Shown here piece after piece: positions 1 through 64,000 of a DNA stretch of 64,000 nucleotides. Position numbers and translations under genes: made by a program. The stretch is from Pelagibius sp. (GTDB lineage: Bacteria; Pseudomonadota; Alphaproteobacteria; Kiloniellales; Kiloniellaceae). Location: positions 1 through 64,000 of the forward strand of contig NZ_JANQOI010000189.1 in the NCBI RefSeq assembly GCF_028289705.1, in the 5' to 3' direction. The first letter of the stretch is position 1. The number at the start of each line of letters is the position of its first letter. Under the pieces are notes generated by a model. That model saw nothing but the letters and a program-made list of their open reading frames with translations, had not been told where the DNA came from and searched no databases.

Positions 1-1
1 G

Positions 2-226
2 CTGCCGGTGAAGACCGTCGGCGTGATGGGCGACGCCCGCTCCTACGACTACGTCTGCGCCCTGCGCGCCGTCACCTCCACCGACGGCATGACCGCGGAG
101 AGCTATCCCTTCGACCACGAGTTCCTGGCGGCCACCGCCACGCGCATCATCAACGAGGTGCGTGGCATCAACCGCGTGGTCTACGACGTAACGTCCAAGC
201 CGCCGGGGACGATTGAGTGGGAGTGA
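2..226 (+). CDS. guaA: GMP synthase (glutamine-hydrolysing), 3' end only
   Basis: This is the last 74 codons of a frame that enters from the left edge. The C-terminus reads [17 protein letters not shown], the highly conserved tail of GuaA. The enzyme converts XMP to GMP with ATP and glutamine in the cytosol. The stop is TGA at 224-226. The glutaminase domain and the P-loop lie outside the window, so their integrity cannot be judged. A short hairpin follows the stop almost at once. Confidence 0.95.
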
Positions 227-228
227 TC

Positions 229-253
229 TGAACGCTTCGGCGGGCAGCGTTCA
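229..253 (+). terminator. hairpin just after guaA, possible terminator
   Basis: TGAACGCT (229-236) pairs perfectly with AGCGTTCA (246-253) across a 9-base loop, starting 3 bases after the guaA stop. There is no U-run after it, so it is either a weak or Rho-assisted terminator or only a 3' end stabiliser. It sits just upstream of the putative -35 box of the arsR-type gene. Confidence 0.4.
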
Positions 254-257
254 CCAC

Positions 258-286
258 TTGCCAATCACATAAGTCTGTGCTTATCT
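258..286 (+). promoter_or_regulatory. promoter with ArsR-type inverted-repeat operator
   Basis: A TTGCCA -35-like box (258-263) is followed after 17 bases by TTATCT (281-286), or after 18 by TATCTC. Between and over the -10 lies ATAAG-TCTGTG-CTTAT (269-284), a perfect 5-bp inverted repeat with a 6-base centre. This is the kind of AT-rich dyad ArsR-family repressors bind, and its place over the promoter fits autorepression. The expected transcript start is close to the ATG at 293, and no Shine-Dalgarno sequence is visible, so the mRNA may be leaderless. Confidence 0.45.
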
Positions 287-292
287 CTTGGC

Positions 293-607
293 ATGGTCGA
301 GAGCGACGTCTTCAAGGCCCTGGCCGATCCGACCCGGCGTTCGATCTTCGAGAAGCTGGCGGGGGGCGGCATGAACGCCAGCGCTCTGCGCGAGGGCATG
401 ACGATCAGCCAGCCGGCCATGTCCCAGCACCTCTCCGTGCTGCGCAACGCCGGGCTGGTGCGGGAGGAGCGGCAGGGGCGTTTCGTCAACTACGAGGTCG
501 ATCCGGAAGGCCTGGCGCTCATCGCCCGTTGGCTCGCCAGGTATCGCGCCTACTGGCCGGCGCGGATCGAGGCTCTGAAGGTTTTGCTGAAGGACATGGA
601 CCCATGA
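293..607 (+). CDS. ArsR/SmtB-family winged-helix transcriptional regulator
   Basis: A 104-residue protein made of a single winged helix-turn-helix domain (about residues 5-90). The opening [18 protein letters not shown] and the recognition helix [19 protein letters not shown] are typical of the ArsR fold. It has no cysteine, so it is not a classical thiol-based arsenic or cadmium sensor. It belongs to the branch that is usually paired with an SRPBCC protein. The stop overlaps the start of that partner gene (ATGA at 604-607), showing translational coupling. The likely role is repression of its own operon through the dyad at 269-284. The ligand is unknown. Confidence 0.85.
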
Positions 608-963
608 CCGAACGGGAGAGCAAAGAGGAGGCGGCGGATCTGGTGCTCGAATACGAGCTCGAGGCGCCGCCCGAGAAGGTCTGGCGGGCGATCAGCGTGC
701 CCGCGTTGCGCGACAGGTGGCTCCCCGACGGCGACTTGGCGCAGGTGGAGCCGGTGTCGAGCGAACCCGGCGCGGAAGTGCGCTACAGACTGAGGGACGA
801 AGAGCCGCCCTTCCTGGAAAGCCTGGTGACGTTCCAGGTGAGGCCCAATGGAGGCGGCGGCACCATCCTGAGGATCGTTCACGGGCTGGTGGACGAATGC
901 CTTCAACCGCGGCCTCCCACGGCCGCGAACAGCAACCGGTCCTGCCTCATGCGCGCGGCCTGA
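604..963 (+). CDS. SRPBCC / AHSA1-like ligand-binding domain protein
   Basis: A 119-residue protein whose start overlaps the arsR stop. It has the SRPBCC (START-like) pattern: the strand [20 protein letters not shown] followed by LRDRWLP, then alternating strands such as VRYRLRDEE and [11 protein letters not shown]. It ends in an AAN-x-N...LMRAA tail, which resembles the ends of proteins paired with ArsR regulators. These proteins have a deep hydrophobic cavity for small molecules, but the substrate is not known. The middle is shorter than the usual roughly 150 residues, so some family strands may be compact or missing. The next gene starts 44 bases downstream in the same direction. Confidence 0.75.
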
Positions 964-1007
964 CGCCCGAGTCAGCAACGGAAAGTTCAGAAGACAGGAG
1001 TTCGCCG

Positions 1008-1631
1008 ATGCGCGAAGCGATGCAACTCGTCCCCATGGTCGTCGAACAGTCAAGCCGCGGAGAGCGGTCTTTCGACATCTATTCGCGGCTGCTGCGCGAG
1101 CGGATCGTCTTCCTCAATGGCGAGGTCAACGACGCGGCTTCGGCCTTGGTCTGCGCGCAGTTGCTCTTCCTGGAGGCCGAGGACCCGAAGAGGCCGATCC
1201 ACTTCTATATCAACTCGCCCGGCGGCGTCGTGACCAGCGGCCTCGCCATCTACGACACCATGCAGTACATCAAGGCGCCGGTGCACACGCTCTGCATGGG
1301 AACGGCCCGCTCCATGGGCTCGTTTCTGCTGATGGCGGGGGAGGCGGGTGAGCGGGCGGCGCTGCCCAATGCCAGCCTGCATGTCCATCAGCCGCTGGGT
1401 GGGTTCCAGGGGCAGGCCTCGGACGTCTTCATCCATGCGGAGGAGATGCAGCAGACCAAGCGCCGCATCATCCGCCTCTATGCCCGGCATTGCGGGCGGT
1501 CCTATGAGGAGGTCGAGCGCACCCTCGATCGGGACAATTTCATGTCCGCGGAAGAAGCGCTGGACTGGGGGCTGATCGACCGCATTCTTGAGGAGCGAGC
1601 GCCGACAGAAGACGCACCCCCGGCGGCATAG
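1008..1631 (+). CDS. ClpP-family serine protease, not beside clpX
   Basis: 207 residues, the usual ClpP length. The triad is readable: Ser in [10 protein letters not shown], His in LHVHQPLGG and Asp in [12 protein letters not shown]. The start ATG at 1008 is supported by AGGAG at 996-1000. The family forms a 14-subunit cytosolic barrel that degrades proteins fed to it by ClpX or ClpA. No clpX, tig or lon lies nearby, so this is probably a second ClpP rather than the main one. It follows the ArsR/SRPBCC pair by 44 bases and is probably cotranscribed, suggesting signal-controlled expression. The partner ATPase cannot be deduced. Confidence 0.88.
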
Positions 1632-1632
1632 T

Positions 1633-1659
1633 ACCGCCGCCGGCGTAACGGCGGCCGGT
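1633..1659. terminator. GC-rich stem between convergent genes
   Basis: GCCGCC (1636-1641) can pair with GGCGGC (1650-1655), extended by ACC/GGT with one bulged base. It fills the gap between the clpP-like stop and the PilZ gene stop, so it could end transcription from both sides. There is no U-run on either strand, so support is modest. Confidence 0.3.
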
Positions 1660-2033
1660 CAGGCGTGGCCGACCTGCAGGCAGCGTTGCGGCAGCAGGGC
1701 GGCCATGATGGTGGCCACCTTCTCCGGGTCCTCATGGAAACAGACGCCGAGGGTTTCGCCGCGGCGCCATACAACCTGGCCGCCGAAGTGGACCGAGCCG
1801 GCCAGCACCAGGGTGACCTTGCTGCCCACCGGCAGGTCGCCGTTGGTCCAGACCTTCACGCCGTTGAGGGAGGCATCCAGCACCGTCCCTTCCAGCGCGC
1901 CGGCATCGGTGAGCAGACGGGCCTTCAGCACCGTCGCGGCGCGGATGAAGCGGCGGCGGTCCTTGCCGTTGTCCGCACCTTCTGCGGAGGGTCTGCTCAG
2001 CGGCGCGTCGGGGTCTTGCGGCATCGCTCTCAT
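1659..2033 (-). CDS. PilZ-domain protein, candidate c-di-GMP receptor
   Basis: 124 residues with one PilZ domain. The first half of the ligand signature is DRRRFIRA (about residues 25-32) and the second is DASLNGVKV (about 53-61), matching RxxxR and [D/N]xSxxG. Such proteins bind cyclic di-GMP in the cytosol and alter motility, polysaccharide or adhesion machinery. No transmembrane segment or second domain is present, so it must act through a partner. Two diguanylate cyclase genes occur elsewhere in this window (56.0 and 60.7 kb). The gene stands alone, convergent with the clpP-like gene. Confidence 0.85.
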   Translation of the reverse strand: MRAMPQDPDAPLSRPSAEGADNGKDRRRFIRAATVLKARLLTDAGALEGTVLDASLNGVKVWTNGDLPVGSKVTLVLAGSVHFGGQVVWRRGETLGVCFHEDPEKVATIMAALLPQRCLQVGHA

Positions 2034-2371
2034 CCTCGCCTGGCCCGCGCGGGAAAGGGCAGCTTGGCCGCCGCGCCCGGGCCCTGATGGAAAGTGAGCC
2101 AGCGGCAGTTGGGGGAACCCGCCGCTGGCTCGATCGAGACAGATACTCTTCCTAAAGCCGATTGGGGAAAGCTCAGGAATTCTCTCATGGTCTCACGAAG
2201 AGATTTCGCAGGGCTTAAGCAACGAGGTTAAGAGGGCCTCTATAATCGCATTACGCGAAAATAATAATAAGATTGTTTGCAAATCAACAGGTTGCCGGAC
2301 GCTGTGAGCAGTCAACGCGAAGCGTAGGCTCAGCGGTTTCTCCTGTACCTGAAGCCCCTTACCGCGGACAT
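2034..2371. other. 338-base intergenic region with hairpin and AT-rich block
   Basis: No gene was found here. Positions 2096-2106 and 2121-2131 form a perfect 11-bp stem with a 14-base loop. On the minus strand this lies downstream of the DUF2794 gene and upstream of the PilZ gene, so it could end the first transcript or sit in the leader of the second. An unusually AT-rich block follows at about 2238-2285, containing TATAAT at 2241-2246, but no matching -35 box was found. It most likely holds the PilZ promoter region. Confidence 0.4.
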
Positions 2372-2701
2372 CTAGGAAACGACTTTAAGTTTCCGATTAA
2401 AGACCTTGAGGGCGTCTCTCAAGCTCTTGGCCCGCGTCAGTTTTTCGCGTCCCGAGAAGACCACGAATTCAGGGTGGCGGGTGCTGCCTTGCTTGGCGAT
2501 GGAGAACAGCGGCGCATCGTGGGTGTGGCGGAACACGGAAAAGATCGCCGCGCCGCCGACCTGGTCGATGGCATAGTCCCGCCAGTCGCCGCTGGCCACA
2601 TGGCGGCTGTACAGGGAAAGCAATTGATTGAGTTCGGTTCGATTGAAAAATACGCGCCTGGGCGCCTTGCGGTGCTCGCTGAGGCGGTAGAGTTGGCTCA
2701 T
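2372..2701 (-). CDS. DUF2794 family protein
   Basis: 109 residues with no signal peptide, membrane segment or cysteine. The segment RRVFFNRTELNQLLSLYS and the later WRDYAIDQVGGAAIFSVFRH match my memory of DUF2794, a small cytosolic family found in alphaproteobacteria. Its biochemical role is unknown. The C-terminus is basic (KVFNRKLKVVS). It is on the same strand as the lipoprotein gene 205 bases upstream but the spacing argues against one operon. Confidence 0.75.
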   Translation of the reverse strand: MSQLYRLSEHRKAPRRVFFNRTELNQLLSLYSRHVASGDWRDYAIDQVGGAAIFSVFRHTHDAPLFSIAKQGSTRHPEFVVFSGREKLTRAKSLRDALKVFNRKLKVVS

Positions 2702-2906
2702 GAACGCAGTCAGTCTCCCAGGCGTCTCATTCTTTTCATATTAGCAGTCTTCCCGAATTTTGCAGCGCCGTCCAGCGGGCAAGTTTGTGCAGCGCACAAC
2801 GCCTGGCTCGGGGCCGGACGCGGAGGATCGGGCCGAAGATCGGGTCTTGATTTCAGGGAACCGGGCGGGGCCGCGCGGGCGGCGGTCTGCTCTTGGATTC
2901 TGGTTG

Positions 2907-3275
2907 CTATTGCACCCTGGCCTGGCTGCTGGCCATGTCGTCGGGCTCGCGATAGCAACTGATCCCGCCGAGCGTCCGGTAGCAGTAGGTCTGGGCCCGC
3001 TGGGCGGCGGCCTCGGCCTCGGCGGCCCGGCGCTGCTCCTCTGTTTCGAAGGGCTGGCAGTAGGTCTCGTCGTTGGCGGTATGGAGCAGCGAGCAGTCGC
3101 TGTCGAAGGCCCAGGTGGCCATATGGTCGCTCATGGTCTTGTCCGTGTGGACGAAGCTCACCAGGCTGGCCCCGGCCAGCATCGCCTGGGAAGCGGGATC
3201 GCAGGCGCCCAGGCCCAGCGCGAAGGCCGGGGCGAGAAGGCGGCTCAGAAGACGAAAGGAAAGCGGTGATCTCAT
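2907..3275 (-). CDS. small lipoprotein with conserved paired cysteines
   Basis: 122 residues. A basic N-terminus and hydrophobic stretch end in the lipobox LGLGAC with Cys25 as the lipidated residue, so it should be anchored in an envelope membrane. The mature part contains VHTDKTMSDH, CSLLHTANDETYCQP and YCYRTLGGISCY, cysteine-bearing blocks that I recall from a conserved alphaproteobacterial lipoprotein family without a known function. The cysteines could form disulfides in the periplasm. A helical Glu/Ala-rich stretch (about residues 78-92) precedes the last cysteine pair. Confidence 0.7.
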   Translation of the reverse strand: MRSPLSFRLLSRLLAPAFALGLGACDPASQAMLAGASLVSFVHTDKTMSDHMATWAFDSDCSLLHTANDETYCQPFETEEQRRAAEAEAAAQRAQTYCYRTLGGISCYREPDDMASSQARVQ

Positions 3276-3532
3276 ACCTTGAGCTCCGGTTGCGGCCTGG
3301 CCGCTTGTGGCGTTCTACCGCACTGCCCCATGTCGCTACCTGGGACACAGGGCAGAGCGCGGGCACCCGTGGCCAGATGCCACAAATCCCGATTGAATCC
3401 TATGGATCCCAGTGTCCCGCGGGATCCTGAAGAAAATGTTAACGTGCGTGCGATCGAGAAAGCTGGCAGAACGGCGGGCCAAGCCGTTGAAACCAGGCCG
3501 TTGAATCAAGAGTGACTTATGGAGGACTAGCC

Positions 3533-4084
3533 ATGGCAGCGGTGCCGCCGATCTGTGAATTCGGCTGGAAGGCCGTCGATTTCTCCCTGCAAGGCATCGA
3601 CGGAAAGACCTACGGCCTGCGGGAGATTGCAGGCCCCAAGGGCACGGTGATCGTATTCATGTGCAATCACTGCCCCTATGTCCGGTCCATTGCCGGCCGC
3701 CTGGGCGATGAAGCCCGCGCCCTGCGCGAACTGGGCATCGGCTTTGCCGGGATCAACGCCAACGATTCCAGCGCCTATCCCGAGGACTCCTTCGAGAATA
3801 TGAAGGACTTCGCCCGGGAGCACGGCCTCGACTTCCCCTATCTGATTGATCCGACGCAACAAACGGCTGAGGCCTATGGTGCGGTCTGTACCCCCGATTT
3901 CTACGGGTTCAACACCGATCTGGAGCTGCAGTACCGCGGGCGCCTGGACGAATCCAAGACCACCCTGGTTCCCAATGCCCGGCGCGAGCTCTTCGAGGCC
4001 ATGAGCGCGGTGGCCGAGACGGGCCATGGGCCGCAGGACCAGATCGCGTCCATGGGCTGCAGCATCAAGTGGAAAGCGGCCTGA
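3533..4084 (+). CDS. thioredoxin-fold protein (peroxiredoxin/AhpC-TSA-like)
   Basis: 183 residues with a thioredoxin fold. After the edge motif VDFSLQGIDGKTYGL comes VIVFMCNHCPYVRS, in which the CxxC pair (CNHC) sits where the redox-active site belongs. GINANDSSAYPEDSFENM and PDFYGFNTDLEL are typical of the cytosolic thioredoxin-like family, and a conserved SMGCSIKWK ends the protein. It lacks a signal peptide. The ATG at 3533 is preferred because GGAGG lies at 3521-3525; an in-frame GTG at 3512 lacks such support. The substrate is not known; peroxide or disulfide reduction is the inference. Confidence 0.82.
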   Translation: MAAVPPICEFGWKAVDFSLQGIDGKTYGLREIAGPKGTVIVFMCNHCPYVRSIAGRLGDEARALRELGIGFAGINANDSSAYPEDSFENMKDFAREHGLDFPYLIDPTQQTAEAYGAVCTPDFYGFNTDLELQYRGRLDESKTTLVPNARRELFEAMSAVAETGHGPQDQIASMGCSIKWKAA

Positions 4085-4157
4085 CAGCCAAGACCGGATG
4101 GTGGGGCCCACCACTGGAGGGTTGATGCCCGCCGTCCGGGGCTTTATCAACGATGCG

Positions 4158-4182
4158 CCGCACCTGGGGGCCGCACCTGGGG
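4158..4182. repeat. 13-base tandem duplication upstream of the YfgM-like gene
   Basis: CCGCACCTGGGG occurs at 4158-4169 and again at 4171-4182, giving a 13-base period. It lies in the 140-base gap before the yfgM-like/bamB/der genes. It is probably a chance slippage duplication with no clear regulatory meaning. Confidence 0.5.
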
Positions 4183-4224
4183 ACTATGGCGCGAGGGAAG
4201 GGGTCGAGCGGCAAGGAGCGATAA

Positions 4225-4869
4225 GTGGCCGACATCTTTAAAGAAGTCGAAGAAGATCTTCGCCGCGACAAAGCAGCGGACTGGTGGAAGAAATACAGTC
4301 TGTTCATCTACACGGCCGCCGCCGTCGTGGTCCTGGCAACCGCCGGCTACCAGGGCTGGCGCGCCTACGATGAGAAATTGCGCGGCGAGCAGTCGGACAG
4401 CTTTGTCGCCGCCCTTGCCATGATTGACGACGGCAACGAGGCCGGCGGCCGCAACGCCCTGCAGGCGCTGAGCGACCCCTCGGGGACCGGCTATCCGCTG
4501 CTGGCGGCCCTGGTTGAGGCGCGGCTGGCGGCGGACTCGGGGGACCCCGCGGCGGCCGAGGACATCTGGGGCCAGCTTGCCGCCAACGGCTCGACGCCGC
4601 AGGCCATCTCGGCGCTCGGCGAAATCCTGGCGGTCATGCGGGACATGGACCAGGGCGACACGCTGGCTCTGAGAAGCCGTCTGGAGCCTCAGACGGCGGC
4701 GGATGCGCCCTATCGCTTCACCGCGCTGGAGCTGCTGGCGGCCCTCGCTCTGAGGGAAGGGGACAGCGAGACCGCGCGCGAGCACCTGACCGAAATCACC
4801 GACGATCCGCTGGCGCCTCACGGTCTTCGCTCGCGCGCCGCCGAGCTGCTTGCCACGCTGTCGGGATGA
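4225..4869 (+). CDS. YfgM-like membrane-anchored TPR protein
   Basis: 214 residues. It starts with GTG at 4225 after AAGGAG. A cytosolic N-terminus (MADIFKEVEEDLRRDKAADW) leads to one membrane helix, FIYTAAAVVVLATAGYQGW, then a periplasmic part of helical TPR-like repeats rich in alanine. This is the layout of YfgM, which works with the SecYEG/PpiD chaperone site in enterobacteria. It lies 7 bases upstream of bamB and before der, the same order seen in many proteobacteria. The exact role in alphaproteobacteria is inferred from that synteny. Confidence 0.8.
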   Translation: MADIFKEVEEDLRRDKAADWWKKYSLFIYTAAAVVVLATAGYQGWRAYDEKLRGEQSDSFVAALAMIDDGNEAGGRNALQALSDPSGTGYPLLAALVEARLAADSGDPAAAEDIWGQLAANGSTPQAISALGEILAVMRDMDQGDTLALRSRLEPQTAADAPYRFTALELLAALALREGDSETAREHLTEITDDPLAPHGLRSRAAELLATLSG

Positions 4870-4876
4870 CCGTTTG

Positions 4877-6208
4877 ATGCGCCCCCTTGTATCCCGCGCG
4901 GCTGTCGCGCTCGCCCTTCTGCTCGCGCTCGGCGCCTGTGGCTTCGACGACTTCTTCGGCGAGGAGGAGGGCCCGCCGCTGCCCGGACAGCGCATCGCCA
5001 TCCTCGCCTTCGAGCGGGGCTTGCGGCCCGACCCCTCCATCGCTGACCTCGCGGTGCGGCTGCCCGAGCCCTACGTGAACACCGACTGGGCGCAGCCCGG
5101 CGGTTCGGCTGCCCATGCCATGTACCATCTCTCGCTGAGCGCCAACCCGCGGCGGGTGTGGAGCGCCGACGTCGGCGAGGGCTCGGGCTCGGTGGCCCAG
5201 ATCCTGGCGCAGCCGCTGGTGGTCGGCGATCTGGTCTACGCCATGGATGCGCGCTCCCTGGTCTCCGCCTTTTCCACCAGCGGCGGCCGACGGGTCTGGC
5301 GTGTCGACCTGGAAGACGACGACGAGGACGATGGCTTCTTCGGCGGCGGCATCGCCTACGACAACGGCAAGGTCTTCGTGGCCACCGGTTTTGCCAAGGT
5401 CTTCGCGCTCAATGCAAGCAGCGGCGATGTGATCTGGGAGCACAAGGCGCCGGCGCCGATGCGCAGCGCGCCGGTGATCAGCGACGGCCGCGTTTTCGTC
5501 GTGACTTTCGACAACCAGTTGATCGTCCTCGACGCGGAAAGCGGCGAGCGGCTGTGGAACCACGTCGGCGTGCAGGAGACCGCCGGCCTGCTGGGTTCGG
5601 CCAGTCCGGCTGTGGCCGGCAACACGGTTGTGGTGCCCTACACCTCCGGCGAAGTGCTGGGCATGTTGACCGACAGCGGGCGGGTGCTCTGGTCCGAGAA
5701 CCTCAGTGCCATCCGGCGCATCGACCCCCTGGCCGACATCGCCCAGATCCGCGGCCTGCCGGTGATCGACCGCGGGCTGGTGCTGGCGGTGAGCCATGCC
5801 GGGCGGATGCTGGCCATCGACCTGCGTCAGGGCGTGCGGGCCTGGCAGGCCGAACTCGGCGGCGTCGAGATGCCCTGGCCGGCCGGTGACTTTGTCTATG
5901 TTCTGACCAAGGATTCCCAGCTTGTCTGTCTGCGCCGCCGTGACGGCAGGATCCGCTGGGTGCAGCCCCTGCCGCGTTTCGTCGACCCCGATGACCCCGA
6001 CGAGCCGATCCGCTGGACCGGGCCGGTGCTGGCGGGCGACCGCCTGGTGGTTGCCGGCTCCCACGGGGAGGTGCTGTCGATCTCGCCCTACGACGGCAAG
6101 CCGCTGGGCTTCTTCGACCTGGGCGACGGCGTGGCCGTACCGCCGGTGGTGGCGAACAACGGACTCTATCTGCTGACCCACGGCGGACAGCTCGTCGCGC
6201 TGCGCTGA
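4877..6208 (+). CDS. bamB: outer membrane assembly lipoprotein BamB (PQQ-like beta-propeller)
   Basis: 443 residues. The start is ATG at 4877, giving a signal peptide that ends in the lipobox LALGAC with lipidated Cys21. The rest is an eight-bladed propeller of PQQ-type repeats, seen as recurring units such as VFALNASSGDVIWEHKAP, LIVLDAESGERLWNH and LAIDLRQGVRAWQAEL. BamB helps the BAM complex insert beta-barrel proteins into the outer membrane. An acidic insert (EDDDEDDG, about residues 153-160) interrupts an early blade. Position between the YfgM-like gene and der supports the call. Confidence 0.93.
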   Translation: MRPLVSRAAVALALLLALGACGFDDFFGEEEGPPLPGQRIAILAFERGLRPDPSIADLAVRLPEPYVNTDWAQPGGSAAHAMYHLSLSANPRRVWSADVGEGSGSVAQILAQPLVVGDLVYAMDARSLVSAFSTSGGRRVWRVDLEDDDEDDGFFGGGIAYDNGKVFVATGFAKVFALNASSGDVIWEHKAPAPMRSAPVISDGRVFVVTFDNQLIVLDAESGERLWNHVGVQETAGLLGSASPAVAGNTVVVPYTSGEVLGMLTDSGRVLWSENLSAIRRIDPLADIAQIRGLPVIDRGLVLAVSHAGRMLAIDLRQGVRAWQAELGGVEMPWPAGDFVYVLTKDSQLVCLRRRDGRIRWVQPLPRFVDPDDPDEPIRWTGPVLAGDRLVVAGSHGEVLSISPYDGKPLGFFDLGDGVAVPPVVANNGLYLLTHGGQLVALR

Positions 6209-6280
6209 CCGGTCCACTCTCCCGATGCGCCGGGTTGTCCTGGGCTTGCGGGAGGCGGGGCGAAGCCCTATGCCAAGGCC

Positions 6281-7633
6281 ATGAGCATCACCGTCGCCAT
6301 CCTGGGCCGCCCCAACGTCGGCAAATCCACCCTGTTCAACCGCCTTGTCGGCAAGAAGCTGGCCCTGGTGGACGACACGCCGGGCGTCACCCGCGACCGC
6401 CGGGAAGGGGAGGGCAACCTCTTCGGCCTCAGCTTCCGGGTGATCGATACCGCCGGGCTGGAGGAGCGCTTCGACGGCAGCCTGGAGGGGCGCATGCGCG
6501 CCCAGACCGAGCGCGCCTTGGCGGAGGCGGACCTGGCCCTGCTGGTGATCGACGCGCGCAGCGGCCTCACCCCCCTGGACGAGCATTTCGCCAACTGGCT
6601 ACGCCGCAGCGACCGGCCGGTGGCCCTGGTGGCCAACAAGTGCGAGGGGCGGGAGGCGGAGGCCGGCCTGATGGACGCCTACGCCCTCGGCCTCGGCGAG
6701 CCCGTCCCGATCTCCGCCGAGCATGGTCTCGGCATGAGCGATCTCTTCGACGCCATCCACGCCGCCGTGCCGGAGGACGAAGCGGAAGACCCGGAGGACG
6801 ATACGGAGGATGAGGCCGGCGGGCCGCTGCAACTCGCCATCGTCGGCCGGCCCAACGTCGGCAAGTCGACCCTGGTGAACAAGCTTCTGGGCGAGGATCG
6901 CCTGCTGACCGGCCCGGAGGCGGGGATCACCCGGGATTCCATTGCCATCGACTGGTCCTACGAAGGGCGCCCCCTGCGCCTGGTGGACACCGCGGGCCTG
7001 CGCCGCCGGGCCCGGGTCACGGAGAAGATCGAGAAGCTCTCCAGCGCCGACAGTCTGCGGGCGGTCCGCTTCGCCCAGGTGGTGGTCCTGCTGCTGGACG
7101 CCGAGGAGGGCCTGGAGAAGCAGGACCTCACCATCGCCCGCATGGTGGTGGACGAGGGCCGGGCCCTGGTCATCGGGGTCAACAAGTGGGACAGCGTGGG
7201 CGACCGGGACGCGGCGCTCGCCGGCATCCGCCAGCGGCTCGAACGCTCCCTGCCCCAGGTGCGCGGGATTCCCCTGGTGCCGCTCTCCGCCCGCCAGGGC
7301 CAGCACCTCGACCGGTTGATGGCGGCGGTCTTCGCAGCCTACGAGGTCTGGAACCGGCGCATCGCCACGGCCGACCTGAACCGCTGGCTGGAGGCGGTGA
7401 CCGCGGCCCATCCGCCGCCGGCCAGCGCCGGGCGGCGCCTGCGCCTCAAGTACATGACCCAGGCCAAGACCCGGCCCCCGACCTTCGCCGTTTTCTGCTC
7501 CAAGCCGCAGGACCTGCCGACCTCCTACCTGCGCTATCTGGAAAACGGCCTGCGCGAGGCCTTCGACCTGCCGGGCACGCCGATCCGCATCAACATGCGC
7601 AAAGGCGAGAATCCCTACGCCAAAAAGAAGTAA
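6281..7633 (+). CDS. der: GTPase Der (EngA), ribosome assembly
   Basis: 450 residues with two tandem G domains and a C-terminal KH-like domain, the hallmark of Der. P-loops GRPNVGKST occur near residues 8 and 189. DTAGLEERF and DTAGLRRRA are the switch II motifs; NKCE and NKWD are the NKxD motifs. A linker of Asp/Glu (about residues 166-182) separates the domains. The KH-like part ends with [15 protein letters not shown]. It is needed for 50S ribosomal subunit maturation. It follows bamB by 72 bases on the same strand. Confidence 0.97.
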
Positions 7634-7665
7634 GCTGGCCGCCGGAGGTTTGTTCGAGGGGCAGA

Positions 7666-8439
7666 ATGGCGACGGTCGAGACGGAAGGTGCGCGGCTCTA
7701 CTACGAGGTCCACGGGGCGGGACCGGCGGTGGTCTTCGCCCATGGCCGCGGCGGCAACTGCGCGAGCTGGTGGCAACAGGTGCCGGCCTTCGCCGAGCGC
7801 TACAGGATCGTCGTCTTCGATCACCGCGGCTTCGGGCGCTCACGCTGCGATGGCGCGCACTTCACTTGCGACCACTTCCCCCGGGACATCCTGGCGATCC
7901 TCGATGCCGAGGGGATCGAGACGGCGGCCCTGGTCTGCCAGTCCATGGGCGGCTGGGGCGGGCTGAAGGCGGCGGTCAGCCATCCCGAGCGGGTGAGCGC
8001 CCTGGTCCTCTCCAACACCCCGGGCGGGCTCGACACGCCGCTGGCCAACGCCGCCATCGCGCATCTGGCCTCAGGCGCCATCCCGCCGGGCTCCGCCCAG
8101 CTCGGCGCCAGCTTCAGGACGGCCAACCCGGAAGCGGCCTATCTCTGCGCCCAGATCTCCGGCCTCAACACGAACTTCCCGAAATCCTTCCTGCGCCTGA
8201 CCCGCGCCGGCTTCGTCGGCCAGGACGAACTGCAAGGCTATGCCGTACCGACGCTGGCGATCACCGCCCCCGAGGACCTCTTGTTCCCGCCGCCGGTCAT
8301 GGAAGAAGTGGCGTGCACGATCCCCGGCGCTCGGCTTGTCGAGTTGCCGGGTGCGGGTCATTCGCCGTACTTCGAGACGCCGGGGGCTTTCAATGCGGCT
8401 GTGCTTGGGTTCCTGGATGAAGTGGTGGACTCCGCGTAA
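7666..8439 (+). CDS. alpha/beta hydrolase
   Basis: 257 residues with the alpha/beta-hydrolase fold. The oxyanion-hole motif is HGRGGNCASWW, the nucleophile elbow is CQSMGGW (Ser), the acid is probably Asp in APEDLLF, and the His is in GAGHSPYFE. FDHRGFGRS is the usual loop before the elbow. There is no signal peptide, so it is cytosolic. ATG at 7666 fits the family N-terminus. Family members include esterases, lactonases and dehalogenases; nothing here fixes the substrate. It lies 32 bases after der and could be cotranscribed. Confidence 0.85.
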   Translation: MATVETEGARLYYEVHGAGPAVVFAHGRGGNCASWWQQVPAFAERYRIVVFDHRGFGRSRCDGAHFTCDHFPRDILAILDAEGIETAALVCQSMGGWGGLKAAVSHPERVSALVLSNTPGGLDTPLANAAIAHLASGAIPPGSAQLGASFRTANPEAAYLCAQISGLNTNFPKSFLRLTRAGFVGQDELQGYAVPTLAITAPEDLLFPPPVMEEVACTIPGARLVELPGAGHSPYFETPGAFNAAVLGFLDEVVDSA

Positions 8440-8507
8440 CGCAACCACAGTCGCCCCCTCACCCAGCTTCGCCTAAGCTCGATCTTTCGATCTCGCCAAG
8501 GCTTCGC

Positions 8508-8568
8508 AACCCTCTCCCACGCTGGGGAGAGGGTTTCTTGTTATCCCTCTCCCCGGCGTGGGAGAGGG
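8508..8568. repeat. paired palindromic GC-rich hairpins between convergent genes
   Basis: AACCCTCTCCC (8508-8518) pairs perfectly with GGGAGAGGGTT (8525-8535), followed by TTTCTT. A second unit pairs CCCTCTCCC (8545-8553) with GGGAGAGGG (8560-8568). The two units share the same stem sequence, so alternative cross-pairing is possible. The first unit resembles a rho-independent terminator for the hydrolase gene. The CCCTCTCC/GGAGAGGG pattern is also what dispersed intergenic palindromes look like in many alphaproteobacteria. Confidence 0.6.
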
Positions 8569-8620
8569 AGGGGCCCGCGTGAGCGGGAGCAACCGTCTTT
8601 ATGTCTGGGCTTCTGGTTGT

Positions 8621-9340
8621 TTACCGCGCTTGCACAACTTCACCGTTGCGCCGGCAGGCGGGGCTGGCCAGCTCGAGGAAGAGGTCGCAGATCTCTTCGG
8701 GGGTGCGCAGGCTCATGGGGTCTTCGCCGGGGAAGGCGGCGGCGCGCATGCCGGTGCGGATGGGGCCCGGGGAGAGCAGGTTGGCGCGCACCGTGGTCTT
8801 GGTGATCTCGGCGGCGTAGCTGCGCACCAGCGCTTCCAGGGCGGCCTTGGAGATGGCGTAAGGGCCCCAGTAGGCCATGCGGCCGCTGGCGGCGCCCGAC
8901 GTCACGAAGACCGCGCGGCCCGCGTCGGAAAGGCGCAGCAGCGGATCGAGACTGCGGATCAGCCGGTAGTTGGCGGTGACGTTGATGTCCATCACCTCCT
9001 GCCAGGCCTCCGGCGGGATATGGCCGACGGGGGTGAGCGGCCCGAGAATCCCGGCGTTGCCCACCAGGATGTCCAATTTCCCGAAGCGCTCGTTCAGGGA
9101 GGCACCGAGGCGGTCCAAGCCGTCGAAGTCCCGCAGGTCGTGGGGGACGAGGACCGGCTGCAGGCCGCCGGCGGCGCGGATCTCGTCGTCGAGTTCCTCG
9201 AGGCCGCCCACCGTGCGGGCGATCAGGACGAGCTGCGATCCTTCCGCCGCGAAGCGCTTGGCGACCGCCGCGCCGATGCCCCGGGAGGCCCCGGTGACCA
9301 CGGCGATGCGTCCGGCCAGTTTTCCCGTTCCCTCCGCCAT
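8621..9340 (-). CDS. SDR-family NAD(P)-dependent oxidoreductase
   Basis: 239 residues with a classical short-chain dehydrogenase fold. The cofactor motif is VVTGASRGIGAAVAKRFA, the NAG motif is VGNAGILGP, the catalytic Ser is in VFVTSGAASG and Tyr/Lys are in YAISKAALE. The order purF, DUF2937, SDR resembles that of YciK-type reductases in alphaproteobacteria. The substrate is unknown. Its start overlaps the stop of the DUF2937 gene (TGATG), so the two are translationally coupled. Confidence 0.88.
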   Translation of the reverse strand: MAEGTGKLAGRIAVVTGASRGIGAAVAKRFAAEGSQLVLIARTVGGLEELDDEIRAAGGLQPVLVPHDLRDFDGLDRLGASLNERFGKLDILVGNAGILGPLTPVGHIPPEAWQEVMDINVTANYRLIRSLDPLLRLSDAGRAVFVTSGAASGRMAYWGPYAISKAALEALVRSYAAEITKTTVRANLLSPGPIRTGMRAAAFPGEDPMSLRTPEEICDLFLELASPACRRNGEVVQAR

Positions 9341-9834
9341 CAGGCCTCCGCCTTTCGGGTTCGTTTGCGCCGCAGGACCCGGCGCGAGCCGCTGCAGAGG
9401 AACAGCCCGGCAATGGCGCCGACGCCGGCATAGATCAGGCCTTCGACCGACAGAGGCATGGCCGGCGCGAAGTCGCCCAGGGTGGCGCTCACCAGTCCGC
9501 CGTCGAAGTGCTCGATGAAGGTGAAGGGACGTTGCAGGGTACCGGCAGCGCTCAACGCCTGATAGGCCGCTTCCATATCCGCCAGTTCGAAGAAGCTCTC
9601 GCGCATGCGCGCGCCCTCCAGGCTGTGGGGATCGCTGGCGATGAAGCTTTCGATGTAGTCGGGCACGCTCATGCTCTTGGCGGCAGCGTCTTCCTTGATC
9701 TCCTCGACCCGCACCCGGGCCTGGTCGATGCGCCCGCCAAGTCGCTGGAGGTAGTGGGCGAAGTACTCCGGGAACTGGGAGAAGCCGGCGCCGCCGGCGG
9801 CGGCGAAGAGGCTGTAAAACAGGCGCGCGAACAT
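9340..9834 (-). CDS. DUF2937 family membrane protein
   Basis: 164 residues. The N-terminus LFYSLFAAAGGAGFSQFPEYFAHYLQRLGG fragment pattern (hydrophobic start, then FPEYFxHYLQRLGG) matches DUF2937 as I know it. A long soluble helical region follows, then a second hydrophobic helix near the C-terminus (GLIYAGVGAIAGLFLC) and a strongly basic tail. It is therefore probably an inner-membrane protein with a periplasmic loop. Function is unknown. It lies 22 bases after purF and is coupled to the SDR gene. Confidence 0.72.
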   Translation of the reverse strand: MFARLFYSLFAAAGGAGFSQFPEYFAHYLQRLGGRIDQARVRVEEIKEDAAAKSMSVPDYIESFIASDPHSLEGARMRESFFELADMEAAYQALSAAGTLQRPFTFIEHFDGGLVSATLGDFAPAMPLSVEGLIYAGVGAIAGLFLCSGSRRVLRRKRTRKAEA

Positions 9835-9856
9835 CTAGAGCAACGGAAACCGACGG

Positions 9857-11344
9857 TCAGGCACGCTCTGCCAGAAGGGAGAGTTGGGCCGGCGCCTCGC
9901 TGTGCTCGAAGTCGGTCAGGCGGATCGGGTACTCGCCGGTGAAGCAGGCATCGCAGTACTTGGGCGCGTCTGCGTCACGCCCGCTTTCGCCCATGGCCCG
10001 GTAGAGGCCGTCGATGGTAATGAAGGCCAGGCTGTCGACGCCGATGTGCCCGGCCATGGCCGCGACGTCCATGGAGGAGGCGAGCAGTTCCTGTTTTTCC
10101 GGCGTGTCGATGCCGTAGAAGCAGGAATGAGCCGTCGGCGGCGCGGCGATGCGCATATGCACCTCCTGCGCTCCGGCGGCGCGCACCATCTCGACGATCT
10201 TGATGGAGGTGGTCCCCCGGACGATGGAATCGTCCACCAGGATGACCCGCTTGCCCTCGATGGAGTTGCGGTTGGCGTTGTGCTTCAGGCGGACGCCGAG
10301 GTTGCGGATCTGCTGGGCGGGCTCGATGAAGGTCCGTCCGACATAGTGGTTGCGGATGATCCCCAACTCGAAGGGGATCTGCGACTGCTCGGCGTAGCCG
10401 ATGGCCGCCGGCACGCCGGAATCCGGGACCGGGATCACCACCTCGGCGGCGACGGCGCTTTCCTGCGCCAGCTCCGCGCCGATGCGCTTGCGCGCCTCGT
10501 AGATGCTGGTCCCCTCCATGAGGGAATCGGGCCGCGCGAAGTAGATGTACTCGAAGATGCAGGGGCGGCGCGGGGCAGGCGGGAAGGGCCGCAGGGAGTG
10601 CACGCCGGACTCGTCGAGCACTATCATCTCCCCGGCCTCCACGTCGCGGACGAACTCGGCGCCGATGATGTCCAGGGCGCAGGTTTCCGAGGCCACCACG
10701 TTGGCGGTCCCCAGGCGGCCGAGGACCAGGGGCCGCACCCCCATGGGGTCGCGCACGGCGATCAGGCAATTCTCGGTCATGGCCACCAGGGAGTAGGCAC
10801 CCTCGATCTGGCGCAGGGCGCTGGTCATGCGGTCGATCAGGCTGGCGGCCTCCGAGGTGGCGATCAGGTGGATGATGACCTCGGTGTCCATGGTCGACTG
10901 GAAGATGGCGCCTTTCTCCACCAGCACGCGGCGCAGTTCGCGGGCATTGGTGAGGTTGCCGTTGTGGGCCAGGGTGAAGCCGCCGCAGGAGAGGTCTGCG
11001 AACAGCGGCTGCACGTTGCGCAGCGCGGTCTCGCCGGTCGTGGAATAGCGGTTGTGGCCGATGGCGGCGTGGCCAGCGAGGCGGGCGATCACTTCGCTGG
11101 AGGAGAAGATGTCGCCGACATGGCCGAGGTCGCGGTGGGCGTTGAAGTGGGCGCCGTCGAAGGCGACGATGCCTGCGGCTTCCTGGCCGCGGTGCTGCAG
11201 GGCATGCAGGCCGAGGGCGGTGTGGGCCGCCGCGTCCTCGTGGCCGTAGATGCCGAAGACCCCGCATTCTTCATGGAACTTGTCGTCGTCGAGGTCTTGG
11301 TCAAGGCCTGAGCCTTGGGCAGGAAGCAGAGGATTGGTGGTCAT
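9857..11344 (-). CDS. purF: amidophosphoribosyltransferase
   Basis: 495 residues; catalyses the first step of purine synthesis, PRPP plus glutamine to phosphoribosylamine. A propeptide of 26 residues precedes the nucleophile Cys27 in HEECGVFGIYG. The PRPP loop is VILVDDSIVRGTTS. Cysteines in RRPCIFEYIYFARPDS, AHSCFYGID and YCDACFTGEYP correspond to the four [4Fe-4S] ligands of the Bacillus-type enzyme, so an oxygen-sensitive cluster is expected. ATG at 11344 overlaps the cvpA stop as TGATG; a GTG three bases earlier is also possible. Confidence 0.96.
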   Translation of the reverse strand: MTTNPLLPAQGSGLDQDLDDDKFHEECGVFGIYGHEDAAAHTALGLHALQHRGQEAAGIVAFDGAHFNAHRDLGHVGDIFSSSEVIARLAGHAAIGHNRYSTTGETALRNVQPLFADLSCGGFTLAHNGNLTNARELRRVLVEKGAIFQSTMDTEVIIHLIATSEAASLIDRMTSALRQIEGAYSLVAMTENCLIAVRDPMGVRPLVLGRLGTANVVASETCALDIIGAEFVRDVEAGEMIVLDESGVHSLRPFPPAPRRPCIFEYIYFARPDSLMEGTSIYEARKRIGAELAQESAVAAEVVIPVPDSGVPAAIGYAEQSQIPFELGIIRNHYVGRTFIEPAQQIRNLGVRLKHNANRNSIEGKRVILVDDSIVRGTTSIKIVEMVRAAGAQEVHMRIAAPPTAHSCFYGIDTPEKQELLASSMDVAAMAGHIGVDSLAFITIDGLYRAMGESGRDADAPKYCDACFTGEYPIRLTDFEHSEAPAQLSLLAERA

Positions 11345-12048
11345 CACTGCTTGTTCCCTCCTGATGCCGGCTCGTCCGCGATCAGCCCTTCGATGGCCTT
11401 TTCGATCTCGCCGCGCATGTCCTGGTTATACTCCGGCTGCTCGCTGGGCGCATCGCCTTTCCGGAGCGGGCTCACCAACTGCCGATAGGTCTGTTCCTGG
11501 CGGCGCAGTTCCTCGGCCCTGCGCCGGGCGTCTTCCGCCGCTTCGTCGCCCTTCTCCAGCAGGTCTTCGGGCACCAGGGCGAGCAGCAGGTCCGCCCCCC
11601 GTTCGACGAGCGGGCGACTCCGCGCCTCCATGACCCAGTCGAAACGCTCTTCCTCGGGCATCAGGAAGCTCAGCAGCATCCATGCGAGCACGACGATCAC
11701 GGCACCCCGGGCGAATCCGAAAAGCAGGCCCAGGGAGCGATCCAGGGCACCGAGGCTGCTCTGCTGAACACGGTTGGAGAGCAGGCGGGTGACCACGGAG
11801 AAAAGGACCAGCGAGACCAGGAAGATCACCACGCCGGTTACCAGGCTGGCGAAGAACTCCGTCGGAATGTACTGCTCCACCAGCGGCCGGGCATGGGGAA
11901 AGGAATAGAGCGTCACGAAGGCAGCGGCGATCCAGGACCCGATGGCCAGGACCTCGTGCACGAAGCCGCGCACAAAGGCGAAGATCCCTGAGACGATCAG
12001 CACGATGATGACGATCAGATCCGCCAGATTGATCGGCAGGCTGTCCAT
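11344..12048 (-). CDS. cvpA: CvpA family membrane protein
   Basis: 234 residues. Four hydrophobic helices fill roughly the first 125 residues (for example LIVIIVLIVSGIFAFVRGF and VVIFLVSLVLFSVVTRLL), with the family motif RGFVHEVLAIGSWIAAAFV. A charged soluble tail follows. CvpA is an inner-membrane protein named for colicin V production and linked to envelope stress tolerance. It is coupled to purF by a start-stop overlap, a pairing common in proteobacteria. Confidence 0.9.
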   Translation of the reverse strand: MDSLPINLADLIVIIVLIVSGIFAFVRGFVHEVLAIGSWIAAAFVTLYSFPHARPLVEQYIPTEFFASLVTGVVIFLVSLVLFSVVTRLLSNRVQQSSLGALDRSLGLLFGFARGAVIVVLAWMLLSFLMPEEERFDWVMEARSRPLVERGADLLLALVPEDLLEKGDEAAEDARRRAEELRRQEQTYRQLVSPLRKGDAPSEQPEYNQDMRGEIEKAIEGLIADEPASGGNKQ

Positions 12049-12094
12049 TGCGATACCGTCTAATCCTTTGCCCTGCTAATCCAATGCCCGGGGC

Positions 12095-13525
12095 CTAGCC
12101 GGCTGTCGGCTGCACGCGAAGGGCGCGCCGTTTCGGCCCCTCAAGACGGGCGACCAGATCCTGCAAATGCGAAATCTCCTCGATGGTCAGTCCATCGCCG
12201 CCGGACTTCGGCCTGCCGGCTCCGCGGCTGCCCCGCGGGGCGACCCAGGCCCGCGTAAACCCCAGCTTCTGCGCTTCCTTCAACCGCAGCTCCACCTGGC
12301 TGACCGGGCGAATCTCGCCCGACAAACCGATCTCGCCGAAGATCACGGTCTCTTCCGGCACTTCCTGGCCCGTTGCCGCCGAAACCAGCGCCGCGGCAAC
12401 CGCCAGATCCGCCGCCGGCTCGCCGATTCTCAGGCCTCCAGCAACGTTCAAATATACCTCTTGCCCGGCCAATGCCAGCCCGCATCGGGCCTCCAGCACC
12501 GCCAGCACCATGGCCAGTCGGCCGGAATCCCAGCCGACAACGGCGCGGCGCGGCGTCGCCAGGGGAGAAGTGGACACCAGAGCCTGGATTTCAACCAGCA
12601 GCGGGCGCGTGCCCTCGAGCCCGGCGAAGACCGCCGCCCCGGCGATGTTGCCCCGCCGCTCCGCCAGGAACAGGGCGGAGGGGTTGGCCACCTCCTCCAG
12701 GCCGGCATCGGTCATCTCGAAGACGCCGATCTCGTCGGTGGGGCCGAAGCGGTTCTTGGCGGCCCGCAGGATGCGGAAGTGGTGGCCCCGGTCGCCTTCG
12801 AAGGTCAGCACCGTGTCGACCATGTGTTCCAGCACCTTGGGCCCGGCGATCTGTCCTTCCTTGGTGACATGGCCCACCAGCAGCAGGCTGAAGCCGCGCT
12901 TCTTGGCTAGGCGAATCAGCTCCTGGGTCGCGGCGCGGACCTGGGAGACGGTGCCGGGCGCCGACTCCAGGCTGTCGATGTAGAGGGTCTGGACCGAATC
13001 GACGATCACCACCTGCATCGCCTCCGGCCCGTCCAGGGCGGCGAGGATGTCGCGCACGGAGGTGGCCGCGGCCAGTTGCACCGGCGCCTGGGAGAGGCCC
13101 ATGCGGCGGGCACGCAGGCGGACCTGATCGATGGATTCCTCGCCGGAGATATAGGCGCAGCGGGCCAGCGGCGCCGCACCGCTGCCGGTCAGCCGCGCCG
13201 CCACCTGCAGCAGCAGGGTCGATTTGCCGATGCCCGGGTCGCCGGCCACCAGCACGGCGGAGCCGGGAACCAGCCCGCCGCCGGTGACTCGGTCGAACTC
13301 CGCCAGGCCGCAGGTCAGCCGCGGCTGCGGTTCGCTCTCGCTGTGCAGGTCCACGAAGGCGAGCTTCCGCGACGCGCGGCCACTGGCGGAGAGGCCGCCG
13401 GGGGTCTTCTCGACGACCTCCTCTGTCATGGAATTCCAGGCGCCGCAGCCCTCGCAGCGTCCGGCCCACTTGGCGGCAACGGCCCCGCAGCTCTGGCAGA
13501 CGTATCGTGACTGTGCCTTTGCCAT
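12095..13525 (-). CDS. radA: DNA repair protein RadA (Sms)
   Basis: 476 residues. The N-terminal zinc finger is CQSCGAVAAKWAGRCEGCG (four cysteines). The RecA-like core has Walker A GDPGIGKST and the RadA-specific KNRFGPTDEIGVF motif. A Lon-type domain makes up the last third (AVVGWDSGRLAMVLAVLEAR onwards). RadA drives branch migration in recombination repair in the cytosol. It lies 46 bases upstream of cvpA, in the conserved order radA-cvpA-purF. Confidence 0.96.
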   Translation of the reverse strand: MAKAQSRYVCQSCGAVAAKWAGRCEGCGAWNSMTEEVVEKTPGGLSASGRASRKLAFVDLHSESEPQPRLTCGLAEFDRVTGGGLVPGSAVLVAGDPGIGKSTLLLQVAARLTGSGAAPLARCAYISGEESIDQVRLRARRMGLSQAPVQLAAATSVRDILAALDGPEAMQVVIVDSVQTLYIDSLESAPGTVSQVRAATQELIRLAKKRGFSLLLVGHVTKEGQIAGPKVLEHMVDTVLTFEGDRGHHFRILRAAKNRFGPTDEIGVFEMTDAGLEEVANPSALFLAERRGNIAGAAVFAGLEGTRPLLVEIQALVSTSPLATPRRAVVGWDSGRLAMVLAVLEARCGLALAGQEVYLNVAGGLRIGEPAADLAVAAALVSAATGQEVPEETVIFGEIGLSGEIRPVSQVELRLKEAQKLGFTRAWVAPRGSRGAGRPKSGGDGLTIEEISHLQDLVARLEGPKRRALRVQPTAG

Positions 13526-13586
13526 GGTTACGGTGCTCTCCGGTCGTCCGGCGGGCGGCGGCGCGGCGCGATCTCAATGGGCAACA

Positions 13587-14378
13587 CTAGAGCGCGCGCA
13601 CCTGCATCTGGATCGGTCCTTCGGCGCGGCCGTTGATGAACTGATCGACGTAGGGATTGCCCGAGTCGTCGATGGAGGCGGTCGGCCCCACCCAGATGAT
13701 CTGCCCGTGATAGAGCATGGCGGCGCGGTCCGAGATTCGCCGGGCACTGGCCATGTCATGGGTGATCGAAAGCGCCGTTGCCCCCAACTGCTTCACGCAT
13801 TTGACGATCAGCCGGTCGATGACGTCGCCCATGATGGGGTCGAGGCCGGTGGTCGGCTCGTCGAAGAAAATGATTTCCGGCTCGGTGGCGATGGCGCGGG
13901 CGAGGCCGACGCGCTTGCGCATGCCGCCGGAGAGTTCGGCGGGCATGAGGTTGCCGACGTCCTCGTTCAGGCCGACGGCGGCCAGCTTCTCCAAGGCGAT
14001 GACACGGGCCTCCTCCCGGGGCATGTGTTGTCCCTGGATCAGGCCGAAGGCGACATTCTCCCAGACGGTCAGGGAGTCGAAGAGGGCGGCGTTCTGAAAC
14101 AGCATGCCGAACTTGCGCCGCACCCGGTCGAGGTCTTCGCCGGCCAGGCCGATCACCTCTTCCCCGTCCACCTGGATCGATCCGGCATCGGGATGCAGCA
14201 GCCCCAGAATGCACTTCAGCAGCACCGACTTGCCGCTGCCGGAGCCGCCGATCACCAGGAAGGACTCACCGGGAAAGACGTCCAGATCGATGCCGTCGAG
14301 GACCACCTTGTCGCCGAAGACCTTGGTGAGGCCGCGGATCCTGATCTTGGGCATCTGGCCGTTGCTGGCTGCGGTCAT
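13587..14378 (-). CDS. mlaF: Mla-type phospholipid transport ABC ATPase
   Basis: 263 residues with one ABC ATPase domain: Walker A GGSGSGKSVLL, Q-loop MLFQNAALFDSLTVWEN, signature LSGGMRKRVGLARA, Walker B EIIFFDEPTTGLDP and switch His in SITHDMASARR. LFDSLTVWENV and GMRKR are characteristic of the MlaF/Ttg2A group, which powers lipid movement between the inner and outer membrane. The start overlaps the mlaE stop (ATGA). mlaD, mlaC and mlaB are not next to it here and may be elsewhere. Confidence 0.9.
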   Translation of the reverse strand: MTAASNGQMPKIRIRGLTKVFGDKVVLDGIDLDVFPGESFLVIGGSGSGKSVLLKCILGLLHPDAGSIQVDGEEVIGLAGEDLDRVRRKFGMLFQNAALFDSLTVWENVAFGLIQGQHMPREEARVIALEKLAAVGLNEDVGNLMPAELSGGMRKRVGLARAIATEPEIIFFDEPTTGLDPIMGDVIDRLIVKCVKQLGATALSITHDMASARRISDRAAMLYHGQIIWVGPTASIDDSGNPYVDQFINGRAEGPIQMQVRAL

Positions 14379-15148
14379 CGGGCGAAGAACAGTTCGGTGA
14401 TGAAGTAATTGAAGCAGAGGATCAGGATGGAGGCGGTGACCACGGCGTTGGTGGTGGCCGCGCCCACGCCCTGGGCACCGCCGCGCGAGTTGTATCCGTG
14501 GTAGCAGCCCATCAGGGTGACCAGAAATCCGAAGACCGCGGCCTTGACCAGCCCCGAGACCACGTCCTGTATCTCCATGAAGTCGAGGGTGTTGGTCAGA
14601 TAGGTGGTCGGGTTGAAGCCGAGCTTCTGGGTGGCGACGACGTAGCCGCCGAAGACGCCGATGATGTCGGCGATCAGCACCAGGATCGGCAGCATGGTGA
14701 AGCCGGCGATGAGCCGTGGCGCGATCAGGTACTTGAAGGGATTGGTGGCCAAGGTGTCGAGAGCGTCGATCTGCTCGGTCACACGCATGGTGCCGATCTC
14801 GGCGGCCATGGCCGCGCCGACCCGGCCCGCCACCATCAGGCCGGCCAGCACCGGCCCCAGCTCACGCGTGATGGAGACGACGACGACGTTTGGAATCGCG
14901 CTCTCGGCGGAGAAACGCTCGAAACCGGTGTAGCTTTGCAGCGCCAGCACCATGCCGGTGAAGATCGCCGTGAGGCCGACGACCGGCAGCGAGTAATAGC
15001 CGATCTCCACCATCTGCCGCCAGATCAGCCGCGGATAAAACGGCGGCCTGAGGCAGTGCGATATGGAGAAGATGGTAAAGAGGGAGACCCGGCCGGTGGC
15101 TTCGAGAAAGAACAGGAAGGTCCGGCCGATCGGCTGCAGAATCGGCAT
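14375..15148 (-). CDS. mlaE: MlaE-family lipid ABC transporter permease
   Basis: 257 residues with an N-terminal amphipathic segment and about five membrane helices. The conserved core VVSITRELGPVLAGLMVAGR and the following GAAMAAEIGTMRVTEQIDAL are diagnostic of MlaE/Ttg2B. It is the inner-membrane permease for the MlaF ATPase encoded right after it. alr ends 6 bases away on the upstream side, so dnaB, alr, mlaE and mlaF form one directional run. Confidence 0.93.
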   Translation of the reverse strand: MPILQPIGRTFLFFLEATGRVSLFTIFSISHCLRPPFYPRLIWRQMVEIGYYSLPVVGLTAIFTGMVLALQSYTGFERFSAESAIPNVVVVSITRELGPVLAGLMVAGRVGAAMAAEIGTMRVTEQIDALDTLATNPFKYLIAPRLIAGFTMLPILVLIADIIGVFGGYVVATQKLGFNPTTYLTNTLDFMEIQDVVSGLVKAAVFGFLVTLMGCYHGYNSRGGAQGVGAATTNAVVTASILILCFNYFITELFFAR

Positions 15149-15154
15149 CTACAT

Positions 15155-16315
15155 CTAGCCCGAATAGATCCGATGGTAGCGGCGGCCGAGAGCCGTCAGG
15201 ATCTCATAACCGATGGTTCCCGCTTCCTGCGCCAGTTCATCGACGCCGTGCCCCGGCCCGAGCAGGTCCACCATCCGCCCCGCACAGGCGACGTCCGGCG
15301 CGATCTCAGTGACATCCAGCGCTAACAAATCCATGGAGACCCGGCCCACCACAGGAACTTCTTGACCGTCGACCCAGGCCCGCCCCCGACCGGAGATCGA
15401 GCGCAGGTACCCGTCGGCATAGCCCGCGGCGACAGTCGCGATTCGGGCCGGCCCAGCGGCGCGGTAAGTCGCACCATAGCCAACGCTCTGGGGAGCGTCA
15501 ATCGCCCGAACCTGCAGGATTCTGGCCCTTAGGCGGACCACCGGAAGCACCGGGCTGGCTGCTTCCGGCGTCGGGTTTACGCCATAAACCGCGGCCCCCG
15601 GACGGGCCAGATCGAAGTGGTAATCGCGGCCGAGGAAAATGCCGGAGGAGTTGCAAAAGGAGGCCGGTGCCATGGGCAGCATCTCCCGCGCCGCCCGAAA
15701 AGCGGCAAGCTGTTCGGCGTTCTGCGGGTGGTCGGGTTCGTCGGCGCAGGCCAGATGGCTCATGACCAAGGTGGGCACGATCCCTTCCAGGCGTTCCGGC
15801 GCCGCGTGAAGCGCCGTCACCTCAGCCTGCGGCAGGCCGAGGCGGTTCATGCCGCTGTCGAGCTGGATGGCGGCGGCGAGGGCCCGGCCCCGGCGGGCCG
15901 CTTCCTCCCGCCAGGCATCGATCTCCCCCAGCGAGTTCAACACCGGCAGGATGTTGTTCTCCACGAAGTCGGCTTCGGTGCCCGGCATCAGGCCATTGAG
16001 CACGTAGAGGCTGACCGCCGGGTGGCAGCGGTCGAGGAGCGGGCGCAGCGCCAGGGCCTCGTCCAACTGCGCGACGAAGACGCTGCGCGCGCCTTGCTTG
16101 ACCAGGACAGGCGCGATCTGCTCCGCGCCCAGGCCATAGCCGTCCGCCTTGACGACGGCGGCCAGCGGTTTCTCGAGAAAGGCGCTGCGCAGGCGCCGGT
16201 AGTTCTCGGCGACGGCCTGGAGGTCGATGACCAGGGCGCCGGAAGCACGCGCCGGAACCTGCCCCTCCGCTGCCGGGCCCGCGCCCTCGTCAGTATTGTT
16301 CGGGGAGGTGGTCAT
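15155..16315 (-). CDS. alr: alanine racemase
   Basis: 386 residues. The PLP lysine is in VVKADGYGLGA (about Lys56) and the catalytic Tyr of the second domain is in VGYGATYRA. It interconverts L- and D-alanine for peptidoglycan. VGRVSMDLLALDVTE is the conserved C-terminal domain motif. The N-terminus is about 25 residues longer than usual and its ATG at 16315 lies 26 bases inside the end of dnaB. Translation could start later, but no better start is obvious. Confidence 0.94.
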   Translation of the reverse strand: MTTSPNNTDEGAGPAAEGQVPARASGALVIDLQAVAENYRRLRSAFLEKPLAAVVKADGYGLGAEQIAPVLVKQGARSVFVAQLDEALALRPLLDRCHPAVSLYVLNGLMPGTEADFVENNILPVLNSLGEIDAWREEAARRGRALAAAIQLDSGMNRLGLPQAEVTALHAAPERLEGIVPTLVMSHLACADEPDHPQNAEQLAAFRAAREMLPMAPASFCNSSGIFLGRDYHFDLARPGAAVYGVNPTPEAASPVLPVVRLRARILQVRAIDAPQSVGYGATYRAAGPARIATVAAGYADGYLRSISGRGRAWVDGQEVPVVGRVSMDLLALDVTEIAPDVACAGRMVDLLGPGHGVDELAQEAGTIGYEILTALGRRYHRIYSG

Positions 16316-17810
16316 CGGCGATCAGGTCGCTGAAGCGCGTGGTGTCGCCGTCGAACGAGAACTCGCGCGAGCCGATCGGCCCATGGCGCTGCTTGGCCAC
16401 GATGACCTCGGCCTTGCCATAGGCGCGTTCACAGCGCTCCTTCCAGCGTTCGAGGCGCTCGTGGAACTTGTTGTCGTCCTCGCCGTCGCGCTGGGTCGGC
16501 TCGGCGCGCTCGGCATAATACTGTTCGCGGTAGATGAACATCACCACGTCGGCGTCCTGCTCGATGGAGCCGGACTCGCGCAGGTCGGCAAGTTGCGGGC
16601 GCTTGTCCTCGCGCTGCTCGACGGCGCGGGAGAGCTGCGAGAGGGCGATCACCGGGACATCCAGGTCCTTGGCCAGGGCTTTCAGGCCGCGGGTGATCTC
16701 CGAGACCTCCTGCACCCGGTTTTCGGTGCGCTTGTTGGCCGGCGGCTGCATGAGCTGCAGGTAGTCGACCACGATCAGCGACAGGCCCTGTTGGCGCTTC
16801 AGGCGGCGGGCGCGGGTGCGCACCTGGCCGACGGAAAGCGCCGGCGTGTCGTCGACGAAGAGCGGCAGCTCATAGAGCTCCTTGGTGGCGGCGAAGACTT
16901 GGTCAAACTCATCGTCGCTGATGTCGCCGCGGCGCATCGCGTCCGAGCGCACGCCGGTGCGTTCGGAGAGAATGCGGGTGGAGAGCTGTTCGGCCGACAT
17001 CTCCAGCGAGAAGAAGGCGACCGGCTGTCGCTGTTCGACCGGATCTCCCTCTGCATCCTTTTCGATGCGCGGCGCGCTGGCCACGTTATAGGCGATGTTG
17101 GTGGCCAGCGAGGTCTTGCCCATGGAGGGGCGCGCGGCCAGGATCACAAGGTCGGAGCGGTGGAAGCCGCCGAGCAGTCTGTCGAGATCCTGCAGCCCCG
17201 AAGAGACTCCCGAAAGACCGTCGCGGTTCATCGCCGCTTCGGTCATATGCAGGGATTCCAGCACCGCCGTTTTGAACGGCGCGAGGCCGCCTTCGGTCTG
17301 GCCGACCTCGGCGAGCCTGTAGAGGCGGTCCTCCGCCACTTCGATCTGCTGCGTCGCCTCCGCGTCCAGGTCGTGCTCGAAGGCTTCGTTGACCATGTCT
17401 TCGCCGAGGGTGATCAATTCGCGGCGCAGGTAGAGGTCATGGATGGTCTTGCCGTAGTCGGCGGCGTTGATGATGGTGACGTAGCTCGCCTGCAATTGCG
17501 CCAGATACTGCGCGCCGCCGACCTCCGCCAGTGCGCTTTCCTGCTCGAAGAGGTTCTTCAACTGAATGGCGTTGGCGATCTGGCCACGTTCGATCAGCTT
17601 GCCGCAGGCCTCGAAGATGCGCGCATGGACACCGTCGGCAAAGTGTTCCGGGCGCAGGAAGTCCGAGACTTTCTCGTAGGCGGCGTTGTTGGCGAGAATC
17701 GCCCCCAGCAGCGCCTGCTCCGCCTCGTCATTGGACGGCGGCAAACGCAACTGCTCGCCGGTGGCGAGCGGGTCGTGGAGCGGGGCGAGATTGGGGCGAG
17801 TCGATTCCAT
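16290..17810 (-). CDS. dnaB: replicative DNA helicase DnaB
   Basis: 506 residues. The N-terminal domain begins with PPSNDEAEQALLGAIL and the RecA-like domain has Walker A AARPSMGKTSLATN, Walker B LIVVDYLQLM and the arginine-finger region SREFSFDG near the end. It unwinds DNA at the replication fork as a hexamer. Two acidic or charged inserts (about residues 268-275 and 455-472) are larger than in E. coli. No Shine-Dalgarno sequence precedes ATG 17810; the bases before it are TATTCTAGACGGCC, so the message could be leaderless. Confidence 0.97.
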   Translation of the reverse strand: MESTRPNLAPLHDPLATGEQLRLPPSNDEAEQALLGAILANNAAYEKVSDFLRPEHFADGVHARIFEACGKLIERGQIANAIQLKNLFEQESALAEVGGAQYLAQLQASYVTIINAADYGKTIHDLYLRRELITLGEDMVNEAFEHDLDAEATQQIEVAEDRLYRLAEVGQTEGGLAPFKTAVLESLHMTEAAMNRDGLSGVSSGLQDLDRLLGGFHRSDLVILAARPSMGKTSLATNIAYNVASAPRIEKDAEGDPVEQRQPVAFFSLEMSAEQLSTRILSERTGVRSDAMRRGDISDDEFDQVFAATKELYELPLFVDDTPALSVGQVRTRARRLKRQQGLSLIVVDYLQLMQPPANKRTENRVQEVSEITRGLKALAKDLDVPVIALSQLSRAVEQREDKRPQLADLRESGSIEQDADVVMFIYREQYYAERAEPTQRDGEDDNKFHERLERWKERCERAYGKAEVIVAKQRHGPIGSREFSFDGDTTRFSDLIADDHLPEQY

Positions 17811-17818
17811 GGCCGTCT

Positions 17819-17846
17819 AGAATATCAAATGGACATCGCAGTCCAA
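17819..17846 (-). promoter_or_regulatory. weak candidate promoter for dnaB
   Basis: On the minus strand TTGGAC (17846-17841) and TATTCT (17824-17819) are 16 bases apart. The -10 ends 8 bases before the dnaB ATG, so the transcript would begin at or beside the start codon. The -35 match is poor, so this is tentative. Confidence 0.3.
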
Positions 17847-17920
17847 CCCGCGGCCCGGAAAGTGGTTAGGGGGATTGGGCGAAAGACGGGGATAACGAAC
17901 CTCCGGGTCGCGCGGGTGCC

Positions 17921-17953
17921 CGAAAAAAAGAAGCGGCCCCGCAGGGGGGCCGC
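17921..17953 (-). terminator. rho-independent terminator of the rpsF-rpsR-rplI operon
   Basis: On the minus strand GCGGCCCC (17953-17946) pairs perfectly with GGGGCCGC (17940-17933) over a 5-base loop. It is followed by TTCTTTTTTT. It begins 47 bases after the rplI stop and separates the ribosomal operon from dnaB. Confidence 0.9.
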
Positions 17954-17999
17954 AGAAATCGTCTGTACTGCCGTACTGCCGTAGCAACGCGACGGCCGC

Positions 18000-18647
18000 T
18001 TAGGCGTCCTTCGGCTGCTCGTCGGACTCTTGAGGGGCCTCGGCGTCGCCGGAGGCGCCTTCGGCAGCTTCGTCCGTGGTGGTCTCTTCCTGGTCCACCG
18101 CCTCGACGACGGCTTCGATCTCCGCCTCGGCGGCCTCTTCGGCCTGGCGCAGATCCTCGGCGGTGACGACTCGTCCGCTCTCAATCTGGGTCTGGGCCTC
18201 TTCTTCCGAGCGGGCGACGTTGGCGGTGATGGTGACCGCGACCTCCGGGTGCAACTGCACGCGCACCGGATGCAGGCCGAGGGTCTTGATCACCGCGGTC
18301 AGGGCGACCTGTCGGCGTTCGATGGTGACGCCAGCCTCGGTCACGGCGTCCGCAAGGTCTCTGCTGTTGACCGAGCCGTAGAGCTGCCCGCCCTCGCCGG
18401 CCTGGCGCACCAGGGTCACGGTCATGCCGTCCAGCTTCTCGCCCACCTTCTGCGCCTCGTCGCGGCGCTGCAGGTTGTCGGCCTCGAGTTGCGCCCGCTC
18501 CTGCTCGAAGCGGGCGAGGTTGTCCTTGGTTGCCCGCAGCGCCTTCTTCTGCGGCAAGAGGAAGTTCCGCGCATAGCCCGGCTTGACCGACACAACATCG
18601 CCCATCTGCCCGAGCTTTTCGATGCGCTCCATCAGGATCACGTCCAT
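18000..18647 (-). CDS. rplI: 50S ribosomal protein L9 with acidic C-terminal tail
   Basis: 215 residues; the usual L9 is about 150. The N-domain reads [19 protein letters not shown] and [16 protein letters not shown], the conserved rRNA-binding part. The C-domain includes [14 protein letters not shown]. After about residue 150 comes an extension rich in Glu, Ala and Asp with no predicted fold. Such tails on L9 are seen in some alphaproteobacteria. It is the last gene of the S6-S18-L9 operon, 22 bases after rpsR, and is followed by a strong terminator. Confidence 0.96.
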
Positions 18648-18669
18648 GGTCTGACTCCTGGCTTGGCCG

Positions 18670-18927
18670 CTACTTCAAGACGTAAGGCAGAAGCGCCAGA
18701 TAGCGGGCGCGCTTGATCGCCCGCGCCAGCTCGCGCTGCTTCTTGGTCGACACCGCGGTGATCCGGCTGGGCACGATCTTGCCGCGCTCGGAAACGAAGC
18801 GCTGCAGCAGGCGGGTGTCCTTGTAGTCGATCTTCTGCGCCTTGGGGCCCGAGAAGGGGCAGCTCTTGCGGCGGCGGAAGAAGGGGCGGCGCGCGGTGCC
18901 GCCGCTGTTGACGATGCGAACGGTCAT
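18670..18927 (-). CDS. rpsR: 30S ribosomal protein S18
   Basis: 85 residues. [20 protein letters not shown] and the core [21 protein letters not shown] are diagnostic of S18, including the single cysteine region. S18 binds S6 on the 30S platform. Its start overlaps the rpsF stop (ATGA), which keeps the two partners at equal levels. Confidence 0.98.
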
Positions 18928-19418
18928 TCTGCTGCTCCTTCGCTGGTGGCCGCCTGCTGGGCCGGCTTCTCGGCAGGTTTCTCGGCGGGTTTCCTGTCAC
19001 CCGAACCGCGATCGTGATCGCCGCGCGGGGAGTAGGGACGGCCGCCACCCCGGCGGTCGCCACGGTCGCCGCGTCCGCCGCGGTCGTCGCGGCTGCTGCG
19101 CTGCTGCATGACGATGGAGGGACCCTCTTCCAGCGCGTCGACGCGCACCGTCAGATAGCGGATCACGTCGTCGCTGAGACGCAGATTGCGCTCGAGCTCG
19201 TGCAGGGCCGGCGCCGGAGCGTCGAGCCTGAGCAGCACGTAGTGCCCCTTGCGGTTCTTCTTGATCCGGTAGGCCAGGGTTCTGAGGCCCCAGTACTCGG
19301 ATCCGGCCACTTTGCCACCGTTGTCTTCGAGGATTTTGGTGTAGTCGGCGACCAGGCTCTCAACCTGGGCCGAAGACACGTCTTGGCGTGCGATGAGCAC
19401 GCATTCGTAGAAAGCCAT
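18924..19418 (-). CDS. rpsF: 30S ribosomal protein S6 with basic RG-rich tail
   Basis: 164 residues; the S6 core is about 100 ([15 protein letters not shown] through [13 protein letters not shown]). ATG at 19418 is chosen because AAGGAGT sits just upstream; an earlier in-frame ATG would add eight residues without homology. The tail from about residue 108 is rich in Arg, Gly, Asp and Ser, then Lys-Pro-Ala-Glu repeats. S6 pairs with S18 in the 30S subunit. The core includes [20 protein letters not shown], typical of alphaproteobacterial S6. Confidence 0.97.
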
Positions 19419-19442
19419 TTGTGACTCCTTCTGGCTCTTCAC

Positions 19443-19475
19443 GGGCCGGCGCTGATCCGTTCAGCCGCCCGGCCC
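19443..19475 (-). promoter_or_regulatory. structured rpsF leader, candidate S6:S18-binding element
   Basis: In the minus-strand transcript GGGCCGG (19475-19469) pairs with CCGGCCC (19449-19443). Inside it GCUGA (19465-19461) pairs with UCAGC (19455-19451) around an ACGGA loop, with a 3-to-1 internal loop between the helices. A second hairpin lies further upstream (GGGCAC/GUGCCC, 19512-19507 with 19497-19492). It ends about 25 bases before the rpsF start. Leaders that bind the S6:S18 pair are known in many bacteria, so autoregulation is plausible, but the detailed consensus was not checked. Confidence 0.4.
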
Positions 19476-19541
19476 TAGCCGATCCCCCTCTGGGCACCGG
19501 CAAGGAGTGCCCGCGCCCCAATAAGGACGCGAAGCGGCGGG

Positions 19542-19569
19542 ACTATACACATTCCCGGCAGCGGTGCAA
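19542..19569 (-). promoter_or_regulatory. promoter of the rpsF operon
   Basis: On the minus strand TTGCAC (19569-19564) and TATAGT (19547-19542) are separated by 16 bases. Both are close to the sigma-70 consensus. The start would be near 19535, giving a leader of about 117 bases before rpsF that holds two hairpins. Confidence 0.65.
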
Positions 19570-19671
19570 GCCGCAAGCCGCCGGGGCAGGGCGGCGTCCC
19601 CGATGCGGTCCCCTGGAGGATCGCGGGTCTCCCCGGGGCCCGGATTCCGCGGCTCCCTGGCCCGAACCCGC

Positions 19672-19699
19672 TTGACAGGCCGCATGGCGGCGCTATCTC
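19672..19699 (+). promoter_or_regulatory. candidate promoter of fabD
   Basis: A perfect TTGACA (19672-19677) is followed after 16 bases by TATCTC (19694-19699). The likely start is about 45 bases before the fabD ATG. The -35 is strong and the -10 is only fair. Confidence 0.55.
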
Positions 19700-19751
19700 T
19701 GGGCGCCACCTCAAGCGATCCATTTCAGTTCTCAGAGCGGAGTCACCTTAC

Positions 19752-20693
19752 ATGAGCCTGGCGTTCGTCTTTCCGGGGCAGGGATCTCAGGCCGTCGGCA
19801 TGGGCCAGGCGCTGGCCGAGGCCTTTCCCGTCGCGCGGCATATCCTACAGGAGGTCGACGATGCCCTGGAGCAGCATCTCTCCCGGCTGATGTTCGAGGG
19901 CCCGGAAGAAGAGCTGCGCCTGACCGCCAACGCCCAGCCGGCGCTGATGGCCGCAAGCCTGGCGGCCCTGCGGGTGTTCGAGCAGGAGGGCGGCCGGCCG
20001 CTGGCCGAACGGGCGGCCTTTGTCGCCGGTCACTCCCTGGGAGAATATTCCGCCCTGGCCGCCGCCGGCGCCCTGGAACTGGCCGATACCGCCCGCCTGC
20101 TGCGCCGCCGCGGCGAGGCCATGCAGGAAGCGGTGCCGGTGGGCGAGGGCGCCATGGCGGCGCTGCTCGGGCTCGAACTGGACGCCGCCGAGGAGATCGC
20201 CCAGGAGGCCGCCGAAGATCAGGTCTGTGCCGCCGCCAACGACAACGCCCCGGGCCAGGTAGTTCTCAGCGGGCATCGGGAGGCCATCGACCGGGCCATC
20301 GAGCTGGCCAAGGGGCGCGGAGCCAAGCGGGCCATCCAGCTTCCGGTCAGCGCGCCCTTCCATTGCTCTTTGATGGCTCCGGCCGCCGATGTCATGGCGG
20401 ACGCGCTCGCGACCGTCGGCATCAAGATGCCTGCGGTGCCGCTGGTCGCCAACGTGACGGCTTCACGGCTGAGCGATCCCGACGAGATCCGCCGCAAGCT
20501 GGTGGAACAGGTGACCGGCAAGGTGCGGTGGCGCGAGTCGGTGGTCTACATGGCCTCTCAGGGCGTGGAAACGACAGTCGAGCTTGGCGCCGGCAAGGTG
20601 CTCACGGGGCTCAGCAAGCGCATCGACCGCAGCCTCGGCGCGGTCGCCGCCGGAACCCCGGAGGAACTGGAGACGCTGCTGCAGCAGCTCTGA
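19752..20693 (+). CDS. fabD: malonyl-CoA:ACP transacylase
   Basis: 313 residues. It opens with the family motif FVFPGQGSQAVGMGQ. The nucleophile Ser is in GHSLGEYSALAAAG and the catalytic His in SAPFHCSLM. It loads malonate onto acyl carrier protein in fatty-acid synthesis. It heads the fabD-fabG-acpP-fabF cluster and has its own upstream promoter candidate. Confidence 0.97.
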   Translation: MSLAFVFPGQGSQAVGMGQALAEAFPVARHILQEVDDALEQHLSRLMFEGPEEELRLTANAQPALMAASLAALRVFEQEGGRPLAERAAFVAGHSLGEYSALAAAGALELADTARLLRRRGEAMQEAVPVGEGAMAALLGLELDAAEEIAQEAAEDQVCAAANDNAPGQVVLSGHREAIDRAIELAKGRGAKRAIQLPVSAPFHCSLMAPAADVMADALATVGIKMPAVPLVANVTASRLSDPDEIRRKLVEQVTGKVRWRESVVYMASQGVETTVELGAGKVLTGLSKRIDRSLGAVAAGTPEELETLLQQL

Positions 20694-20797
20694 CCGGGCG
20701 CCGCGGCAGCGGGGCTGATAAAGAGACCGCGCGCGGTGGGACCTGTTACAGTTCGGACCTTTCGCATTTGAAGCCCAATGGCCGCGGAGAAGCCTAA

Positions 20798-21535
20798 ATG
20801 TTTGATTTGAGCGGAAAGACAGCCCTGGTGACCGGCGCGTCCGGCGGCATCGGCGGCGCCATCGCCGCACGCCTGCATGCGCAGGGAGCGACCCTGGTGC
20901 TCAGCGGAACCCGGGAGGAGGCGCTGCAGGCGCGCGCTGCCGAGCTGGGCGAGCGCGCCCATGTCATGACCTGCAATCTCGCCAATGAGGGCGAGGCGAG
21001 TGCCCTGGTCGGGCGCGTGGAGCAGGAACTGGGGCAACTCGACATCCTGGTCAACAACGCCGGCCTGACCCGCGACGGCCTGGCCATGCGCATGAAGAAC
21101 GAGGACTGGCGGGAGGTCATCGAGGTGAACCTGACCGCTGCCTTCCGCCTCTCCCGTGCCGCCCTCAAGGGCATGATGAAACGGCGCTGGGGGCGCATCG
21201 TCGGCATCAGTTCGATCGTCGGGGTCACCGGGAATCCGGGGCAGGCCAACTATGTAGCCTCCAAGGCCGGATTGATCGGCATGTCCAAGGCCCTGGCGCA
21301 GGAAGTCGCGACCCGCGGCATCACCGTGAACTGCGTTGCGCCGGGGATGATCGAAACCGCCATGACCGATGCCCTGAACGAGCAGCAGCGCGCCCGCCTG
21401 TTGGCGGTGATCCCCATGCAACGTCTTGGAAAAGTAGACGAAATCTCCTCCGCCGTGGTCTTCCTGGCAAGCGATGAAGCCGCTTATGTGACGGGCCAGA
21501 CCTTGCATGTAAACGGTGGAATGGCCATGATATGA
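20798..21535 (+). CDS. fabG: 3-oxoacyl-ACP reductase
   Basis: 245 residues. The NADPH motif is VTGASGGIGGAIAARL, the NNAG motif is LVNNAGLTRDG, and the catalytic Ser-Tyr-Lys are in VGISSIVG and YVASKAGLIGM. It reduces beta-ketoacyl-ACP. Among the five SDR genes in this window it is the one that is clearly FabG, by its place between fabD and acpP and by its NYVASKAG and YVTGQTLHVNGGM motifs. Confidence 0.96.
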   Translation: MFDLSGKTALVTGASGGIGGAIAARLHAQGATLVLSGTREEALQARAAELGERAHVMTCNLANEGEASALVGRVEQELGQLDILVNNAGLTRDGLAMRMKNEDWREVIEVNLTAAFRLSRAALKGMMKRRWGRIVGISSIVGVTGNPGQANYVASKAGLIGMSKALAQEVATRGITVNCVAPGMIETAMTDALNEQQRARLLAVIPMQRLGKVDEISSAVVFLASDEAAYVTGQTLHVNGGMAMI

Positions 21536-21577
21536 GGGCACCCGGGGGAGGCTCCTCAATCAAGCGCCCGCAGGGCG

Positions 21578-21607
21578 TTGGCAAATCTTTGAGAACTGTG
21601 ATATGAG
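21578..21607 (+). promoter_or_regulatory. candidate acpP promoter
   Basis: TTGGCA (21578-21583) is one base from the -35 consensus; TATGAG (21602-21607) follows after 18 bases. It lies about 90 bases upstream of acpP. A small hairpin CCTTGC/GCAAGG (21614-21631) would then be in the leader. An own promoter for this highly expressed gene is expected. Confidence 0.4.
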
Positions 21608-21696
21608 GCGGCGCCTTGCGCAGCAGCAAGGTCGCAAACCACTGTGACGGTACCCGCTTCACGCCACGAAGCGCAAGAATCTGAGGATCGAATAAA

Positions 21697-21933
21697 ATGA
21701 GCAACGACATCGCCGATCGCGTCAAAAAGATCGTCGTCGAGCATCTGGGCGTCGACGATGGAAAGGTTACCGATACCGCCAGCTTCATCGACGATCTGGG
21801 GGCGGACAGCCTGGATACCGTCGAGCTGGTCATGGCCTTTGAGGAAGAGTTCGGCTGTGAGATCCCCGACGACGCGGCCGAGAAGATCGTGACCGTCAAG
21901 GACGCCATCGATTTCATCCAGGAACATTCCTGA
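21697..21933 (+). CDS. acpP: acyl carrier protein
   Basis: 78 residues, strongly acidic. The phosphopantetheine site is Ser38 in [18 protein letters not shown]. It carries the growing acyl chain in the cytosol. GAGGA at 21683-21687 is the likely ribosome binding site. fabG lies 161 bases upstream and fabF 78 bases downstream. Confidence 0.98.
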
Positions 21934-22011
21934 GCGGGTGATTCACGCGACAGCAGCGACGAGATGCAGGCTGTCGCCTGAGCGGTTCACCGTGCGAGGG
22001 CCTCGATAGGT

Positions 22012-23277
22012 ATGAGACGGGTTGTCGTTACAGGACTGGGTTTGGTTACGCCGCTTGGCAGCGGCGTTGAGCACGTCTGGAAACGCCTGACCAACGCGGA
22101 ATCGGGCATCCGCGGCATCCAAAACTTCGACGTGTCGGATTTGCCGTCCAAGATTGCCGGCCAGGTGCCTCTGGGGGAGACCTCGGAGGGCCATTTCAAT
22201 GCCGACGACTATCTGGCGGCGCGCGATCAGCGCAAGCTCGACCGCTTCATCATCTTCGGCGTGGCGGCGGCGCAGCAAGCGATCGAAGATGCCGGCTGGA
22301 TGCCGGAGGATGACGAGAACCGCTGGCGCACCGGCGTTATGATCGGCTCCGGCATCGGTGGGCTGGAGACCATCTATGACGGATCGATCACGGTTCACGA
22401 ACGCGGACCGCGGCGGCTGTCGCCCTTCTTCATTCCGGCGGCTCTGATCAACCTGATCTCGGGACAGGTTTCGATCCGCTATGGCTTCAAGGGGCCGAAC
22501 CACTCGGTGGTGACGGCCTGCTCGACCGGCGCTCATGCAATCGGCGATGCGGCCCGGCTCATCATGCTGGACGATGCCGACGTGATGATCGCCGGCGGTG
22601 CCGAGGCTGCCGTCTGCCGGCTTGGGATCGCCGGCTTTTCGGCGTCCCGCGCCCTCTCGACGAACTTCAACGACACGCCCGAGCGCGGCTCGCGCCCCTG
22701 GGACGAAGACCGGGACGGCTTCGTCATGGGTGAGGGCGCCGGCGTCCTGGTTCTGGAAGAACTGGAGCACGCCAAGGCGCGCGGCGCGACCATCTATGCC
22801 GAGGTCGTCGGCTACGGCCTGTCCGGCGATGCCCATCACATCACCGCGCCGCCGGAGGACGGAAACGGCGGCTACCGGGCCATGCAGGCAGCACTGCGCC
22901 GCGCCGGTCTCGACCCCAGCGACATTGATTACATCAATGCCCACGGCACCTCGACGCCGCTGGGCGACGAGATCGAGGTGGGCGCAGTGCAGCGGCTCTT
23001 CGGTGATGCCGCCAAGGCCCTCACGATGTCCTCGACGAAATCGGCCATCGGCCATCTGCTGGGCGCGGCGGGGGCCGTGGAATCGATCTTCTCGATCCTC
23101 GCCATCCGCGACAACGTGGCACCGCCGACCCTCAACCTCGACACTCCCTCGCCGGCCTGTGAAGGCATCGATTTGACCCCGCACCAGGCCAAGGAACGGC
23201 CGATCCGCCGGGCGCTTTCCAACTCCTTCGGCTTCGGCGGCACGAACGCCAGCCTGATCCTGGCCGAACTCCAATAG
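22012..23277 (+). CDS. fabF: 3-oxoacyl-ACP synthase II
   Basis: 421 residues. The Cys-His-His catalytic set is visible in TACSTGAHAIGDA, NAHGTSTPLGDE and KSAIGHLLGAAGA. SNSFGFGGTNASL is the usual C-terminal motif. It condenses malonyl-ACP with acyl-ACP and controls chain length and unsaturation. It is followed 7 bases later by mltG, an order common in proteobacteria. Confidence 0.97.
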   Translation: MRRVVVTGLGLVTPLGSGVEHVWKRLTNAESGIRGIQNFDVSDLPSKIAGQVPLGETSEGHFNADDYLAARDQRKLDRFIIFGVAAAQQAIEDAGWMPEDDENRWRTGVMIGSGIGGLETIYDGSITVHERGPRRLSPFFIPAALINLISGQVSIRYGFKGPNHSVVTACSTGAHAIGDAARLIMLDDADVMIAGGAEAAVCRLGIAGFSASRALSTNFNDTPERGSRPWDEDRDGFVMGEGAGVLVLEELEHAKARGATIYAEVVGYGLSGDAHHITAPPEDGNGGYRAMQAALRRAGLDPSDIDYINAHGTSTPLGDEIEVGAVQRLFGDAAKALTMSSTKSAIGHLLGAAGAVESIFSILAIRDNVAPPTLNLDTPSPACEGIDLTPHQAKERPIRRALSNSFGFGGTNASLILAELQ

Positions 23278-23284
23278 CGAGACG

Positions 23285-24277
23285 ATGCGGCGATTAGGCG
23301 GTCTTGCCGTTCTTCTCGTCGTGGTGCTGGCTCTCGCCGGCGGCGGTCTTCTGATCTATGTGCTCGACCGCTTCGAGGCACCCGGCCCGCTGCGCGCGGA
23401 AGCCACGATCATGGTGCCGCGCGGGGCGGGGCTGCAGAGTATCGCCCAACTCCTTGCCGAGCAGGGGATCGTCGCGGACGCGACTCTCTTTGCCCTCGGC
23501 GTGCGTCTCGAGGGGGATGCCCAGGCCCTGAAGGCCGGCGAGTATGCCATCGCAGCCGGCAGCTCCATGGCCGAGGTCGCCACCGTGATCTCCAGCGGTG
23601 CCACCGTGGTGCACCGGATCACCGTGCCGGAAGGCCTCACCACCAGCGAAATCCTGTCCTTGCTGAAGGATGCCGAAGCACTGGACGGCAGCGTCTCCGG
23701 AACGCCCCCGGAAGGGGTCCTGCTGCCCGAAACCTATCACTTCCACCGCGGCGATCAGCGCGCGGCGGTGCTGGCGCGCATGGGCCAGTCCATGGAACAG
23801 ACGGTGGCGGAGGTCTGGGCGGCGCGGGCGGAGAACCTGCCGCTCAAGTCGCCGGAGGAGGCGGTGATCCTGGCGTCGATCATCGAAAAGGAAACCGGCG
23901 TCGATGCGGAGCGCGCCCTCGTGGCCGGCGTCTTCGTCAACCGCCTGCGCAAAGGCATGCCCCTGCAGTCCGACCCCACGGTGGTCTATGGGATCACCGA
24001 GGGCAAGGCGCCGCTGGGCCGCGCTTTGACGCGCAAGGATCTCGCCACGCCGACCCCCTACAACACCTATCAGATCAGGGGCCTGCCCCCCGGGCCCATC
24101 GCCAACCCTGGCCGGGCCTCCCTGGAGGCTGCGGTCAATCCGGCGGAGACCGACTATCTCTACTTCGTGGCCGACGGCAACGGCGGCCATGCCTTCGCAA
24201 AGACCCTGTCGGAGCACAACCGCAATGTCGCCAAGTGGCGCAAGCACCTGAAGAGCCTGAAGAAAAAGACGGACTGA
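23285..24277 (+). CDS. mltG: endolytic peptidoglycan transglycosylase MltG
   Basis: 330 residues. One N-terminal membrane anchor (LAVLLVVVLALAGGGLLIYVL) leads to a LysM-like region and the YceG/MltG domain. The catalytic Glu is in SIIEKETGVDAER, followed by FVNRLRKGMPLQSDPTVVYG, the signature of the family. It cleaves nascent glycan strands on the periplasmic side and sets their length. It is probably cotranscribed with fabF. Confidence 0.95.
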   Translation: MRRLGGLAVLLVVVLALAGGGLLIYVLDRFEAPGPLRAEATIMVPRGAGLQSIAQLLAEQGIVADATLFALGVRLEGDAQALKAGEYAIAAGSSMAEVATVISSGATVVHRITVPEGLTTSEILSLLKDAEALDGSVSGTPPEGVLLPETYHFHRGDQRAAVLARMGQSMEQTVAEVWAARAENLPLKSPEEAVILASIIEKETGVDAERALVAGVFVNRLRKGMPLQSDPTVVYGITEGKAPLGRALTRKDLATPTPYNTYQIRGLPPGPIANPGRASLEAAVNPAETDYLYFVADGNGGHAFAKTLSEHNRNVAKWRKHLKSLKKKTD

Positions 24278-24304
24278 CTCGGGCAGGTTCGTGACGGCCG
24301 AAGA

Positions 24305-25075
24305 TCAGCTCGATGCCGGCTTTTCGGGCAGGCGGCTGAGCAGCGGATCGGTCCAGGCCGGGGGCAGCAGGGACAGCAGCCAGACCACCGCGAAGAGGCG
24401 GCGTGGGAAGACGATGCGGGCCTTGCCCGCCGCCAGGCCACGCTCGATGATGGCCGCCGCCTTCTCCGCCTCCATGAGCAGAGGCATCGGAAAGTCGTTC
24501 ACCGCCGTCATGGCGCTTTTCACATAGCCCGGGCAGATGACCGAGACCGTCAGGCCCTGGGGTGCCACCATGCCGCGCAGAGCCTCGCCCCAGACCCGCA
24601 CGGCTGCCTTGGAGGCGCAGTAGGCGGGCGCACCGGGGAAGCCCCGGAAGGCGGCCAGAGACGACATAATGGCCACCTGGCCGCGGCCCCTGGCTCTCAT
24701 CAGCGCGATGGCGGTCAACACGGTCGACACGACACCGTCGACATTGATCGAGAGGATGTGGCGGGTCTGCTCGGCGTTCTCCCCGAAGAGGCCCGTGCCC
24801 GCCGAAACGCCGGCATTGGCGATGACCAGATCGAGGGGCCGCTCCCGGTCGATCTCGGCCATCCAGGAGTCCAGGAGGGCCCGGTCGCAGACGTCCACCA
24901 CCTTGCTGACCACCTCTGCGCCGGCCGCGCGGCAGTCTTCGGCCACCTGCTCAAGGCGCTCGCGATCGCGGCCGGTGATCGCCAGCAATCGCCCTTCGCC
25001 TGCGTAGCGGCGCGCGAGGGCCGCGCCGATCCCGCTGGACCCGCCGGTGATCATGATCGATTTGGGATTTTGCAT
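24305..25075 (-). CDS. SDR-family oxidoreductase
   Basis: 256 residues. Cofactor motif MITGGSSGIGAALARR, LVIANAGVSAG, catalytic Ser in AIMSSLAAF and Tyr/Lys in YCASKAAVR are all present. The C-terminal third carries a hydrophobic segment (LFAVVWLLSLLPPAW) that may touch the membrane, as in some lipid- or envelope-linked SDRs. The gene is convergent with mltG and divergent from yicC. The substrate cannot be read from the sequence. Confidence 0.85.
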   Translation of the reverse strand: MQNPKSIMITGGSSGIGAALARRYAGEGRLLAITGRDRERLEQVAEDCRAAGAEVVSKVVDVCDRALLDSWMAEIDRERPLDLVIANAGVSAGTGLFGENAEQTRHILSINVDGVVSTVLTAIALMRARGRGQVAIMSSLAAFRGFPGAPAYCASKAAVRVWGEALRGMVAPQGLTVSVICPGYVKSAMTAVNDFPMPLLMEAEKAAAIIERGLAAGKARIVFPRRLFAVVWLLSLLPPAWTDPLLSRLPEKPASS

Positions 25076-25251
25076 GGTGTTCAGACTGCTCCGCGGGGTG
25101 CTCTTGGAAGGGCGGTCATCCGGGGCTGCCAGTGGCTGCCCTGGACGCTTGTTGTGCTCAGAAGCCGCCAGTATATATGGGACCGCCGCTGCGGGGTGCC
25201 GGAACTGGACCGGGGCGGGCCAAGTCCGACGTGCGGGGGAGCGACGGCCGA

Positions 25252-26154
25252 GTGACCAAGACCAAAGCTTTGGTGCACAGCATGACGGGCTTCGCGCGCA
25301 TGGAAGGCGGCGATGACTCGGTCAGTTGGGCCTGGGAAATCAAAACCGTCAACGGCCGCAGCCTGGACGTGCGCTCGCGCCTGCCCGGCGGCTATGAAGC
25401 GCTGGACCCGCTGGTGCGCAAGGCGGTGGCCGGCGCCTGTCACCGCGGCAACGCGCAGGTCAATCTGCAGGTCAAGCGCGGCGAAGCCCAGCAGGCCTGG
25501 CAACTGAACGAAGAGTTGCTGGAACAGGTTCTCGACGTGATCGGTCGCTTGGAGTCCCGCCTCGATGCGGCGCCGCCGCGTCTGGACGGGCTGCTGGCCT
25601 TGCGCGGCATTCTGGAACCGGTGGAAGAGGAAGACAGCGCCGAGGACCGGGATCGAAGGCGGCAGGCCATAGAAGCCGATCTGAAGACCGCGCTCGGCAG
25701 CCTGCTGGCCATGCGGTCGGAAGAGGGCGCACGGCTTCTCCAGATGGCCCGGGGCCATATTGACACCATCGAGCGCCTCTGCGGCGAGGCGGCGGGCTGT
25801 GCGGCCACCCAACCGGAGAGTCTGCGCCAGCGCCTGCGCGAGCAGATGGACCTCTTGCTGTCGGAGAGCAACGCCCTTTCGGAAGAACGGCTGGAGCAGG
25901 AGCTCGCGCTGCTCGCCGGCAAGGCCGATGTGCGCGAGGAACTTGACCGGCTGCAGGCCCATGTCTCTGCGGCGCGCGCCCTGCTGGACGGTGGCGGCGC
26001 CATTGGCCGCAAGCTGGATTTCCTCTGTCAGGAGTTCAACCGCGAAGCCAACACGCTTTGTTCCAAATCGGCGGACGTCGAGCTCACGCGCATCGGTCTC
26101 GACCTCAAATCGGCCATCGAACAGTTGCGCGAGCAGGTTCAGAACATCGAGTAG
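25252..26154 (+). CDS. yicC: YicC family protein (endoribonuclease family)
   Basis: 300 residues. The N-terminus SMTGFARMEGG and NGRSLDVRSRLPGGYEALD match YicC. The C-terminal DUF1732 ends in GRKLDFLCQEFNREANTLCSK, the most conserved block. GTG at 25252 is chosen because it places SMTGFA a few residues from the start, as in E. coli; an earlier in-frame start would add about 40 unconserved residues. YicC acts on RNA in enterobacteria. It is followed 5 bases later by gmk, a very common pairing. Confidence 0.92.
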   Translation: MTKTKALVHSMTGFARMEGGDDSVSWAWEIKTVNGRSLDVRSRLPGGYEALDPLVRKAVAGACHRGNAQVNLQVKRGEAQQAWQLNEELLEQVLDVIGRLESRLDAAPPRLDGLLALRGILEPVEEEDSAEDRDRRRQAIEADLKTALGSLLAMRSEEGARLLQMARGHIDTIERLCGEAAGCAATQPESLRQRLREQMDLLLSESNALSEERLEQELALLAGKADVREELDRLQAHVSAARALLDGGGAIGRKLDFLCQEFNREANTLCSKSADVELTRIGLDLKSAIEQLREQVQNIE

Positions 26155-26159
26155 CGGGC

Positions 26160-26798
26160 GTGGAAGACGGCAACATCAAAAGGCGCGGGCTGATGCTGGT
26201 GCTGTCCTCGCCTTCCGGCGCCGGCAAGACCTCCATTTCCCGCCGCCTTCTGGAACTGGACGGCAATCTTTCGCTGTCGATCTCGGCCACGACGCGGGCG
26301 CGGCGGCCGGCAGAGACCGAGGGTGTGCATTACTTCTTCGTCTCCGACGCGCGCTTTCAGGAGATGATCGACCGGGAGGCGCTGTTGGAACACGCCATGG
26401 TCTTCGGCAATCGCTACGGCACACCGCGTGAGCCGGTGGAACGGGCCTTGGAGAAAGGCCAAGACGTGCTCTTCGATATCGACTGGCAGGGCACACAACA
26501 GGTTGCCGAGAAGGCGCGCGAGGATCTGGTGAGCGTGTTCATCCTGCCGCCCACCACCGAGGAGCTAGAGCGGCGCCTGCACAGCCGCGCTCAAGACAGT
26601 GACGAGGTCGTGCGCGCGCGCATGGCCAAGGCGGCCGACGAAATGAGCCATTGGGCGGAATACGACTACATCATCATCAACCACGATCTCGACCAGAGCG
26701 TGGATCAGGTCGAGGCCATCCTCGCGGCGGAGCGGCTGAAGCGGGAGCGGCGGATCGGCCTGCGGGATTTCGTCGAGGGGCTGAGACTCGGCCGCTGA
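26160..26798 (+). CDS. gmk: guanylate kinase
   Basis: 212 residues, the family length. P-loop SSPSGAGKTSISRRLL, the GMP-binding block SATTRARRPAETEGVHYFF and DVLFDIDWQGTQQV are diagnostic. It phosphorylates GMP to GDP. The start is GTG at 26160, five bases after the yicC stop. Its first codons, GTG GAA GAC GGC AAC, and the bases before them are almost the same as at the ppk start (46438). Confidence 0.96.
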   Translation: MEDGNIKRRGLMLVLSSPSGAGKTSISRRLLELDGNLSLSISATTRARRPAETEGVHYFFVSDARFQEMIDREALLEHAMVFGNRYGTPREPVERALEKGQDVLFDIDWQGTQQVAEKAREDLVSVFILPPTTEELERRLHSRAQDSDEVVRARMAKAADEMSHWAEYDYIIINHDLDQSVDQVEAILAAERLKRERRIGLRDFVEGLRLGR

Positions 26799-26822
26799 CG
26801 GCCGATGCCCTTGGACAAGGGA

Positions 26823-27686
26823 TCAGCGCTCCGGCGGTGCGTGCGCGTCCAGCAGTTGCGCCAGCCTGCAGAAATCTTGAACGCTCAGTTCCTCCGCCCT
26901 CGCCGTGGGCTCCAGGTCAAGCGACGTGATCGCCGCCACGCTGTCTGCGAACAGGGGCTTCAGGCTCTGGCGCAGCATCTTGCGCCGCATGCCGAAGGCG
27001 GTCGCCGTTACCCGCTCGAGGGTCTTCAGCCTGGCCGGGGCCAAAGCGGCACTGCGCGGCCGCAGCGACACGACGCTGGAAGTCACTTTCGGCGGCGGCG
27101 TGAACGCGCGTGGGGGGATGTCGAACAGGATCCTGACCTCGCAGAGCCATTGCGTGAGGATGGTCAGGCGCCCGTAGTCGGCGCTGCGCGGCTGCGCCAC
27201 AAGACGTGCCGCCACCTCCTTCTGAAACATCAGGGTCATGGCCGCGAGCGCATCCGGGTCCGCGGCCAGACTCGTCAGCCAGCCGGTCAGCAGGGCCGTG
27301 GAGATGTTATAGGGCAGATTGCTGACGATCTGGCGCGGCGGCTCCCCGAGCTGCGCCGGAGCGAGGGTGAGGGCGTCACCGGCCAGGATCTCGAGACGAT
27401 CGGGATAGTGGGCCGCAAGCTCTGCCAGCGCTTCAAGGCAGCGCTGGTCCTTTTCGATGGCGATGACCCGGCGGGCGCCTTCCGCCAGCAGCGCGCGGGT
27501 CAGCCCGCCGGGGCCCGGGCCCACCTCGATTACCGTCCCGTCGGCCAGGTCCGGGGCACTGCGGGCGATGCGGCCGGTGAGGTTCAAGTCCAGCAGGAAA
27601 TGCTGTCCCAGGGATTTGCGCGCGCCCAGACTGAAGCGCCGAATGACCTCGCGCAACGGCGGCAGCGGCGGAGCGGTCTGGTTCAT
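26823..27686 (-). CDS. rsmA: 16S rRNA (adenine1518/1519-N6)-dimethyltransferase
   Basis: 287 residues. The SAM motif is [16 protein letters not shown] and the catalytic NLPY motif is [24 protein letters not shown] at the N-terminus is also diagnostic. It dimethylates two adenines near the 3' end of 16S rRNA late in 30S maturation. It is the last gene of the lptF-lptG-lptD-surA-pdxA-rsmA run, its start overlapping the pdxA stop by 4 bases. Confidence 0.96.
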
Positions 27687-28747
27687 GGCCTGGCGGCGGA
27701 CCGCGGCTCTCCGGCGCTGCGGTGGCTCCGGGCGGCCATGGTCGCAGCCATGGCCAGGGCCGCAATCAGACTGGTTGCGGAGGCTTTGCCCCGGCCGGCG
27801 ATGTCCAGCGCCGTGCCATGGTCCGGCGAGGTGCGGATGATGGGCAGGCCAAGGGTAACGTTGACCGCCCGCTCGAAATCGATGGTCTTGATGGGGATCA
27901 GCGCCTGGTCGTGATACATGCAGAGTGCCGCGTCGTAGCGCGCGCGGGCGGCCGGATGAAACAGACTGTCCGCCGCGAACGGACCGGCGACATCCAGGCC
28001 CTCTCCGCGGAGCTGGGCCACCGCCGGTGCGACGATCTCCGCATCCTCGGTGCCGAGCTGACCGCCCTCGCCGGCGTGTGGATTGAGCCCGGCGACCGCC
28101 AGCCGGGGGCGGTCGATGCCGAAGCGCGTACGCAGTGCCAGAGCCGTCGTGCGGCCGGTCTCGACGATCAGGGCACCGCTGAGACTGGCCGGGACCTCGG
28201 CAAGCGGCCTGTGAACCGTGACCGGCACAACCCGCAGCGCATCCCCGGCCAGCATCATCACCGGTTTTTCGGCACTGCCGCAGAGCTCAGCGAGATACTC
28301 CGTGTGTCCGGGGTGGTGAAAGCCGGCCTCCATCAGGACCTGTTTGTGGATCGGATTGGTGACCACCGCCGACGCGGCGCCGGACAAGGTCAGCGTGACC
28401 GCCTGACGGATGGACTGCAGCACCGCGGCGGTATTCTCCGGCTTCGGACGGCTGGGATCGGCCTGGACCGCCGTCCCGAGCGGCAGGACCGGCAGGCCGA
28501 CCCCGAATGCCTCCGCACAGGCATCCGGACTGTCGATCCGTATCGCGGCAACGGGCAGGTCCAGATCCGTGGCGATCCCGGCCAGGCGTTCGGGATCATC
28601 GATCAGGAAGAAGGGGTGCAGCCGCTCCGCTTTTCTCTGCAGCCAAGCCCTTAGGGCGATCTCGCCGCCGATGCCGGCGGGCTCGCCCATCGTAACGGCC
28701 AGAGGCGGGGGCATGGGGTTCGGTCCGGCGCTGCCGGCCGGGATCAT
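27683..28747 (-). CDS. pdxA: 4-hydroxythreonine-4-phosphate dehydrogenase
   Basis: 354 residues. [17 protein letters not shown] opens the conserved part; metal and substrate ligands are in [19 protein letters not shown] and [11 protein letters not shown]. It makes a precursor of pyridoxal phosphate. The ATG at 28747 overlaps the surA stop; a second in-frame ATG 11 codons later is also possible. The pdxA-rsmA pairing after surA and lptD is widely conserved. Confidence 0.95.
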
Positions 28748-29727
28748 ATGCGAACGTCTACGTTGGCCGTGCGGCGCAACTCCTGCATCGATCGCTGGGC
28801 CAACTGATTGACCCTTTGGTCGGTGAGGTTCTGCTCGATCCTCGTGCGGTCGACAACGTTGCCTTCGTTCTTGCGCATATCGCGCAGCAGGAGAATGTGG
28901 AAGCCCGCAGGCGTGCGTATCGGGGCAGAGATGTCGCCCGGCCCCATCTGGAAAAGGGCGGTGTTGAGCTCTTCGGCGAGCTCGCCGTCCTGCACCCAGC
29001 CGAGATCGCCGCCGAGCCTTGCGGTTCTGGACTGCGAGAACTGGCGGGCGAGGCCCGAGAAGTTTGCCCCGGCCCGCAACTGCTCCAGCAGGCGGTTGGC
29101 ATTGGCCAGGGCTTCGTCTTCCTTGGCGGCGGACTCCACAGCGACGAAGATCTCCGAAATCCGCCGTTGGACGGAACCCTGGCGAGCCTCCAGCCGGCTC
29201 ACGACTTCCTGAATCTCTTCATTGGAGATTGCAATGGTCGGCCGCAGCCGCCGCTGAATCACTGTCTGCCAAGCGATCTGGGCACGAATCTGATCGATCA
29301 AGGTAGTCGGGATGATGCCGCGATTACGCAGCATGGCGAGGAACTGCCCCTCGGTCATGTTGTTCTGCTTCGAAATCTGCTGCAAGGCCGAGGCCACCTG
29401 GTCGTCGGTGACGGAGATATCCAGGCGTTCGGCCTCCTGAAGCTGCAGGCGCTCGTCGATCAGTCCGTTCAAGACCTGAGGTGTCAGACGGCGGCGCACC
29501 TCCTGGGAATCGCGGACCCCGGCGCCGACGATGGCGAGGCGCACCCGCATCGCCAGATCGAGCACCGAGATGACTTCGTCATTGACCACCGCAGCAGGAC
29601 GGAAGGCATCTTGCGCGTGGGAGGTGGAGACGGGCAGAAGCGAAACCAGAGCGGCGAACCCGAGAATGAAAAGGCCGAAGCGCCCTGGCGCCCGTATCGG
29701 AAGGCTTACATTTCGCACTGGCATCAT
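28744..29727 (-). CDS. surA: SurA-type periplasmic chaperone / peptidyl-prolyl isomerase
   Basis: 327 residues. A signal peptide (FGLFILGFAALVSLLPVSTSHA, cut after SHA) precedes the SurA N-domain (VVNDEVISVLDLAMRVRL). Only one parvulin (PPIC) domain is present, about residues 185-280 (GGDLGWVQDGELAEELN and GFHILLLRD), while E. coli SurA has two. It escorts beta-barrel proteins, including LptD, to the BAM complex. ATG 29727 is supported by AGGAAA upstream; the next codon is also ATG. Confidence 0.88.
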   Translation of the reverse strand: MMPVRNVSLPIRAPGRFGLFILGFAALVSLLPVSTSHAQDAFRPAAVVNDEVISVLDLAMRVRLAIVGAGVRDSQEVRRRLTPQVLNGLIDERLQLQEAERLDISVTDDQVASALQQISKQNNMTEGQFLAMLRNRGIIPTTLIDQIRAQIAWQTVIQRRLRPTIAISNEEIQEVVSRLEARQGSVQRRISEIFVAVESAAKEDEALANANRLLEQLRAGANFSGLARQFSQSRTARLGGDLGWVQDGELAEELNTALFQMGPGDISAPIRTPAGFHILLLRDMRKNEGNVVDRTRIEQNLTDQRVNQLAQRSMQELRRTANVDVRI

Positions 29728-29831
29728 GAATTTCCTGAAAACCGCGGCGCCACTATATCCCCAGGGCTGGCAGCGTTTCAAACGGAAGCTGCTGCAGGGC
29801 TTTGCCGCGGATTTCTCGGGGCAAACGGCGT

Positions 29832-32027
29832 TCAGCCGCCGGCGGCCTCACCCAGGTGTTTGAGCACAACCCGGACGAAAACGCTGTCTTCCGGCTCGAT
29901 ATCCCGATCGCTGAAGAACGACCTTTCGCCCACGCCCTCGATCAGGAAGCACTCGTCCTGATAGCTCAGGCTGACAGCGGTCCTCAGGGAATCGTTTTCG
30001 ATCAGGTCGCGGCGGTGGCTGACGCCGACCGACCAGTTCTCGGTCAAGCGTGAATTGATTCCAAAGAGGAGCTCCTCGCGGTCGCCGAACTCGTCGTCGG
30101 TTTCCTGGTTGATGAAAAAGTAGGAGAGGTCGAGGTTCAGCGCCGGCGGGCCGAGGACTAGGTCGACTTCGCTGCGCTCGGCGCTCAGATCGTCTTTGTC
30201 CAGGCGAAACCGGTAGAGAAAGTCGATTTCTTCGATCGGGCGAAACTGGACCCGGCCGACGACATCGGACTCCTGGTCCTCCAGGCCCGAACCGTCGGCG
30301 AAGGTGTCGCGCGCCTCTGAGAAGCGAAAACTCTGGCCGGCAAAGGCGCCTGCGGAACCCTCCGATCCGAAGGTCGCCGTCCACTTGAGGCCGACGTCGA
30401 CGCGGCTGCCGGAGTCCACCCGGTCGTTTCCGGCAAAGCGATTGAGGTCGAAAAGGTTGGTGTCGTCGAACTCGAAATCCAGGCTGTCCTCGTTCGGAAT
30501 CTCTCCGGGATTCGAGCCGTTGGGGGCGAAGACCCCTTGCACGATGGGCTCAATCACCTGACGCACCGAGCCGTCCTGCCGCGCCCAGGGATAGCGCCAC
30601 TTGACGGCGAGCTGTGGAAAGACGCGGCCGGTCGTGTTGCTGCCCGCGGCACCGCTGGGATTGACGGAATCGGATCCCGGCTCGACGCCGTTCACCCAAT
30701 AGCCGTCGGTCTGTACCTGTGCGGTGACCTCGTAGATGTCGCCGAGCGGGCTGGTATAGGGCACGTGATAGCCGCCGATGAACGACAGTCGGCGGCTGTC
30801 GCGGCCCTCCTTGCGGGTCAGCACCTGGACATTGCCGTCTATGGTATAGCGGGCACCGGGCAGTCCGAAGCCAGGTTCGCTGACGAAGTTGTAGTCCGCC
30901 AGCGGCACGGCGATGGGGATTTCGTCGTTGATGTCGGTGCTGCGCAGGCCCTGATAGGCGAAGCCGCGCACCGCGGCATAGTTGCGCCCCTTGAGCCCCT
31001 CGAAGAAGGCGGTGCTTTCCAGGGTCCGCGGTGTGCCGAAGTCGAAGGCGCGCAGATAGGTATCGTCGGTCACGCGGTTGACATCGAAGCCCCAACGCCA
31101 GGTCCGGTCGACCTCGAACTGTCCTTCCGCATCCAGATGACCGCGGAAACGGTCGTTGGCGACGCTGCCGACCTCCTCGCGGTCAGCGATGGTGGCGCTG
31201 CCGAAGAGCTCGATCTCGCCATTTTCGAAGAGCTGCCGGTACTCGAGGGTCAGATTGACCCCCTGTTTCGTCGAGAGGATCGGCGCGACCGTCAGATCCT
31301 TGTCGTCCTCGATGGCCCAGAAGTAGGGGACCATGAGGGAGGCGCCGAGGAAATCGCTGTTGCCGACGGTCGGCGCCAGAAAACCGCTGCGCCGGTCGAC
31401 CGTCGGGTCCGGGTGAGCGAAATAGGGCGTATAGATCACCGGAATACCGAAGAACTCCAGCCAGGCGTCGCGATAGATGATGTCCTTGGCTTCCTGGTCG
31501 TGCACCACCTCGCTGGCCTTGATCTGCCACAGCGGCGCACGGCTGGGGTCTTCGCGGCAAAGGTCGCAGGGGCTGAAGACGCCTTTGCTAAATTCGGTGC
31601 GGTTTCCACCGCTGCGCGAGCCGCTGGCGGCGGAGACGCGCGTGCCGTCGGTCATCAGGACGCGGATTTGCCGGACGAAGCCTTCCTTCAGATCGCCGGT
31701 CAACTCGACAAAGTCGGCAAAGACCGTGTCGCCACTGGGTTCGATGAGGGTCACGTCGCCCTCGGCCGTGACCACATCGGTGTTCAGATTGTAGGTGACC
31801 TTGTCGGATAGCAGGACACGGTCTTCCTGGGAAATCTCCACGTTGCCGGCGGCGACCACCAGGCCGTTTTCTTCATCGTAGGTGAGTTGATCCGCGGTGA
31901 TGAGGGCAGGGACATCGCCGAGCGCCTCGACATCCAGCTGCTGCGCAAGCGGCCGGACCGCGCCGGAAAAACAAAAAAGAATGATGGCGGCGGCAATCGC
32001 CACCGCACGCCCCGTGCCCCCCTGCAT
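29832..32027 (-). CDS. lptD: LPS assembly protein LptD
   Basis: 731 residues. Signal peptide to about residue 28, then the LptA-like jellyroll (about 30-170: VEISQEDRVLLSDKVTYN) and a large barrel. The FSPCDLCREDPS motif and the late YQDECFLIEG hold the cysteines expected to form the disulfides that activate LptD. It is the outer-membrane pore that places LPS on the cell surface. ATG at 32027 gives a clean signal peptide. It lies 10 bases after lptG and 104 before surA. Confidence 0.95.
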   Translation of the reverse strand: MQGGTGRAVAIAAAIILFCFSGAVRPLAQQLDVEALGDVPALITADQLTYDEENGLVVAAGNVEISQEDRVLLSDKVTYNLNTDVVTAEGDVTLIEPSGDTVFADFVELTGDLKEGFVRQIRVLMTDGTRVSAASGSRSGGNRTEFSKGVFSPCDLCREDPSRAPLWQIKASEVVHDQEAKDIIYRDAWLEFFGIPVIYTPYFAHPDPTVDRRSGFLAPTVGNSDFLGASLMVPYFWAIEDDKDLTVAPILSTKQGVNLTLEYRQLFENGEIELFGSATIADREEVGSVANDRFRGHLDAEGQFEVDRTWRWGFDVNRVTDDTYLRAFDFGTPRTLESTAFFEGLKGRNYAAVRGFAYQGLRSTDINDEIPIAVPLADYNFVSEPGFGLPGARYTIDGNVQVLTRKEGRDSRRLSFIGGYHVPYTSPLGDIYEVTAQVQTDGYWVNGVEPGSDSVNPSGAAGSNTTGRVFPQLAVKWRYPWARQDGSVRQVIEPIVQGVFAPNGSNPGEIPNEDSLDFEFDDTNLFDLNRFAGNDRVDSGSRVDVGLKWTATFGSEGSAGAFAGQSFRFSEARDTFADGSGLEDQESDVVGRVQFRPIEEIDFLYRFRLDKDDLSAERSEVDLVLGPPALNLDLSYFFINQETDDEFGDREELLFGINSRLTENWSVGVSHRRDLIENDSLRTAVSLSYQDECFLIEGVGERSFFSDRDIEPEDSVFVRVVLKHLGEAAGG

Positions 32028-32037
32028 GACCTCTCGC

Positions 32038-33165
32038 TTATCCGTCCTCCAGATGCAGCAACATCGCCACCCCAAGCATCAACGACACGCCCGCCGGAGT
32101 CCAGGCCGCCAATACCACGGGTATGGTCCCCGAGAGTCCAATTGCGAAAACGAAATTGGACATAAAGTACAGCAGAAAGCCCGTCAGCAGCCCCGCCATG
32201 ATGATCAGACCGACCCGGCCGCGTCGCTGCGGGCGCATCGAAAAGGTCGCGGCCAGCAGCACCATTGCCGCAAACAACATCGGCAATGCCAATAGCCGAT
32301 GAAGCTGCAGCCGGTGGGGCAATGCTGAAAACCCTGCTGCGTCCATTATTTCAATGAATTCCGGAAGATTCCAAAAAGAAATTGTCTCCGGCGGTGCGAA
32401 GCTCTCCTGAATCTTGTCCACCGTCAGCTCTGTCGGCAGGTCGAGGGTCTCGTGAAAGACCGATGCCTCGCCGGGCCGGGAGACCCAGGCTTCATAAAGG
32501 CGCCAGTATCGATCCTGGAGCTGCGCCCGTTCCGCGTCGATGCGGTTGACGAAGCGGTCCTGGTCGGCATAGCGGAACACGATGACGTTGTGCAGCAGCA
32601 CGGAACCCGAACTGACGCGCGACGCGTGGATCACGGACTGGCCGTCACTGTCGGCCTGGCGCAGCCAGAGGCCTGTCTTGGAGACCGCAAGAAAGCTGGA
32701 TTCATTGCGCACATAGTTGGCTTCCAGGCGCTCGAAGCGGCTCAACAGGATGGAGGCGAGGGGATTGAGCGCGGTGACCGTCAGAAAGCCGACCAGAAGG
32801 GCGCTGCCCAGCACCGGCAGCAGGAACTGCCAGACGGAAACGCCGGCGGCGCGCGCTACGACGAGCTCATGAGACCGGGTCAGGCGCCAGAAGGTGGTCA
32901 TCGCCGCGAAAAGCACCGTAAAGGCCATGACCTCCTGACTGAGGTGCGGCAGCTTGAGAAAAGCCATCTCAAGGGTCACGGCCAGGGAGACGTTCTTGGT
33001 CGCCAGGCGGTCGATGAGGTCGACCACCGTGGCCAGAAAGATGATGCCGACGATGGCGAAGACGAAGCTGCCAAACCAGAAGAAGAATTGGCGCGCGATG
33101 TATTTCGTGAGCGTGGGCGAGAGGCGCAGGCGCCGCATCGCCGGGACGGAAGCGGCGCTGCTCAT
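32038..33165 (-). CDS. lptG: LPS export permease LptG
   Basis: 375 residues of the YjgP/YjgQ family. It has membrane helices near the N-terminus (about residues 25-125) and the C-terminus (about 285-375) with a periplasmic beta-jellyroll between. The motif RSHELVVARAAGVSVWQFL is conserved. With LptF and LptB it extracts LPS from the inner membrane. Its start overlaps the lptF stop by 4 bases. Confidence 0.94.
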   Translation of the reverse strand: MSSAASVPAMRRLRLSPTLTKYIARQFFFWFGSFVFAIVGIIFLATVVDLIDRLATKNVSLAVTLEMAFLKLPHLSQEVMAFTVLFAAMTTFWRLTRSHELVVARAAGVSVWQFLLPVLGSALLVGFLTVTALNPLASILLSRFERLEANYVRNESSFLAVSKTGLWLRQADSDGQSVIHASRVSSGSVLLHNVIVFRYADQDRFVNRIDAERAQLQDRYWRLYEAWVSRPGEASVFHETLDLPTELTVDKIQESFAPPETISFWNLPEFIEIMDAAGFSALPHRLQLHRLLALPMLFAAMVLLAATFSMRPQRRGRVGLIIMAGLLTGFLLYFMSNFVFAIGLSGTIPVVLAAWTPAGVSLMLGVAMLLHLEDG

Positions 33166-34283
33166 GGCGTGGCCGCCTCGCCCAGCGGCTCCTGCGCACG
33201 CCGTTGCGGCCGGCGCAGCAGAACGAAGAAGGCGAGCCCAAAGGACACCATGACCGCCGCGTACATGGCCGGAATGGCTACGGCGTTGCGGCTGGCCAGA
33301 TCGTGCAGGGCGAGCGAGAGGCCCTCCAGGGCGGCGACACAGGCGATTGCGGAAAGCACCCGCTTGATCTGCCCCCGGCGGTTGAATTCGCCGGCCAGCA
33401 GCGCCGCCATACCGATGACGACGAACACCAGGCTGTAGAGCGGTCCGACGATGCGGTAGTGCCCCTCTGCCAGGAGTTCCTGGCGGTAGCGTTGGTCGCG
33501 GCTGTCCTCACCGGGAATGAGAAGTTCGTGCAGAAAGCGCTCCTTGGGTTCGCGCCAGCGCGCCTGCGGCGCGTTGCCGAACTCCGTGAGTTCGACGGTA
33601 TAGCGCTCAAAGTACAGCAGGGAGAAGCGGCCAGTTCCCGGCTTCACCTCCTGCCGGTTGCCGTTTTCCATGACCACCCGCGGGCCGTTCTCGCTGGGGA
33701 CCAGAGCGCCGCGCTCGGCCATCATGGTCACCGGTTTTTCGGGGTCGCGGTTGTCGTGCACCAGGATGCCGCGCAGTTCGCCTTCCGGCGACCGCTCGCG
33801 GACATAGACGGTGATGTCGTCGGAGATGGTGGTGAAGACCCCTTCCTGAAGCAGCACGGCCGAGAAGTCGCTGCGAAAGGCGTTCTGTAAGTCCTTGAAG
33901 TTCCGAAAAGAGGCCGGGAGGAAATAGAGGGAGATCGAGTAGACGGCCAGGGTCACGACAATGCCGAGAATGATCGCCGGACGGGCGAGCTGCAGCTGCG
34001 AGAGGCCGGCGGCGCGCATCACCACCATCTCGCTGTCCATGGCGAGCTTGTGGTAGACGAACAGCGCGGCCACGAAGCAGGCGATGGGCAGCACGACCCC
34101 CAGGAAGGACGGCAGGAGAAGCCCGACAAAGGCCAGGAAGGTCGAGGCCGGCAAGCCGCGGTTCACGATATAGTCGATCAGGCGCAGCGATTGCGTCAGC
34201 CATATCGCAAAGGTCAGCGCCAGGGTGACGAAAAGCGTTGCCGTCACCAACTGTCCGAGTACGTAGCGTGTGATTGAAGGCAT
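33162..34283 (-). CDS. lptF: LPS export permease LptF
   Basis: 373 residues, YjgP/YjgQ fold as in LptG. The opening ITRYVLGQLVTATLFVTL and the coupling-helix motif SEMVVMRAAGLSQLQLARP support the assignment. It is the first gene of the minus-strand LPS export operon and is divergent from pepA, an arrangement found widely in proteobacteria. I found no convincing promoter boxes in the 231-base gap to pepA. Confidence 0.94.
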   Translation of the reverse strand: MPSITRYVLGQLVTATLFVTLALTFAIWLTQSLRLIDYIVNRGLPASTFLAFVGLLLPSFLGVVLPIACFVAALFVYHKLAMDSEMVVMRAAGLSQLQLARPAIILGIVVTLAVYSISLYFLPASFRNFKDLQNAFRSDFSAVLLQEGVFTTISDDITVYVRERSPEGELRGILVHDNRDPEKPVTMMAERGALVPSENGPRVVMENGNRQEVKPGTGRFSLLYFERYTVELTEFGNAPQARWREPKERFLHELLIPGEDSRDQRYRQELLAEGHYRIVGPLYSLVFVVIGMAALLAGEFNRRGQIKRVLSAIACVAALEGLSLALHDLASRNAVAIPAMYAAVMVSFGLAFFVLLRRPQRRAQEPLGEAATP

Positions 34284-34514
34284 CAGGCCCGGCCGCTTCG
34301 GTCTGGAGGGTCAGGAATAGCCTGAGCCACGGGCCCCCGTCCAGCCAATTCCCGCCCCTAGCTCCAGTCGCGCCAAGGGCTTACGGCCTGACACTTGAAC
34401 TTACGGGCCGGCGCTGACAGGCTACGCGCTCCTAACCTTGGAAGCCTATGATCTTCAATTGCCGGCTTGCTGTGGGACCCAGCGGACCGGCTGACTTATT
34501 CCGTGAGGGGATTG

Positions 34515-36014
34515 ATGGATATTGCCTTTGCCGCGCCAAGTCTTCCGAACTCCGGCGCTCTGGTGGTCGGCGTGCTGGATCAGCGAAAACTGACGCCCTC
34601 GGCCGCGCATTTGAACAAGCTGACCGACGGAGCACTGGAGCGCGCCATCGATGCCAACGGCTTCGCCGGCAAGCGGGGCGAGCTGCTGGAGATCGTCGCG
34701 CCGGCGGGGCTGAACAACAGCCGTATCCTGCTGGTGGGGATGGGCGCGCCCGCCAAGCTGACCGTCAAGGATCTGCGCAACCTCGGCGGCAGCGTGGCCG
34801 CACATCTGTTGCGGGTGCGCGAGGTCAAGGCAGCGGTGCTGCTGGATAAGCTGAGGGGCGGCAAGGCTGCGCCGGAACGGGCCGCCAACTATGCCCTCGG
34901 GGCCGTGCTGCGCAGCTATCGCTTCGACAAGTACAAGACCAAGGAAAAGCCGGAGAAGAAGCCTCGGCTGAAGGAGATCAAGTTTCATCTCGAGGATGCT
35001 GCGGCGGCCAAGAAGGCCTTTCAGCGGCTGCAGAAGCTGGCCGACGGGGTTTTCCTGACCCGCGATCTGGTGAGCGAGCCGGCCAATGTGATTTTCCCCA
35101 AGTCGTTCGTCGCAGAGGCCCGCAAGCTCGGCAAGCTGGGCATCAAGGTCCAGGCGCTGGGCGAGAAGGAGATGGCGAAGCTCGGCATGGGCTCCCTGCT
35201 CGGCGTGGGGCAGGGTTCGGCCCACGAGCCGCAGCTTCTGGTCATGGTCTGGCAGGGCGCCCCCAACGCCAAGGACAAGCAGCCCCTGGCCTTTGTCGGC
35301 AAGGGGGTGACCTTCGATACCGGCGGCATCTCCCTCAAGCCCGCTGCCGGCATGGAAGACATGAAGTGGGATATGGGCGGCGCCGGCACCGTGATCGGCC
35401 TGATGAAGGCCCTGGCCGGCCGCAAGGCGAAGGTGAACGTCGTGGGCATCTGCGGCCTGGTGGAGAACATGCCCTCCAGCACCGCGCAGCGGCCCGGCGA
35501 CATCGTCACCTCCATGTCCGGCCAGACCATCGAGGTGCTGAACACCGATGCCGAGGGGCGCCTCGTGCTTGCCGATGCGCTGTGGTACGTGCAGGAGCGC
35601 TTCAAACCCAAGCTGATCGTCGATCTGGCGACCCTGACCGGCGCCATCATCATCTCCTTGGGGCATGAGAACGCCGGGCTGTTCAGCAACGACGACAAGC
35701 TGTCGGACCAGCTCACCGCCGCCGGCAAGGAGGTCGGCGAACTGGTCTGGCGGATGCCGCTCAGCAGCGACTACGATAAGCTGATCGACTGTGACGCGGC
35801 GGACATGAAGAACATCAGCGGCGGGCGGGCCGGTGGATCCATCACCGCAGCCCAATTCCTGCAGCGCTTCATCAAGAACGGGACTCCCTGGGCCCACCTC
35901 GATATCGCCGGGGTTGCCTGGTCCGCCAAGGAAAAGGCGACGGTGCCGAAGGGCGGGACCGGCTTCGGGGTGCAGTTGCTGGACAGCTTTGTCGCCAAGC
36001 ACCACGAGAAGTAG
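34515..36014 (+). CDS. pepA: leucyl aminopeptidase (M17)
   Basis: 499 residues. The two-metal site is spread over VGKGVTFDTGGISLKP, the Asp in KWDMGGAGTV and the signature NTDAEGRLVLADAL. It removes N-terminal residues from peptides in the cytosol as a hexamer. ATG at 34515 is the conserved start; earlier in-frame codons lack homology. holC follows in the same direction, as in many proteobacteria. Confidence 0.96.
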   Translation: MDIAFAAPSLPNSGALVVGVLDQRKLTPSAAHLNKLTDGALERAIDANGFAGKRGELLEIVAPAGLNNSRILLVGMGAPAKLTVKDLRNLGGSVAAHLLRVREVKAAVLLDKLRGGKAAPERAANYALGAVLRSYRFDKYKTKEKPEKKPRLKEIKFHLEDAAAAKKAFQRLQKLADGVFLTRDLVSEPANVIFPKSFVAEARKLGKLGIKVQALGEKEMAKLGMGSLLGVGQGSAHEPQLLVMVWQGAPNAKDKQPLAFVGKGVTFDTGGISLKPAAGMEDMKWDMGGAGTVIGLMKALAGRKAKVNVVGICGLVENMPSSTAQRPGDIVTSMSGQTIEVLNTDAEGRLVLADALWYVQERFKPKLIVDLATLTGAIIISLGHENAGLFSNDDKLSDQLTAAGKEVGELVWRMPLSSDYDKLIDCDAADMKNISGGRAGGSITAAQFLQRFIKNGTPWAHLDIAGVAWSAKEKATVPKGGTGFGVQLLDSFVAKHHEK

Positions 36015-36055
36015 GAACGTCGGTCCAGGGGAATAGTGGGGAAGGGGCTTCGCCC

Positions 36056-36505
36056 ATGGCCGAAGTTCGCTTCTATCATCTGACACGGACGGCCCTGGAC
36101 CGGGCTTTGCCGCAGATGTTGGAGAAGACGCTGGAGCGGGGCCAGCGTGCCGTCGTGCGCGCGGCCTCGGAAGAGCGGGTCGAAGCCCTGGCGGCAAGCC
36201 TCTGGACCTACCACGACCGATCCTTCCTGCCCCACGGCAGCCTCAAGGACGGCAACGCCGACCGGCAGCCGGTCTGGCTGACCACCGAAGAGGCCGTGCC
36301 CAACGGCGCCGAGGTTCTGTTTCTGACCGACGGCAGCGAGGCCGAGGATCTGGAACGCTTCAGCCTCTGTGCGATCCTCTTCGACGGTTCGGACGAAGAC
36401 GCCGTGGCGGCGGCGCGCGGGCAATGGACGACGCTCAAATCAGCCGGTCACGCGGTCACCTACTGGCAGCAGGACGAAGCCGGCCGCTGGAGCCAGAAGG
36501 CGTAA
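36056..36505 (+). CDS. holC: DNA polymerase III chi subunit
   Basis: 149 residues. The start MAEVRFYHLTRTALDRALP and the SLWTYHDRSFLPHG block match HolC. It links the clamp loader to single-strand binding protein at the replication fork. It starts 41 bases after pepA and converges with the ABC-F gene 8 bases away. Confidence 0.92.
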   Translation: MAEVRFYHLTRTALDRALPQMLEKTLERGQRAVVRAASEERVEALAASLWTYHDRSFLPHGSLKDGNADRQPVWLTTEEAVPNGAEVLFLTDGSEAEDLERFSLCAILFDGSDEDAVAAARGQWTTLKSAGHAVTYWQQDEAGRWSQKA

Positions 36506-36513
36506 CCCCCGAT

Positions 36514-38397
36514 CTAAGCTTCCTCGAGGGCTGACTGGAGTTCCAGCCAGCGCTCTTCCGCCGCGGCGAGGCGCTGCTTGACCTGGCCGAAGGCGACTTG
36601 CAGTTCCTGCAGAGCGGCGGTCGGCCCGTCGTAGGCCTCCGGGTCGGCCAGCTTGGCTTCCAGCCTGGTCTTTTCGTTTTCCAGGCGCGCAATCTCCGCT
36701 TCGGCCCCTTTGCAGGCCTTGCGCAGGTCGGCGACGGCGGCCCTGGCTTCGGCGGCAGCGCGGCGGCGGTCTTTTTTGGAGACCGCCTGGTCGCGTTTTG
36801 GCTTTTCGCCCCGCTGGCGCGCGCGTTCCTGCCGACGCTGTTCCATCAGCAGCTTGCGGTAGTCGTCCATGTCGCCGTCGTAGCTGGTCACCGTACCATC
36901 GGCGACCAGCCACAGGCGGTCCGCCGTCAGCTCGATGAGGTGCGGGTCGTGGCTCACCAGGATGACCGCGCCCTCGAAGGCGCCGAGTGCCTGGATCAGC
37001 GCCTGGCGGGAATCCACGTCCAGGTGGTTGGTCGGCTCGTCGAGGATCAGCACATGGGGGGCGTCGCGGCTCATCAGGGCGAACAGCAGGCGCGCCTTCT
37101 CGCCGCCGGAGAGCTTGCCGACCGCCACCTCCGCCCTGTCGACGCCGAAGCCGAAGCGGCCGAGCTGGGCGCGCAGCTTGGTTTCTGTCTCCAGCGGCGA
37201 TAGGCGCGCCATGTGCTGCAGCGGCGTTGCCTCAAGGTCCAGTTCTTCGGCCTGATCCTGGGCGAAATAGCCGATCTTCAGCTTGCTGGAGCGGGTCATG
37301 CGGCCTTGCATGGGCTTCAGCCGGCCGGCGAGGAGCCGGGAGAGGGTCGACTTGCCGTTGCCGTTGGCGCCCAGCAGGGCGATCCGGTCGTCCATGTCCA
37401 GGCGCAGGTCGAGGCGCGAGAGCACCGGCTTCTCCGCCTCGTAGCCCACCGCCGCCCCTTCCAGGGTCAGGATCGGCGGTGACAGCCGACCCGGCTCGGG
37501 AAAGCCGAAGGTGACGGTGCGCTCTTCCATGACCGAGGCGATCGGCTCCATCCGCGCCAGGGCCTTGAGGCGCGACTGCGCCTGCCGCGCCTTGCTGGCC
37601 TTGTAGCGGAAGCGGTCGACGAAGGCCTGGATGTGGCGGCGCTGCGCCTGCTGCTTGGCCTGGAGAGCGGTCTGGTGTTCCAGGTGCTCGCGGCGCAGTC
37701 GCTCGAAGCGGTCGTAGTTCCCGCTGTAGGCGGTCAGGCGGCGCTGCTCCAGGTGGATGATCCGGTTAACGGCCCGGTTCAGCAGGTCGCGGTCGTGGGA
37801 GACCAGCAGCAGCGTGCCGGGATAGCCCTTCAGGAAGCCCTCCAGCCAAAGCGAGGCTTCCAGGTCGAGGTGATTGGTCGGCTCGTCCAGCAGCAGCAGG
37901 TCCGGCGCCGAAAACAGCAGGGCGGCCAGGGCGACCCGCATGCGCCAGCCACCGGAGAATTCGCCGCAGGGCCGCTGCTGGGCGGCCTCGTCGAAGCCCA
38001 GGCCGGCGAGGATGCGGGCGGCCCGGGCGGGGGCGCTGTCGGCGCCGATGGTGGCCAGGCGCTCGTGCAGCTCGGCGATCCGGGCCGCATCGCTGGCGAC
38101 CTCGGCCTCGGCCAGCAGGGCAGTGCGCTCGCGGTCGGCGGCCAGGACGGTATCGATCAGGCTGGTGGGGCCGGAGGGCGCGTCCTGCGCAACCTTGCCG
38201 ACGCGCAGGTTGCGCGGGATCGAGATGCCGCCCTGGTCGGGATGCAACTCGCCGGAAATGAGCTTCAGCAGCGTGGTCTTGCCGGAGCCGTTGCGGCCGA
38301 CGAGACCCACCCGTTCGCCCTTGTTGACGGCGACCGTGGCCCCCTCGAACAGCGGGTCGCCCTGGACCCGGTAGGCCAAATCGTTGATGTGCAACAT
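36514..38397 (-). CDS. ABC-F family ATPase (Uup-like)
   Basis: 627 residues with two ABC domains on one chain and no membrane helices. Walker A motifs GRNGSGKTTLLKLI and GANGNGKSTLSRLL, signatures FSGGWRMRVALA and LSGGEKARLLFAL, and two DEPTNHLD boxes are present. The linker after domain one is rich in Lys/Arg and Gln, and a coiled-coil tail (about residues 540-625) ends the protein. ABC-F proteins act on the ribosome or nucleic acids; the tail suggests the Uup group, but an EttA-like role is not excluded. Confidence 0.9.
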   Translation of the reverse strand: MLHINDLAYRVQGDPLFEGATVAVNKGERVGLVGRNGSGKTTLLKLISGELHPDQGGISIPRNLRVGKVAQDAPSGPTSLIDTVLAADRERTALLAEAEVASDAARIAELHERLATIGADSAPARAARILAGLGFDEAAQQRPCGEFSGGWRMRVALAALLFSAPDLLLLDEPTNHLDLEASLWLEGFLKGYPGTLLLVSHDRDLLNRAVNRIIHLEQRRLTAYSGNYDRFERLRREHLEHQTALQAKQQAQRRHIQAFVDRFRYKASKARQAQSRLKALARMEPIASVMEERTVTFGFPEPGRLSPPILTLEGAAVGYEAEKPVLSRLDLRLDMDDRIALLGANGNGKSTLSRLLAGRLKPMQGRMTRSSKLKIGYFAQDQAEELDLEATPLQHMARLSPLETETKLRAQLGRFGFGVDRAEVAVGKLSGGEKARLLFALMSRDAPHVLILDEPTNHLDVDSRQALIQALGAFEGAVILVSHDPHLIELTADRLWLVADGTVTSYDGDMDDYRKLLMEQRRQERARQRGEKPKRDQAVSKKDRRRAAAEARAAVADLRKACKGAEAEIARLENEKTRLEAKLADPEAYDGPTAALQELQVAFGQVKQRLAAAEERWLELQSALEEA

Positions 38398-38539
38398 CGC
38401 TGCGGTGCCCGGTGACCTTTGCGGCTGGTCCGGCGGGCGGCTCGGCCACGCCGGGGCCGGGTGATAGCACGGGATCGGGCCTGCCGAAAGGCCCGGCCCC
38501 TCGTGGATTCACCATGCCGGGAGCGCCCGGTCAGAGCCG

Positions 38540-38568
38540 TTGCCCCTGGGTGGCAAAGCGTCTATAAG
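38540..38568 (+). promoter_or_regulatory. promoter of ndk
   Basis: TTGCCC (38540-38545) and TATAAG (38563-38568) are separated by 17 bases. The -10 matches five of six consensus bases. Transcription would begin about 80 bases before the ndk ATG. Confidence 0.6.
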
Positions 38569-38655
38569 CCCGGCGCGGAGAGGAAGAGACCCGGGCCGCG
38601 GCGGCGATCCGGGTGTTTCAAGACGACAGTTTCAATGGAAGGAGGGCCGGGGTCC

Positions 38656-39078
38656 ATGGCCAAAGAACGAACCTTTTCGATCATCAAGCCGGACGCGACC
38701 AAGCGCAACATCACCGGCAAGATTGTCGACCGCCTGGAAGAAGCCGGCCTGCGCGTCATCGCCAGCAAGCGCATCCATATGACCCGCGAGCAGGCCGAGG
38801 GCTTCTATGCCGTTCACCGCGAGCGCCCCTTCTTCAACGATCTCTGCAGCTTCATGACCTCCGGGCCGGTGGTGGTCCAGGTCCTGGAGGGCGAAGATGC
38901 CATCGCCAAGAACCGCGAGGTGATGGGTGCCACCAATCCCGCCGATGCGGCCCCCGGGACCATCCGCGCCGATTTTGCCGAGTCCATCGAGGCCAACTCG
39001 GTACACGGCTCCGACGGGCCGGACACGGCGGTTCAGGAGATCAAGTTCTTCTTCACCGATCAGGAACTGGTGGGCTGA
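38656..39078 (+). CDS. ndk: nucleoside-diphosphate kinase
   Basis: 140 residues, the standard length. [13 protein letters not shown] opens the protein and the phosphorylated His is in [12 protein letters not shown]. It balances NTP pools. ATG 38656 follows GGAAGGAGG (38637-38645). It has its own promoter and a strong terminator, so it is probably a single-gene unit. Confidence 0.98.
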
Positions 39079-39112
39079 CCACTGTCTGGACCGCCGGAAG
39101 GCAGCAGACAGC

Positions 39113-39149
39113 AAAAAAAAGGGGCCGGTCCTTGAGGACCGGCCCCTTT
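39113..39149. terminator. bidirectional rho-independent terminator after ndk
   Basis: GGGGCCGGTCC (39121-39131) pairs perfectly with GGACCGGCCCC (39136-39146) around a TTGA loop. Eight A residues precede it (39113-39120) and TTT follows, so it works for ndk on the plus strand and, with the longer U-run, for the oxidase subunit IV gene on the minus strand. Confidence 0.9.
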
Positions 39150-39189
39150 CGCATGGGCGCTGGCGTGAGCCAGGCGAAAGCTGCGATGC

Positions 39190-39312
39190 CTAGAGCAGAA
39201 AGATCGCCATGCCGAGAAGCACCAGGACCACGAAGGCCGTGGACCAGGTGACGAGGCGCACGAAGCCCTTCCAGTTCGATTGGTGCTCGCGGAGCATTTG
39301 GTCGTCGGACAT
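39190..39312 (-). CDS. aa3-type cytochrome c oxidase subunit IV (40 residues)
   Basis: A 40-residue protein too small for usual gene cut-offs. It starts MSDDQMLREHQSNWKGFVRL and ends in one membrane helix (about residues 19-40, finishing GMAIFLL). This matches my memory of the small subunit IV of alphaproteobacterial aa3 oxidase. The single helix packs against the oxidase core in the inner membrane. No other cox gene is nearby. A candidate promoter (TTGCCC 39429-39424, TAGAAC 39405-39400, minus strand) precedes it and the bidirectional terminator follows. Confidence 0.82.
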   Translation of the reverse strand: MSDDQMLREHQSNWKGFVRLVTWSTAFVVLVLLGMAIFLL

Positions 39313-39448
39313 GGAATAACCCTGTTCTCGGTTGTTCGGTTCCGGGTCTGTTTTGCGGTGCCGAGTGGCCCGGGAATCCTCGGCTTGTTTGCCGCTATGG
39401 TTCTAGCCCGAGACCTATTGTGGGGGCAAGTCTTGCGGACCGGGGGGC

Positions 39449-40096
39449 TCAGGCCCCGGGGTCGGGGTTGAACAGCGCCGGACCGTCAGCCCCGCCTGCC
39501 TCGACAACGGCGCGACCCCCGGCCAGCCGGACGCGGCTTTCGGCCAGCAGGCGCAGGCAGTGGGGATAGAGGCGGTGTTCGGCCTGCAGCACCCGGGCCG
39601 CAAGCCGGTCCGGATCGTCGTCGGCGAACACCGGGACGGCCGCCTGGCCGATGATCGCACCCTCGTCCACGCCTTCGCTGACAAAGTGGACGCTGCAGCC
39701 ATGCAGCTTGACCCCTGCCGCCAGGGCGCGGGCGTGGGTGTCCAGGCCGGGGAAGAGCGGCAGGAGCGAGGGATGGATGTTGACGATCCGGCCCTGCCAA
39801 CGGCGCACGAAGCCCGCGGAGAGCACGCGCATGAAGCCGGCCAGGCAGATCAGCTCGACGGCTGCCGCCTCCAGGGCCGCCGTCAGCGCCGCTTCGAAGG
39901 CGGCGCGATCGGCGTAGGCCTTGTGATCAATCGTCTGGTGCGGGACGCTAAAGGTGGCGGCGTGGTCGAGGCCGCCGGCGCCGGGTCGGTTGGCAATGAC
40001 CGTGACGATCTCAGCGGGAAAGGCCGGCTCGGCCGCCGCTTCCAGCAGGGACCGCAGGTTGCTGCCACGCCCCGAGATCAGCACCGCGACCCGCAT
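39449..40096 (-). CDS. purN: phosphoribosylglycinamide formyltransferase
   Basis: 215 residues. The opening VAVLISGRGSNLRSLLEA, catalytic NIHPSLLPLFPGLDTHARAL and VHFVSEGVDEGAIIGQ motifs identify PurN. It transfers formyl from folate to GAR in purine synthesis. It starts 17 bases after the purM stop, so both are in one operon. Confidence 0.96.
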   Translation of the reverse strand: MRVAVLISGRGSNLRSLLEAAAEPAFPAEIVTVIANRPGAGGLDHAATFSVPHQTIDHKAYADRAAFEAALTAALEAAAVELICLAGFMRVLSAGFVRRWQGRIVNIHPSLLPLFPGLDTHARALAAGVKLHGCSVHFVSEGVDEGAIIGQAAVPVFADDDPDRLAARVLQAEHRLYPHCLRLLAESRVRLAGGRAVVEAGGADGPALFNPDPGA

Positions 40097-40113
40097 CGTT
40101 CAGTTCCGGGACC

Positions 40114-41199
40114 TCACGACGGCCATGACAGATCCAGGCCCTCGACGCTGACAGGCGCCTGCGCCCCCTGCACCGGCTCGATCCGGCCGATCTCGAAGAC
40201 CGCCTCGCCGGTGTCCCGCAGCGCCTGGATGACGGGATCGTGGCGCCCGGGGTCGACCACGAGGACCATGCCGATGCCGCAGTTGAAGGTCCTGGCCATT
40301 TCCTCGGGGGCGATCCCCGCGGCATGGGAGAGCCAGCGGAACACCGGCGGGACCGGCCAACTGCCCCCGGACAGCCGGACGCCGAGGCCCGGGGGGATAA
40401 CGCGGGGCAGGTTCTCCGTGAACCCGCCGCCGGTGATGTGGGCGAGGGCCTTGACGCCGCCCGAGGCCAGGGCCCGCAGGCAGGGTGCAACGTAGATCCG
40501 GGTCGGAACCAGCAGGGCCTCCCCCAGGCTCTGGTCCGGGGCGAAGGGCGCAGGCTGCCCATAGGCGAGGCCCAGGGATTCGACCACCCGCCGCACCAGC
40601 GAGAAGCCGTTGGAATGCAGCCCTGAAGAGGCCAGCCCCAGGACAAGATCGCCGGCCGCCACCTCGGCGCCGGTGAGCACGGCGTCCCGCTCGACGGCCC
40701 CGACGGCGAAGCCGGCCAGATCGTAGTCGCCTTCGGCATAGAGGCCCGGCATCTCCGCGGTTTCGCCCCCGATCAGGGCGCAGCCGGCCTGACGGCAGCC
40801 CTCGGCGATCCCGGCCACGATGGCCCGGCCGGCCTCGACCTCCAGGCGGCCCGTCGCGTAGTAGTCGAGGAAGAACAGGGGCTCGGCGCCCTGGACCACC
40901 AGATCGTTCACGCACATGGCCACCAGGTCGATTCCCACGGTGTCGTGCCGGCCGGCGGCGATGGCGACCTTGAGCTTGGTGCCCACGCCGTCGTTGGCGG
41001 CCACCAGCAGGGGGTCCTCGAAGCCGGCGGCCTTGAGATCGAAAAGGCCGCCGAAGCCGCCCAGGCCGGCATCGGCCCCCCGCCGGGCCGTGGAGCGGGC
41101 CAGGGGCTTGATCGCCTCCACCAGCGCGTTGCCGGCATCGATATCGACGCCGGCGTCCTTGTAGCTCAGCGTGTTGTGGTGGGGGTCCCGGCTTGTTAT
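40114..41199 (-). CDS. purM: phosphoribosylformylglycinamidine cyclo-ligase; no standard start codon
   Basis: PurM, 361 residues if begun at 41199. [50 protein letters not shown] and [14 protein letters not shown] are diagnostic; it makes the imidazole ring of AIR. The frame has no ATG, GTG or TTG at the expected N-terminus. An ATA codon at 41199 sits 5 bases after GGAGG (41209-41205) and gives a normal-length N-terminus. The alternatives are TTG at 41289 (391 residues, with about 30 unconserved extra residues), CTG at 41169, or a sequencing error. Confidence 0.92.
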
Positions 41200-41288
41200 G
41201 GCTTCCTCCCAGCACTTGGAGTATTTAGGTGGAGAGCAAAGAAGGCCCGCTTTGTGGGGCGAAGATAGAGAATCCGGGACGGTTTGCA

Positions 41289-42458
41289 ATGCGGTTTCGC
41301 CGGGGATTCGGCGCCGTTTTCACGGCTGGGATGCTGGGCTTGCTGGGCGGCGTTTGGTTGCTGGCCGGCAACGCACCGGCCCACGCGCAGAGCGACATCT
41401 TTACGGTTCGGGCGGTGCCGGTCGACGAAACCGCGGAGACCGCGGCGGCGGCCCGTCAGGCGGCCATCTCCGCCGGCCAACAACTGGCGTTCGACCGCCT
41501 GCTGGCCCGGCTCGTCCCCCTCGACCAGATTGCCCAGGTGCCTGTGCTGGGGCCGGGGCTCCTGGAGTTCTATGTGCTCGACTTCTCAGTGGCGAACGAG
41601 CGGACATCGCCGGTGCGCTACCTCGCGGATATGACCTTCCGCTTCAACGCGGGGGAGGTGCGCACCCTGCTGCGCAACAGCGGCGTGGGGTTTGCTGAAA
41701 CCCGTAGCAAGCCGCTCCTGGTGCTCCCTGTCTTCACCGGGGAGGGGGATGTGCCGCGGCTTTGGCTGGACCCCAATCCCTGGCGAGTTGCCTGGTCGCA
41801 GCGTCTCGCGGACGACGGGCTGGTGCCACTGCAGGTCCCGCTTGGCGATCTGCGCGATGTGGCCTCGATCGATGCCTCCCGCGCTCAGGCCGGCGACTTC
41901 GCAGGCCTCTCGGCAATCGGCGAGGCCTATGGCGCAGGGGAAGTCCTGGTCAGCGAGGCGAGCCTCAGCGGCGATACGCTTGCCGGCAGCGCCCGTCTGG
42001 CCATCGTCAGCAACCGCTACGAGATGGGGCAGCTTCGCACGACGCAGCGCGACGAAGTGGTGCAGGCGGTTGAGGAGGCTGAAGCCGATTTCTTCGCCCG
42101 CGCCGCCCAGTCGGTCGACTCGTCGATCCAGGAAGCCTGGAAGCAGCAGAACTTGCTGCAGTTCAGCAACCAGCGCTCCATCGCCGTCTTCGTTCCCCTC
42201 GGCGGGCTATCGGACTGGATCGAGGTGCGCCGGCGCATCGACGGGGTTGCCTCGATCCAGGCCATCGGCGTCACCAGCCTGTCGCGCCGGGTGGCGGAGA
42301 TGGAGATCACCTTCGTGGGCGATGAGCAACGGCTGACGCGGGCTCTGGCGCAGCGGGATCTCTTTCTGTCCCTGCGCGAGGACAGCAATTGGGAGCTGAC
42401 GCTTGCCGGCAGGGGGCCTGCCGTTCCCACGGACCGGCCGGCACCGCCGCTGCAATGA
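41289..42458 (+). CDS. DUF2066 family secreted protein
   Basis: 389 residues. The signal peptide starts at ATG 41289 ([17 protein letters not shown]) and is cut near APAHA/QSD. The mature part includes [20 protein letters not shown] and [19 protein letters not shown], which resemble DUF2066 as found upstream of PerM-like permeases and Hda in proteobacteria. It is probably periplasmic. Function is unknown. Its stop overlaps the next start (ATGA). Confidence 0.8.
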
Positions 42459-43642
42459 GCGAAGCCCGCGACGAGACCGGCCAGGGCGAATCGCCCGCCG
42501 TGGCGGCAGACCGAACGGAGCCGCTGCCGGCAAACAGCGGGCCGATCGCGCGCAGTTTTCGCTTCTGGCTGATCCTGCTGGTGGTCGTCCTGCTGCTGAC
42601 CTATCTGCTGCGCAGCGTTCTGCTGCCCTTCGTCGCCGGCATGGCAGTGGCCTATTTGCTGGACCCAGTCTGCGACCGCCTCGAGCGGTGGAAGCTGTCG
42701 CGCACCTGGGCGACCACCATCGTCACGGTGCTCTTCGTCCTGATCTGCGTGATGATCCTGGTGATCCTGGTGCCGGCGGTGGTCGGCCAGATCACCGCGC
42801 TGATCGAGCGGGCACCGGCCTATCTGGGCGCGATCCAGCGCGAGATCGGCGAGGCGATTGCGATGCTGCAGGACCGCCTGGAACCCGAGACCCTCAAGCG
42901 CCTGCAGGAGGCGCTGCGGGGTTCGGCCGACAAGATGATTGCCTGGGCCACCAGTCTCTTGGCCGGTGTCATCTCCGGCGGCGTGGCCTTCTTCAACTTC
43001 CTGGCTCTCTTGGTGATCACGCCTGTCGTGGCGTTCTACCTGCTGAGGGACTGGGACCGCATCGTCCACCAGGTCGACGATGCCCTGCCGCGCAAGCACC
43101 TGCAGACCATCCGGGTCCTGGGCCGGGAAGTGGATGACACCCTGGCCGGTTTCCTGCGGGGACAGGGCATGGTCTGCTTCATCCTTGCGGGTTTCTATGC
43201 CATCGGGCTCACTGTCGCGGGGCTCGATTTCGGATTGATCGTCGGGCTGATTGCCGGCTTCCTGTCCTTCATTCCCTATGTCGGATCGCTGGTCGGGCTG
43301 TTCCTCTCCGTGGGCCTGGCATTGGCCCAGTTCGACAGCTTTGTCGACGTCGCCATTGTCGCCGCGGTGTTCTTCGTCGGACAGGCCGTCGAAGGGAACT
43401 TCCTGACCCCCAAGCTGGTCGGCGAGAAGGTCGGCCTGCACCCCGTCTGGGTCATGTTCGCTCTGTTGGCCGGCGGCGCGCTGTTCGGTTTTGTCGGCGT
43501 CCTTCTGGCAGTCCCGGTGGCGGCGATCGTGGGTGTGGGCGTGCGCTTTGCCATCGCCCAGTACCGCGTCAGTTCCTACTACACTGGCCTTCCCGACAGT
43601 CCGTCCGATCCAAGAGGGGCGGGCACGGACGACACGGCGTGA
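42455..43642 (+). CDS. AI-2E family (PerM-like) membrane transporter
   Basis: 395 residues with about eight membrane helices, beginning with FWLILLVVVLLLTYLLRSVLL fragments near residue 35 and ending near residue 370. DPVCDRLERWKLSRTWATTI and the C-terminal GFLSFIPYVGSLVGLFLSV plus LTPKLVGEKVGLHPVWV are family motifs. Family members export small molecules or Na+/H+; the substrate here is unknown. ATG at 42455 overlaps the DUF2066 stop, and the stop overlaps the hdaA start. Confidence 0.9.
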   Translation: MSEARDETGQGESPAVAADRTEPLPANSGPIARSFRFWLILLVVVLLLTYLLRSVLLPFVAGMAVAYLLDPVCDRLERWKLSRTWATTIVTVLFVLICVMILVILVPAVVGQITALIERAPAYLGAIQREIGEAIAMLQDRLEPETLKRLQEALRGSADKMIAWATSLLAGVISGGVAFFNFLALLVITPVVAFYLLRDWDRIVHQVDDALPRKHLQTIRVLGREVDDTLAGFLRGQGMVCFILAGFYAIGLTVAGLDFGLIVGLIAGFLSFIPYVGSLVGLFLSVGLALAQFDSFVDVAIVAAVFFVGQAVEGNFLTPKLVGEKVGLHPVWVMFALLAGGALFGFVGVLLAVPVAAIVGVGVRFAIAQYRVSSYYTGLPDSPSDPRGAGTDDTA

Positions 43643-44346
43643 CAGCCTCCCAGCAGTTGACCCTTGATCTGGGCCATCGGCCGGCCCTGGAGCGCGAGGA
43701 CTTCCTGGTTGCGCCAAGCAACGAGGTGGCCGTGGCCTGGATCGACCGCTGGCCCGATTGGCCGTCGCAGGCCCTGGCCATCTTCGGGCCCGCGGGCTGC
43801 GGGAAGACGCATCTCTGTCAGGTCTGGCGGCGTGCCTCCGAGGCTGTCGAGATCGACGCTGCGGGCCTGCGACAGAGCGAGCCACCGGCTCTGCTCGGCG
43901 AGCGGCAGGTCTGCGTCGTTGAGGACGTGGCTGATGCGCTGGAGCATGAGCCGCAGGTGGCGGAGCGGCTGCTGCATCTCTACAATATGATTCACGAACG
44001 CGGGGGCTTTCTGCTGCTTTCCGACCGCAAACCTCCGGCACGCTGGGCCTGTCCGCTGGCCGACCTGCGCTCCCGGCTCTCTGGCATGCAGGCTGTTGCC
44101 TTGAGCGAACCTGACGAACTGTTGGTGCAGGCGGTCCTGGTGAAGCTGTTCGCCGACCGCCAGCTCTCGCTCACGCCGGAGGTGGTCCGCTTTCTGATGC
44201 CCAGGATCGAGCGCTCCTTCGATACGGTGCGGCAGATCGTGGCGGCCATCGATGCGCGCGCCCTGGAGGCGAAGCGGGAAATCACGGTGCCTCTGGTTCG
44301 GCTGGTGCTGTCGGATCAGGGCGCCGAAGAAACGGTCAACGATTAG
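43639..44346 (+). CDS. hdaA: DnaA regulatory inactivator HdaA
   Basis: 235 residues. The N-terminus holds a sliding-clamp motif QQLTLDLG (residues 5-12), followed by an AAA+ domain with Walker A GPAGCGKTHLCQVW and VVEDVAD as Walker B. Together with the DNA-loaded clamp it drives ATP hydrolysis by DnaA and stops re-initiation. It begins with GTG at 43639, overlapping the permease stop. The DUF2066-permease-hda order supports the assignment. Confidence 0.93.
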   Translation: MTASQQLTLDLGHRPALEREDFLVAPSNEVAVAWIDRWPDWPSQALAIFGPAGCGKTHLCQVWRRASEAVEIDAAGLRQSEPPALLGERQVCVVEDVADALEHEPQVAERLLHLYNMIHERGGFLLLSDRKPPARWACPLADLRSRLSGMQAVALSEPDELLVQAVLVKLFADRQLSLTPEVVRFLMPRIERSFDTVRQIVAAIDARALEAKREITVPLVRLVLSDQGAEETVND

Positions 44347-44358
44347 AGGGGAAGTCTG

Positions 44359-45138
44359 ATGGATCTGGGGATCAGGGGGCGGAAGGCCCTGGTTTGTGCT
44401 GCCAGCAAGGGCCTTGGACGGGCCTGTGCCATGTCCTTGGCGCGTGAGGGCGTCGATATCACCATCATCGCAAGGACCGCCGGACCGCTGGAGGCGACCG
44501 CCGAAGAAATCCGCAAAGCAAGCGGTGTCACCGTGACCGCGGTCGCGACCGACATTACGACACCGGAAGGACGGGCTCTCGCCCTGGAAGCCTGTCCCTC
44601 GCCGGACATCCTGGTGAACAACGCCGGCGGGCCGCCGCCGGGAGACTTCCGCGACTGGGATCGGGACGACTGGGTGCGTGCGCTGGATGCCAACATGCTG
44701 ACCCCCATCGAGCTGATCAAGGCGACGGTCGACCCGATGATGGAGCGGGGCTTCGGGCGGATCGTCAACATCACCTCCGCCGCGGTCAAGGCCCCCATCG
44801 ACATCCTCGGGCTCTCCAATGGTGCCCGCGCCGGCCTGACCGGCTTTGTCGCCGGCCTGGCGCGCAAAACGGTGCGGCACAATGTGACTATCAACGGGCT
44901 GTTGCCGGGCCCCTTCGACACCGATCGCCTGCACGCTACCCTGAAGGCGGTGGCGGACAAGGCCGGGCAGCCTGCGGAAGAAGTCGCCCGCGAACGCGCC
45001 GAGGGCAACCCGGCGGGACGTTTCGGCAGGCCGGAGGAGTTCGGAGAAGCCTGTGCGTTCCTTTGCGGGGTCCATGCCGGCTTTATCACCGGCCAGAACA
45101 TCCTGCTGGACGGCGGCGCCTTCCCTGGGACTCTCTAG
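44359..45138 (+). CDS. divergent SDR protein lacking the catalytic Tyr-Lys pair
   Basis: 259 residues with the SDR fold. CAASKGLGRACAMSLAREG replaces the usual TGxxxGxG motif (AASKGLG), and DILVNNAGGPPPGDF is standard. Ser is kept in ITSAAVKAP, but the YxxxK position reads LSNGARAGL, so both Tyr and Lys are absent. A related group of SDRs with LSNxxR is known, so this may be a lineage with changed chemistry or a ligand-binding role. The cofactor site GGAFPGTL tail (LLDGGAFPG) is normal. It starts 13 bases after hdaA. Confidence 0.85.
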   Translation: MDLGIRGRKALVCAASKGLGRACAMSLAREGVDITIIARTAGPLEATAEEIRKASGVTVTAVATDITTPEGRALALEACPSPDILVNNAGGPPPGDFRDWDRDDWVRALDANMLTPIELIKATVDPMMERGFGRIVNITSAAVKAPIDILGLSNGARAGLTGFVAGLARKTVRHNVTINGLLPGPFDTDRLHATLKAVADKAGQPAEEVARERAEGNPAGRFGRPEEFGEACAFLCGVHAGFITGQNILLDGGAFPGTL

Positions 45139-45160
45139 GCGCTTTCCTATTTTGGCGGAA

Positions 45161-45231
45161 CCGGCCCGCTCCTCCACCCGGCCACCCACTAGGATAATCA
45201 CATTGGGTGGCCGGGTGGGGGTGCGGGCCGG
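45161..45231. repeat. 28-bp stem hairpin after the divergent SDR gene
   Basis: Positions 45161-45188 pair with 45204-45231; 26 of 28 positions match (one further is a G-T type pair) across the 15-base loop CTAGGATAATCACAT. It starts 23 bases after the SDR stop. It is far longer than an ordinary terminator stem and has no U-run. It may be a terminator, an mRNA end, or a relic of a palindromic repeat element. Confidence 0.7.
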
Positions 45232-45389
45232 CACCGATTCGACGTAAGTCGAAGATGCCAAAGGCGCCAACCGTCGCGGCGGTTGATCAAGTTTCTGTGA
45301 CATTTGTGGAAAGGGGAGGGATAGCTCGGCCTCGGCGCCCGTAGCACCGATCACACCATGGCTTGGAGGCAGCTCTGGAAGGATCGGAT

Positions 45390-46121
45390 ATGTTCAAGCA
45401 GATTGTTCTGGCCGCATGTGCGGCCCTGGTATTCACCGCAAGTCCCGCCCTGGCGGATGACGATGATGACGACCGCCGGGGTGACCGCTGGCATCGCCAT
45501 GCGCACCACGATCATGGCTGGCATCACAGCCACGGCTGGTATGAGGAGAGACGGCACCACAGGAGGGCCCGGCCGCACTCCCACTACGAACATCGCAAGC
45601 ACAAGCATCGCAAACACAAGAAGAAGGTGGTGAAGCACGTCTACCATCATGGCCACGAGCACCACGGTCATGGGCACCACGGCCACAAGAAGCACAGGAA
45701 AGCGAAAAAGAAGGTCTACGTCGAAAAGCACGTCTATCACCACTACCCGAAGCGGCACGGCCACGCTGGGTATGGCCACCACGGCCACCACGGCAAGCAC
45801 GCCCATGGGCGCCGCCATGACGACAGGGACTGGGCCATCTTTGCGATCCTGGCCCTGCAGATCGTCGATGTCCTGAACGAGAGCCAGCGGCACAGTTATG
45901 CGCTCGCCCAGCGGCGGGCGACGGTCGCCCCGCTGGGCGAGTCGATCCGCTGGAACGACGGCTCGGCCCGCGGCCAGGTGATCGCCGTCCGTGACGGGCA
46001 GGACAGCGGCGGACGCTATTGCCGGGAGTTCCAACAGGAGGTGGTGATCGGCAACCAGCGCCAGGCGGGCTATGGGATTGCGTGCCGCCAGCCGGACGGT
46101 GCCTGGGAGATCGTTTCCTAG
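45390..46121 (+). CDS. secreted histidine-rich protein with surface-antigen-like C-terminus
   Basis: 243 residues. A signal peptide ends near ASPALA/DDD (residue 22). Residues 35-143 hold about 39 histidines in HH, HGH and KHK runs, with two copies of a KKK...KHVYHH unit, preceded by six aspartates. The rest, from DWAIFAILAL, ends in GRYCREFQQEVVIGNQRQ and YGIACRQPDGAWEIV, which resembles the C-terminal part of 17-kDa surface-antigen-like proteins, with two cysteines. It probably sits in the periplasm or on the surface and binds Ni, Zn or Cu. ATG 45390 follows GGAAGGA. No metal transporter is adjacent. Confidence 0.75.
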   Translation: MFKQIVLAACAALVFTASPALADDDDDDRRGDRWHRHAHHDHGWHHSHGWYEERRHHRRARPHSHYEHRKHKHRKHKKKVVKHVYHHGHEHHGHGHHGHKKHRKAKKKVYVEKHVYHHYPKRHGHAGYGHHGHHGKHAHGRRHDDRDWAIFAILALQIVDVLNESQRHSYALAQRRATVAPLGESIRWNDGSARGQVIAVRDGQDSGGRYCREFQQEVVIGNQRQAGYGIACRQPDGAWEIVS

Positions 46122-46437
46122 CACCTCTGCGAGGCCCCTGGCGCTGAGCCCTAATGGGGACCTTCCCGCGGTCCGAAGACCCATGCGGGAAGGTCCCCTG
46201 GCTCATGGGGCTGGGTAGGGATCACCCATTCGCCGAGGACCGAATATCCAAATTCCGGCACGGTAACATTGATCTCTGTCAATACCTTAGGCATGGAGGC
46301 CTAATAGCCTGCGATATTCCAGGCTGCCGGCCCTTGCCCTTGCGGTGGGCGTCGCCGATCTGTCATCAATTGGCGACATCCGGCGTGCTATAGCGGCCGG
46401 AAATGGCGTATCATGCCCTGAGGATCTGGAGTAGCGC
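46122..46437. other. 316-base intergenic region before ppk
   Basis: No gene was found. It holds the hairpin at 46156-46198. The rest is less GC-rich than its neighbours. CTGTCAA (46276-46282) and CTGTCAT (46360-46366) resemble single PhoB half-sites; the second is followed at the right 11-base spacing by only a weak match. These could tie ppk to phosphate starvation but the evidence is thin. Confidence 0.35.
46156..46198. terminator. long hairpin after the histidine-rich gene
   Basis: GGGGACCTTCCCGC (46156-46169) pairs perfectly with GCGGGAAGGTCCCC (46185-46198). Its 15-base loop contains a nested GGTC/GACC stem (46170-46173 with 46178-46181). It begins 35 bases after the stop at 46121. There is no U-run, so Rho-independent termination is uncertain; it would also protect the mRNA end. 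Confidence 0.55.
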
Positions 46438-48633
46438 GTGGAAGACGGCAACGCTGTAACCTTGGACGTCGAGCCGCTGGAGCACGAGTCGGACCTGCCG
46501 GAAGGCTCGAAGCTGGCGGCCATCGACCTTGCCTCGCCGGAGCGTCTGATCAACCGCGAGATCTCCTGGCTTGCGTTCAACGAGCGCGTCCTCGAAGAAG
46601 CCTACAACGCCAATCATCCGCTTTTCGAACGGCTGCGGTTTCTCTCGATCTCCGCCAGCAATCTGGACGAGTTCTTCATGGTGCGCGTCGCCGGGCTGCT
46701 CGGGCAGATTCGTGCCGGCGTCAAGGCGCGCACGCCCGAAGGCCTGACCCCGGGCCAACAGCTCACGGCAATCAACGAGCGGGTTGCCAAGCTGTTGCGC
46801 TGGCAGCAGGAAAAGTGGCACGACCTGATCGGCGAGCTTAAGGCGGAAGGGGTAGCCGTCGTCGGCGCCCGCGAACTGAAGCAGTCCGAGCGCCGCTGGC
46901 TGGACGACTATTTCACCGAACAGCTCTATCCGGTGCTGACGCCAATCGCCATCGACCCGGCGCATCCCTTTCCCTTCATCCCGAACTACGGTCTCTGCCT
47001 GGTGGTGGAACTGCAGGGCGATGAGGACAACAACCAGATCAACGGCCTGATACCGCTGCCGGCGAAGATCGATCGCTTCATCAAGCTTCCCGGCGACGCG
47101 GCGCGCTTCATTCGTCTGGAGGAACTTCTAAAGCTCTACTTCGACGAACTCTTCCCGGGGTTCAAGGTCAACTCCGCAGGGTGCTTTCGCGTGCTGCGGG
47201 ACAGTGACCTGGAAGTCGAGGAAGAGGCCGAAGACCTGGTGCGGGTTTTCGAAAGCGCCCTGAAGCGCCGGCGCCGCGGCTCGGTGATTCGTCTGACCGT
47301 AGATGCCGACATGCCGACGGCTCTGCTCGACTTTGTCATCCGCGAACTGCAGGTGGACAACGAAAACGTCTTCCCGCTGGACGGCATGCTGGGACTGGCG
47401 GACACCAAGGAGATCATCAACGACGAGCGCCAGGACCTTCTCTTTCCCGCCTACAATCCGCGGTTCCCGGAGCGCATCCGCGACTTCGGCGGCGACTGCT
47501 TCGCGGCCATCCGCGCAAAGGACTTCGTCGTTCATCACCCCTACGAGAGCTTCGACGTCGTCGTGCAGTTCGTACGCCAGGCGGCCAACGATCCGGCCGT
47601 CGTGGCGATCAAGCAGACGCTCTACCGCACCTCGGAAGATTCGCCCATCGTCAAGGCGCTGACCGAGGCGGCGGAGGCCGGCAAGTCGGTGACCGCGCTG
47701 GTGGAGCTGAAAGCACGCTTCGACGAAGAACGCAACATTCGCTGGGCCCGCAATCTCGAGCGCGCCGGCGTGCAGGTCATCTACGGCTTCATCGAATTGA
47801 AGACCCACGCCAAGATCTCCCTGGTGGCGCGCCGGGAGGGCGAGTCGCTGCGGACCTATGTGCATTACGGGACCGGCAACTATCACCCGATCACCGCGCG
47901 GATCTACACCGACATCTCATTCTTTTCCTGTGATCCCCTGCTGGCGCGCGATGCCACCCGCCTGTTCAACTACATGACGGGCTACGCCAAGCCCAAGGCC
48001 ATGGACAAGATCGCCTTCGCGCCGCTGACCCTGCGCTCGACCCTGCTGAAGCACATCGAAGCGGAGATCGCCCATGCAAAGGCGGGGCGGCCGGCGGCGA
48101 TCTGGGTCAAGCTGAACTCCCTGGTCGATGCCGAGATCATCGATGCGCTCTACAAGGCCTCCCAGGCGGGTGTCTCCATCGACCTGATCCTGCGCGGCAT
48201 CTGTTGCCTGCGGCCGGGTGTGCCGGGTCTGTCGGAGAACATCCGGGTCAAGTCCATCGTCGGGCGGTTCCTGGAGCACAGCCGGATCGTCTGCTTTGGC
48301 GCCGGCCGGCCGCTGCCGTCGCCGCAGGCCAAGGTCTTCATCTCTTCGGCCGATTGGATGCCGCGCAACCTGGACCGGCGTATCGAGACCCTGGTCCCCA
48401 TCGAGAACGCGACGGTCCACCAACAGATGCTCGACCAGATCATGATCGCGAACCTGAACGACGAGGCGCACTCCTGGATCCTGGAACCGGAGGGCACCTA
48501 TCGGCGGATCCGCTCCACCGCCAAGTCGTTCAGCGCGCATACCTATTTCATGACCAATCCCAGCCTCTCCGGGCGCGGCTCCGCCTTGAAGAAGTCGAAG
48601 AAGGCGCCGCGGCTGGTGCTCAGGAAAACATGA
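46438..48633 (+). CDS. ppk1: polyphosphate kinase 1
   Basis: 731 residues. [18 protein letters not shown] and the catalytic His region [16 protein letters not shown], then VHYGTGNYH, identify PPK1. It is a phospholipase-D-like cytosolic or membrane-associated enzyme that makes polyphosphate from ATP. The frame starts with GTG at 46438 after GGAG (46427-46430). The start context nearly repeats that of gmk. ppx follows 7 bases later, so synthesis and breakdown genes are cotranscribed. Confidence 0.96.
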
Positions 48634-48640
48634 CGACCTA

Positions 48641-50158
48641 ATGGACGCAGCATCGCGGGCGGGGGTCTCGACGCTTCCAAGATCAGCCAGGAAGGATGGC
48701 CGCCTGGCGGTCATCGACATCGGGTCGAATTCGATTCGCCTCGTCGTCTTCGACGGTTTGAAGCGTGCGCCAGCCACCGTGTTCAATGAGAAGGTCCTCT
48801 GCGGCCTGGGACGGGGGCTGGAGCGCAGTGGCCACCTCAATCCCGAGGGTGTTGCCCTCGCCATTCCGAACCTCGTGCGCTTCACCGCGCTGGCAAAGGC
48901 CATGGGTATCGAACGGGTCGACCTGATCGCCACGGCGGCCGTCCGCGATGCCGAGGACGGCCTCGATTTCGTCGAGGCGGTCCAGCAGGAAACCGGCCAT
49001 ACCATTCGCGTCTTGAGCGGTGCCGAGGAGGCGCAGCTCTCGGCGCTCGGTGTGATCGCCGGCAACCCCGACGCCGACGGCATCATGGGCGACCTGGGCG
49101 GTGGCAGCCTGGAACTGGTCGAGGTGAACAACGGCCAGATCGGCCACGCGACGACGCTGGCGCTGGGGCCCCTGCGGCTGATGGAAAGCTGTGGAGACGA
49201 CCGTCAGACGGCGCGGGCGCTGATCGACCAGACGCTGGGGAAGGTGGATTGGCTGGCCGCCGGCGCCGGCCGCGCCTTCTATCCGGTCGGCGGTGCCTGG
49301 CGGAACCTGGCGCGCCTGCACATCGAACAGAAGCGCCACCCACTGCGCGCCATCCACGGCCATACCATTCTCAGCGACGAAGCCATCAAGCTGACGCGGC
49401 TGGTCAGCCGGCAGGGCAAGAGTTCGCTTTCCGGGATCGAGTTCATCTCCAGGCGGCGGCGCGAGACGCTCCCGCTCGGCGCGCTTGTACTTTCACGCTT
49501 GTTGAAGGTCACAAATTCGGCTGCGATTACCTTTTCCACTTACGGCCTGCGCGAAGGCTATCTCTTCAACCAGCTTTCCAAGCGCCTTCAGGGTGAGGAT
49601 CCTCTGATCTCGGCGGCGGCAGAGATCGCCAAGCGCGAGGGACGCTTCGGCGGGCTGGGAAGCAGTCTGATGACTTGGTGTGCGCCGCTGTTTCCCCAGG
49701 AAACCAAGGAAGAGGCTCGCCTTCGCCTGGCGGCCTCGCATCTCTCCGACCTCGGCTGGCGTGAGCACCCGGACTTCCGCGCCATTCAGGCGCTGCGGCG
49801 TATCCTGCATTTTCCGCTTGTGGGTATCGACCATCCCGGACGCAGCTTTCTGGCCTATACGGCGTTCCTGCGCTATGGCGGGGTGGTCGACGCGCCGGAA
49901 GCGGCGGTAGCCACGGCACTGCTGACGGAGGATTGGCGTGAGCGCGCCCGGCTACTAGGCTCGGCGCTGAGACTGGCCTTTCGGGTGTCCGGCGCGACAC
50001 GCGGTGTGTTGGACCGAAGCCACTTGAACGTGGACGGCAGTGCCTTGGAACTGATCCTTCCCGACGACGGCTCGGTTCCCGACGGCGAGGCCGTCCAGCG
50101 GCGCCTACGCACCCTGGCCCTGGTCGGCGGCTTCGAAGAGGCCCGCATCGTCGTTTGA
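48641..50158 (+). CDS. ppx: exopolyphosphatase (Ppx/GppA)
   Basis: 505 residues. AVIDIGSNSIRLVVFDG, GAEEAQLSALGVI and GDLGGGSLELVEV are the phosphate-binding loops of the ASKHA fold. The C-terminal third (HPLR..., RREGRF...) contains an HD-like helical domain as in long Ppx. It degrades polyphosphate and may act on pppGpp. It is coupled to ppk1 by a 7-base gap. Confidence 0.94.
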   Translation: MDAASRAGVSTLPRSARKDGRLAVIDIGSNSIRLVVFDGLKRAPATVFNEKVLCGLGRGLERSGHLNPEGVALAIPNLVRFTALAKAMGIERVDLIATAAVRDAEDGLDFVEAVQQETGHTIRVLSGAEEAQLSALGVIAGNPDADGIMGDLGGGSLELVEVNNGQIGHATTLALGPLRLMESCGDDRQTARALIDQTLGKVDWLAAGAGRAFYPVGGAWRNLARLHIEQKRHPLRAIHGHTILSDEAIKLTRLVSRQGKSSLSGIEFISRRRRETLPLGALVLSRLLKVTNSAAITFSTYGLREGYLFNQLSKRLQGEDPLISAAAEIAKREGRFGGLGSSLMTWCAPLFPQETKEEARLRLAASHLSDLGWREHPDFRAIQALRRILHFPLVGIDHPGRSFLAYTAFLRYGGVVDAPEAAVATALLTEDWRERARLLGSALRLAFRVSGATRGVLDRSHLNVDGSALELILPDDGSVPDGEAVQRRLRTLALVGGFEEARIVV

Positions 50159-50216
50159 GGGTTGGTGCTGGGTGCCCGGAAAGGGGCAGGCCGGTTCCGT
50201 CAAAACATGTCACGCC

Positions 50217-51245
50217 CTAGCGTACGACGATGGTCTTGCGCACCGAGAGTACCGTCTTCGGCCAATCGCCATTCAGTCTGCGTACCCGGTAGAGACCGAC
50301 ATATTCACCGGGCACCAAGTCGGCCCCCTTGCGCCGAATTCCGAAATGCGTGGTCCATATAGCCTTGTTCCCTTCCAGTTCCCGCTCGTTTCTGAAGAAC
50401 GTGCTGCCGTCTGGAGCAAGGATCATCATGCTTTGCCTGTCTCCCGCCAACAGCCCCCAACTCGCGGCCCAGAACACCAGAATCCGCTCCTCTGCGGAGA
50501 CCTGGGCGAGGGGCCGAATGCCCGCGAGCATCTGCCGCTTGCTCGGCGGTGCTGCGGCGAAACCGGCCGAGAGCAAGCCGCCGGCCTGGTAGTCGAGCTG
50601 GGCGGCCGCCTCGGCCGACCAGAGGCTGGTGCCCGCGGCACCGCAGTCCGCCGAAGGCTCCAATCCCGTGAAGGGGTCGAGCAGCCGCGTGCCATGGGCC
50701 ACCGCAAAGTGGAGATGGGGAAAGTCGCTGTTGCCCGAGAGTCCGATCAGCCCGAGCGTGTCGCCACGCTTGACCCTGTCTCCTTTCTTGACCGCGATCG
50801 AGCCTTTCAGCATATGGGCGTAGGTGGTGATCCAGTCGTCCCCGTGGTCGATGGCGACCCAGTTGCCATTGCGCTCCTCCCGGGTCTTGCCGGGTCCGCT
50901 GTCTTGCATCAGGACATCCGGCTGGCCGTCGAAGGCAAAGATCACCTGTCCATCGGCGGCGGCGACGACGTCGACACCGGCGCGCATCTCGATCTCCGTG
51001 GGAACCCGGAAGTCAATTCCGCGGTGGCCGTCGTAGCTCAGCGACCCGCAGGTATGGTCCTTCCAACCCTTGCCGGGGTCGTAGTCGACGTAGTTCTGGA
51101 TGGTGCAAAGGCTGCCCATGGCACAGTCGACGGGCAGGTCGAATCCGCCGCCGGGCGGCGAAGCCTCCTCCGCCCCGGCGTTCGGGGCGAGGACCAGCAG
51201 AACTGAGGCTAGAAGAGCTCCGAGGCGCGTTCGCGCCATTTTCAA
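50217..51245 (-). CDS. M23 family metallopeptidase (LytM-like)
   Basis: 342 residues with a signal peptide (RLGALLASVLLVLAPNAGA). The zinc ligands are in YDGHRGIDFR (HxxxD) and HLHFAVAHG (HxH), and the domain core reads VVAAADGQVIFAFDG and GDTLGLIGLSGNSDFP. It lacks the long coiled coil of EnvC-type activators; a C-terminal 140-residue part is unassigned. It would cut peptidoglycan stem peptides in the periplasm. Its start overlaps the rnd stop by 4 bases (another ATG is 2 codons in). Confidence 0.88.
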   Translation of the reverse strand: MKMARTRLGALLASVLLVLAPNAGAEEASPPGGGFDLPVDCAMGSLCTIQNYVDYDPGKGWKDHTCGSLSYDGHRGIDFRVPTEIEMRAGVDVVAAADGQVIFAFDGQPDVLMQDSGPGKTREERNGNWVAIDHGDDWITTYAHMLKGSIAVKKGDRVKRGDTLGLIGLSGNSDFPHLHFAVAHGTRLLDPFTGLEPSADCGAAGTSLWSAEAAAQLDYQAGGLLSAGFAAAPPSKRQMLAGIRPLAQVSAEERILVFWAASWGLLAGDRQSMMILAPDGSTFFRNERELEGNKAIWTTHFGIRRKGADLVPGEYVGLYRVRRLNGDWPKTVLSVRKTIVVR

Positions 51246-52411
51246 TCGGCGTCCTGGGTGGCACCGACCATGACCACGCGGACGCTGTTGCCCGCGGCTG
51301 AAAGCGCGACTGAACCCTTCTTGAGAGCCAGGGCATCGCGGCCAAAGATCTCAAAACGCCAGCCCTGGAGCGCCATCACATCGGCCTCGTCGTCGGCAGC
51401 GATCTGCTCGAGGTCGGCGGTGCTGGCGATCAGCTTCTGGGCGACGTCGTGCTCGTCGCAGCGCAGCTTCAACAAGACCTTCAGCAGGTCGATCAAAGGG
51501 CCCGCCCCGTTGGGGGCGACGGGCTTGGGTGGCGGCTTCGGCAGCTCCTTGTCGGGCAGCGCCAGCGCCTGCCCGACGGTTTCCAGGATGGCCCTGCCGA
51601 TGCGCCCGCGCGCCATGTCGCGGTTCACGCCGCGGGAGCGGGCGAGTTCCTCCTCGCTGGTCGGACGATGGGCCGCGATGTCGAAGAGTTGCTCGTCGCG
51701 CAGCACCCGGGCCCGGGGCACGTCGCGCTGCTGGGCCTCCTCCTCCCGCCAGGCCGCCAGGGCCCGCAGGACCGCCAGATAGCGCCGGTCGTTGGACCGG
51801 GTCTTCAGGCGCCGCCAAGCCTTGTCCGGGTCCAGACGGTAGGTTTCGGGCGAAGTGAGGATGGCCATCTCTTCGGCCAGCCAGGCCGCCCGCCCGGACT
51901 TGGAGAGCCGGCCCTCCAGCTTCCTGTAGATCTTGCGCAGATGGGTGACGTCGGCCAGCGCATAGTTCAACTGCCGGTCCGCCAGGGGGCGCCGCGACCA
52001 GTCCGTGAAGCGCGACGACTTGTCCACATGGGCGCCGGTCATCTTGCGCACCAGAGTGTCATAGCCGACCGACTCCCCGAAGCCGCAGACCATGGCCGCG
52101 ACCTGGGTATCGAAGATCGGTGCCGGCAGCCGGCCGGTCAGATGGAAGAAGATCTCCATGTCCTGGCGGGCCGAATGCAGCACCTTCAGAAGGCGCTGAT
52201 CGTCGAAGAGGGCCAGGAGGGGGGCGAGGTCGAGATTCGGGGAAAGCGCATCGACGGCGGCGACATCATCCGGCCCGGCGACCTGAACCAGGCAAAGCCT
52301 CGGCCAATAGGTCGAATCGCGCAAGAATTCGGTATCAACGGTGATGAAATCGGCCTTGGCCAGTCGTCCGCAGAGGGCCTCGAGCTCCGCGGTTTCCGCA
52401 ATCAATGTCAT
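51242..52411 (-). CDS. rnd: ribonuclease D
   Basis: 389 residues. DEDD nuclease residues are in VDTEFLRDSTYW, LHSARQDMEIFF and NYALADVTHLRKIY, followed by an HRDC helical region. It trims the 3' ends of tRNA precursors and other RNAs. ATG 52411 gives the usual N-terminus MTLIAETAELE; an upstream GTG would add five residues. It is divergent from aspS with a 225-base gap. Confidence 0.93.
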   Translation of the reverse strand: MTLIAETAELEALCGRLAKADFITVDTEFLRDSTYWPRLCLVQVAGPDDVAAVDALSPNLDLAPLLALFDDQRLLKVLHSARQDMEIFFHLTGRLPAPIFDTQVAAMVCGFGESVGYDTLVRKMTGAHVDKSSRFTDWSRRPLADRQLNYALADVTHLRKIYRKLEGRLSKSGRAAWLAEEMAILTSPETYRLDPDKAWRRLKTRSNDRRYLAVLRALAAWREEEAQQRDVPRARVLRDEQLFDIAAHRPTSEEELARSRGVNRDMARGRIGRAILETVGQALALPDKELPKPPPKPVAPNGAGPLIDLLKVLLKLRCDEHDVAQKLIASTADLEQIAADDEADVMALQGWRFEIFGRDALALKKGSVALSAAGNSVRVVMVGATQDAD

Positions 52412-52636
52412 GGCAGCGGTATACACGCTATTGCCAGGGGGCGAAAGCGCCCAGGCGCCGCCAGACGGTCACGAAACCATGATGGCCGATCCATGGCCGG
52501 CTGGCCCCCGGGCGGGCCCGGTCCAGGGCGGCGGGAAGCAGTCCGGAGCGACCAGCGGACTTGACAAAATCCCCGATTCCCGGCCATTTGCGCACTCGCT
52601 CAGAGCCCTGCCGATTTGATCCCGGAACCTGCTTCT

Positions 52637-54415
52637 ATGCACCCTTATCGCACCCATAGCTGTGGAGAACTGCGGCCTGTCCATGCCGGCGAACGGGTTC
52701 GCCTCTCCGGATGGATTCACCGAAAGCGCGACCACGGCCAGCTCCTTTTCGTCGATCTCCGCGATACCTTCGGGATCACCCAGTGCGTGATCGACGTGAG
52801 CAGCCCTCTGTTCCAACAGCTTGAGGAAACCCGGGTCGAGAGTGTCATCACGGTGACGGGCCCGGTGGTGAAGCGCACGCCCGATACGGTTAACGCCTCG
52901 GTTCCGACCGGCGAGGTCGAGGTCCAGGTGGAGGAACTGGCCCTCCAGTCCCGCGCCCAGGTTCTGCCGCTGCAGGTCAACTCCGATGAAGACGCCGGGG
53001 AGGAAACCCGGCTGCGCTACCGCTACCTCGATCTGCGCCGTGAGAAGATGCAGGCGCGTATTCGTCTGCGCGCTGCGGTGATCAACTCGATCCGCCGGCG
53101 CATGGTGGAGCAGGGCTTCCAGGAGTTCCAGACCCCGATCCTGACCGCGAGCAGCCCCGAGGGCGCGCGCGACTATCTGGTGCCGAGCCGCCTGCATCCG
53201 GGCAAGTTCTATGCCCTGCCGCAGGCGCCCCAGATGTTCAAGCAGCTTCTTATGATTGCCGGCTTCGACCGCTACTTCCAGATCGCGCCCTGCTTTCGCG
53301 ACGAGGACAGCCGTGCCGACCGCTCCCCCGGAGAGTTCTATCAGCTCGATCTGGAAATGAGCTTCGTGACTCAGGAGGACGTTTTCGGCGCCCTGGAGCC
53401 GGTGCTCGGCGGTGTCTTCGAGGAGTTCAGCGGCGACAGCAAGGTGACGGCGGCGCCGTTCCCGCGCATCCCCTATCGCGAGGCGATGCTGAAGTACGGA
53501 TCGGACAAGCCGGACCTGCGCAATCCGATTGAGATTGCCGACGTGACCGAGGCCTTTCGCGGCTCCGGTTTCGGGATCTTCGCCAAGGCCGTCGAGGGCG
53601 GTTCGGTGGTGCGGGCGATTCCCGCGCCGGGTGCCGCCGACAGGCCGCGCAGCTTCTTCGACAAGCTGAACGACTGGGCGCGAAGTGAGGGTGCCGCCGG
53701 TCTGGGCTACATCATCTTCGCCGCCGACGGGACGGCCAAGGGTCCCATCGCCAAGAACCTGGACGGCGAACGGACCGCGGCGATCAAGGCGGCGGCGGGT
53801 CTCGCCGACGGGGACGCGGTGTTCTTCTCCTGCGACAAGGCCGGTGCGGCAGCCAAGCTGGCGGGGCAGGTGCGCAACCGCCTGGGTGACGAGTTGGACC
53901 TGCTGGAGAAGGGCGCCTACCGCTTCTGCTGGATCGTCGACTACCCGATGTTCGAGCTGGACGAGGAGAGCGGCAAGATCGAGTTCAGCCACAACCCCTT
54001 CTCCATGCCGCAAGGAGGGCTGGAGGCGCTGGAGACGAGCGACCCCCTGGAGATCCTGGCCTATCAGTACGACATCGTCTGCAACGGCGTCGAGCTTTCC
54101 TCAGGCGCCATCCGGAACCACCTGCCGGAGATCATGTACAAGGCCTTTGCCATCGCCGGCTATCGCCAGGAGCAGGTCGATGCCGAGTTTTCCGGCATGA
54201 TCTCCGCCCTGAAGTTCGGGGCCCCTCCGCATGGCGGCTCGGCGCCGGGCATCGACCGCATCGTGATGCTTCTGGCCGATGAGCCGAACATCCGGGAGGT
54301 GGTGGCCTTCCCCATGAACCAGCGGGCCGAGGATCTGATGATGCAGGCCCCGGCCGCCGTCGACCCGCGGCGATTGGCGGAGCTCTGCATCAAGCTGGAC
54401 CTGCCGCCCGAATAA
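52637..54415 (+). CDS. aspS: aspartate-tRNA ligase
   Basis: 592 residues, bacterial type. The OB-fold anticodon domain ([23 protein letters not shown]) is followed by the class II core: motif 1, motif 2 as [20 protein letters not shown], and motif 3 with [18 protein letters not shown]. The inserted GAD domain lies about residues 280-410. [10 protein letters not shown] replaces the RQPEFTQ of E. coli; this variant is known to me from alphaproteobacteria, where the enzyme may be less discriminating. A strong -35 box TTGACA sits at 52561 but no good -10 was found. Confidence 0.96.
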
Positions 54416-54440
54416 CCGCCGGCACGCCGGGAGGGACCTC

Positions 54441-55463
54441 ATGCTCGACCAGACGCCCGTGGATCAGGGCTTCGCCATGCCCGCCGAGTGGAGCCCCCAT
54501 GCCCGCTGCTGGATGGCCTGGCCCTGCCGCAAGGCGCTTTGGGGCGAGGGGCTGGAGCCGGCGCGCCAGGCCTATGCGGCGGTGGCCCGGGCGATTGCCG
54601 GGTTCGAGCCGGTCGTCATGCTGGCCAACCCCGATGAACTGGCCGAGGCCAAGACGCTTTGCGGCGAAGCGGTGGAATGCCGCGCCATGGCGCTGGACGA
54701 CTCCTGGATGCGCGACATAGGTCCCACCTTCGTCGCTGACGGGAAGGGTGCCCTGGCTGCGGTCGACTGGCGCTTCAATGCCTGGGGAGAACGCTTCCAT
54801 CCCTTCGATCAGGACGCGGCCCTGGCCGAGCGGCTGCTGGGCCAGCTCGGCGTGCCGCGGTTCGCCGCGCCTCTGGTGCTGGAGGGGGGCTCGATCCATG
54901 TGGACGGGGAAGGGACCCTGCTGACCAGCGAGGAGTGCCTTCTGGCCGCCAACCGCAACCCCAGCCTGAGCCGCGAGGAGATCGAAACGCTGCTCGGCCG
55001 CTATCTCGGGGTCAGCCAGTTCGTCTGGCTGGGCCGGGGCCTGCAGGACGACGACACCGACGGCCACATCGACAACCTCGCCTGCTTCGTGCGGCCGGGT
55101 GTGGTCATGACCGTGGTTTGCGACGACCCTGAGGACGCGAACCATCCGGTCCTCCAGGACAACCTCGATCGTCTGCGCAAGGCGAAAGACGCCAAGGGCC
55201 GGGCGCTGGAGGTGATCGAACTGCCGCTGCCCCGCGAGGCCCGCTATCTCGATGGGCAGCGCCTCGCCCTTTCCTACGTGAACTTCTACATCGCCAACGG
55301 CGGAGTGGTGATGCCGTCCTTCGGCGACAGCCAGGACGCTGCGGCTTACGAGATCGTCGCCGCGGCCTTTCCGGAGCGCCGGGTCGTGCAGGTTCCGGCC
55401 AGCGACATCCTGGTGGGCGGCGGCGGCATTCACTGCATCACCCAGCAGCAGCCGCGTCCCTGA
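54441..55463 (+). CDS. aguA: agmatine deiminase
   Basis: 340 residues. MPAEWSPHARCWMAWP, DSWMRDIGPTFV, the DDDTDGHIDNLACF box and the catalytic Cys in GGGGIHCITQQQP identify it. It hydrolyses agmatine to N-carbamoylputrescine in the cytosol. The usual partner aguB is not next to it here. It starts 25 bases after aspS and may share its transcript. Confidence 0.94.
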   Translation: MLDQTPVDQGFAMPAEWSPHARCWMAWPCRKALWGEGLEPARQAYAAVARAIAGFEPVVMLANPDELAEAKTLCGEAVECRAMALDDSWMRDIGPTFVADGKGALAAVDWRFNAWGERFHPFDQDAALAERLLGQLGVPRFAAPLVLEGGSIHVDGEGTLLTSEECLLAANRNPSLSREEIETLLGRYLGVSQFVWLGRGLQDDDTDGHIDNLACFVRPGVVMTVVCDDPEDANHPVLQDNLDRLRKAKDAKGRALEVIELPLPREARYLDGQRLALSYVNFYIANGGVVMPSFGDSQDAAAYEIVAAAFPERRVVQVPASDILVGGGGIHCITQQQPRP

Positions 55464-55469
55464 CAGGTC

Positions 55470-55943
55470 CTAATCCTCTGCGACGGTCCAGATGCGGGCG
55501 TGGTCCGTCGCCCGTTCCGGCTGGATGACGCGCACGCGCTCCGCGATGCCCTCCGGCGTCATCTCCCGCTCGATGGCCAGCAGGGTGCCCAGCTTGTGAT
55601 CGCAGAGGCTGAGCGCATCGTCGAGCTCGGCGCGCGCCGCGGGAAGCGCTTCCGCCAGGCCAGGCGCGCCAAAATCCGACACGAAATGCCGGGCCAGGCG
55701 CTCGACCGCCTGATAGAACGCCGCCTCCTCGATTTCCGCCACCTCCACCAGGGTGGTGAACCCGAAGCTCTCGGTGCCCAGCCAGGCGGAGGTGAAGGCC
55801 AGCCGTTGGCGGTGATCGCAGCGCTCCAGGTCGACCTCGGAAAAGGAGAAGGTGCCAGGAATTGCCCATTCGCCCGGCTGGCAGGCACGGGCAAAGATCT
55901 GCAGGTCGGACTGGTCCAGGCGGATGGCGCGGGGCAGACGCAT
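55470..55943 (-). CDS. conserved hypothetical protein, possibly DUF6505
   Basis: 157 residues without signal peptide or membrane helix. RLPRAIRLDQSDLQIFARA, the central FTSAWLGTESFGFTTLVEV and the LAEALPAARAELDDALSLCDH helix resemble DUF6505 as I recall it in alphaproteobacteria, but I am unsure. It ends RATDHARIWTVAED. It converges with aguA, six bases apart, and is on the opposite strand from the other genes around. No function can be given. Confidence 0.6.
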   Translation of the reverse strand: MRLPRAIRLDQSDLQIFARACQPGEWAIPGTFSFSEVDLERCDHRQRLAFTSAWLGTESFGFTTLVEVAEIEEAAFYQAVERLARHFVSDFGAPGLAEALPAARAELDDALSLCDHKLGTLLAIEREMTPEGIAERVRVIQPERATDHARIWTVAED

Positions 55944-56007
55944 GACAGCAGCTTACCTTAGGCACCGCCCGGCGGGAACGCGGTTGCGGAGGAAGCGCGC
56001 GCCGGGG

Positions 56008-56712
56008 TCAGGTCCGCAACAGGCGTGGCCGTTTGTTGCGGTAGAGATCCTGGTCTGCGAGGAAGAGAAGGGTTTCCGGCTGGCTGTTCAGATCGTAGAC
56101 CGCCATGCCGAAACTGGCGGAGACCGGAAGCAGATGGTCCTGCCAGGGGACCTCGAGTTCGTTGATCAGCGTGGAGAGCTTGCCGGCGAGAAAGGCACTC
56201 TCCTCGGCCGAGGCGTGGGTCATGATGACCGCGAACTCGTCGCCCCCGACCCGCGCCACATAGTCGCTCTCCCGGGTGCTGCACTTCAGGGCATAGGCGA
56301 CGGCGCGCAGCAAGGCATCGCCGGCCTGGTGCCCGTGGGTATCGTTGACGGCCTTGAAGTGGTTGAGATCGCAAAGCAGCAACAGACCGGTTTCGCTCAG
56401 CCGGCGGGCACGGGCGAGGGCACGAGACAACTCGGTTTCGAAGCCGCGCCGGTTGAGCAGGGCGGTCAACTCGTCGGTGACAGAGAGGGACTCCAGGTAG
56501 CGAATGCGGGCGCGTTGCAGGGCCATCGACTGTTCGGCCTCCGCAGCCGCGGCGAGAAGCTGATCCAGAAGTTGCAGGGCCGAGGAATCGAGCCCTTCCG
56601 GCACATCGCGGGCCATGCGCCGCAGGCGGTCCGCCGCAGAACAAAGCTGTGGCAAGCTGTCGCGGCTGATCAGCTGTTCGAGTTGAAAGTCGTCGGCGTG
56701 ATTCGGAGTCAT
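56008..56712 (-). CDS. GGDEF diguanylate cyclase
   Basis: 234 residues from ATG 56712. The GGDEF domain fills the C-terminal half: DELTALLNRRGFETEL, CDLNHFKAVNDTHGH and the active site GGDEFA. The RxxD inhibitory site (RESD) lies five residues before GGDEF, so feedback inhibition is expected. The N-terminal half is helical (LLDQLLAAAAEAEQSM) and could be a coiled-coil dimer region. It makes cyclic di-GMP. It has no membrane helix. Expression signals are not clear. Confidence 0.88.
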   Translation of the reverse strand: MTPNHADDFQLEQLISRDSLPQLCSAADRLRRMARDVPEGLDSSALQLLDQLLAAAAEAEQSMALQRARIRYLESLSVTDELTALLNRRGFETELSRALARARRLSETGLLLLCDLNHFKAVNDTHGHQAGDALLRAVAYALKCSTRESDYVARVGGDEFAVIMTHASAEESAFLAGKLSTLINELEVPWQDHLLPVSASFGMAVYDLNSQPETLLFLADQDLYRNKRPRLLRT

Positions 56713-56999
56713 GCTCAAACCTGCCCCATGTGGAACGCTACTCCCAATGCTGTCGGTGCAAGCCACGGGCCAAACAGAGTTTAATTGATTTCAAACGGTT
56801 ATGGGCTTCGGGCCGAATGCCCTGGGCAGATCTGGCCGGCCGATAGGCAATTCCTGCCGCCGAGGTAAGGCTTCGGGGTCGGCACCGTGGCCGGCTAGGA
56901 CCCCTACCGAAAGGCTTGATATTTAACGGATTTGCAAGCAGTTAGATCTAAGCACGATCGCTCACTGTAGCTGCGGCCCAGGGTCGCGGGGGGCCAACC

Positions 57000-57815
57000 A
57001 TGCGTATTGCCGGATTGATCGCCGCGCTGGCATTCACCGTTTGCTGCACGGCAGCCGCCCTTGCCGCCGAGGGTGGGCGCGGTGTCACGCTGGTCCCGCA
57101 TCAGGCAACCTACGAGCTGAGCCTGGGAGACGCCAGCGGCGCCAGCCCGGTTGTCCTGGCCAACGGCCGCCTTTACTTCGAATGGGCCGATGCCTGCGAT
57201 GGCTGGACCGTGGTGCAGAAGTTCCGTGTCAGCCTGGTCTACGAGGACGGCTTTGCCCACAACTTCGGCTGGTCTCTGTCTTCCTGGGAGTCGAAGGACG
57301 GCAAGCGCTATCGCTTCTTCATACGCCGCTTCGGCGACAGCGGCGAAACCGGCAGGGTCCGAGGGGAGGCACGCTTGCAGGACGACGGCTCGGGCGAGGC
57401 GGTCTTCAGCGAGCCGGAGGAACGGCGCATGCCGCTTCCCAGCGGCACGATCTTTCCCACGCAGCACACCATCGATGTACTGACCCGCGCGCAAGACACG
57501 CTGGCGCCGCAGTGGCGGCTTGTTTTCGACGGGTCTGGCGACGAAGGGCTGTTCGGGGTCTCTGCCGCCCTGTCGCGCCGGCTGCCGGCCGGGGCCGGAA
57601 CCCAGATCAGCTCTCCGCTTCTGGAGCAGGTGCCCTCCTGGCGCATGAACCTGGCGTTCTACGGCCCCGACGAGTCGAACGTCGAGCCCGATCAGGAGCA
57701 GGATCTGCGGCTGTTCGCCAATGGGATCGTCGACGAGATGCGCTTGAACTATGGGGATTTCGCCCTGGACGCCGATCTCATCGCCGTGGAACAGCTTCCC
57801 GGCGCCGGCTGCTGA
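57000..57815 (+). CDS. EipB-like cell envelope integrity protein (DUF1849)
   Basis: 271 residues with a signal peptide (IAALAFTVCCTAAALA). The blocks YELSLGDASG, NGRLYFEWADACDGWTV and LPSGTIFPTQHTIDVL are typical of DUF1849/EipB, which forms a periplasmic beta-spiral needed for envelope integrity in Brucella. Two cysteines, one in DACDGW and one as the last residue, match the disulfide described for EipB. ATG 57000 is used. Confidence 0.88.
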   Translation: MRIAGLIAALAFTVCCTAAALAAEGGRGVTLVPHQATYELSLGDASGASPVVLANGRLYFEWADACDGWTVVQKFRVSLVYEDGFAHNFGWSLSSWESKDGKRYRFFIRRFGDSGETGRVRGEARLQDDGSGEAVFSEPEERRMPLPSGTIFPTQHTIDVLTRAQDTLAPQWRLVFDGSGDEGLFGVSAALSRRLPAGAGTQISSPLLEQVPSWRMNLAFYGPDESNVEPDQEQDLRLFANGIVDEMRLNYGDFALDADLIAVEQLPGAGC

Positions 57816-57845
57816 ACTGCGAAATCTCCAGCGCCGAGGCGGCGG

Positions 57846-59153
57846 TCAACCGCGCTCCTTGGGCTTGGCTGACGGCGCAGGATGGCGCCCGGGGCCGCTG
57901 CCCAAGGCCCGGCCCTTGATGATGGAGTCCTCTCCCAGCTTGTCGCGGACCTCATCGATGACCAGCTCCACCTGCACCCGCTTGTTGCGCGCCGGGTCCA
58001 GGAGGTCGGGCAGGTCGGCGTCCTCGTCGTCCACAAGATCCGCAACACCGGCTCCGATCAGGCGGAAAGCGCGGCCGTCGGCTTCCTGCTCGAGAAGCGG
58101 CGCCGCCACGCGGTAGATCTCTTCGGCCATCTGCGTGGCGTCGCCCAGGCGGCGCGAGCGGGAAACCAGCTTGAAGTCCGCGGTCTTGAGCTTCAGATGC
58201 ACCGAATGCCCGGCGAGGGAGGCCTTCTTCAGGCGCCGTGCAACCTTCTCACAGAGCGGCCAGAGGCGTTCGCGGAGCTGGTCTAGGCGCGTGATGTCTT
58301 CGTTGAAGGTCGTTTCCGACGAAATGCTCTTGGTCTGCCCCTCGGCGATGACGGTCCGGTCGTCTTCGGCCCGGGCAAAGCGGTAGAGCCGGCGGCCGAT
58401 GCGCCCATAGCGGGCGATCAGGTCCGTCTCCTCGAACGGCAGAAGGTGGCGGACAAGGGTGATCCCGTCACGGGCGAGCGCCGCGCGCAGCGACCGGCCC
58501 ACGCCCCAGATAATGCTCACTGGCTGATCGGCGAGGAAACCGCGAGCTTCGGCCTGGCCGATCACCGCAAAGCCTCTCGGCTTGTCCAGATCGGAGGCAA
58601 TCTTCGCAAGGAACTTGTTGAAGGAAAGCCCGACCGAGGCCGTGAGGCCGAAGTCGTCTTCGATCTCTTTCATCAGCTTTGCAAGGCTGCGGGCGGGCCA
58701 TCCCCGGTGAAGCTTCTCGGTCCCGCTCAAGTCAAGGAAGGCCTCGTCGATGGACAGCGGCTCGACCAGGGGGGTGAGGGCGCGCATGCGTTCGCGTATC
58801 TCCTTGCCGATGGCGCTGTACTTGGCCATGTCGGGGCGGATTACCACGGCCTTGGGGCAGGCCTTGAGGGCCTTGAACATGGGCATGGCGGAGTGGACAC
58901 CGTCGAGGCGCGCGACATAGCAGGCGGTCGAGACCACCCCGCGCCGGCCGCCGCCGACGATCACCGGTTTGTCGCGCAACTCGGGACGGTCACGCTTCTC
59001 GACGCTCGCGTAGAAGGCGTCACAGTCGATGTGGGCGATTGCCAGGCGGTCCAGCTCCGGATGGCGGATCAGCCGCGGGCTCTCACAGCTGGGGCAACGG
59101 TCTGCCGTCTCGTCTGTGTAGGCTTCAAAGCAGTCGCGACAGAGCGCCGGCAC
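57846..59153 (-). CDS. dinB: DNA polymerase IV with N-terminal zinc finger
   Basis: 435 residues, longer than the usual 350. It begins with a CRDC...CPSC finger (residues 5-23), then the polymerase core: HIDCDAFYASVEKRD and PLSIDEAFLDLSG carry the metal ligands. The little finger ends with FRLIGAGVADL; the following VDDEDADLPDLLDP may be a degenerate clamp-binding site. The tail contains EVRDKLGEDSIIKGRAL. It copies damaged DNA with low fidelity. It starts 9 bases after the ROK kinase gene stop on the minus strand, so both may be one unit. Confidence 0.94.
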   Translation of the reverse strand: MPALCRDCFEAYTDETADRCPSCESPRLIRHPELDRLAIAHIDCDAFYASVEKRDRPELRDKPVIVGGGRRGVVSTACYVARLDGVHSAMPMFKALKACPKAVVIRPDMAKYSAIGKEIRERMRALTPLVEPLSIDEAFLDLSGTEKLHRGWPARSLAKLMKEIEDDFGLTASVGLSFNKFLAKIASDLDKPRGFAVIGQAEARGFLADQPVSIIWGVGRSLRAALARDGITLVRHLLPFEETDLIARYGRIGRRLYRFARAEDDRTVIAEGQTKSISSETTFNEDITRLDQLRERLWPLCEKVARRLKKASLAGHSVHLKLKTADFKLVSRSRRLGDATQMAEEIYRVAAPLLEQEADGRAFRLIGAGVADLVDDEDADLPDLLDPARNKRVQVELVIDEVRDKLGEDSIIKGRALGSGPGRHPAPSAKPKERG

Positions 59154-59162
59154 AGCGCACCT

Positions 59163-60086
59163 CTACAGGCCCAGAGCGTTCGGCAGCTCGTCCGGCTGCC
59201 ATAGCTGGGCTGCGCCGAAGACGCCGCTGGAGTCGCCGTGCTGGGCCTTCAGCATCCGCGTAGCGAGGTGGTCGGAGAAGACGAATTGCGGCAGCAGCCT
59301 CGGGACGTTCTCGTAGAGGCGGGCAATGTTGGAGACGCCGCCGCCAAGAACGATCACGTCCGGATCGAGAATGTTGATCACCGGTGCGAGGGCGCGGGCA
59401 AAGCGGTCCTCATAGCGCTCCAGCGCTCTGTTGGCCTCCGGGTCACCCGACTCTGCGCTGGCGGCGATCTCTGCGGCTGTTGCCGTGGCTCCAGTGGCGG
59501 TTTGGTAGTCCAGTGCCAGGCCGGGCCCCGACAGGAAGGTCTCCACGCAGCCCGTCTTCCCGCAGTAGCAGGGCGGGCCCGGCAGTTCGTCCGGGCGCGG
59601 CCAGGCCAGGGAGGTGTGCCCCCACTCCCCGGCGATGGCGTTTGCGCCGACATGGGGGCGGCCGGAAAGGGCGATGCCGCCGCCGACCCCGGTGCCAATG
59701 ATGATTCCGAAGACCACCGCCGCGCCGGCCGCCGCGCCGTTGGTCGCCTCGGAAACGGTCAGGCAGTTGGCGTCGTTGGTGATGCGCACGGGCCGGCCGA
59801 GCCGCGACGCCAGATCGCGGTCCAGCGGCTTTCCCAACAGCCAAGTTGAGTTGGCATTCTTGATTAAACCGCTGGCTGCCGAAAAAGCGCCGGGGATTCC
59901 GACCCCGACACTGCCGCGCTCGCCGAGTTCGGATTCGATCTCCTGCACCAAGCCGGAGATGGCGCCGAGGGTGGCGTCATAGTCGTGGCGGGGCGTCGGC
60001 ACCCGGCGCCGAAACACTGCGCCGCCGTCGCCGCCCAAGGCGACGGCCTCTATCTTCGTACCGCCAAGATCAACGCCGATCTGCAT
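59163..60086 (-). CDS. ROK family sugar kinase (fructokinase-like)
   Basis: 307 residues. GVDLGGTKIEAVALGGDG is the ATP-binding phosphate-1 loop, NDANCL has the catalytic Asp, and the zinc site is EWGHTSL plus CYCGKTGC. It is close to Mak/fructokinase, but other hexoses are possible. ATG at 60086 is preferred over upstream starts because the family begins with IGVDLGGTK. It is divergent from divK across a 265-base AT-rich gap. Confidence 0.88.
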   Translation of the reverse strand: MQIGVDLGGTKIEAVALGGDGGAVFRRRVPTPRHDYDATLGAISGLVQEIESELGERGSVGVGIPGAFSAASGLIKNANSTWLLGKPLDRDLASRLGRPVRITNDANCLTVSEATNGAAAGAAVVFGIIIGTGVGGGIALSGRPHVGANAIAGEWGHTSLAWPRPDELPGPPCYCGKTGCVETFLSGPGLALDYQTATGATATAAEIAASAESGDPEANRALERYEDRFARALAPVINILDPDVIVLGGGVSNIARLYENVPRLLPQFVFSDHLATRMLKAQHGDSSGVFGAAQLWQPDELPNALGL

Positions 60087-60147
60087 GAAATCTTTGCCTT
60101 TTTTGTCTCTTGGTCGCAATGTCCCATGGACATAATCTAGCCAAAGC

Positions 60148-60161
60148 TTACCAAAAATTAA
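60148..60161 (+). promoter_or_regulatory. CtrA-like half-site pair upstream of divK
   Basis: TTAC (60148-60151) is followed after 6 bases by TTAA (60158-60161) in an unusually AT-rich stretch. CtrA recognises TTAA-N7-TTAA, and CtrA controls divK in Caulobacter. The spacing is one base short and one half-site is imperfect, so this is only a candidate. Confidence 0.3.
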
Positions 60162-60351
60162 CTTTATCGTTCTATCAATGCAGTGAGGTCAGCAGGGTGA
60201 CGTTGCAGGCTCGCTGCAATGGGGGCTTCGCCGCTGCATTGGAACTCTTGTCGGTGCCGTCTATCTGAAGGACAGTGCCTCCTTGCAATGAATGCCATCG
60301 GGCAGGGCAAACAATATGATGAATGGAACAAATACGGTCTCGAGTGAGAGC

Positions 60352-60717
60352 ATGGCGAAGACCGTGCTGATTGTGGAAGACAACGAACTGAACATGAAGC
60401 TCTTCCACGATCTGCTGGAGGCGCATGGCTACAACATTCTGCAGACCAAGGACGGTATGGAAGCTCTGCGCCTGGCGCGCGAGCACCGCCCTGACCTGAT
60501 CCTCATGGATATCCAGTTGCCCGAGGTCTCGGGCCTGGAGGTGACCAAGTGGATCAAGGAAGACGATAACCTGAAGGCCATTCCAGTCGTTGCCGTAACC
60601 GCCTTTGCAATGAAGGGCGACGAGGAGAAGATCCGCGAGGGGGGCTGTGAAGCCTACATCGCCAAGCCGATCTCAGTGACCAACTTCCTGGAAACGGTCG
60701 AGCGCTTCCTGAACTAG
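60352..60717 (+). CDS. divK: single-domain response regulator DivK
   Basis: 121 residues, only a receiver domain. Phosphoacceptor Asp53 is in [13 protein letters not shown]; the acidic pocket is VEDNEL and the Lys is in AKPISVT. In alphaproteobacteria DivK is the cell-cycle regulator that works with PleC, DivJ and DivL. ATG 60352 gives the standard N-terminus [12 protein letters not shown]; an earlier ATG would add 12 residues. It lies 22 bases before pleD. Confidence 0.93.
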
Positions 60718-60739
60718 TCGCGGTGAGGCGGCGTCCCTT

Positions 60740-62164
60740 ATGACCGCGCGAATTCTGGTCGTCGACGATATCCCGGCAAACGTCAAGCTGCTCGAAGTCA
60801 AGCTTTCGGCGGAGTATTTTGACGTCCTGACGGCTTCGGACGGCCCCTCTGCGCTGGAAATCGCCCGCAGCGAAGCCCCGGACCTGATTCTCAGCGACGT
60901 CATGATGCCGGGGATGGATGGCTTTGAGCTCTGCGAGCAGTTGAAGGCCGATCCGGCAACCAGCCATATTCCCCTGGTCATGGTGACGGCGCTGAGCGAT
61001 GTCGCCGACCGGGTGCGCGGCCTGGAGGCCGGCGCCGACGATTTCCTGACCAAGCCGGTCAACGACATCGCCCTCTTCGCGCGGGTCCGTTCCCTGGCGC
61101 GGCTCAAGCTGATGATGGACGAGCTGAGGGTACGCCAGGCTGCCAGCGGCAAGGGCGAGGTCCTGGCCGAGAGCGACATCGAGATCGAGGGCAAGATCTC
61201 CGACGCCCACGTGCTTCTCGCCGATGCCAGCGACACCCTGGCGGGCAAGGTCTCCGACTATCTGGCGGAAGACGGCCACCGTACCGACCATGTGAAGACG
61301 GTCGCAGAGGCCATGGAGGCGGTCCAGGACGCCAGCTACGACCTGCTCATCGTCAGCCTCCACCTGGCTCAAGAGGATGGCTTGCGGCTCTGCTCCCTGG
61401 TTCGCTCCCAGGACGACACACGCCACGTTCCAATCCTCTTGCTGCTGGACGAGGAAGACCTGCCGCGGCTGCCCAAGGGCCTGGAGATCGGGGTGACGGA
61501 CTACCTGATCAAGCCCATCGACCGCAACGAGTTGAAGGCGCGCACCCGCACCCAGATCCGCCGCCGGCGCTATCACGATAAACTGCGCGACATCCTGCGC
61601 AGCTCGGTTTCGATGGCCTATACCGATGCCCTGACCGGGGTCTACAACCGCCGCTACATGAACGCCCATCTCGATCGCAAGATCATGGAGATCGCCGAGA
61701 CCCTGAAGCCGGTTTCGGTCCTGATGTTCGATCTGGACCACTTCAAGAGCGTGAACGACACCTACGGCCACACCTCCGGCGACGAAGTCTTGCGGGAGCT
61801 GGCGCTGAGGGTCTCCAAGGGCGTCCGGGACCTGGACCTGGTCTGCCGCTATGGCGGTGAGGAATTCGTGATCGTCATGCCGGATGCGGACGTCGATGTC
61901 GCGGTGAACGTGGCCGAGCGCATTCGCAGTCTGGTGGCCGGGGAGGCCTTCGAGATTTCCGGCCGCGATCAACCGCTGGGGGTGACGATTTCCATCGGCG
62001 TGGCGACGACCCGAGAACCCACCGAGACTCCCGAGACCCTTATCTCCCGCGCCGACGAGGCGCTTTACGGCGCCAAGGCGGCAGGGCGCAACGGCGTGCG
62101 CTCGGCGGAGCTGGAGCGGCTCTCCCAACGCTCCGCCTCGGCGGCGGGCGGAGGGATCGTTTAA
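60740..62164 (+). CDS. pleD: response regulator/diguanylate cyclase PleD
   Basis: 474 residues: REC domain (residues 1-120, phospho-Asp53 in LSDVMMPGMDG), a second REC-like domain (about 145-275; IVSLHLAQEDG shows the phospho-Asp is lost), then GGDEF (about 300-460) with YGGEEF. The inhibitory RDLD lies five residues before GGEEF, so product inhibition is kept. It makes cyclic di-GMP at the cell pole in the swarmer-to-stalked switch. divK-pleD is the standard order. Confidence 0.95.
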   Translation: MTARILVVDDIPANVKLLEVKLSAEYFDVLTASDGPSALEIARSEAPDLILSDVMMPGMDGFELCEQLKADPATSHIPLVMVTALSDVADRVRGLEAGADDFLTKPVNDIALFARVRSLARLKLMMDELRVRQAASGKGEVLAESDIEIEGKISDAHVLLADASDTLAGKVSDYLAEDGHRTDHVKTVAEAMEAVQDASYDLLIVSLHLAQEDGLRLCSLVRSQDDTRHVPILLLLDEEDLPRLPKGLEIGVTDYLIKPIDRNELKARTRTQIRRRRYHDKLRDILRSSVSMAYTDALTGVYNRRYMNAHLDRKIMEIAETLKPVSVLMFDLDHFKSVNDTYGHTSGDEVLRELALRVSKGVRDLDLVCRYGGEEFVIVMPDADVDVAVNVAERIRSLVAGEAFEISGRDQPLGVTISIGVATTREPTETPETLISRADEALYGAKAAGRNGVRSAELERLSQRSASAAGGGIV

Positions 62165-62232
62165 GACCGGACGCCACCCGGGCGGTCGGCTACCGGATCC
62201 CGGGCCCCACCACAAAATCCAGGCTCCAAAGC

Positions 62233-62260
62233 AAAACGACCGCCTCTGAGGGGCGGCCGT
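62233..62260 (-). terminator. terminator of rpmG
   Basis: On the minus strand ACGGCCGCC (62260-62252) pairs with GGCGGTCGT (62244-62236), one G-U pair, over CCTCAGA, then TTT follows. It starts 28 bases after the rpmG stop. It may also lie at the end of the opposing pleD transcript. Confidence 0.65.
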
Positions 62261-62287
62261 TCACAGCGACTTGGAAAGGATCCAAGG

Positions 62288-62455
62288 TCACTTCATCTTG
62301 GATTCCTTGAAGATCACGTGCTTGCGCGCGACGGGATCGTACTTCCGGAACTCAAGCTTCTCGGTCATGGTGCGGGGGTTCTTCTTGGCCACGTAGAAGT
62401 AGCCGGTGTCCGCCGTGCTCACCATCTTGATCAGTTGCGTCGCTGGCTTGGCCAT
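62288..62455 (-). CDS. rpmG: 50S ribosomal protein L33
   Basis: 55 residues, a size missed by many gene finders. It reads [20 protein letters not shown] at the start, followed by [20 protein letters not shown], which is the standard L33 core without zinc-binding cysteines. This is the non-zinc form. A strong promoter (62522-62495) precedes it and a terminator follows. The divK-pleD-rpmG neighbourhood is usual in alphaproteobacteria. Confidence 0.95.
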
Positions 62456-62494
62456 GTCGCCTGTCCTTTACCTGAACTCGTCGAGGGTGCCGGG

Positions 62495-62522
62495 AAAATA
62501 CTGAGCTTTCGGCGGCTGTCAA
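62495..62522 (-). promoter_or_regulatory. promoter of rpmG
   Basis: On the minus strand a perfect TTGACA (62522-62517) is 16 bases from TATTTT (62500-62495). The start is about 35 bases before the rpmG ATG, and AAAGGACAG follows as ribosome binding site. Confidence 0.65.
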
Positions 62523-62577
62523 GCCCGGCCCGGGAGCGGTCAGCTCTGCCTGGTGATTATGACAGAAATCCTATAGC

Positions 62578-64000
62578 CTATCCGCCGGATGCCGGGACCG
62601 CCTCGGGCGCCGCCTCCGCAGTGTCCGGCGGGCCCTGCAGGGCCAAGGCATAGAGGCTGGGATCCTCGAGCAGACTGGTGGCAACCTCCAGGTCGATCTC
62701 CGACTCCTCATCGCGCATCGGACAGTTCGCCCTCAAGGTCTCGACCGCCTGATCGTCGTTGGTGTCGATGTCGCGCCGGCGCAGATCACGCGAGAGGGGC
62801 ATGGCACCGGCCCTGATCAGTGCCAAGACCTGGTCGGCCTGCTCGATCTCGCCGGTGGTGCAGATGTCGGGCAGGACCCCGCGGCGGTGCAGGGCATAGC
62901 CGGAAGGGGCATGGAACCGCGCCCAGGTGAGGGTGAGCTCGCCCTGGTTGGGCAGCCGCAGGACGGTCTGTACGGTGCCCTTGCCGAATGAGCTGCTGCC
63001 GACGACCACCGCCCGGCCGGAGTCCTGCAAGGCCGCGGCGACAATCTCCGAGGCCGAGGCGGAGCCGCCATCCACCAGAACGACGATGGGCGCGCTGGCC
63101 GCGAGATCGCTGCGGCTGGCGCTGAAATACTGATGGCTGTCCGGATGCCGGCCGTGGGTCGAGACGATCCGGCCGCCTGTCACAAAGAGGTTCGAGACCT
63201 CGACTGCCTGGTCGAGAAGACCGCCCGGATTGCCGCGCAGGTCCAGCACGAAGCCCTCCAACTGCTCGCCGATGTCATCCTGGGCCTGCTTGATCTTCTG
63301 CTTCAGGCTGTCGGTGGTGCGCTGGTTGAAGCCCGAGATCCGAATATAGGCAAGATCTCCCTCGCGCCGATAGCTGACGGTCTGGGGGACGATGTGCTGA
63401 CGGACCACGGCGATGGCGAGCGGGCTCTCGTTTGCATCCCGGTCGATGGTGAGCCGCACCTTGGAGCGGACCGGGCCGCGAAGCTGGCGAACGACCTCGC
63501 GCTGGGAAAGGCCCTCCACGGGGGTGCCGTTGATTGCAATGATCAGGTCGTCATCGATCAGACCTGCCGACTCCGCCGGTGTGTTCTCCATTACCGAGAC
63601 GATCAGGACACCTTCCTCGATCAGACGGATGCGGACCCCGATGCCGCCGAAACCGTCGCGGCTGGCACGGTTCTCGCGGGCGGCTTCACGCCCGGCATAG
63701 CGGGAGAAGCTGTCCAGTTGGCTCAGCACGCCGTCGAACACCGCCTCGTACAGAACCTCCGGTTCCGCGGTGTCCAGATCGCTCGAGTGATAGCGGCTGG
63801 CACTGATGGCTGCGGCCGTAAGGGCGCCCCAAGCTTTGGCATCGTTCGGCGCCGGCATCGGATAGCTGGCCATGGAGGTACCGTCGACGCTCACCTTGAG
63901 GCGATCGCCATCCTGTTCCACGCCGATGGCCGGATCGATACTGGCAAGGCTGCCCATGCCGGCGATGGCCAACTGGGAGATCGCCACGTCTTCGATGAAG
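62578..64000 (-). CDS. S41 family C-terminal processing peptidase, N-terminus off the window
   Basis: At least 473 residues, cut by the right edge, so the signal peptide is not seen. It has a PDZ domain (about the first 200 visible residues; GIGVRIRLIEEGVLIVSVME) and the S41 core: LRGNPGGLLDQAVEVSN, catalytic Ser in VDGGSASASEIVAAAL and Lys in SFGKGTVQTV. CtpA-type enzymes are periplasmic proteases acting on C-termini. The tail after the core includes a roughly 100-residue acidic part. It is convergent with nothing; rpmG lies upstream on the same strand after 122 bases. Confidence 0.9.
   Translation of the reverse strand, partial: FIEDVAISQLAIAGMGSLASIDPAIGVEQDGDRLKVSVDGTSMASYPMPAPNDAKAWGALTAAAISASRYHSSDLDTAEPEVLYEAVFDGVLSQLDSFSRYAGREAARENRASRDGFGGIGVRIRLIEEGVLIVSVMENTPAESAGLIDDDLIIAINGTPVEGLSQREVVRQLRGPVRSKVRLTIDRDANESPLAIAVVRQHIVPQTVSYRREGDLAYIRISGFNQRTTDSLKQKIKQAQDDIGEQLEGFVLDLRGNPGGLLDQAVEVSNLFVTGGRIVSTHGRHPDSHQYFSASRSDLAASAPIVVLVDGGSASASEIVAAALQDSGRAVVVGSSSFGKGTVQTVLRLPNQGELTLTWARFHAPSGYALHRRGVLPDICTTGEIEQADQVLALIRAGAMPLSRDLRRRDIDTNDDQAVETLRANCPMRDEESEIDLEVATSLLEDPSLYALALQGPPDTAEAAPEAVPASGG

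Follow-up and report, generated by a model that had tools for sequence, protein, structure and literature searches.

A histidine-rich gene and its place in Pelagibius genomes

The window analysed here, a stretch of 64,000 nucleotides of a Pelagibius contig, contains a gene for a small protein crowded with histidines (HISR), which raises the question of whether such a protein exists to handle metal or whether its histidines are an addition to a protein whose conserved role lies elsewhere. To answer it, the locus was compared across eight Pelagibius genomes, the window's own (G000) and seven others of the same genus. A literature search returned nothing on the HISR protein or its architecture. 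The gene and its neighbours are as follows.

45390-46121, plus strand: histidine-rich gene (HISR), open reading frame running from ATG to TAG, 243 amino acids
44359..45138, plus strand: SDR (adh_short_C2), upstream neighbour, from Pfam and synteny
46438..48633, plus strand: ppk1 polyphosphate kinase, downstream neighbour, from Pfam and synteny
48641-50158: ppx, behind ppk1

Over the last 95 codons, compared with six orthologues, pS was 0.54-0.75 and pN 0.08-0.22. With synonymous change saturated and non-synonymous change low, the HISR gene is real and its C-terminal domain is under purifying selection. The GC3 of HISR is that of the neighbouring genes. A longer frame beginning at a TTG at position 45363 was considered and is disfavored, because what is conserved there is the DNA sequence and not a reading frame. 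The antisense open frame opposite HISR (45351-46184, minus strand, 277 codons) is probably a composition shadow of the histidine-rich, GC-rich frame and no gene.

All eight Pelagibius genomes share one gene order: purN and purM (leftward), a DUF2066-type gene, an AI-2E-type permease gene, hda, SDR, HISR, ppk and ppx, then an M23 peptidase gene and rnd (leftward), where the gene names other than SDR and ppk were assigned by reading the sequences. Four genomes of the sister genus carry hda-SDR-ppk-ppx without HISR, with an SDR-ppk gap of ~220-262 bases. Since HISR is present in every Pelagibius genome and absent from the four sister genomes, it is an apparent insertion in an older cluster, and we infer, taking the direction from these outgroups, that it entered in the Pelagibius lineage. 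In the sister-genus gap (L095-L098) a stretch ahead of ppk, TGACAYAAAACGGTAATAATAT...GCTATTAGCTGGATCGAACCC, is conserved and is probably the ppk promoter of that genus. On the other side of the gene, the window has ~100 additional bases, missing from the other genomes, that separate SDR from HISR. They hold a palindrome, CCGGCCACCCA...TGGGTGGCCGG (45178-45214), an interspersed repeat of which the genome contains 31 copies with exact arms.

An export signal followed by a probably disordered histidine-rich linker

The protein can be divided into four parts, with a repeated motif in the second.

45390..45455, plus strand: signal peptide, residues 1-22, MFKQIVLAACAALVFTASPALA, from sequence; signal-peptidase-I type, cleavage before DDDDDD
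45456..45830, plus strand: linker, residues 23-147 (125 residues), from composition; 39 His, 16 Lys and 16 Arg, beginning with six aspartates
45633..45650, plus strand: first KHVYHH motif, residues 82-87, in the context KKKVVKHVYHH; kept as KHVYH in the closest orthologues
45726..45743, plus strand: second KHVYHH motif, residues 113-118, KKKVYVEKHVYHH; kept in the closest orthologues
45831..45929, plus strand: hydrophobic helical segment, residues 148-180, WAIFAILALQIVDVLNESQ..., from alignment A4 and structure models
45942..46118, plus strand: five-strand beta domain, PF16998-like, residues 185-243, from profile, alignment and models

Every one of the eight Pelagibius orthologues retains the A-x-A|D cleavage site, which supports export through a Sec-type signal to the periplasm or envelope. 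A lipobox with a lipidated cysteine was looked for and rejected, the signal ending in A-x-A|D in all eight; the sole cysteine of the signal (residue 10, in LAAC) does not make one, because it lies too early and, judged by eye, is not conserved.

HISR has 40 histidines in total and at most 39 in any stretch of 109 residues, where the runner-up among open frames of at least 150 codons in the 64 kb has 16; at the 2% His level of the flanking genes, a density like this has a binomial probability of ~1e-37. The original prediction had given about 39 histidines per 109 residues, six aspartates after the signal peptide and two KHVYHH repeats, and each of these was found: the count is exactly 39, the aspartates stand directly behind ...ASPALA, and the repeat is taken as real because both motifs recur in the closest orthologues (the window protein and four others). 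The linker includes tracts rich in HxH, HGHEHHGHGHHGH and HGHHGHHGKHAHG, and the longest run of consecutive histidines in the window protein is 2. The linker is predicted to be disordered, as an AlphaFold2 model leaves it unstructured, with pLDDT of ~36-49 per block across residues 1-150.

Linkers of the eight Pelagibius orthologues range from 84 to 138 residues, with 17-31% His (15 His in 89 residues in G004) and a net charge of +11 to +20. They can barely be aligned with one another, yet the histidine fraction and the positive charge are kept.

The C-terminal domain and its relatives

The C-terminal part is modelled with pLDDT mostly of 81-94. Its beta domain was matched by hmmscan to PF16998 (17kDa_Anti_2) at E 1.8e-4 and 21.7 bits over positions 60-112 of 116, which agrees with the predicted likeness to the C-terminal part of 17-kDa antigens, though the score is below the curated cut-off of 26.6 bits. 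Proteins of the same architecture elsewhere exceed that cut-off (L053, 31.8 bits; L036, 28.1 bits). Across a 12-sequence alignment YCREFQQE, YG-AC and PDG-W are invariant, and the domain motifs can be written as an invariant YCREFQ followed by a conserved YGxAC..PDGxWE, in which Cys211 and Cys232 may form a disulfide. This supports homology of the beta domain with the C-terminal half of 17-kDa surface antigens, as judged by sequence. Structural searches added no relative: Foldseek gave no match for the C-terminal domain at E <= 0.001, VIA reached Z <= 6.6 (for an integrative pilus model), a score no higher than is usual for models that lack a clear match, and a profile search by sequence found no solved structure with this domain. 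Weak Pfam matches in the orthologues (a phytopathogen-effector family, a Zip transporter and others) are considered composition artefacts, because they fall below the cut-offs and over the N-terminal or low-complexity part.

With the 17-kDa surface antigens (PF16998 + PF05433) HISR shares the beta domain, YCREFQQ...YGxACRQPDGSWEI. Where the canonical antigens have a glycine zipper (PF05433), HISR has a single hydrophobic helix; it gave no PF05433 match at E 1, whereas the canonical L032 and L038 do match, L032 being a member in the same genome with 43.2 bits for PF16998 and 38.8 bits for PF05433. HISR also differs from the 17-kDa lipoproteins in its signal-peptidase-I signal, its histidine-rich linker and its lack of a lipobox. 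With no lipobox, and one hydrophobic helix for the zipper, it is not a classical 17-kDa lipoprotein. Nor is it categorically new: it is a surface-antigen-domain protein with a variant tail and helix. From the Sec signal through the low-complexity charged linker and the hydrophobic helix to the beta domain, HISR is built like a set of proteins (L037, L053, L057-L061, L131) found in other Alpha- and Gammaproteobacteria. The RDVVxxRPxGHxYxGYG motif of those relatives is loose at best in Pelagibius, and their linkers, unlike that of HISR, are K/N-rich (L057), D/R-rich (L058, L060), R/E/Q-rich (L059, L061) or R/D-rich (L037); a further linker of this architecture, in L063, is H/D/G-rich. Inside the genus, a paralogue in G005 (L054 = L036) has a P-rich linker and 8 His in its open frame. 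Histidine is low in most homologues. Since the linkers differ across lineages and in the paralogue, the conserved core is the helix with the beta domain, and histidine richness is a genus-level trait of a compositionally shifting tail that does not define this type of protein. In G005 (L036:5112-6417) the gene immediately upstream of the paralogue encodes an ECF sigma factor, and a MacB/FtsX-type permease gene adjoins the paralogue, neighbours that suggest a link to envelope stress.

Conserved signals on either side of the gene

One conserved element precedes HISR and further ones lie between HISR and ppk.

45340..45389, plus strand: leader including the Shine-Dalgarno sequence GGAAGGATCGG, from conservation; possible CCGATC...GATCGG stem
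46155..46234, minus strand: candidate small RNA, a 5' hairpin with a C-rich loop (GATCCCTACCCAG) and a 3' GC-rich hairpin
46241..46246, minus strand: candidate -10 element, TATTCG in the window; TAnnnn in six of six genomes, always 22 nt from the FNR-type box
46269..46282, minus strand: FNR/FixK-type box, TTGA(C/T)-N4-(G/A)TCAA, with one mismatch in the window

Over the 48 nt before the start codon, the seven orthologous loci diverge from the window copy by 4-23%, compared with 54-75% at synonymous sites. A model built from these copies recovered the leader, which is single-copy, in all eight Pelagibius genomes and in none of 50 others. We read this leader as a candidate translational control element. 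Its fold, in which CCGATC pairs with GATCGG, is weak (z -1.65), and the stem is offered only as a possibility because it shows no covariation and no compensatory change at all. A conserved upstream open frame was rejected, because its third codon is TAG in G002 and its ATG is absent from G007 and G003. Rfam matches in the region are all far below their gathering scores, both those to microRNAs of animals and plants (45161-45231) and those to CcsR1 on the minus strand.

Downstream lies a single-copy, 80-base two-hairpin element. Six of the eight Pelagibius genomes carry it, and the remaining 52 genomes in the search, 50 from other genera, do not; in G001 and G005 both the element and the FNR-type box are missing. 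Read on the minus strand, it has the same two-hairpin fold in all six genomes (z -4.0 to -5.5), and the plus-strand folds differ among them in the second hairpin. Two-sided changes occur at 5 of its 24 pairs, a count that is approximate because the alignment of the first hairpin is partly out of register, an A and its T partner being lost together in three genomes. The box lies 55-57 bases from the element's GGGTAGGG in all six, and the leftward layout (box, 22 nt, TAnnnn, 6 nt, hairpin start) is kept in the six to within 1 nt. Spacings to the genes vary, at 156-171 bases from the box to ppk and 35-60 from the HISR stop codon to the element. Such a spacing of box, -10 element and start is that of class II FNR promoters. 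The genome encodes Crp/Fnr-family regulators, including L146 with FNR-like N-terminal cysteines. The layout in six genomes, the conserved fold and the encoded FNR-like regulator together support the minus-strand element as a candidate FNR-dependent small RNA, whose terminator U-tracts are weak. A GATCAC(A)CCAT resemblance had suggested that this RNA pairs with the HISR leader, but its duplex energies were equalled or bettered by 37% to 98% of background windows, and the resemblance was discarded as evidence.

Taken together, the leader of the HISR mRNA and a convergent FNR-dependent small RNA could form an oxygen-controlled envelope module specific to Pelagibius, in which a fall in oxygen would bring the small RNA to act on HISR, through antisense pairing at the 3' end or through termination, or else on other mRNAs. 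We regard this module as speculative and improbable. To our knowledge, neither such a translational leader nor such an oxygen-controlled small RNA has been described in the genus Pelagibius.

Function of the histidine-rich protein

The reading that we favor, by a little over even chances, makes HISR an envelope protein with a polycationic, metal-capable tether for a tail, the conserved role falling to the helix and the beta domain. Once exported, these two would bind a membrane face or pack on other envelope proteins, as surface-antigen lipoproteins do, while the disordered tail would span the periplasm as a flexible polycation and associate with anionic envelope polymers. Because the linker is histidine-rich in Pelagibius, the tail may also bind transition metals (Zn, Ni, Cu) loosely and reversibly; judging by composition, metal binding is chemically likely, and metal buffering would then be a lineage-specific extra and not the defining job of the family. 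The amount of protein would probably be tuned post-transcriptionally through the conserved leader. A comparison with SlyB, which we take to be a glycine-zipper relative, is one of analogy and not of membership, because HISR has no zipper. Under stress SlyB, itself an outer-membrane lipoprotein, assembles into rings that enclose outer-membrane proteins (PMC13067283, a review).

The original prediction was of metal storage or uptake at the cell surface or in the periplasm. Its location and its domain stand, with export to the periplasm or envelope supported in all eight genomes; its metal function, which draws only on histidine content, is putative. In the strong form of this prediction, HISR would exist to store metal in the periplasm or to aid its uptake, with a tail that captures Zn, Ni or Cu and hands it on, and the HxH tracts, the dense stretch of the window protein and the histidine-rich linkers of all eight orthologues speak for it. 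With 17-31% His kept genus-wide, metal binding could even be what the protein mainly does in Pelagibius. There are known proteins to compare. RcnB-type periplasmic Ni/Co proteins are small and exported and have charged, histidine-containing stretches, as does HISR, in which hmmscan found no RcnB domain (no Pfam match at E 1). Histidine-rich disordered stretches are also known from exported metal-handling proteins, namely ZepA (PMC10957091) and PA4063 (PMC8561739). ZepA, an extracellular zinc-handling protein, resembles HISR in being exported and in beginning, once mature, with a flexible stretch that contains histidine and acidic residues (PMC10957091), but no PEP-CTERM sorting signal of the ZepA kind was found in HISR with Pfam or NCBIfam, the protein ending in ...PDGAWEIVS. 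Against a dedicated store, none of the eight genomes links HISR to a metal transporter, a metal enzyme or a metal regulator, which agrees with the earlier remark that no nearby transporter explains it, and the eight upstream regions hold only isolated matches to consensus strings for metal-regulator boxes, none of them shared between genomes. The modest histidine count of G004 and the low histidine of most homologues and of the paralogue count against it as well, and we consider metal handling unlikely as the main function.

The fast turnover of linker sequence and length, together with a composition that depends on lineage, speaks for the linker as a mere disordered spacer in which histidine would have drifted up without chemistry that matters. 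We think this distinctly unlikely, given that the histidine fraction and positive charge are kept genus-wide in linkers that hardly align and that the two KHVYHH motifs persist in the closest orthologues. Binding of polyphosphate by the His/Lys-rich protein would account for its position beside ppk and ppx, an adjacency seen in all eight genomes, and His repeats bind polyphosphate in vitro (PMC11094774). The window protein, however, has no histidine run longer than 2, SDR and ppk are adjacent without HISR in the sister genus, and the HISR-ppk gap holds signals of its own. Polyphosphate made by PPK is mainly cytoplasmic and HISR is exported, and we hold a polyphosphate role to be highly improbable.

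HISR shows a widespread, uncharacterised envelope architecture in which a conserved small domain is joined to an interchangeable low-complexity tail, here a dense His/Lys polymer. This opens the question of whether the chemistry of such tails matters, or only their length and charge. The same locus adds, for Pelagibius, a conserved translational leader and what may be an oxygen-controlled small RNA.
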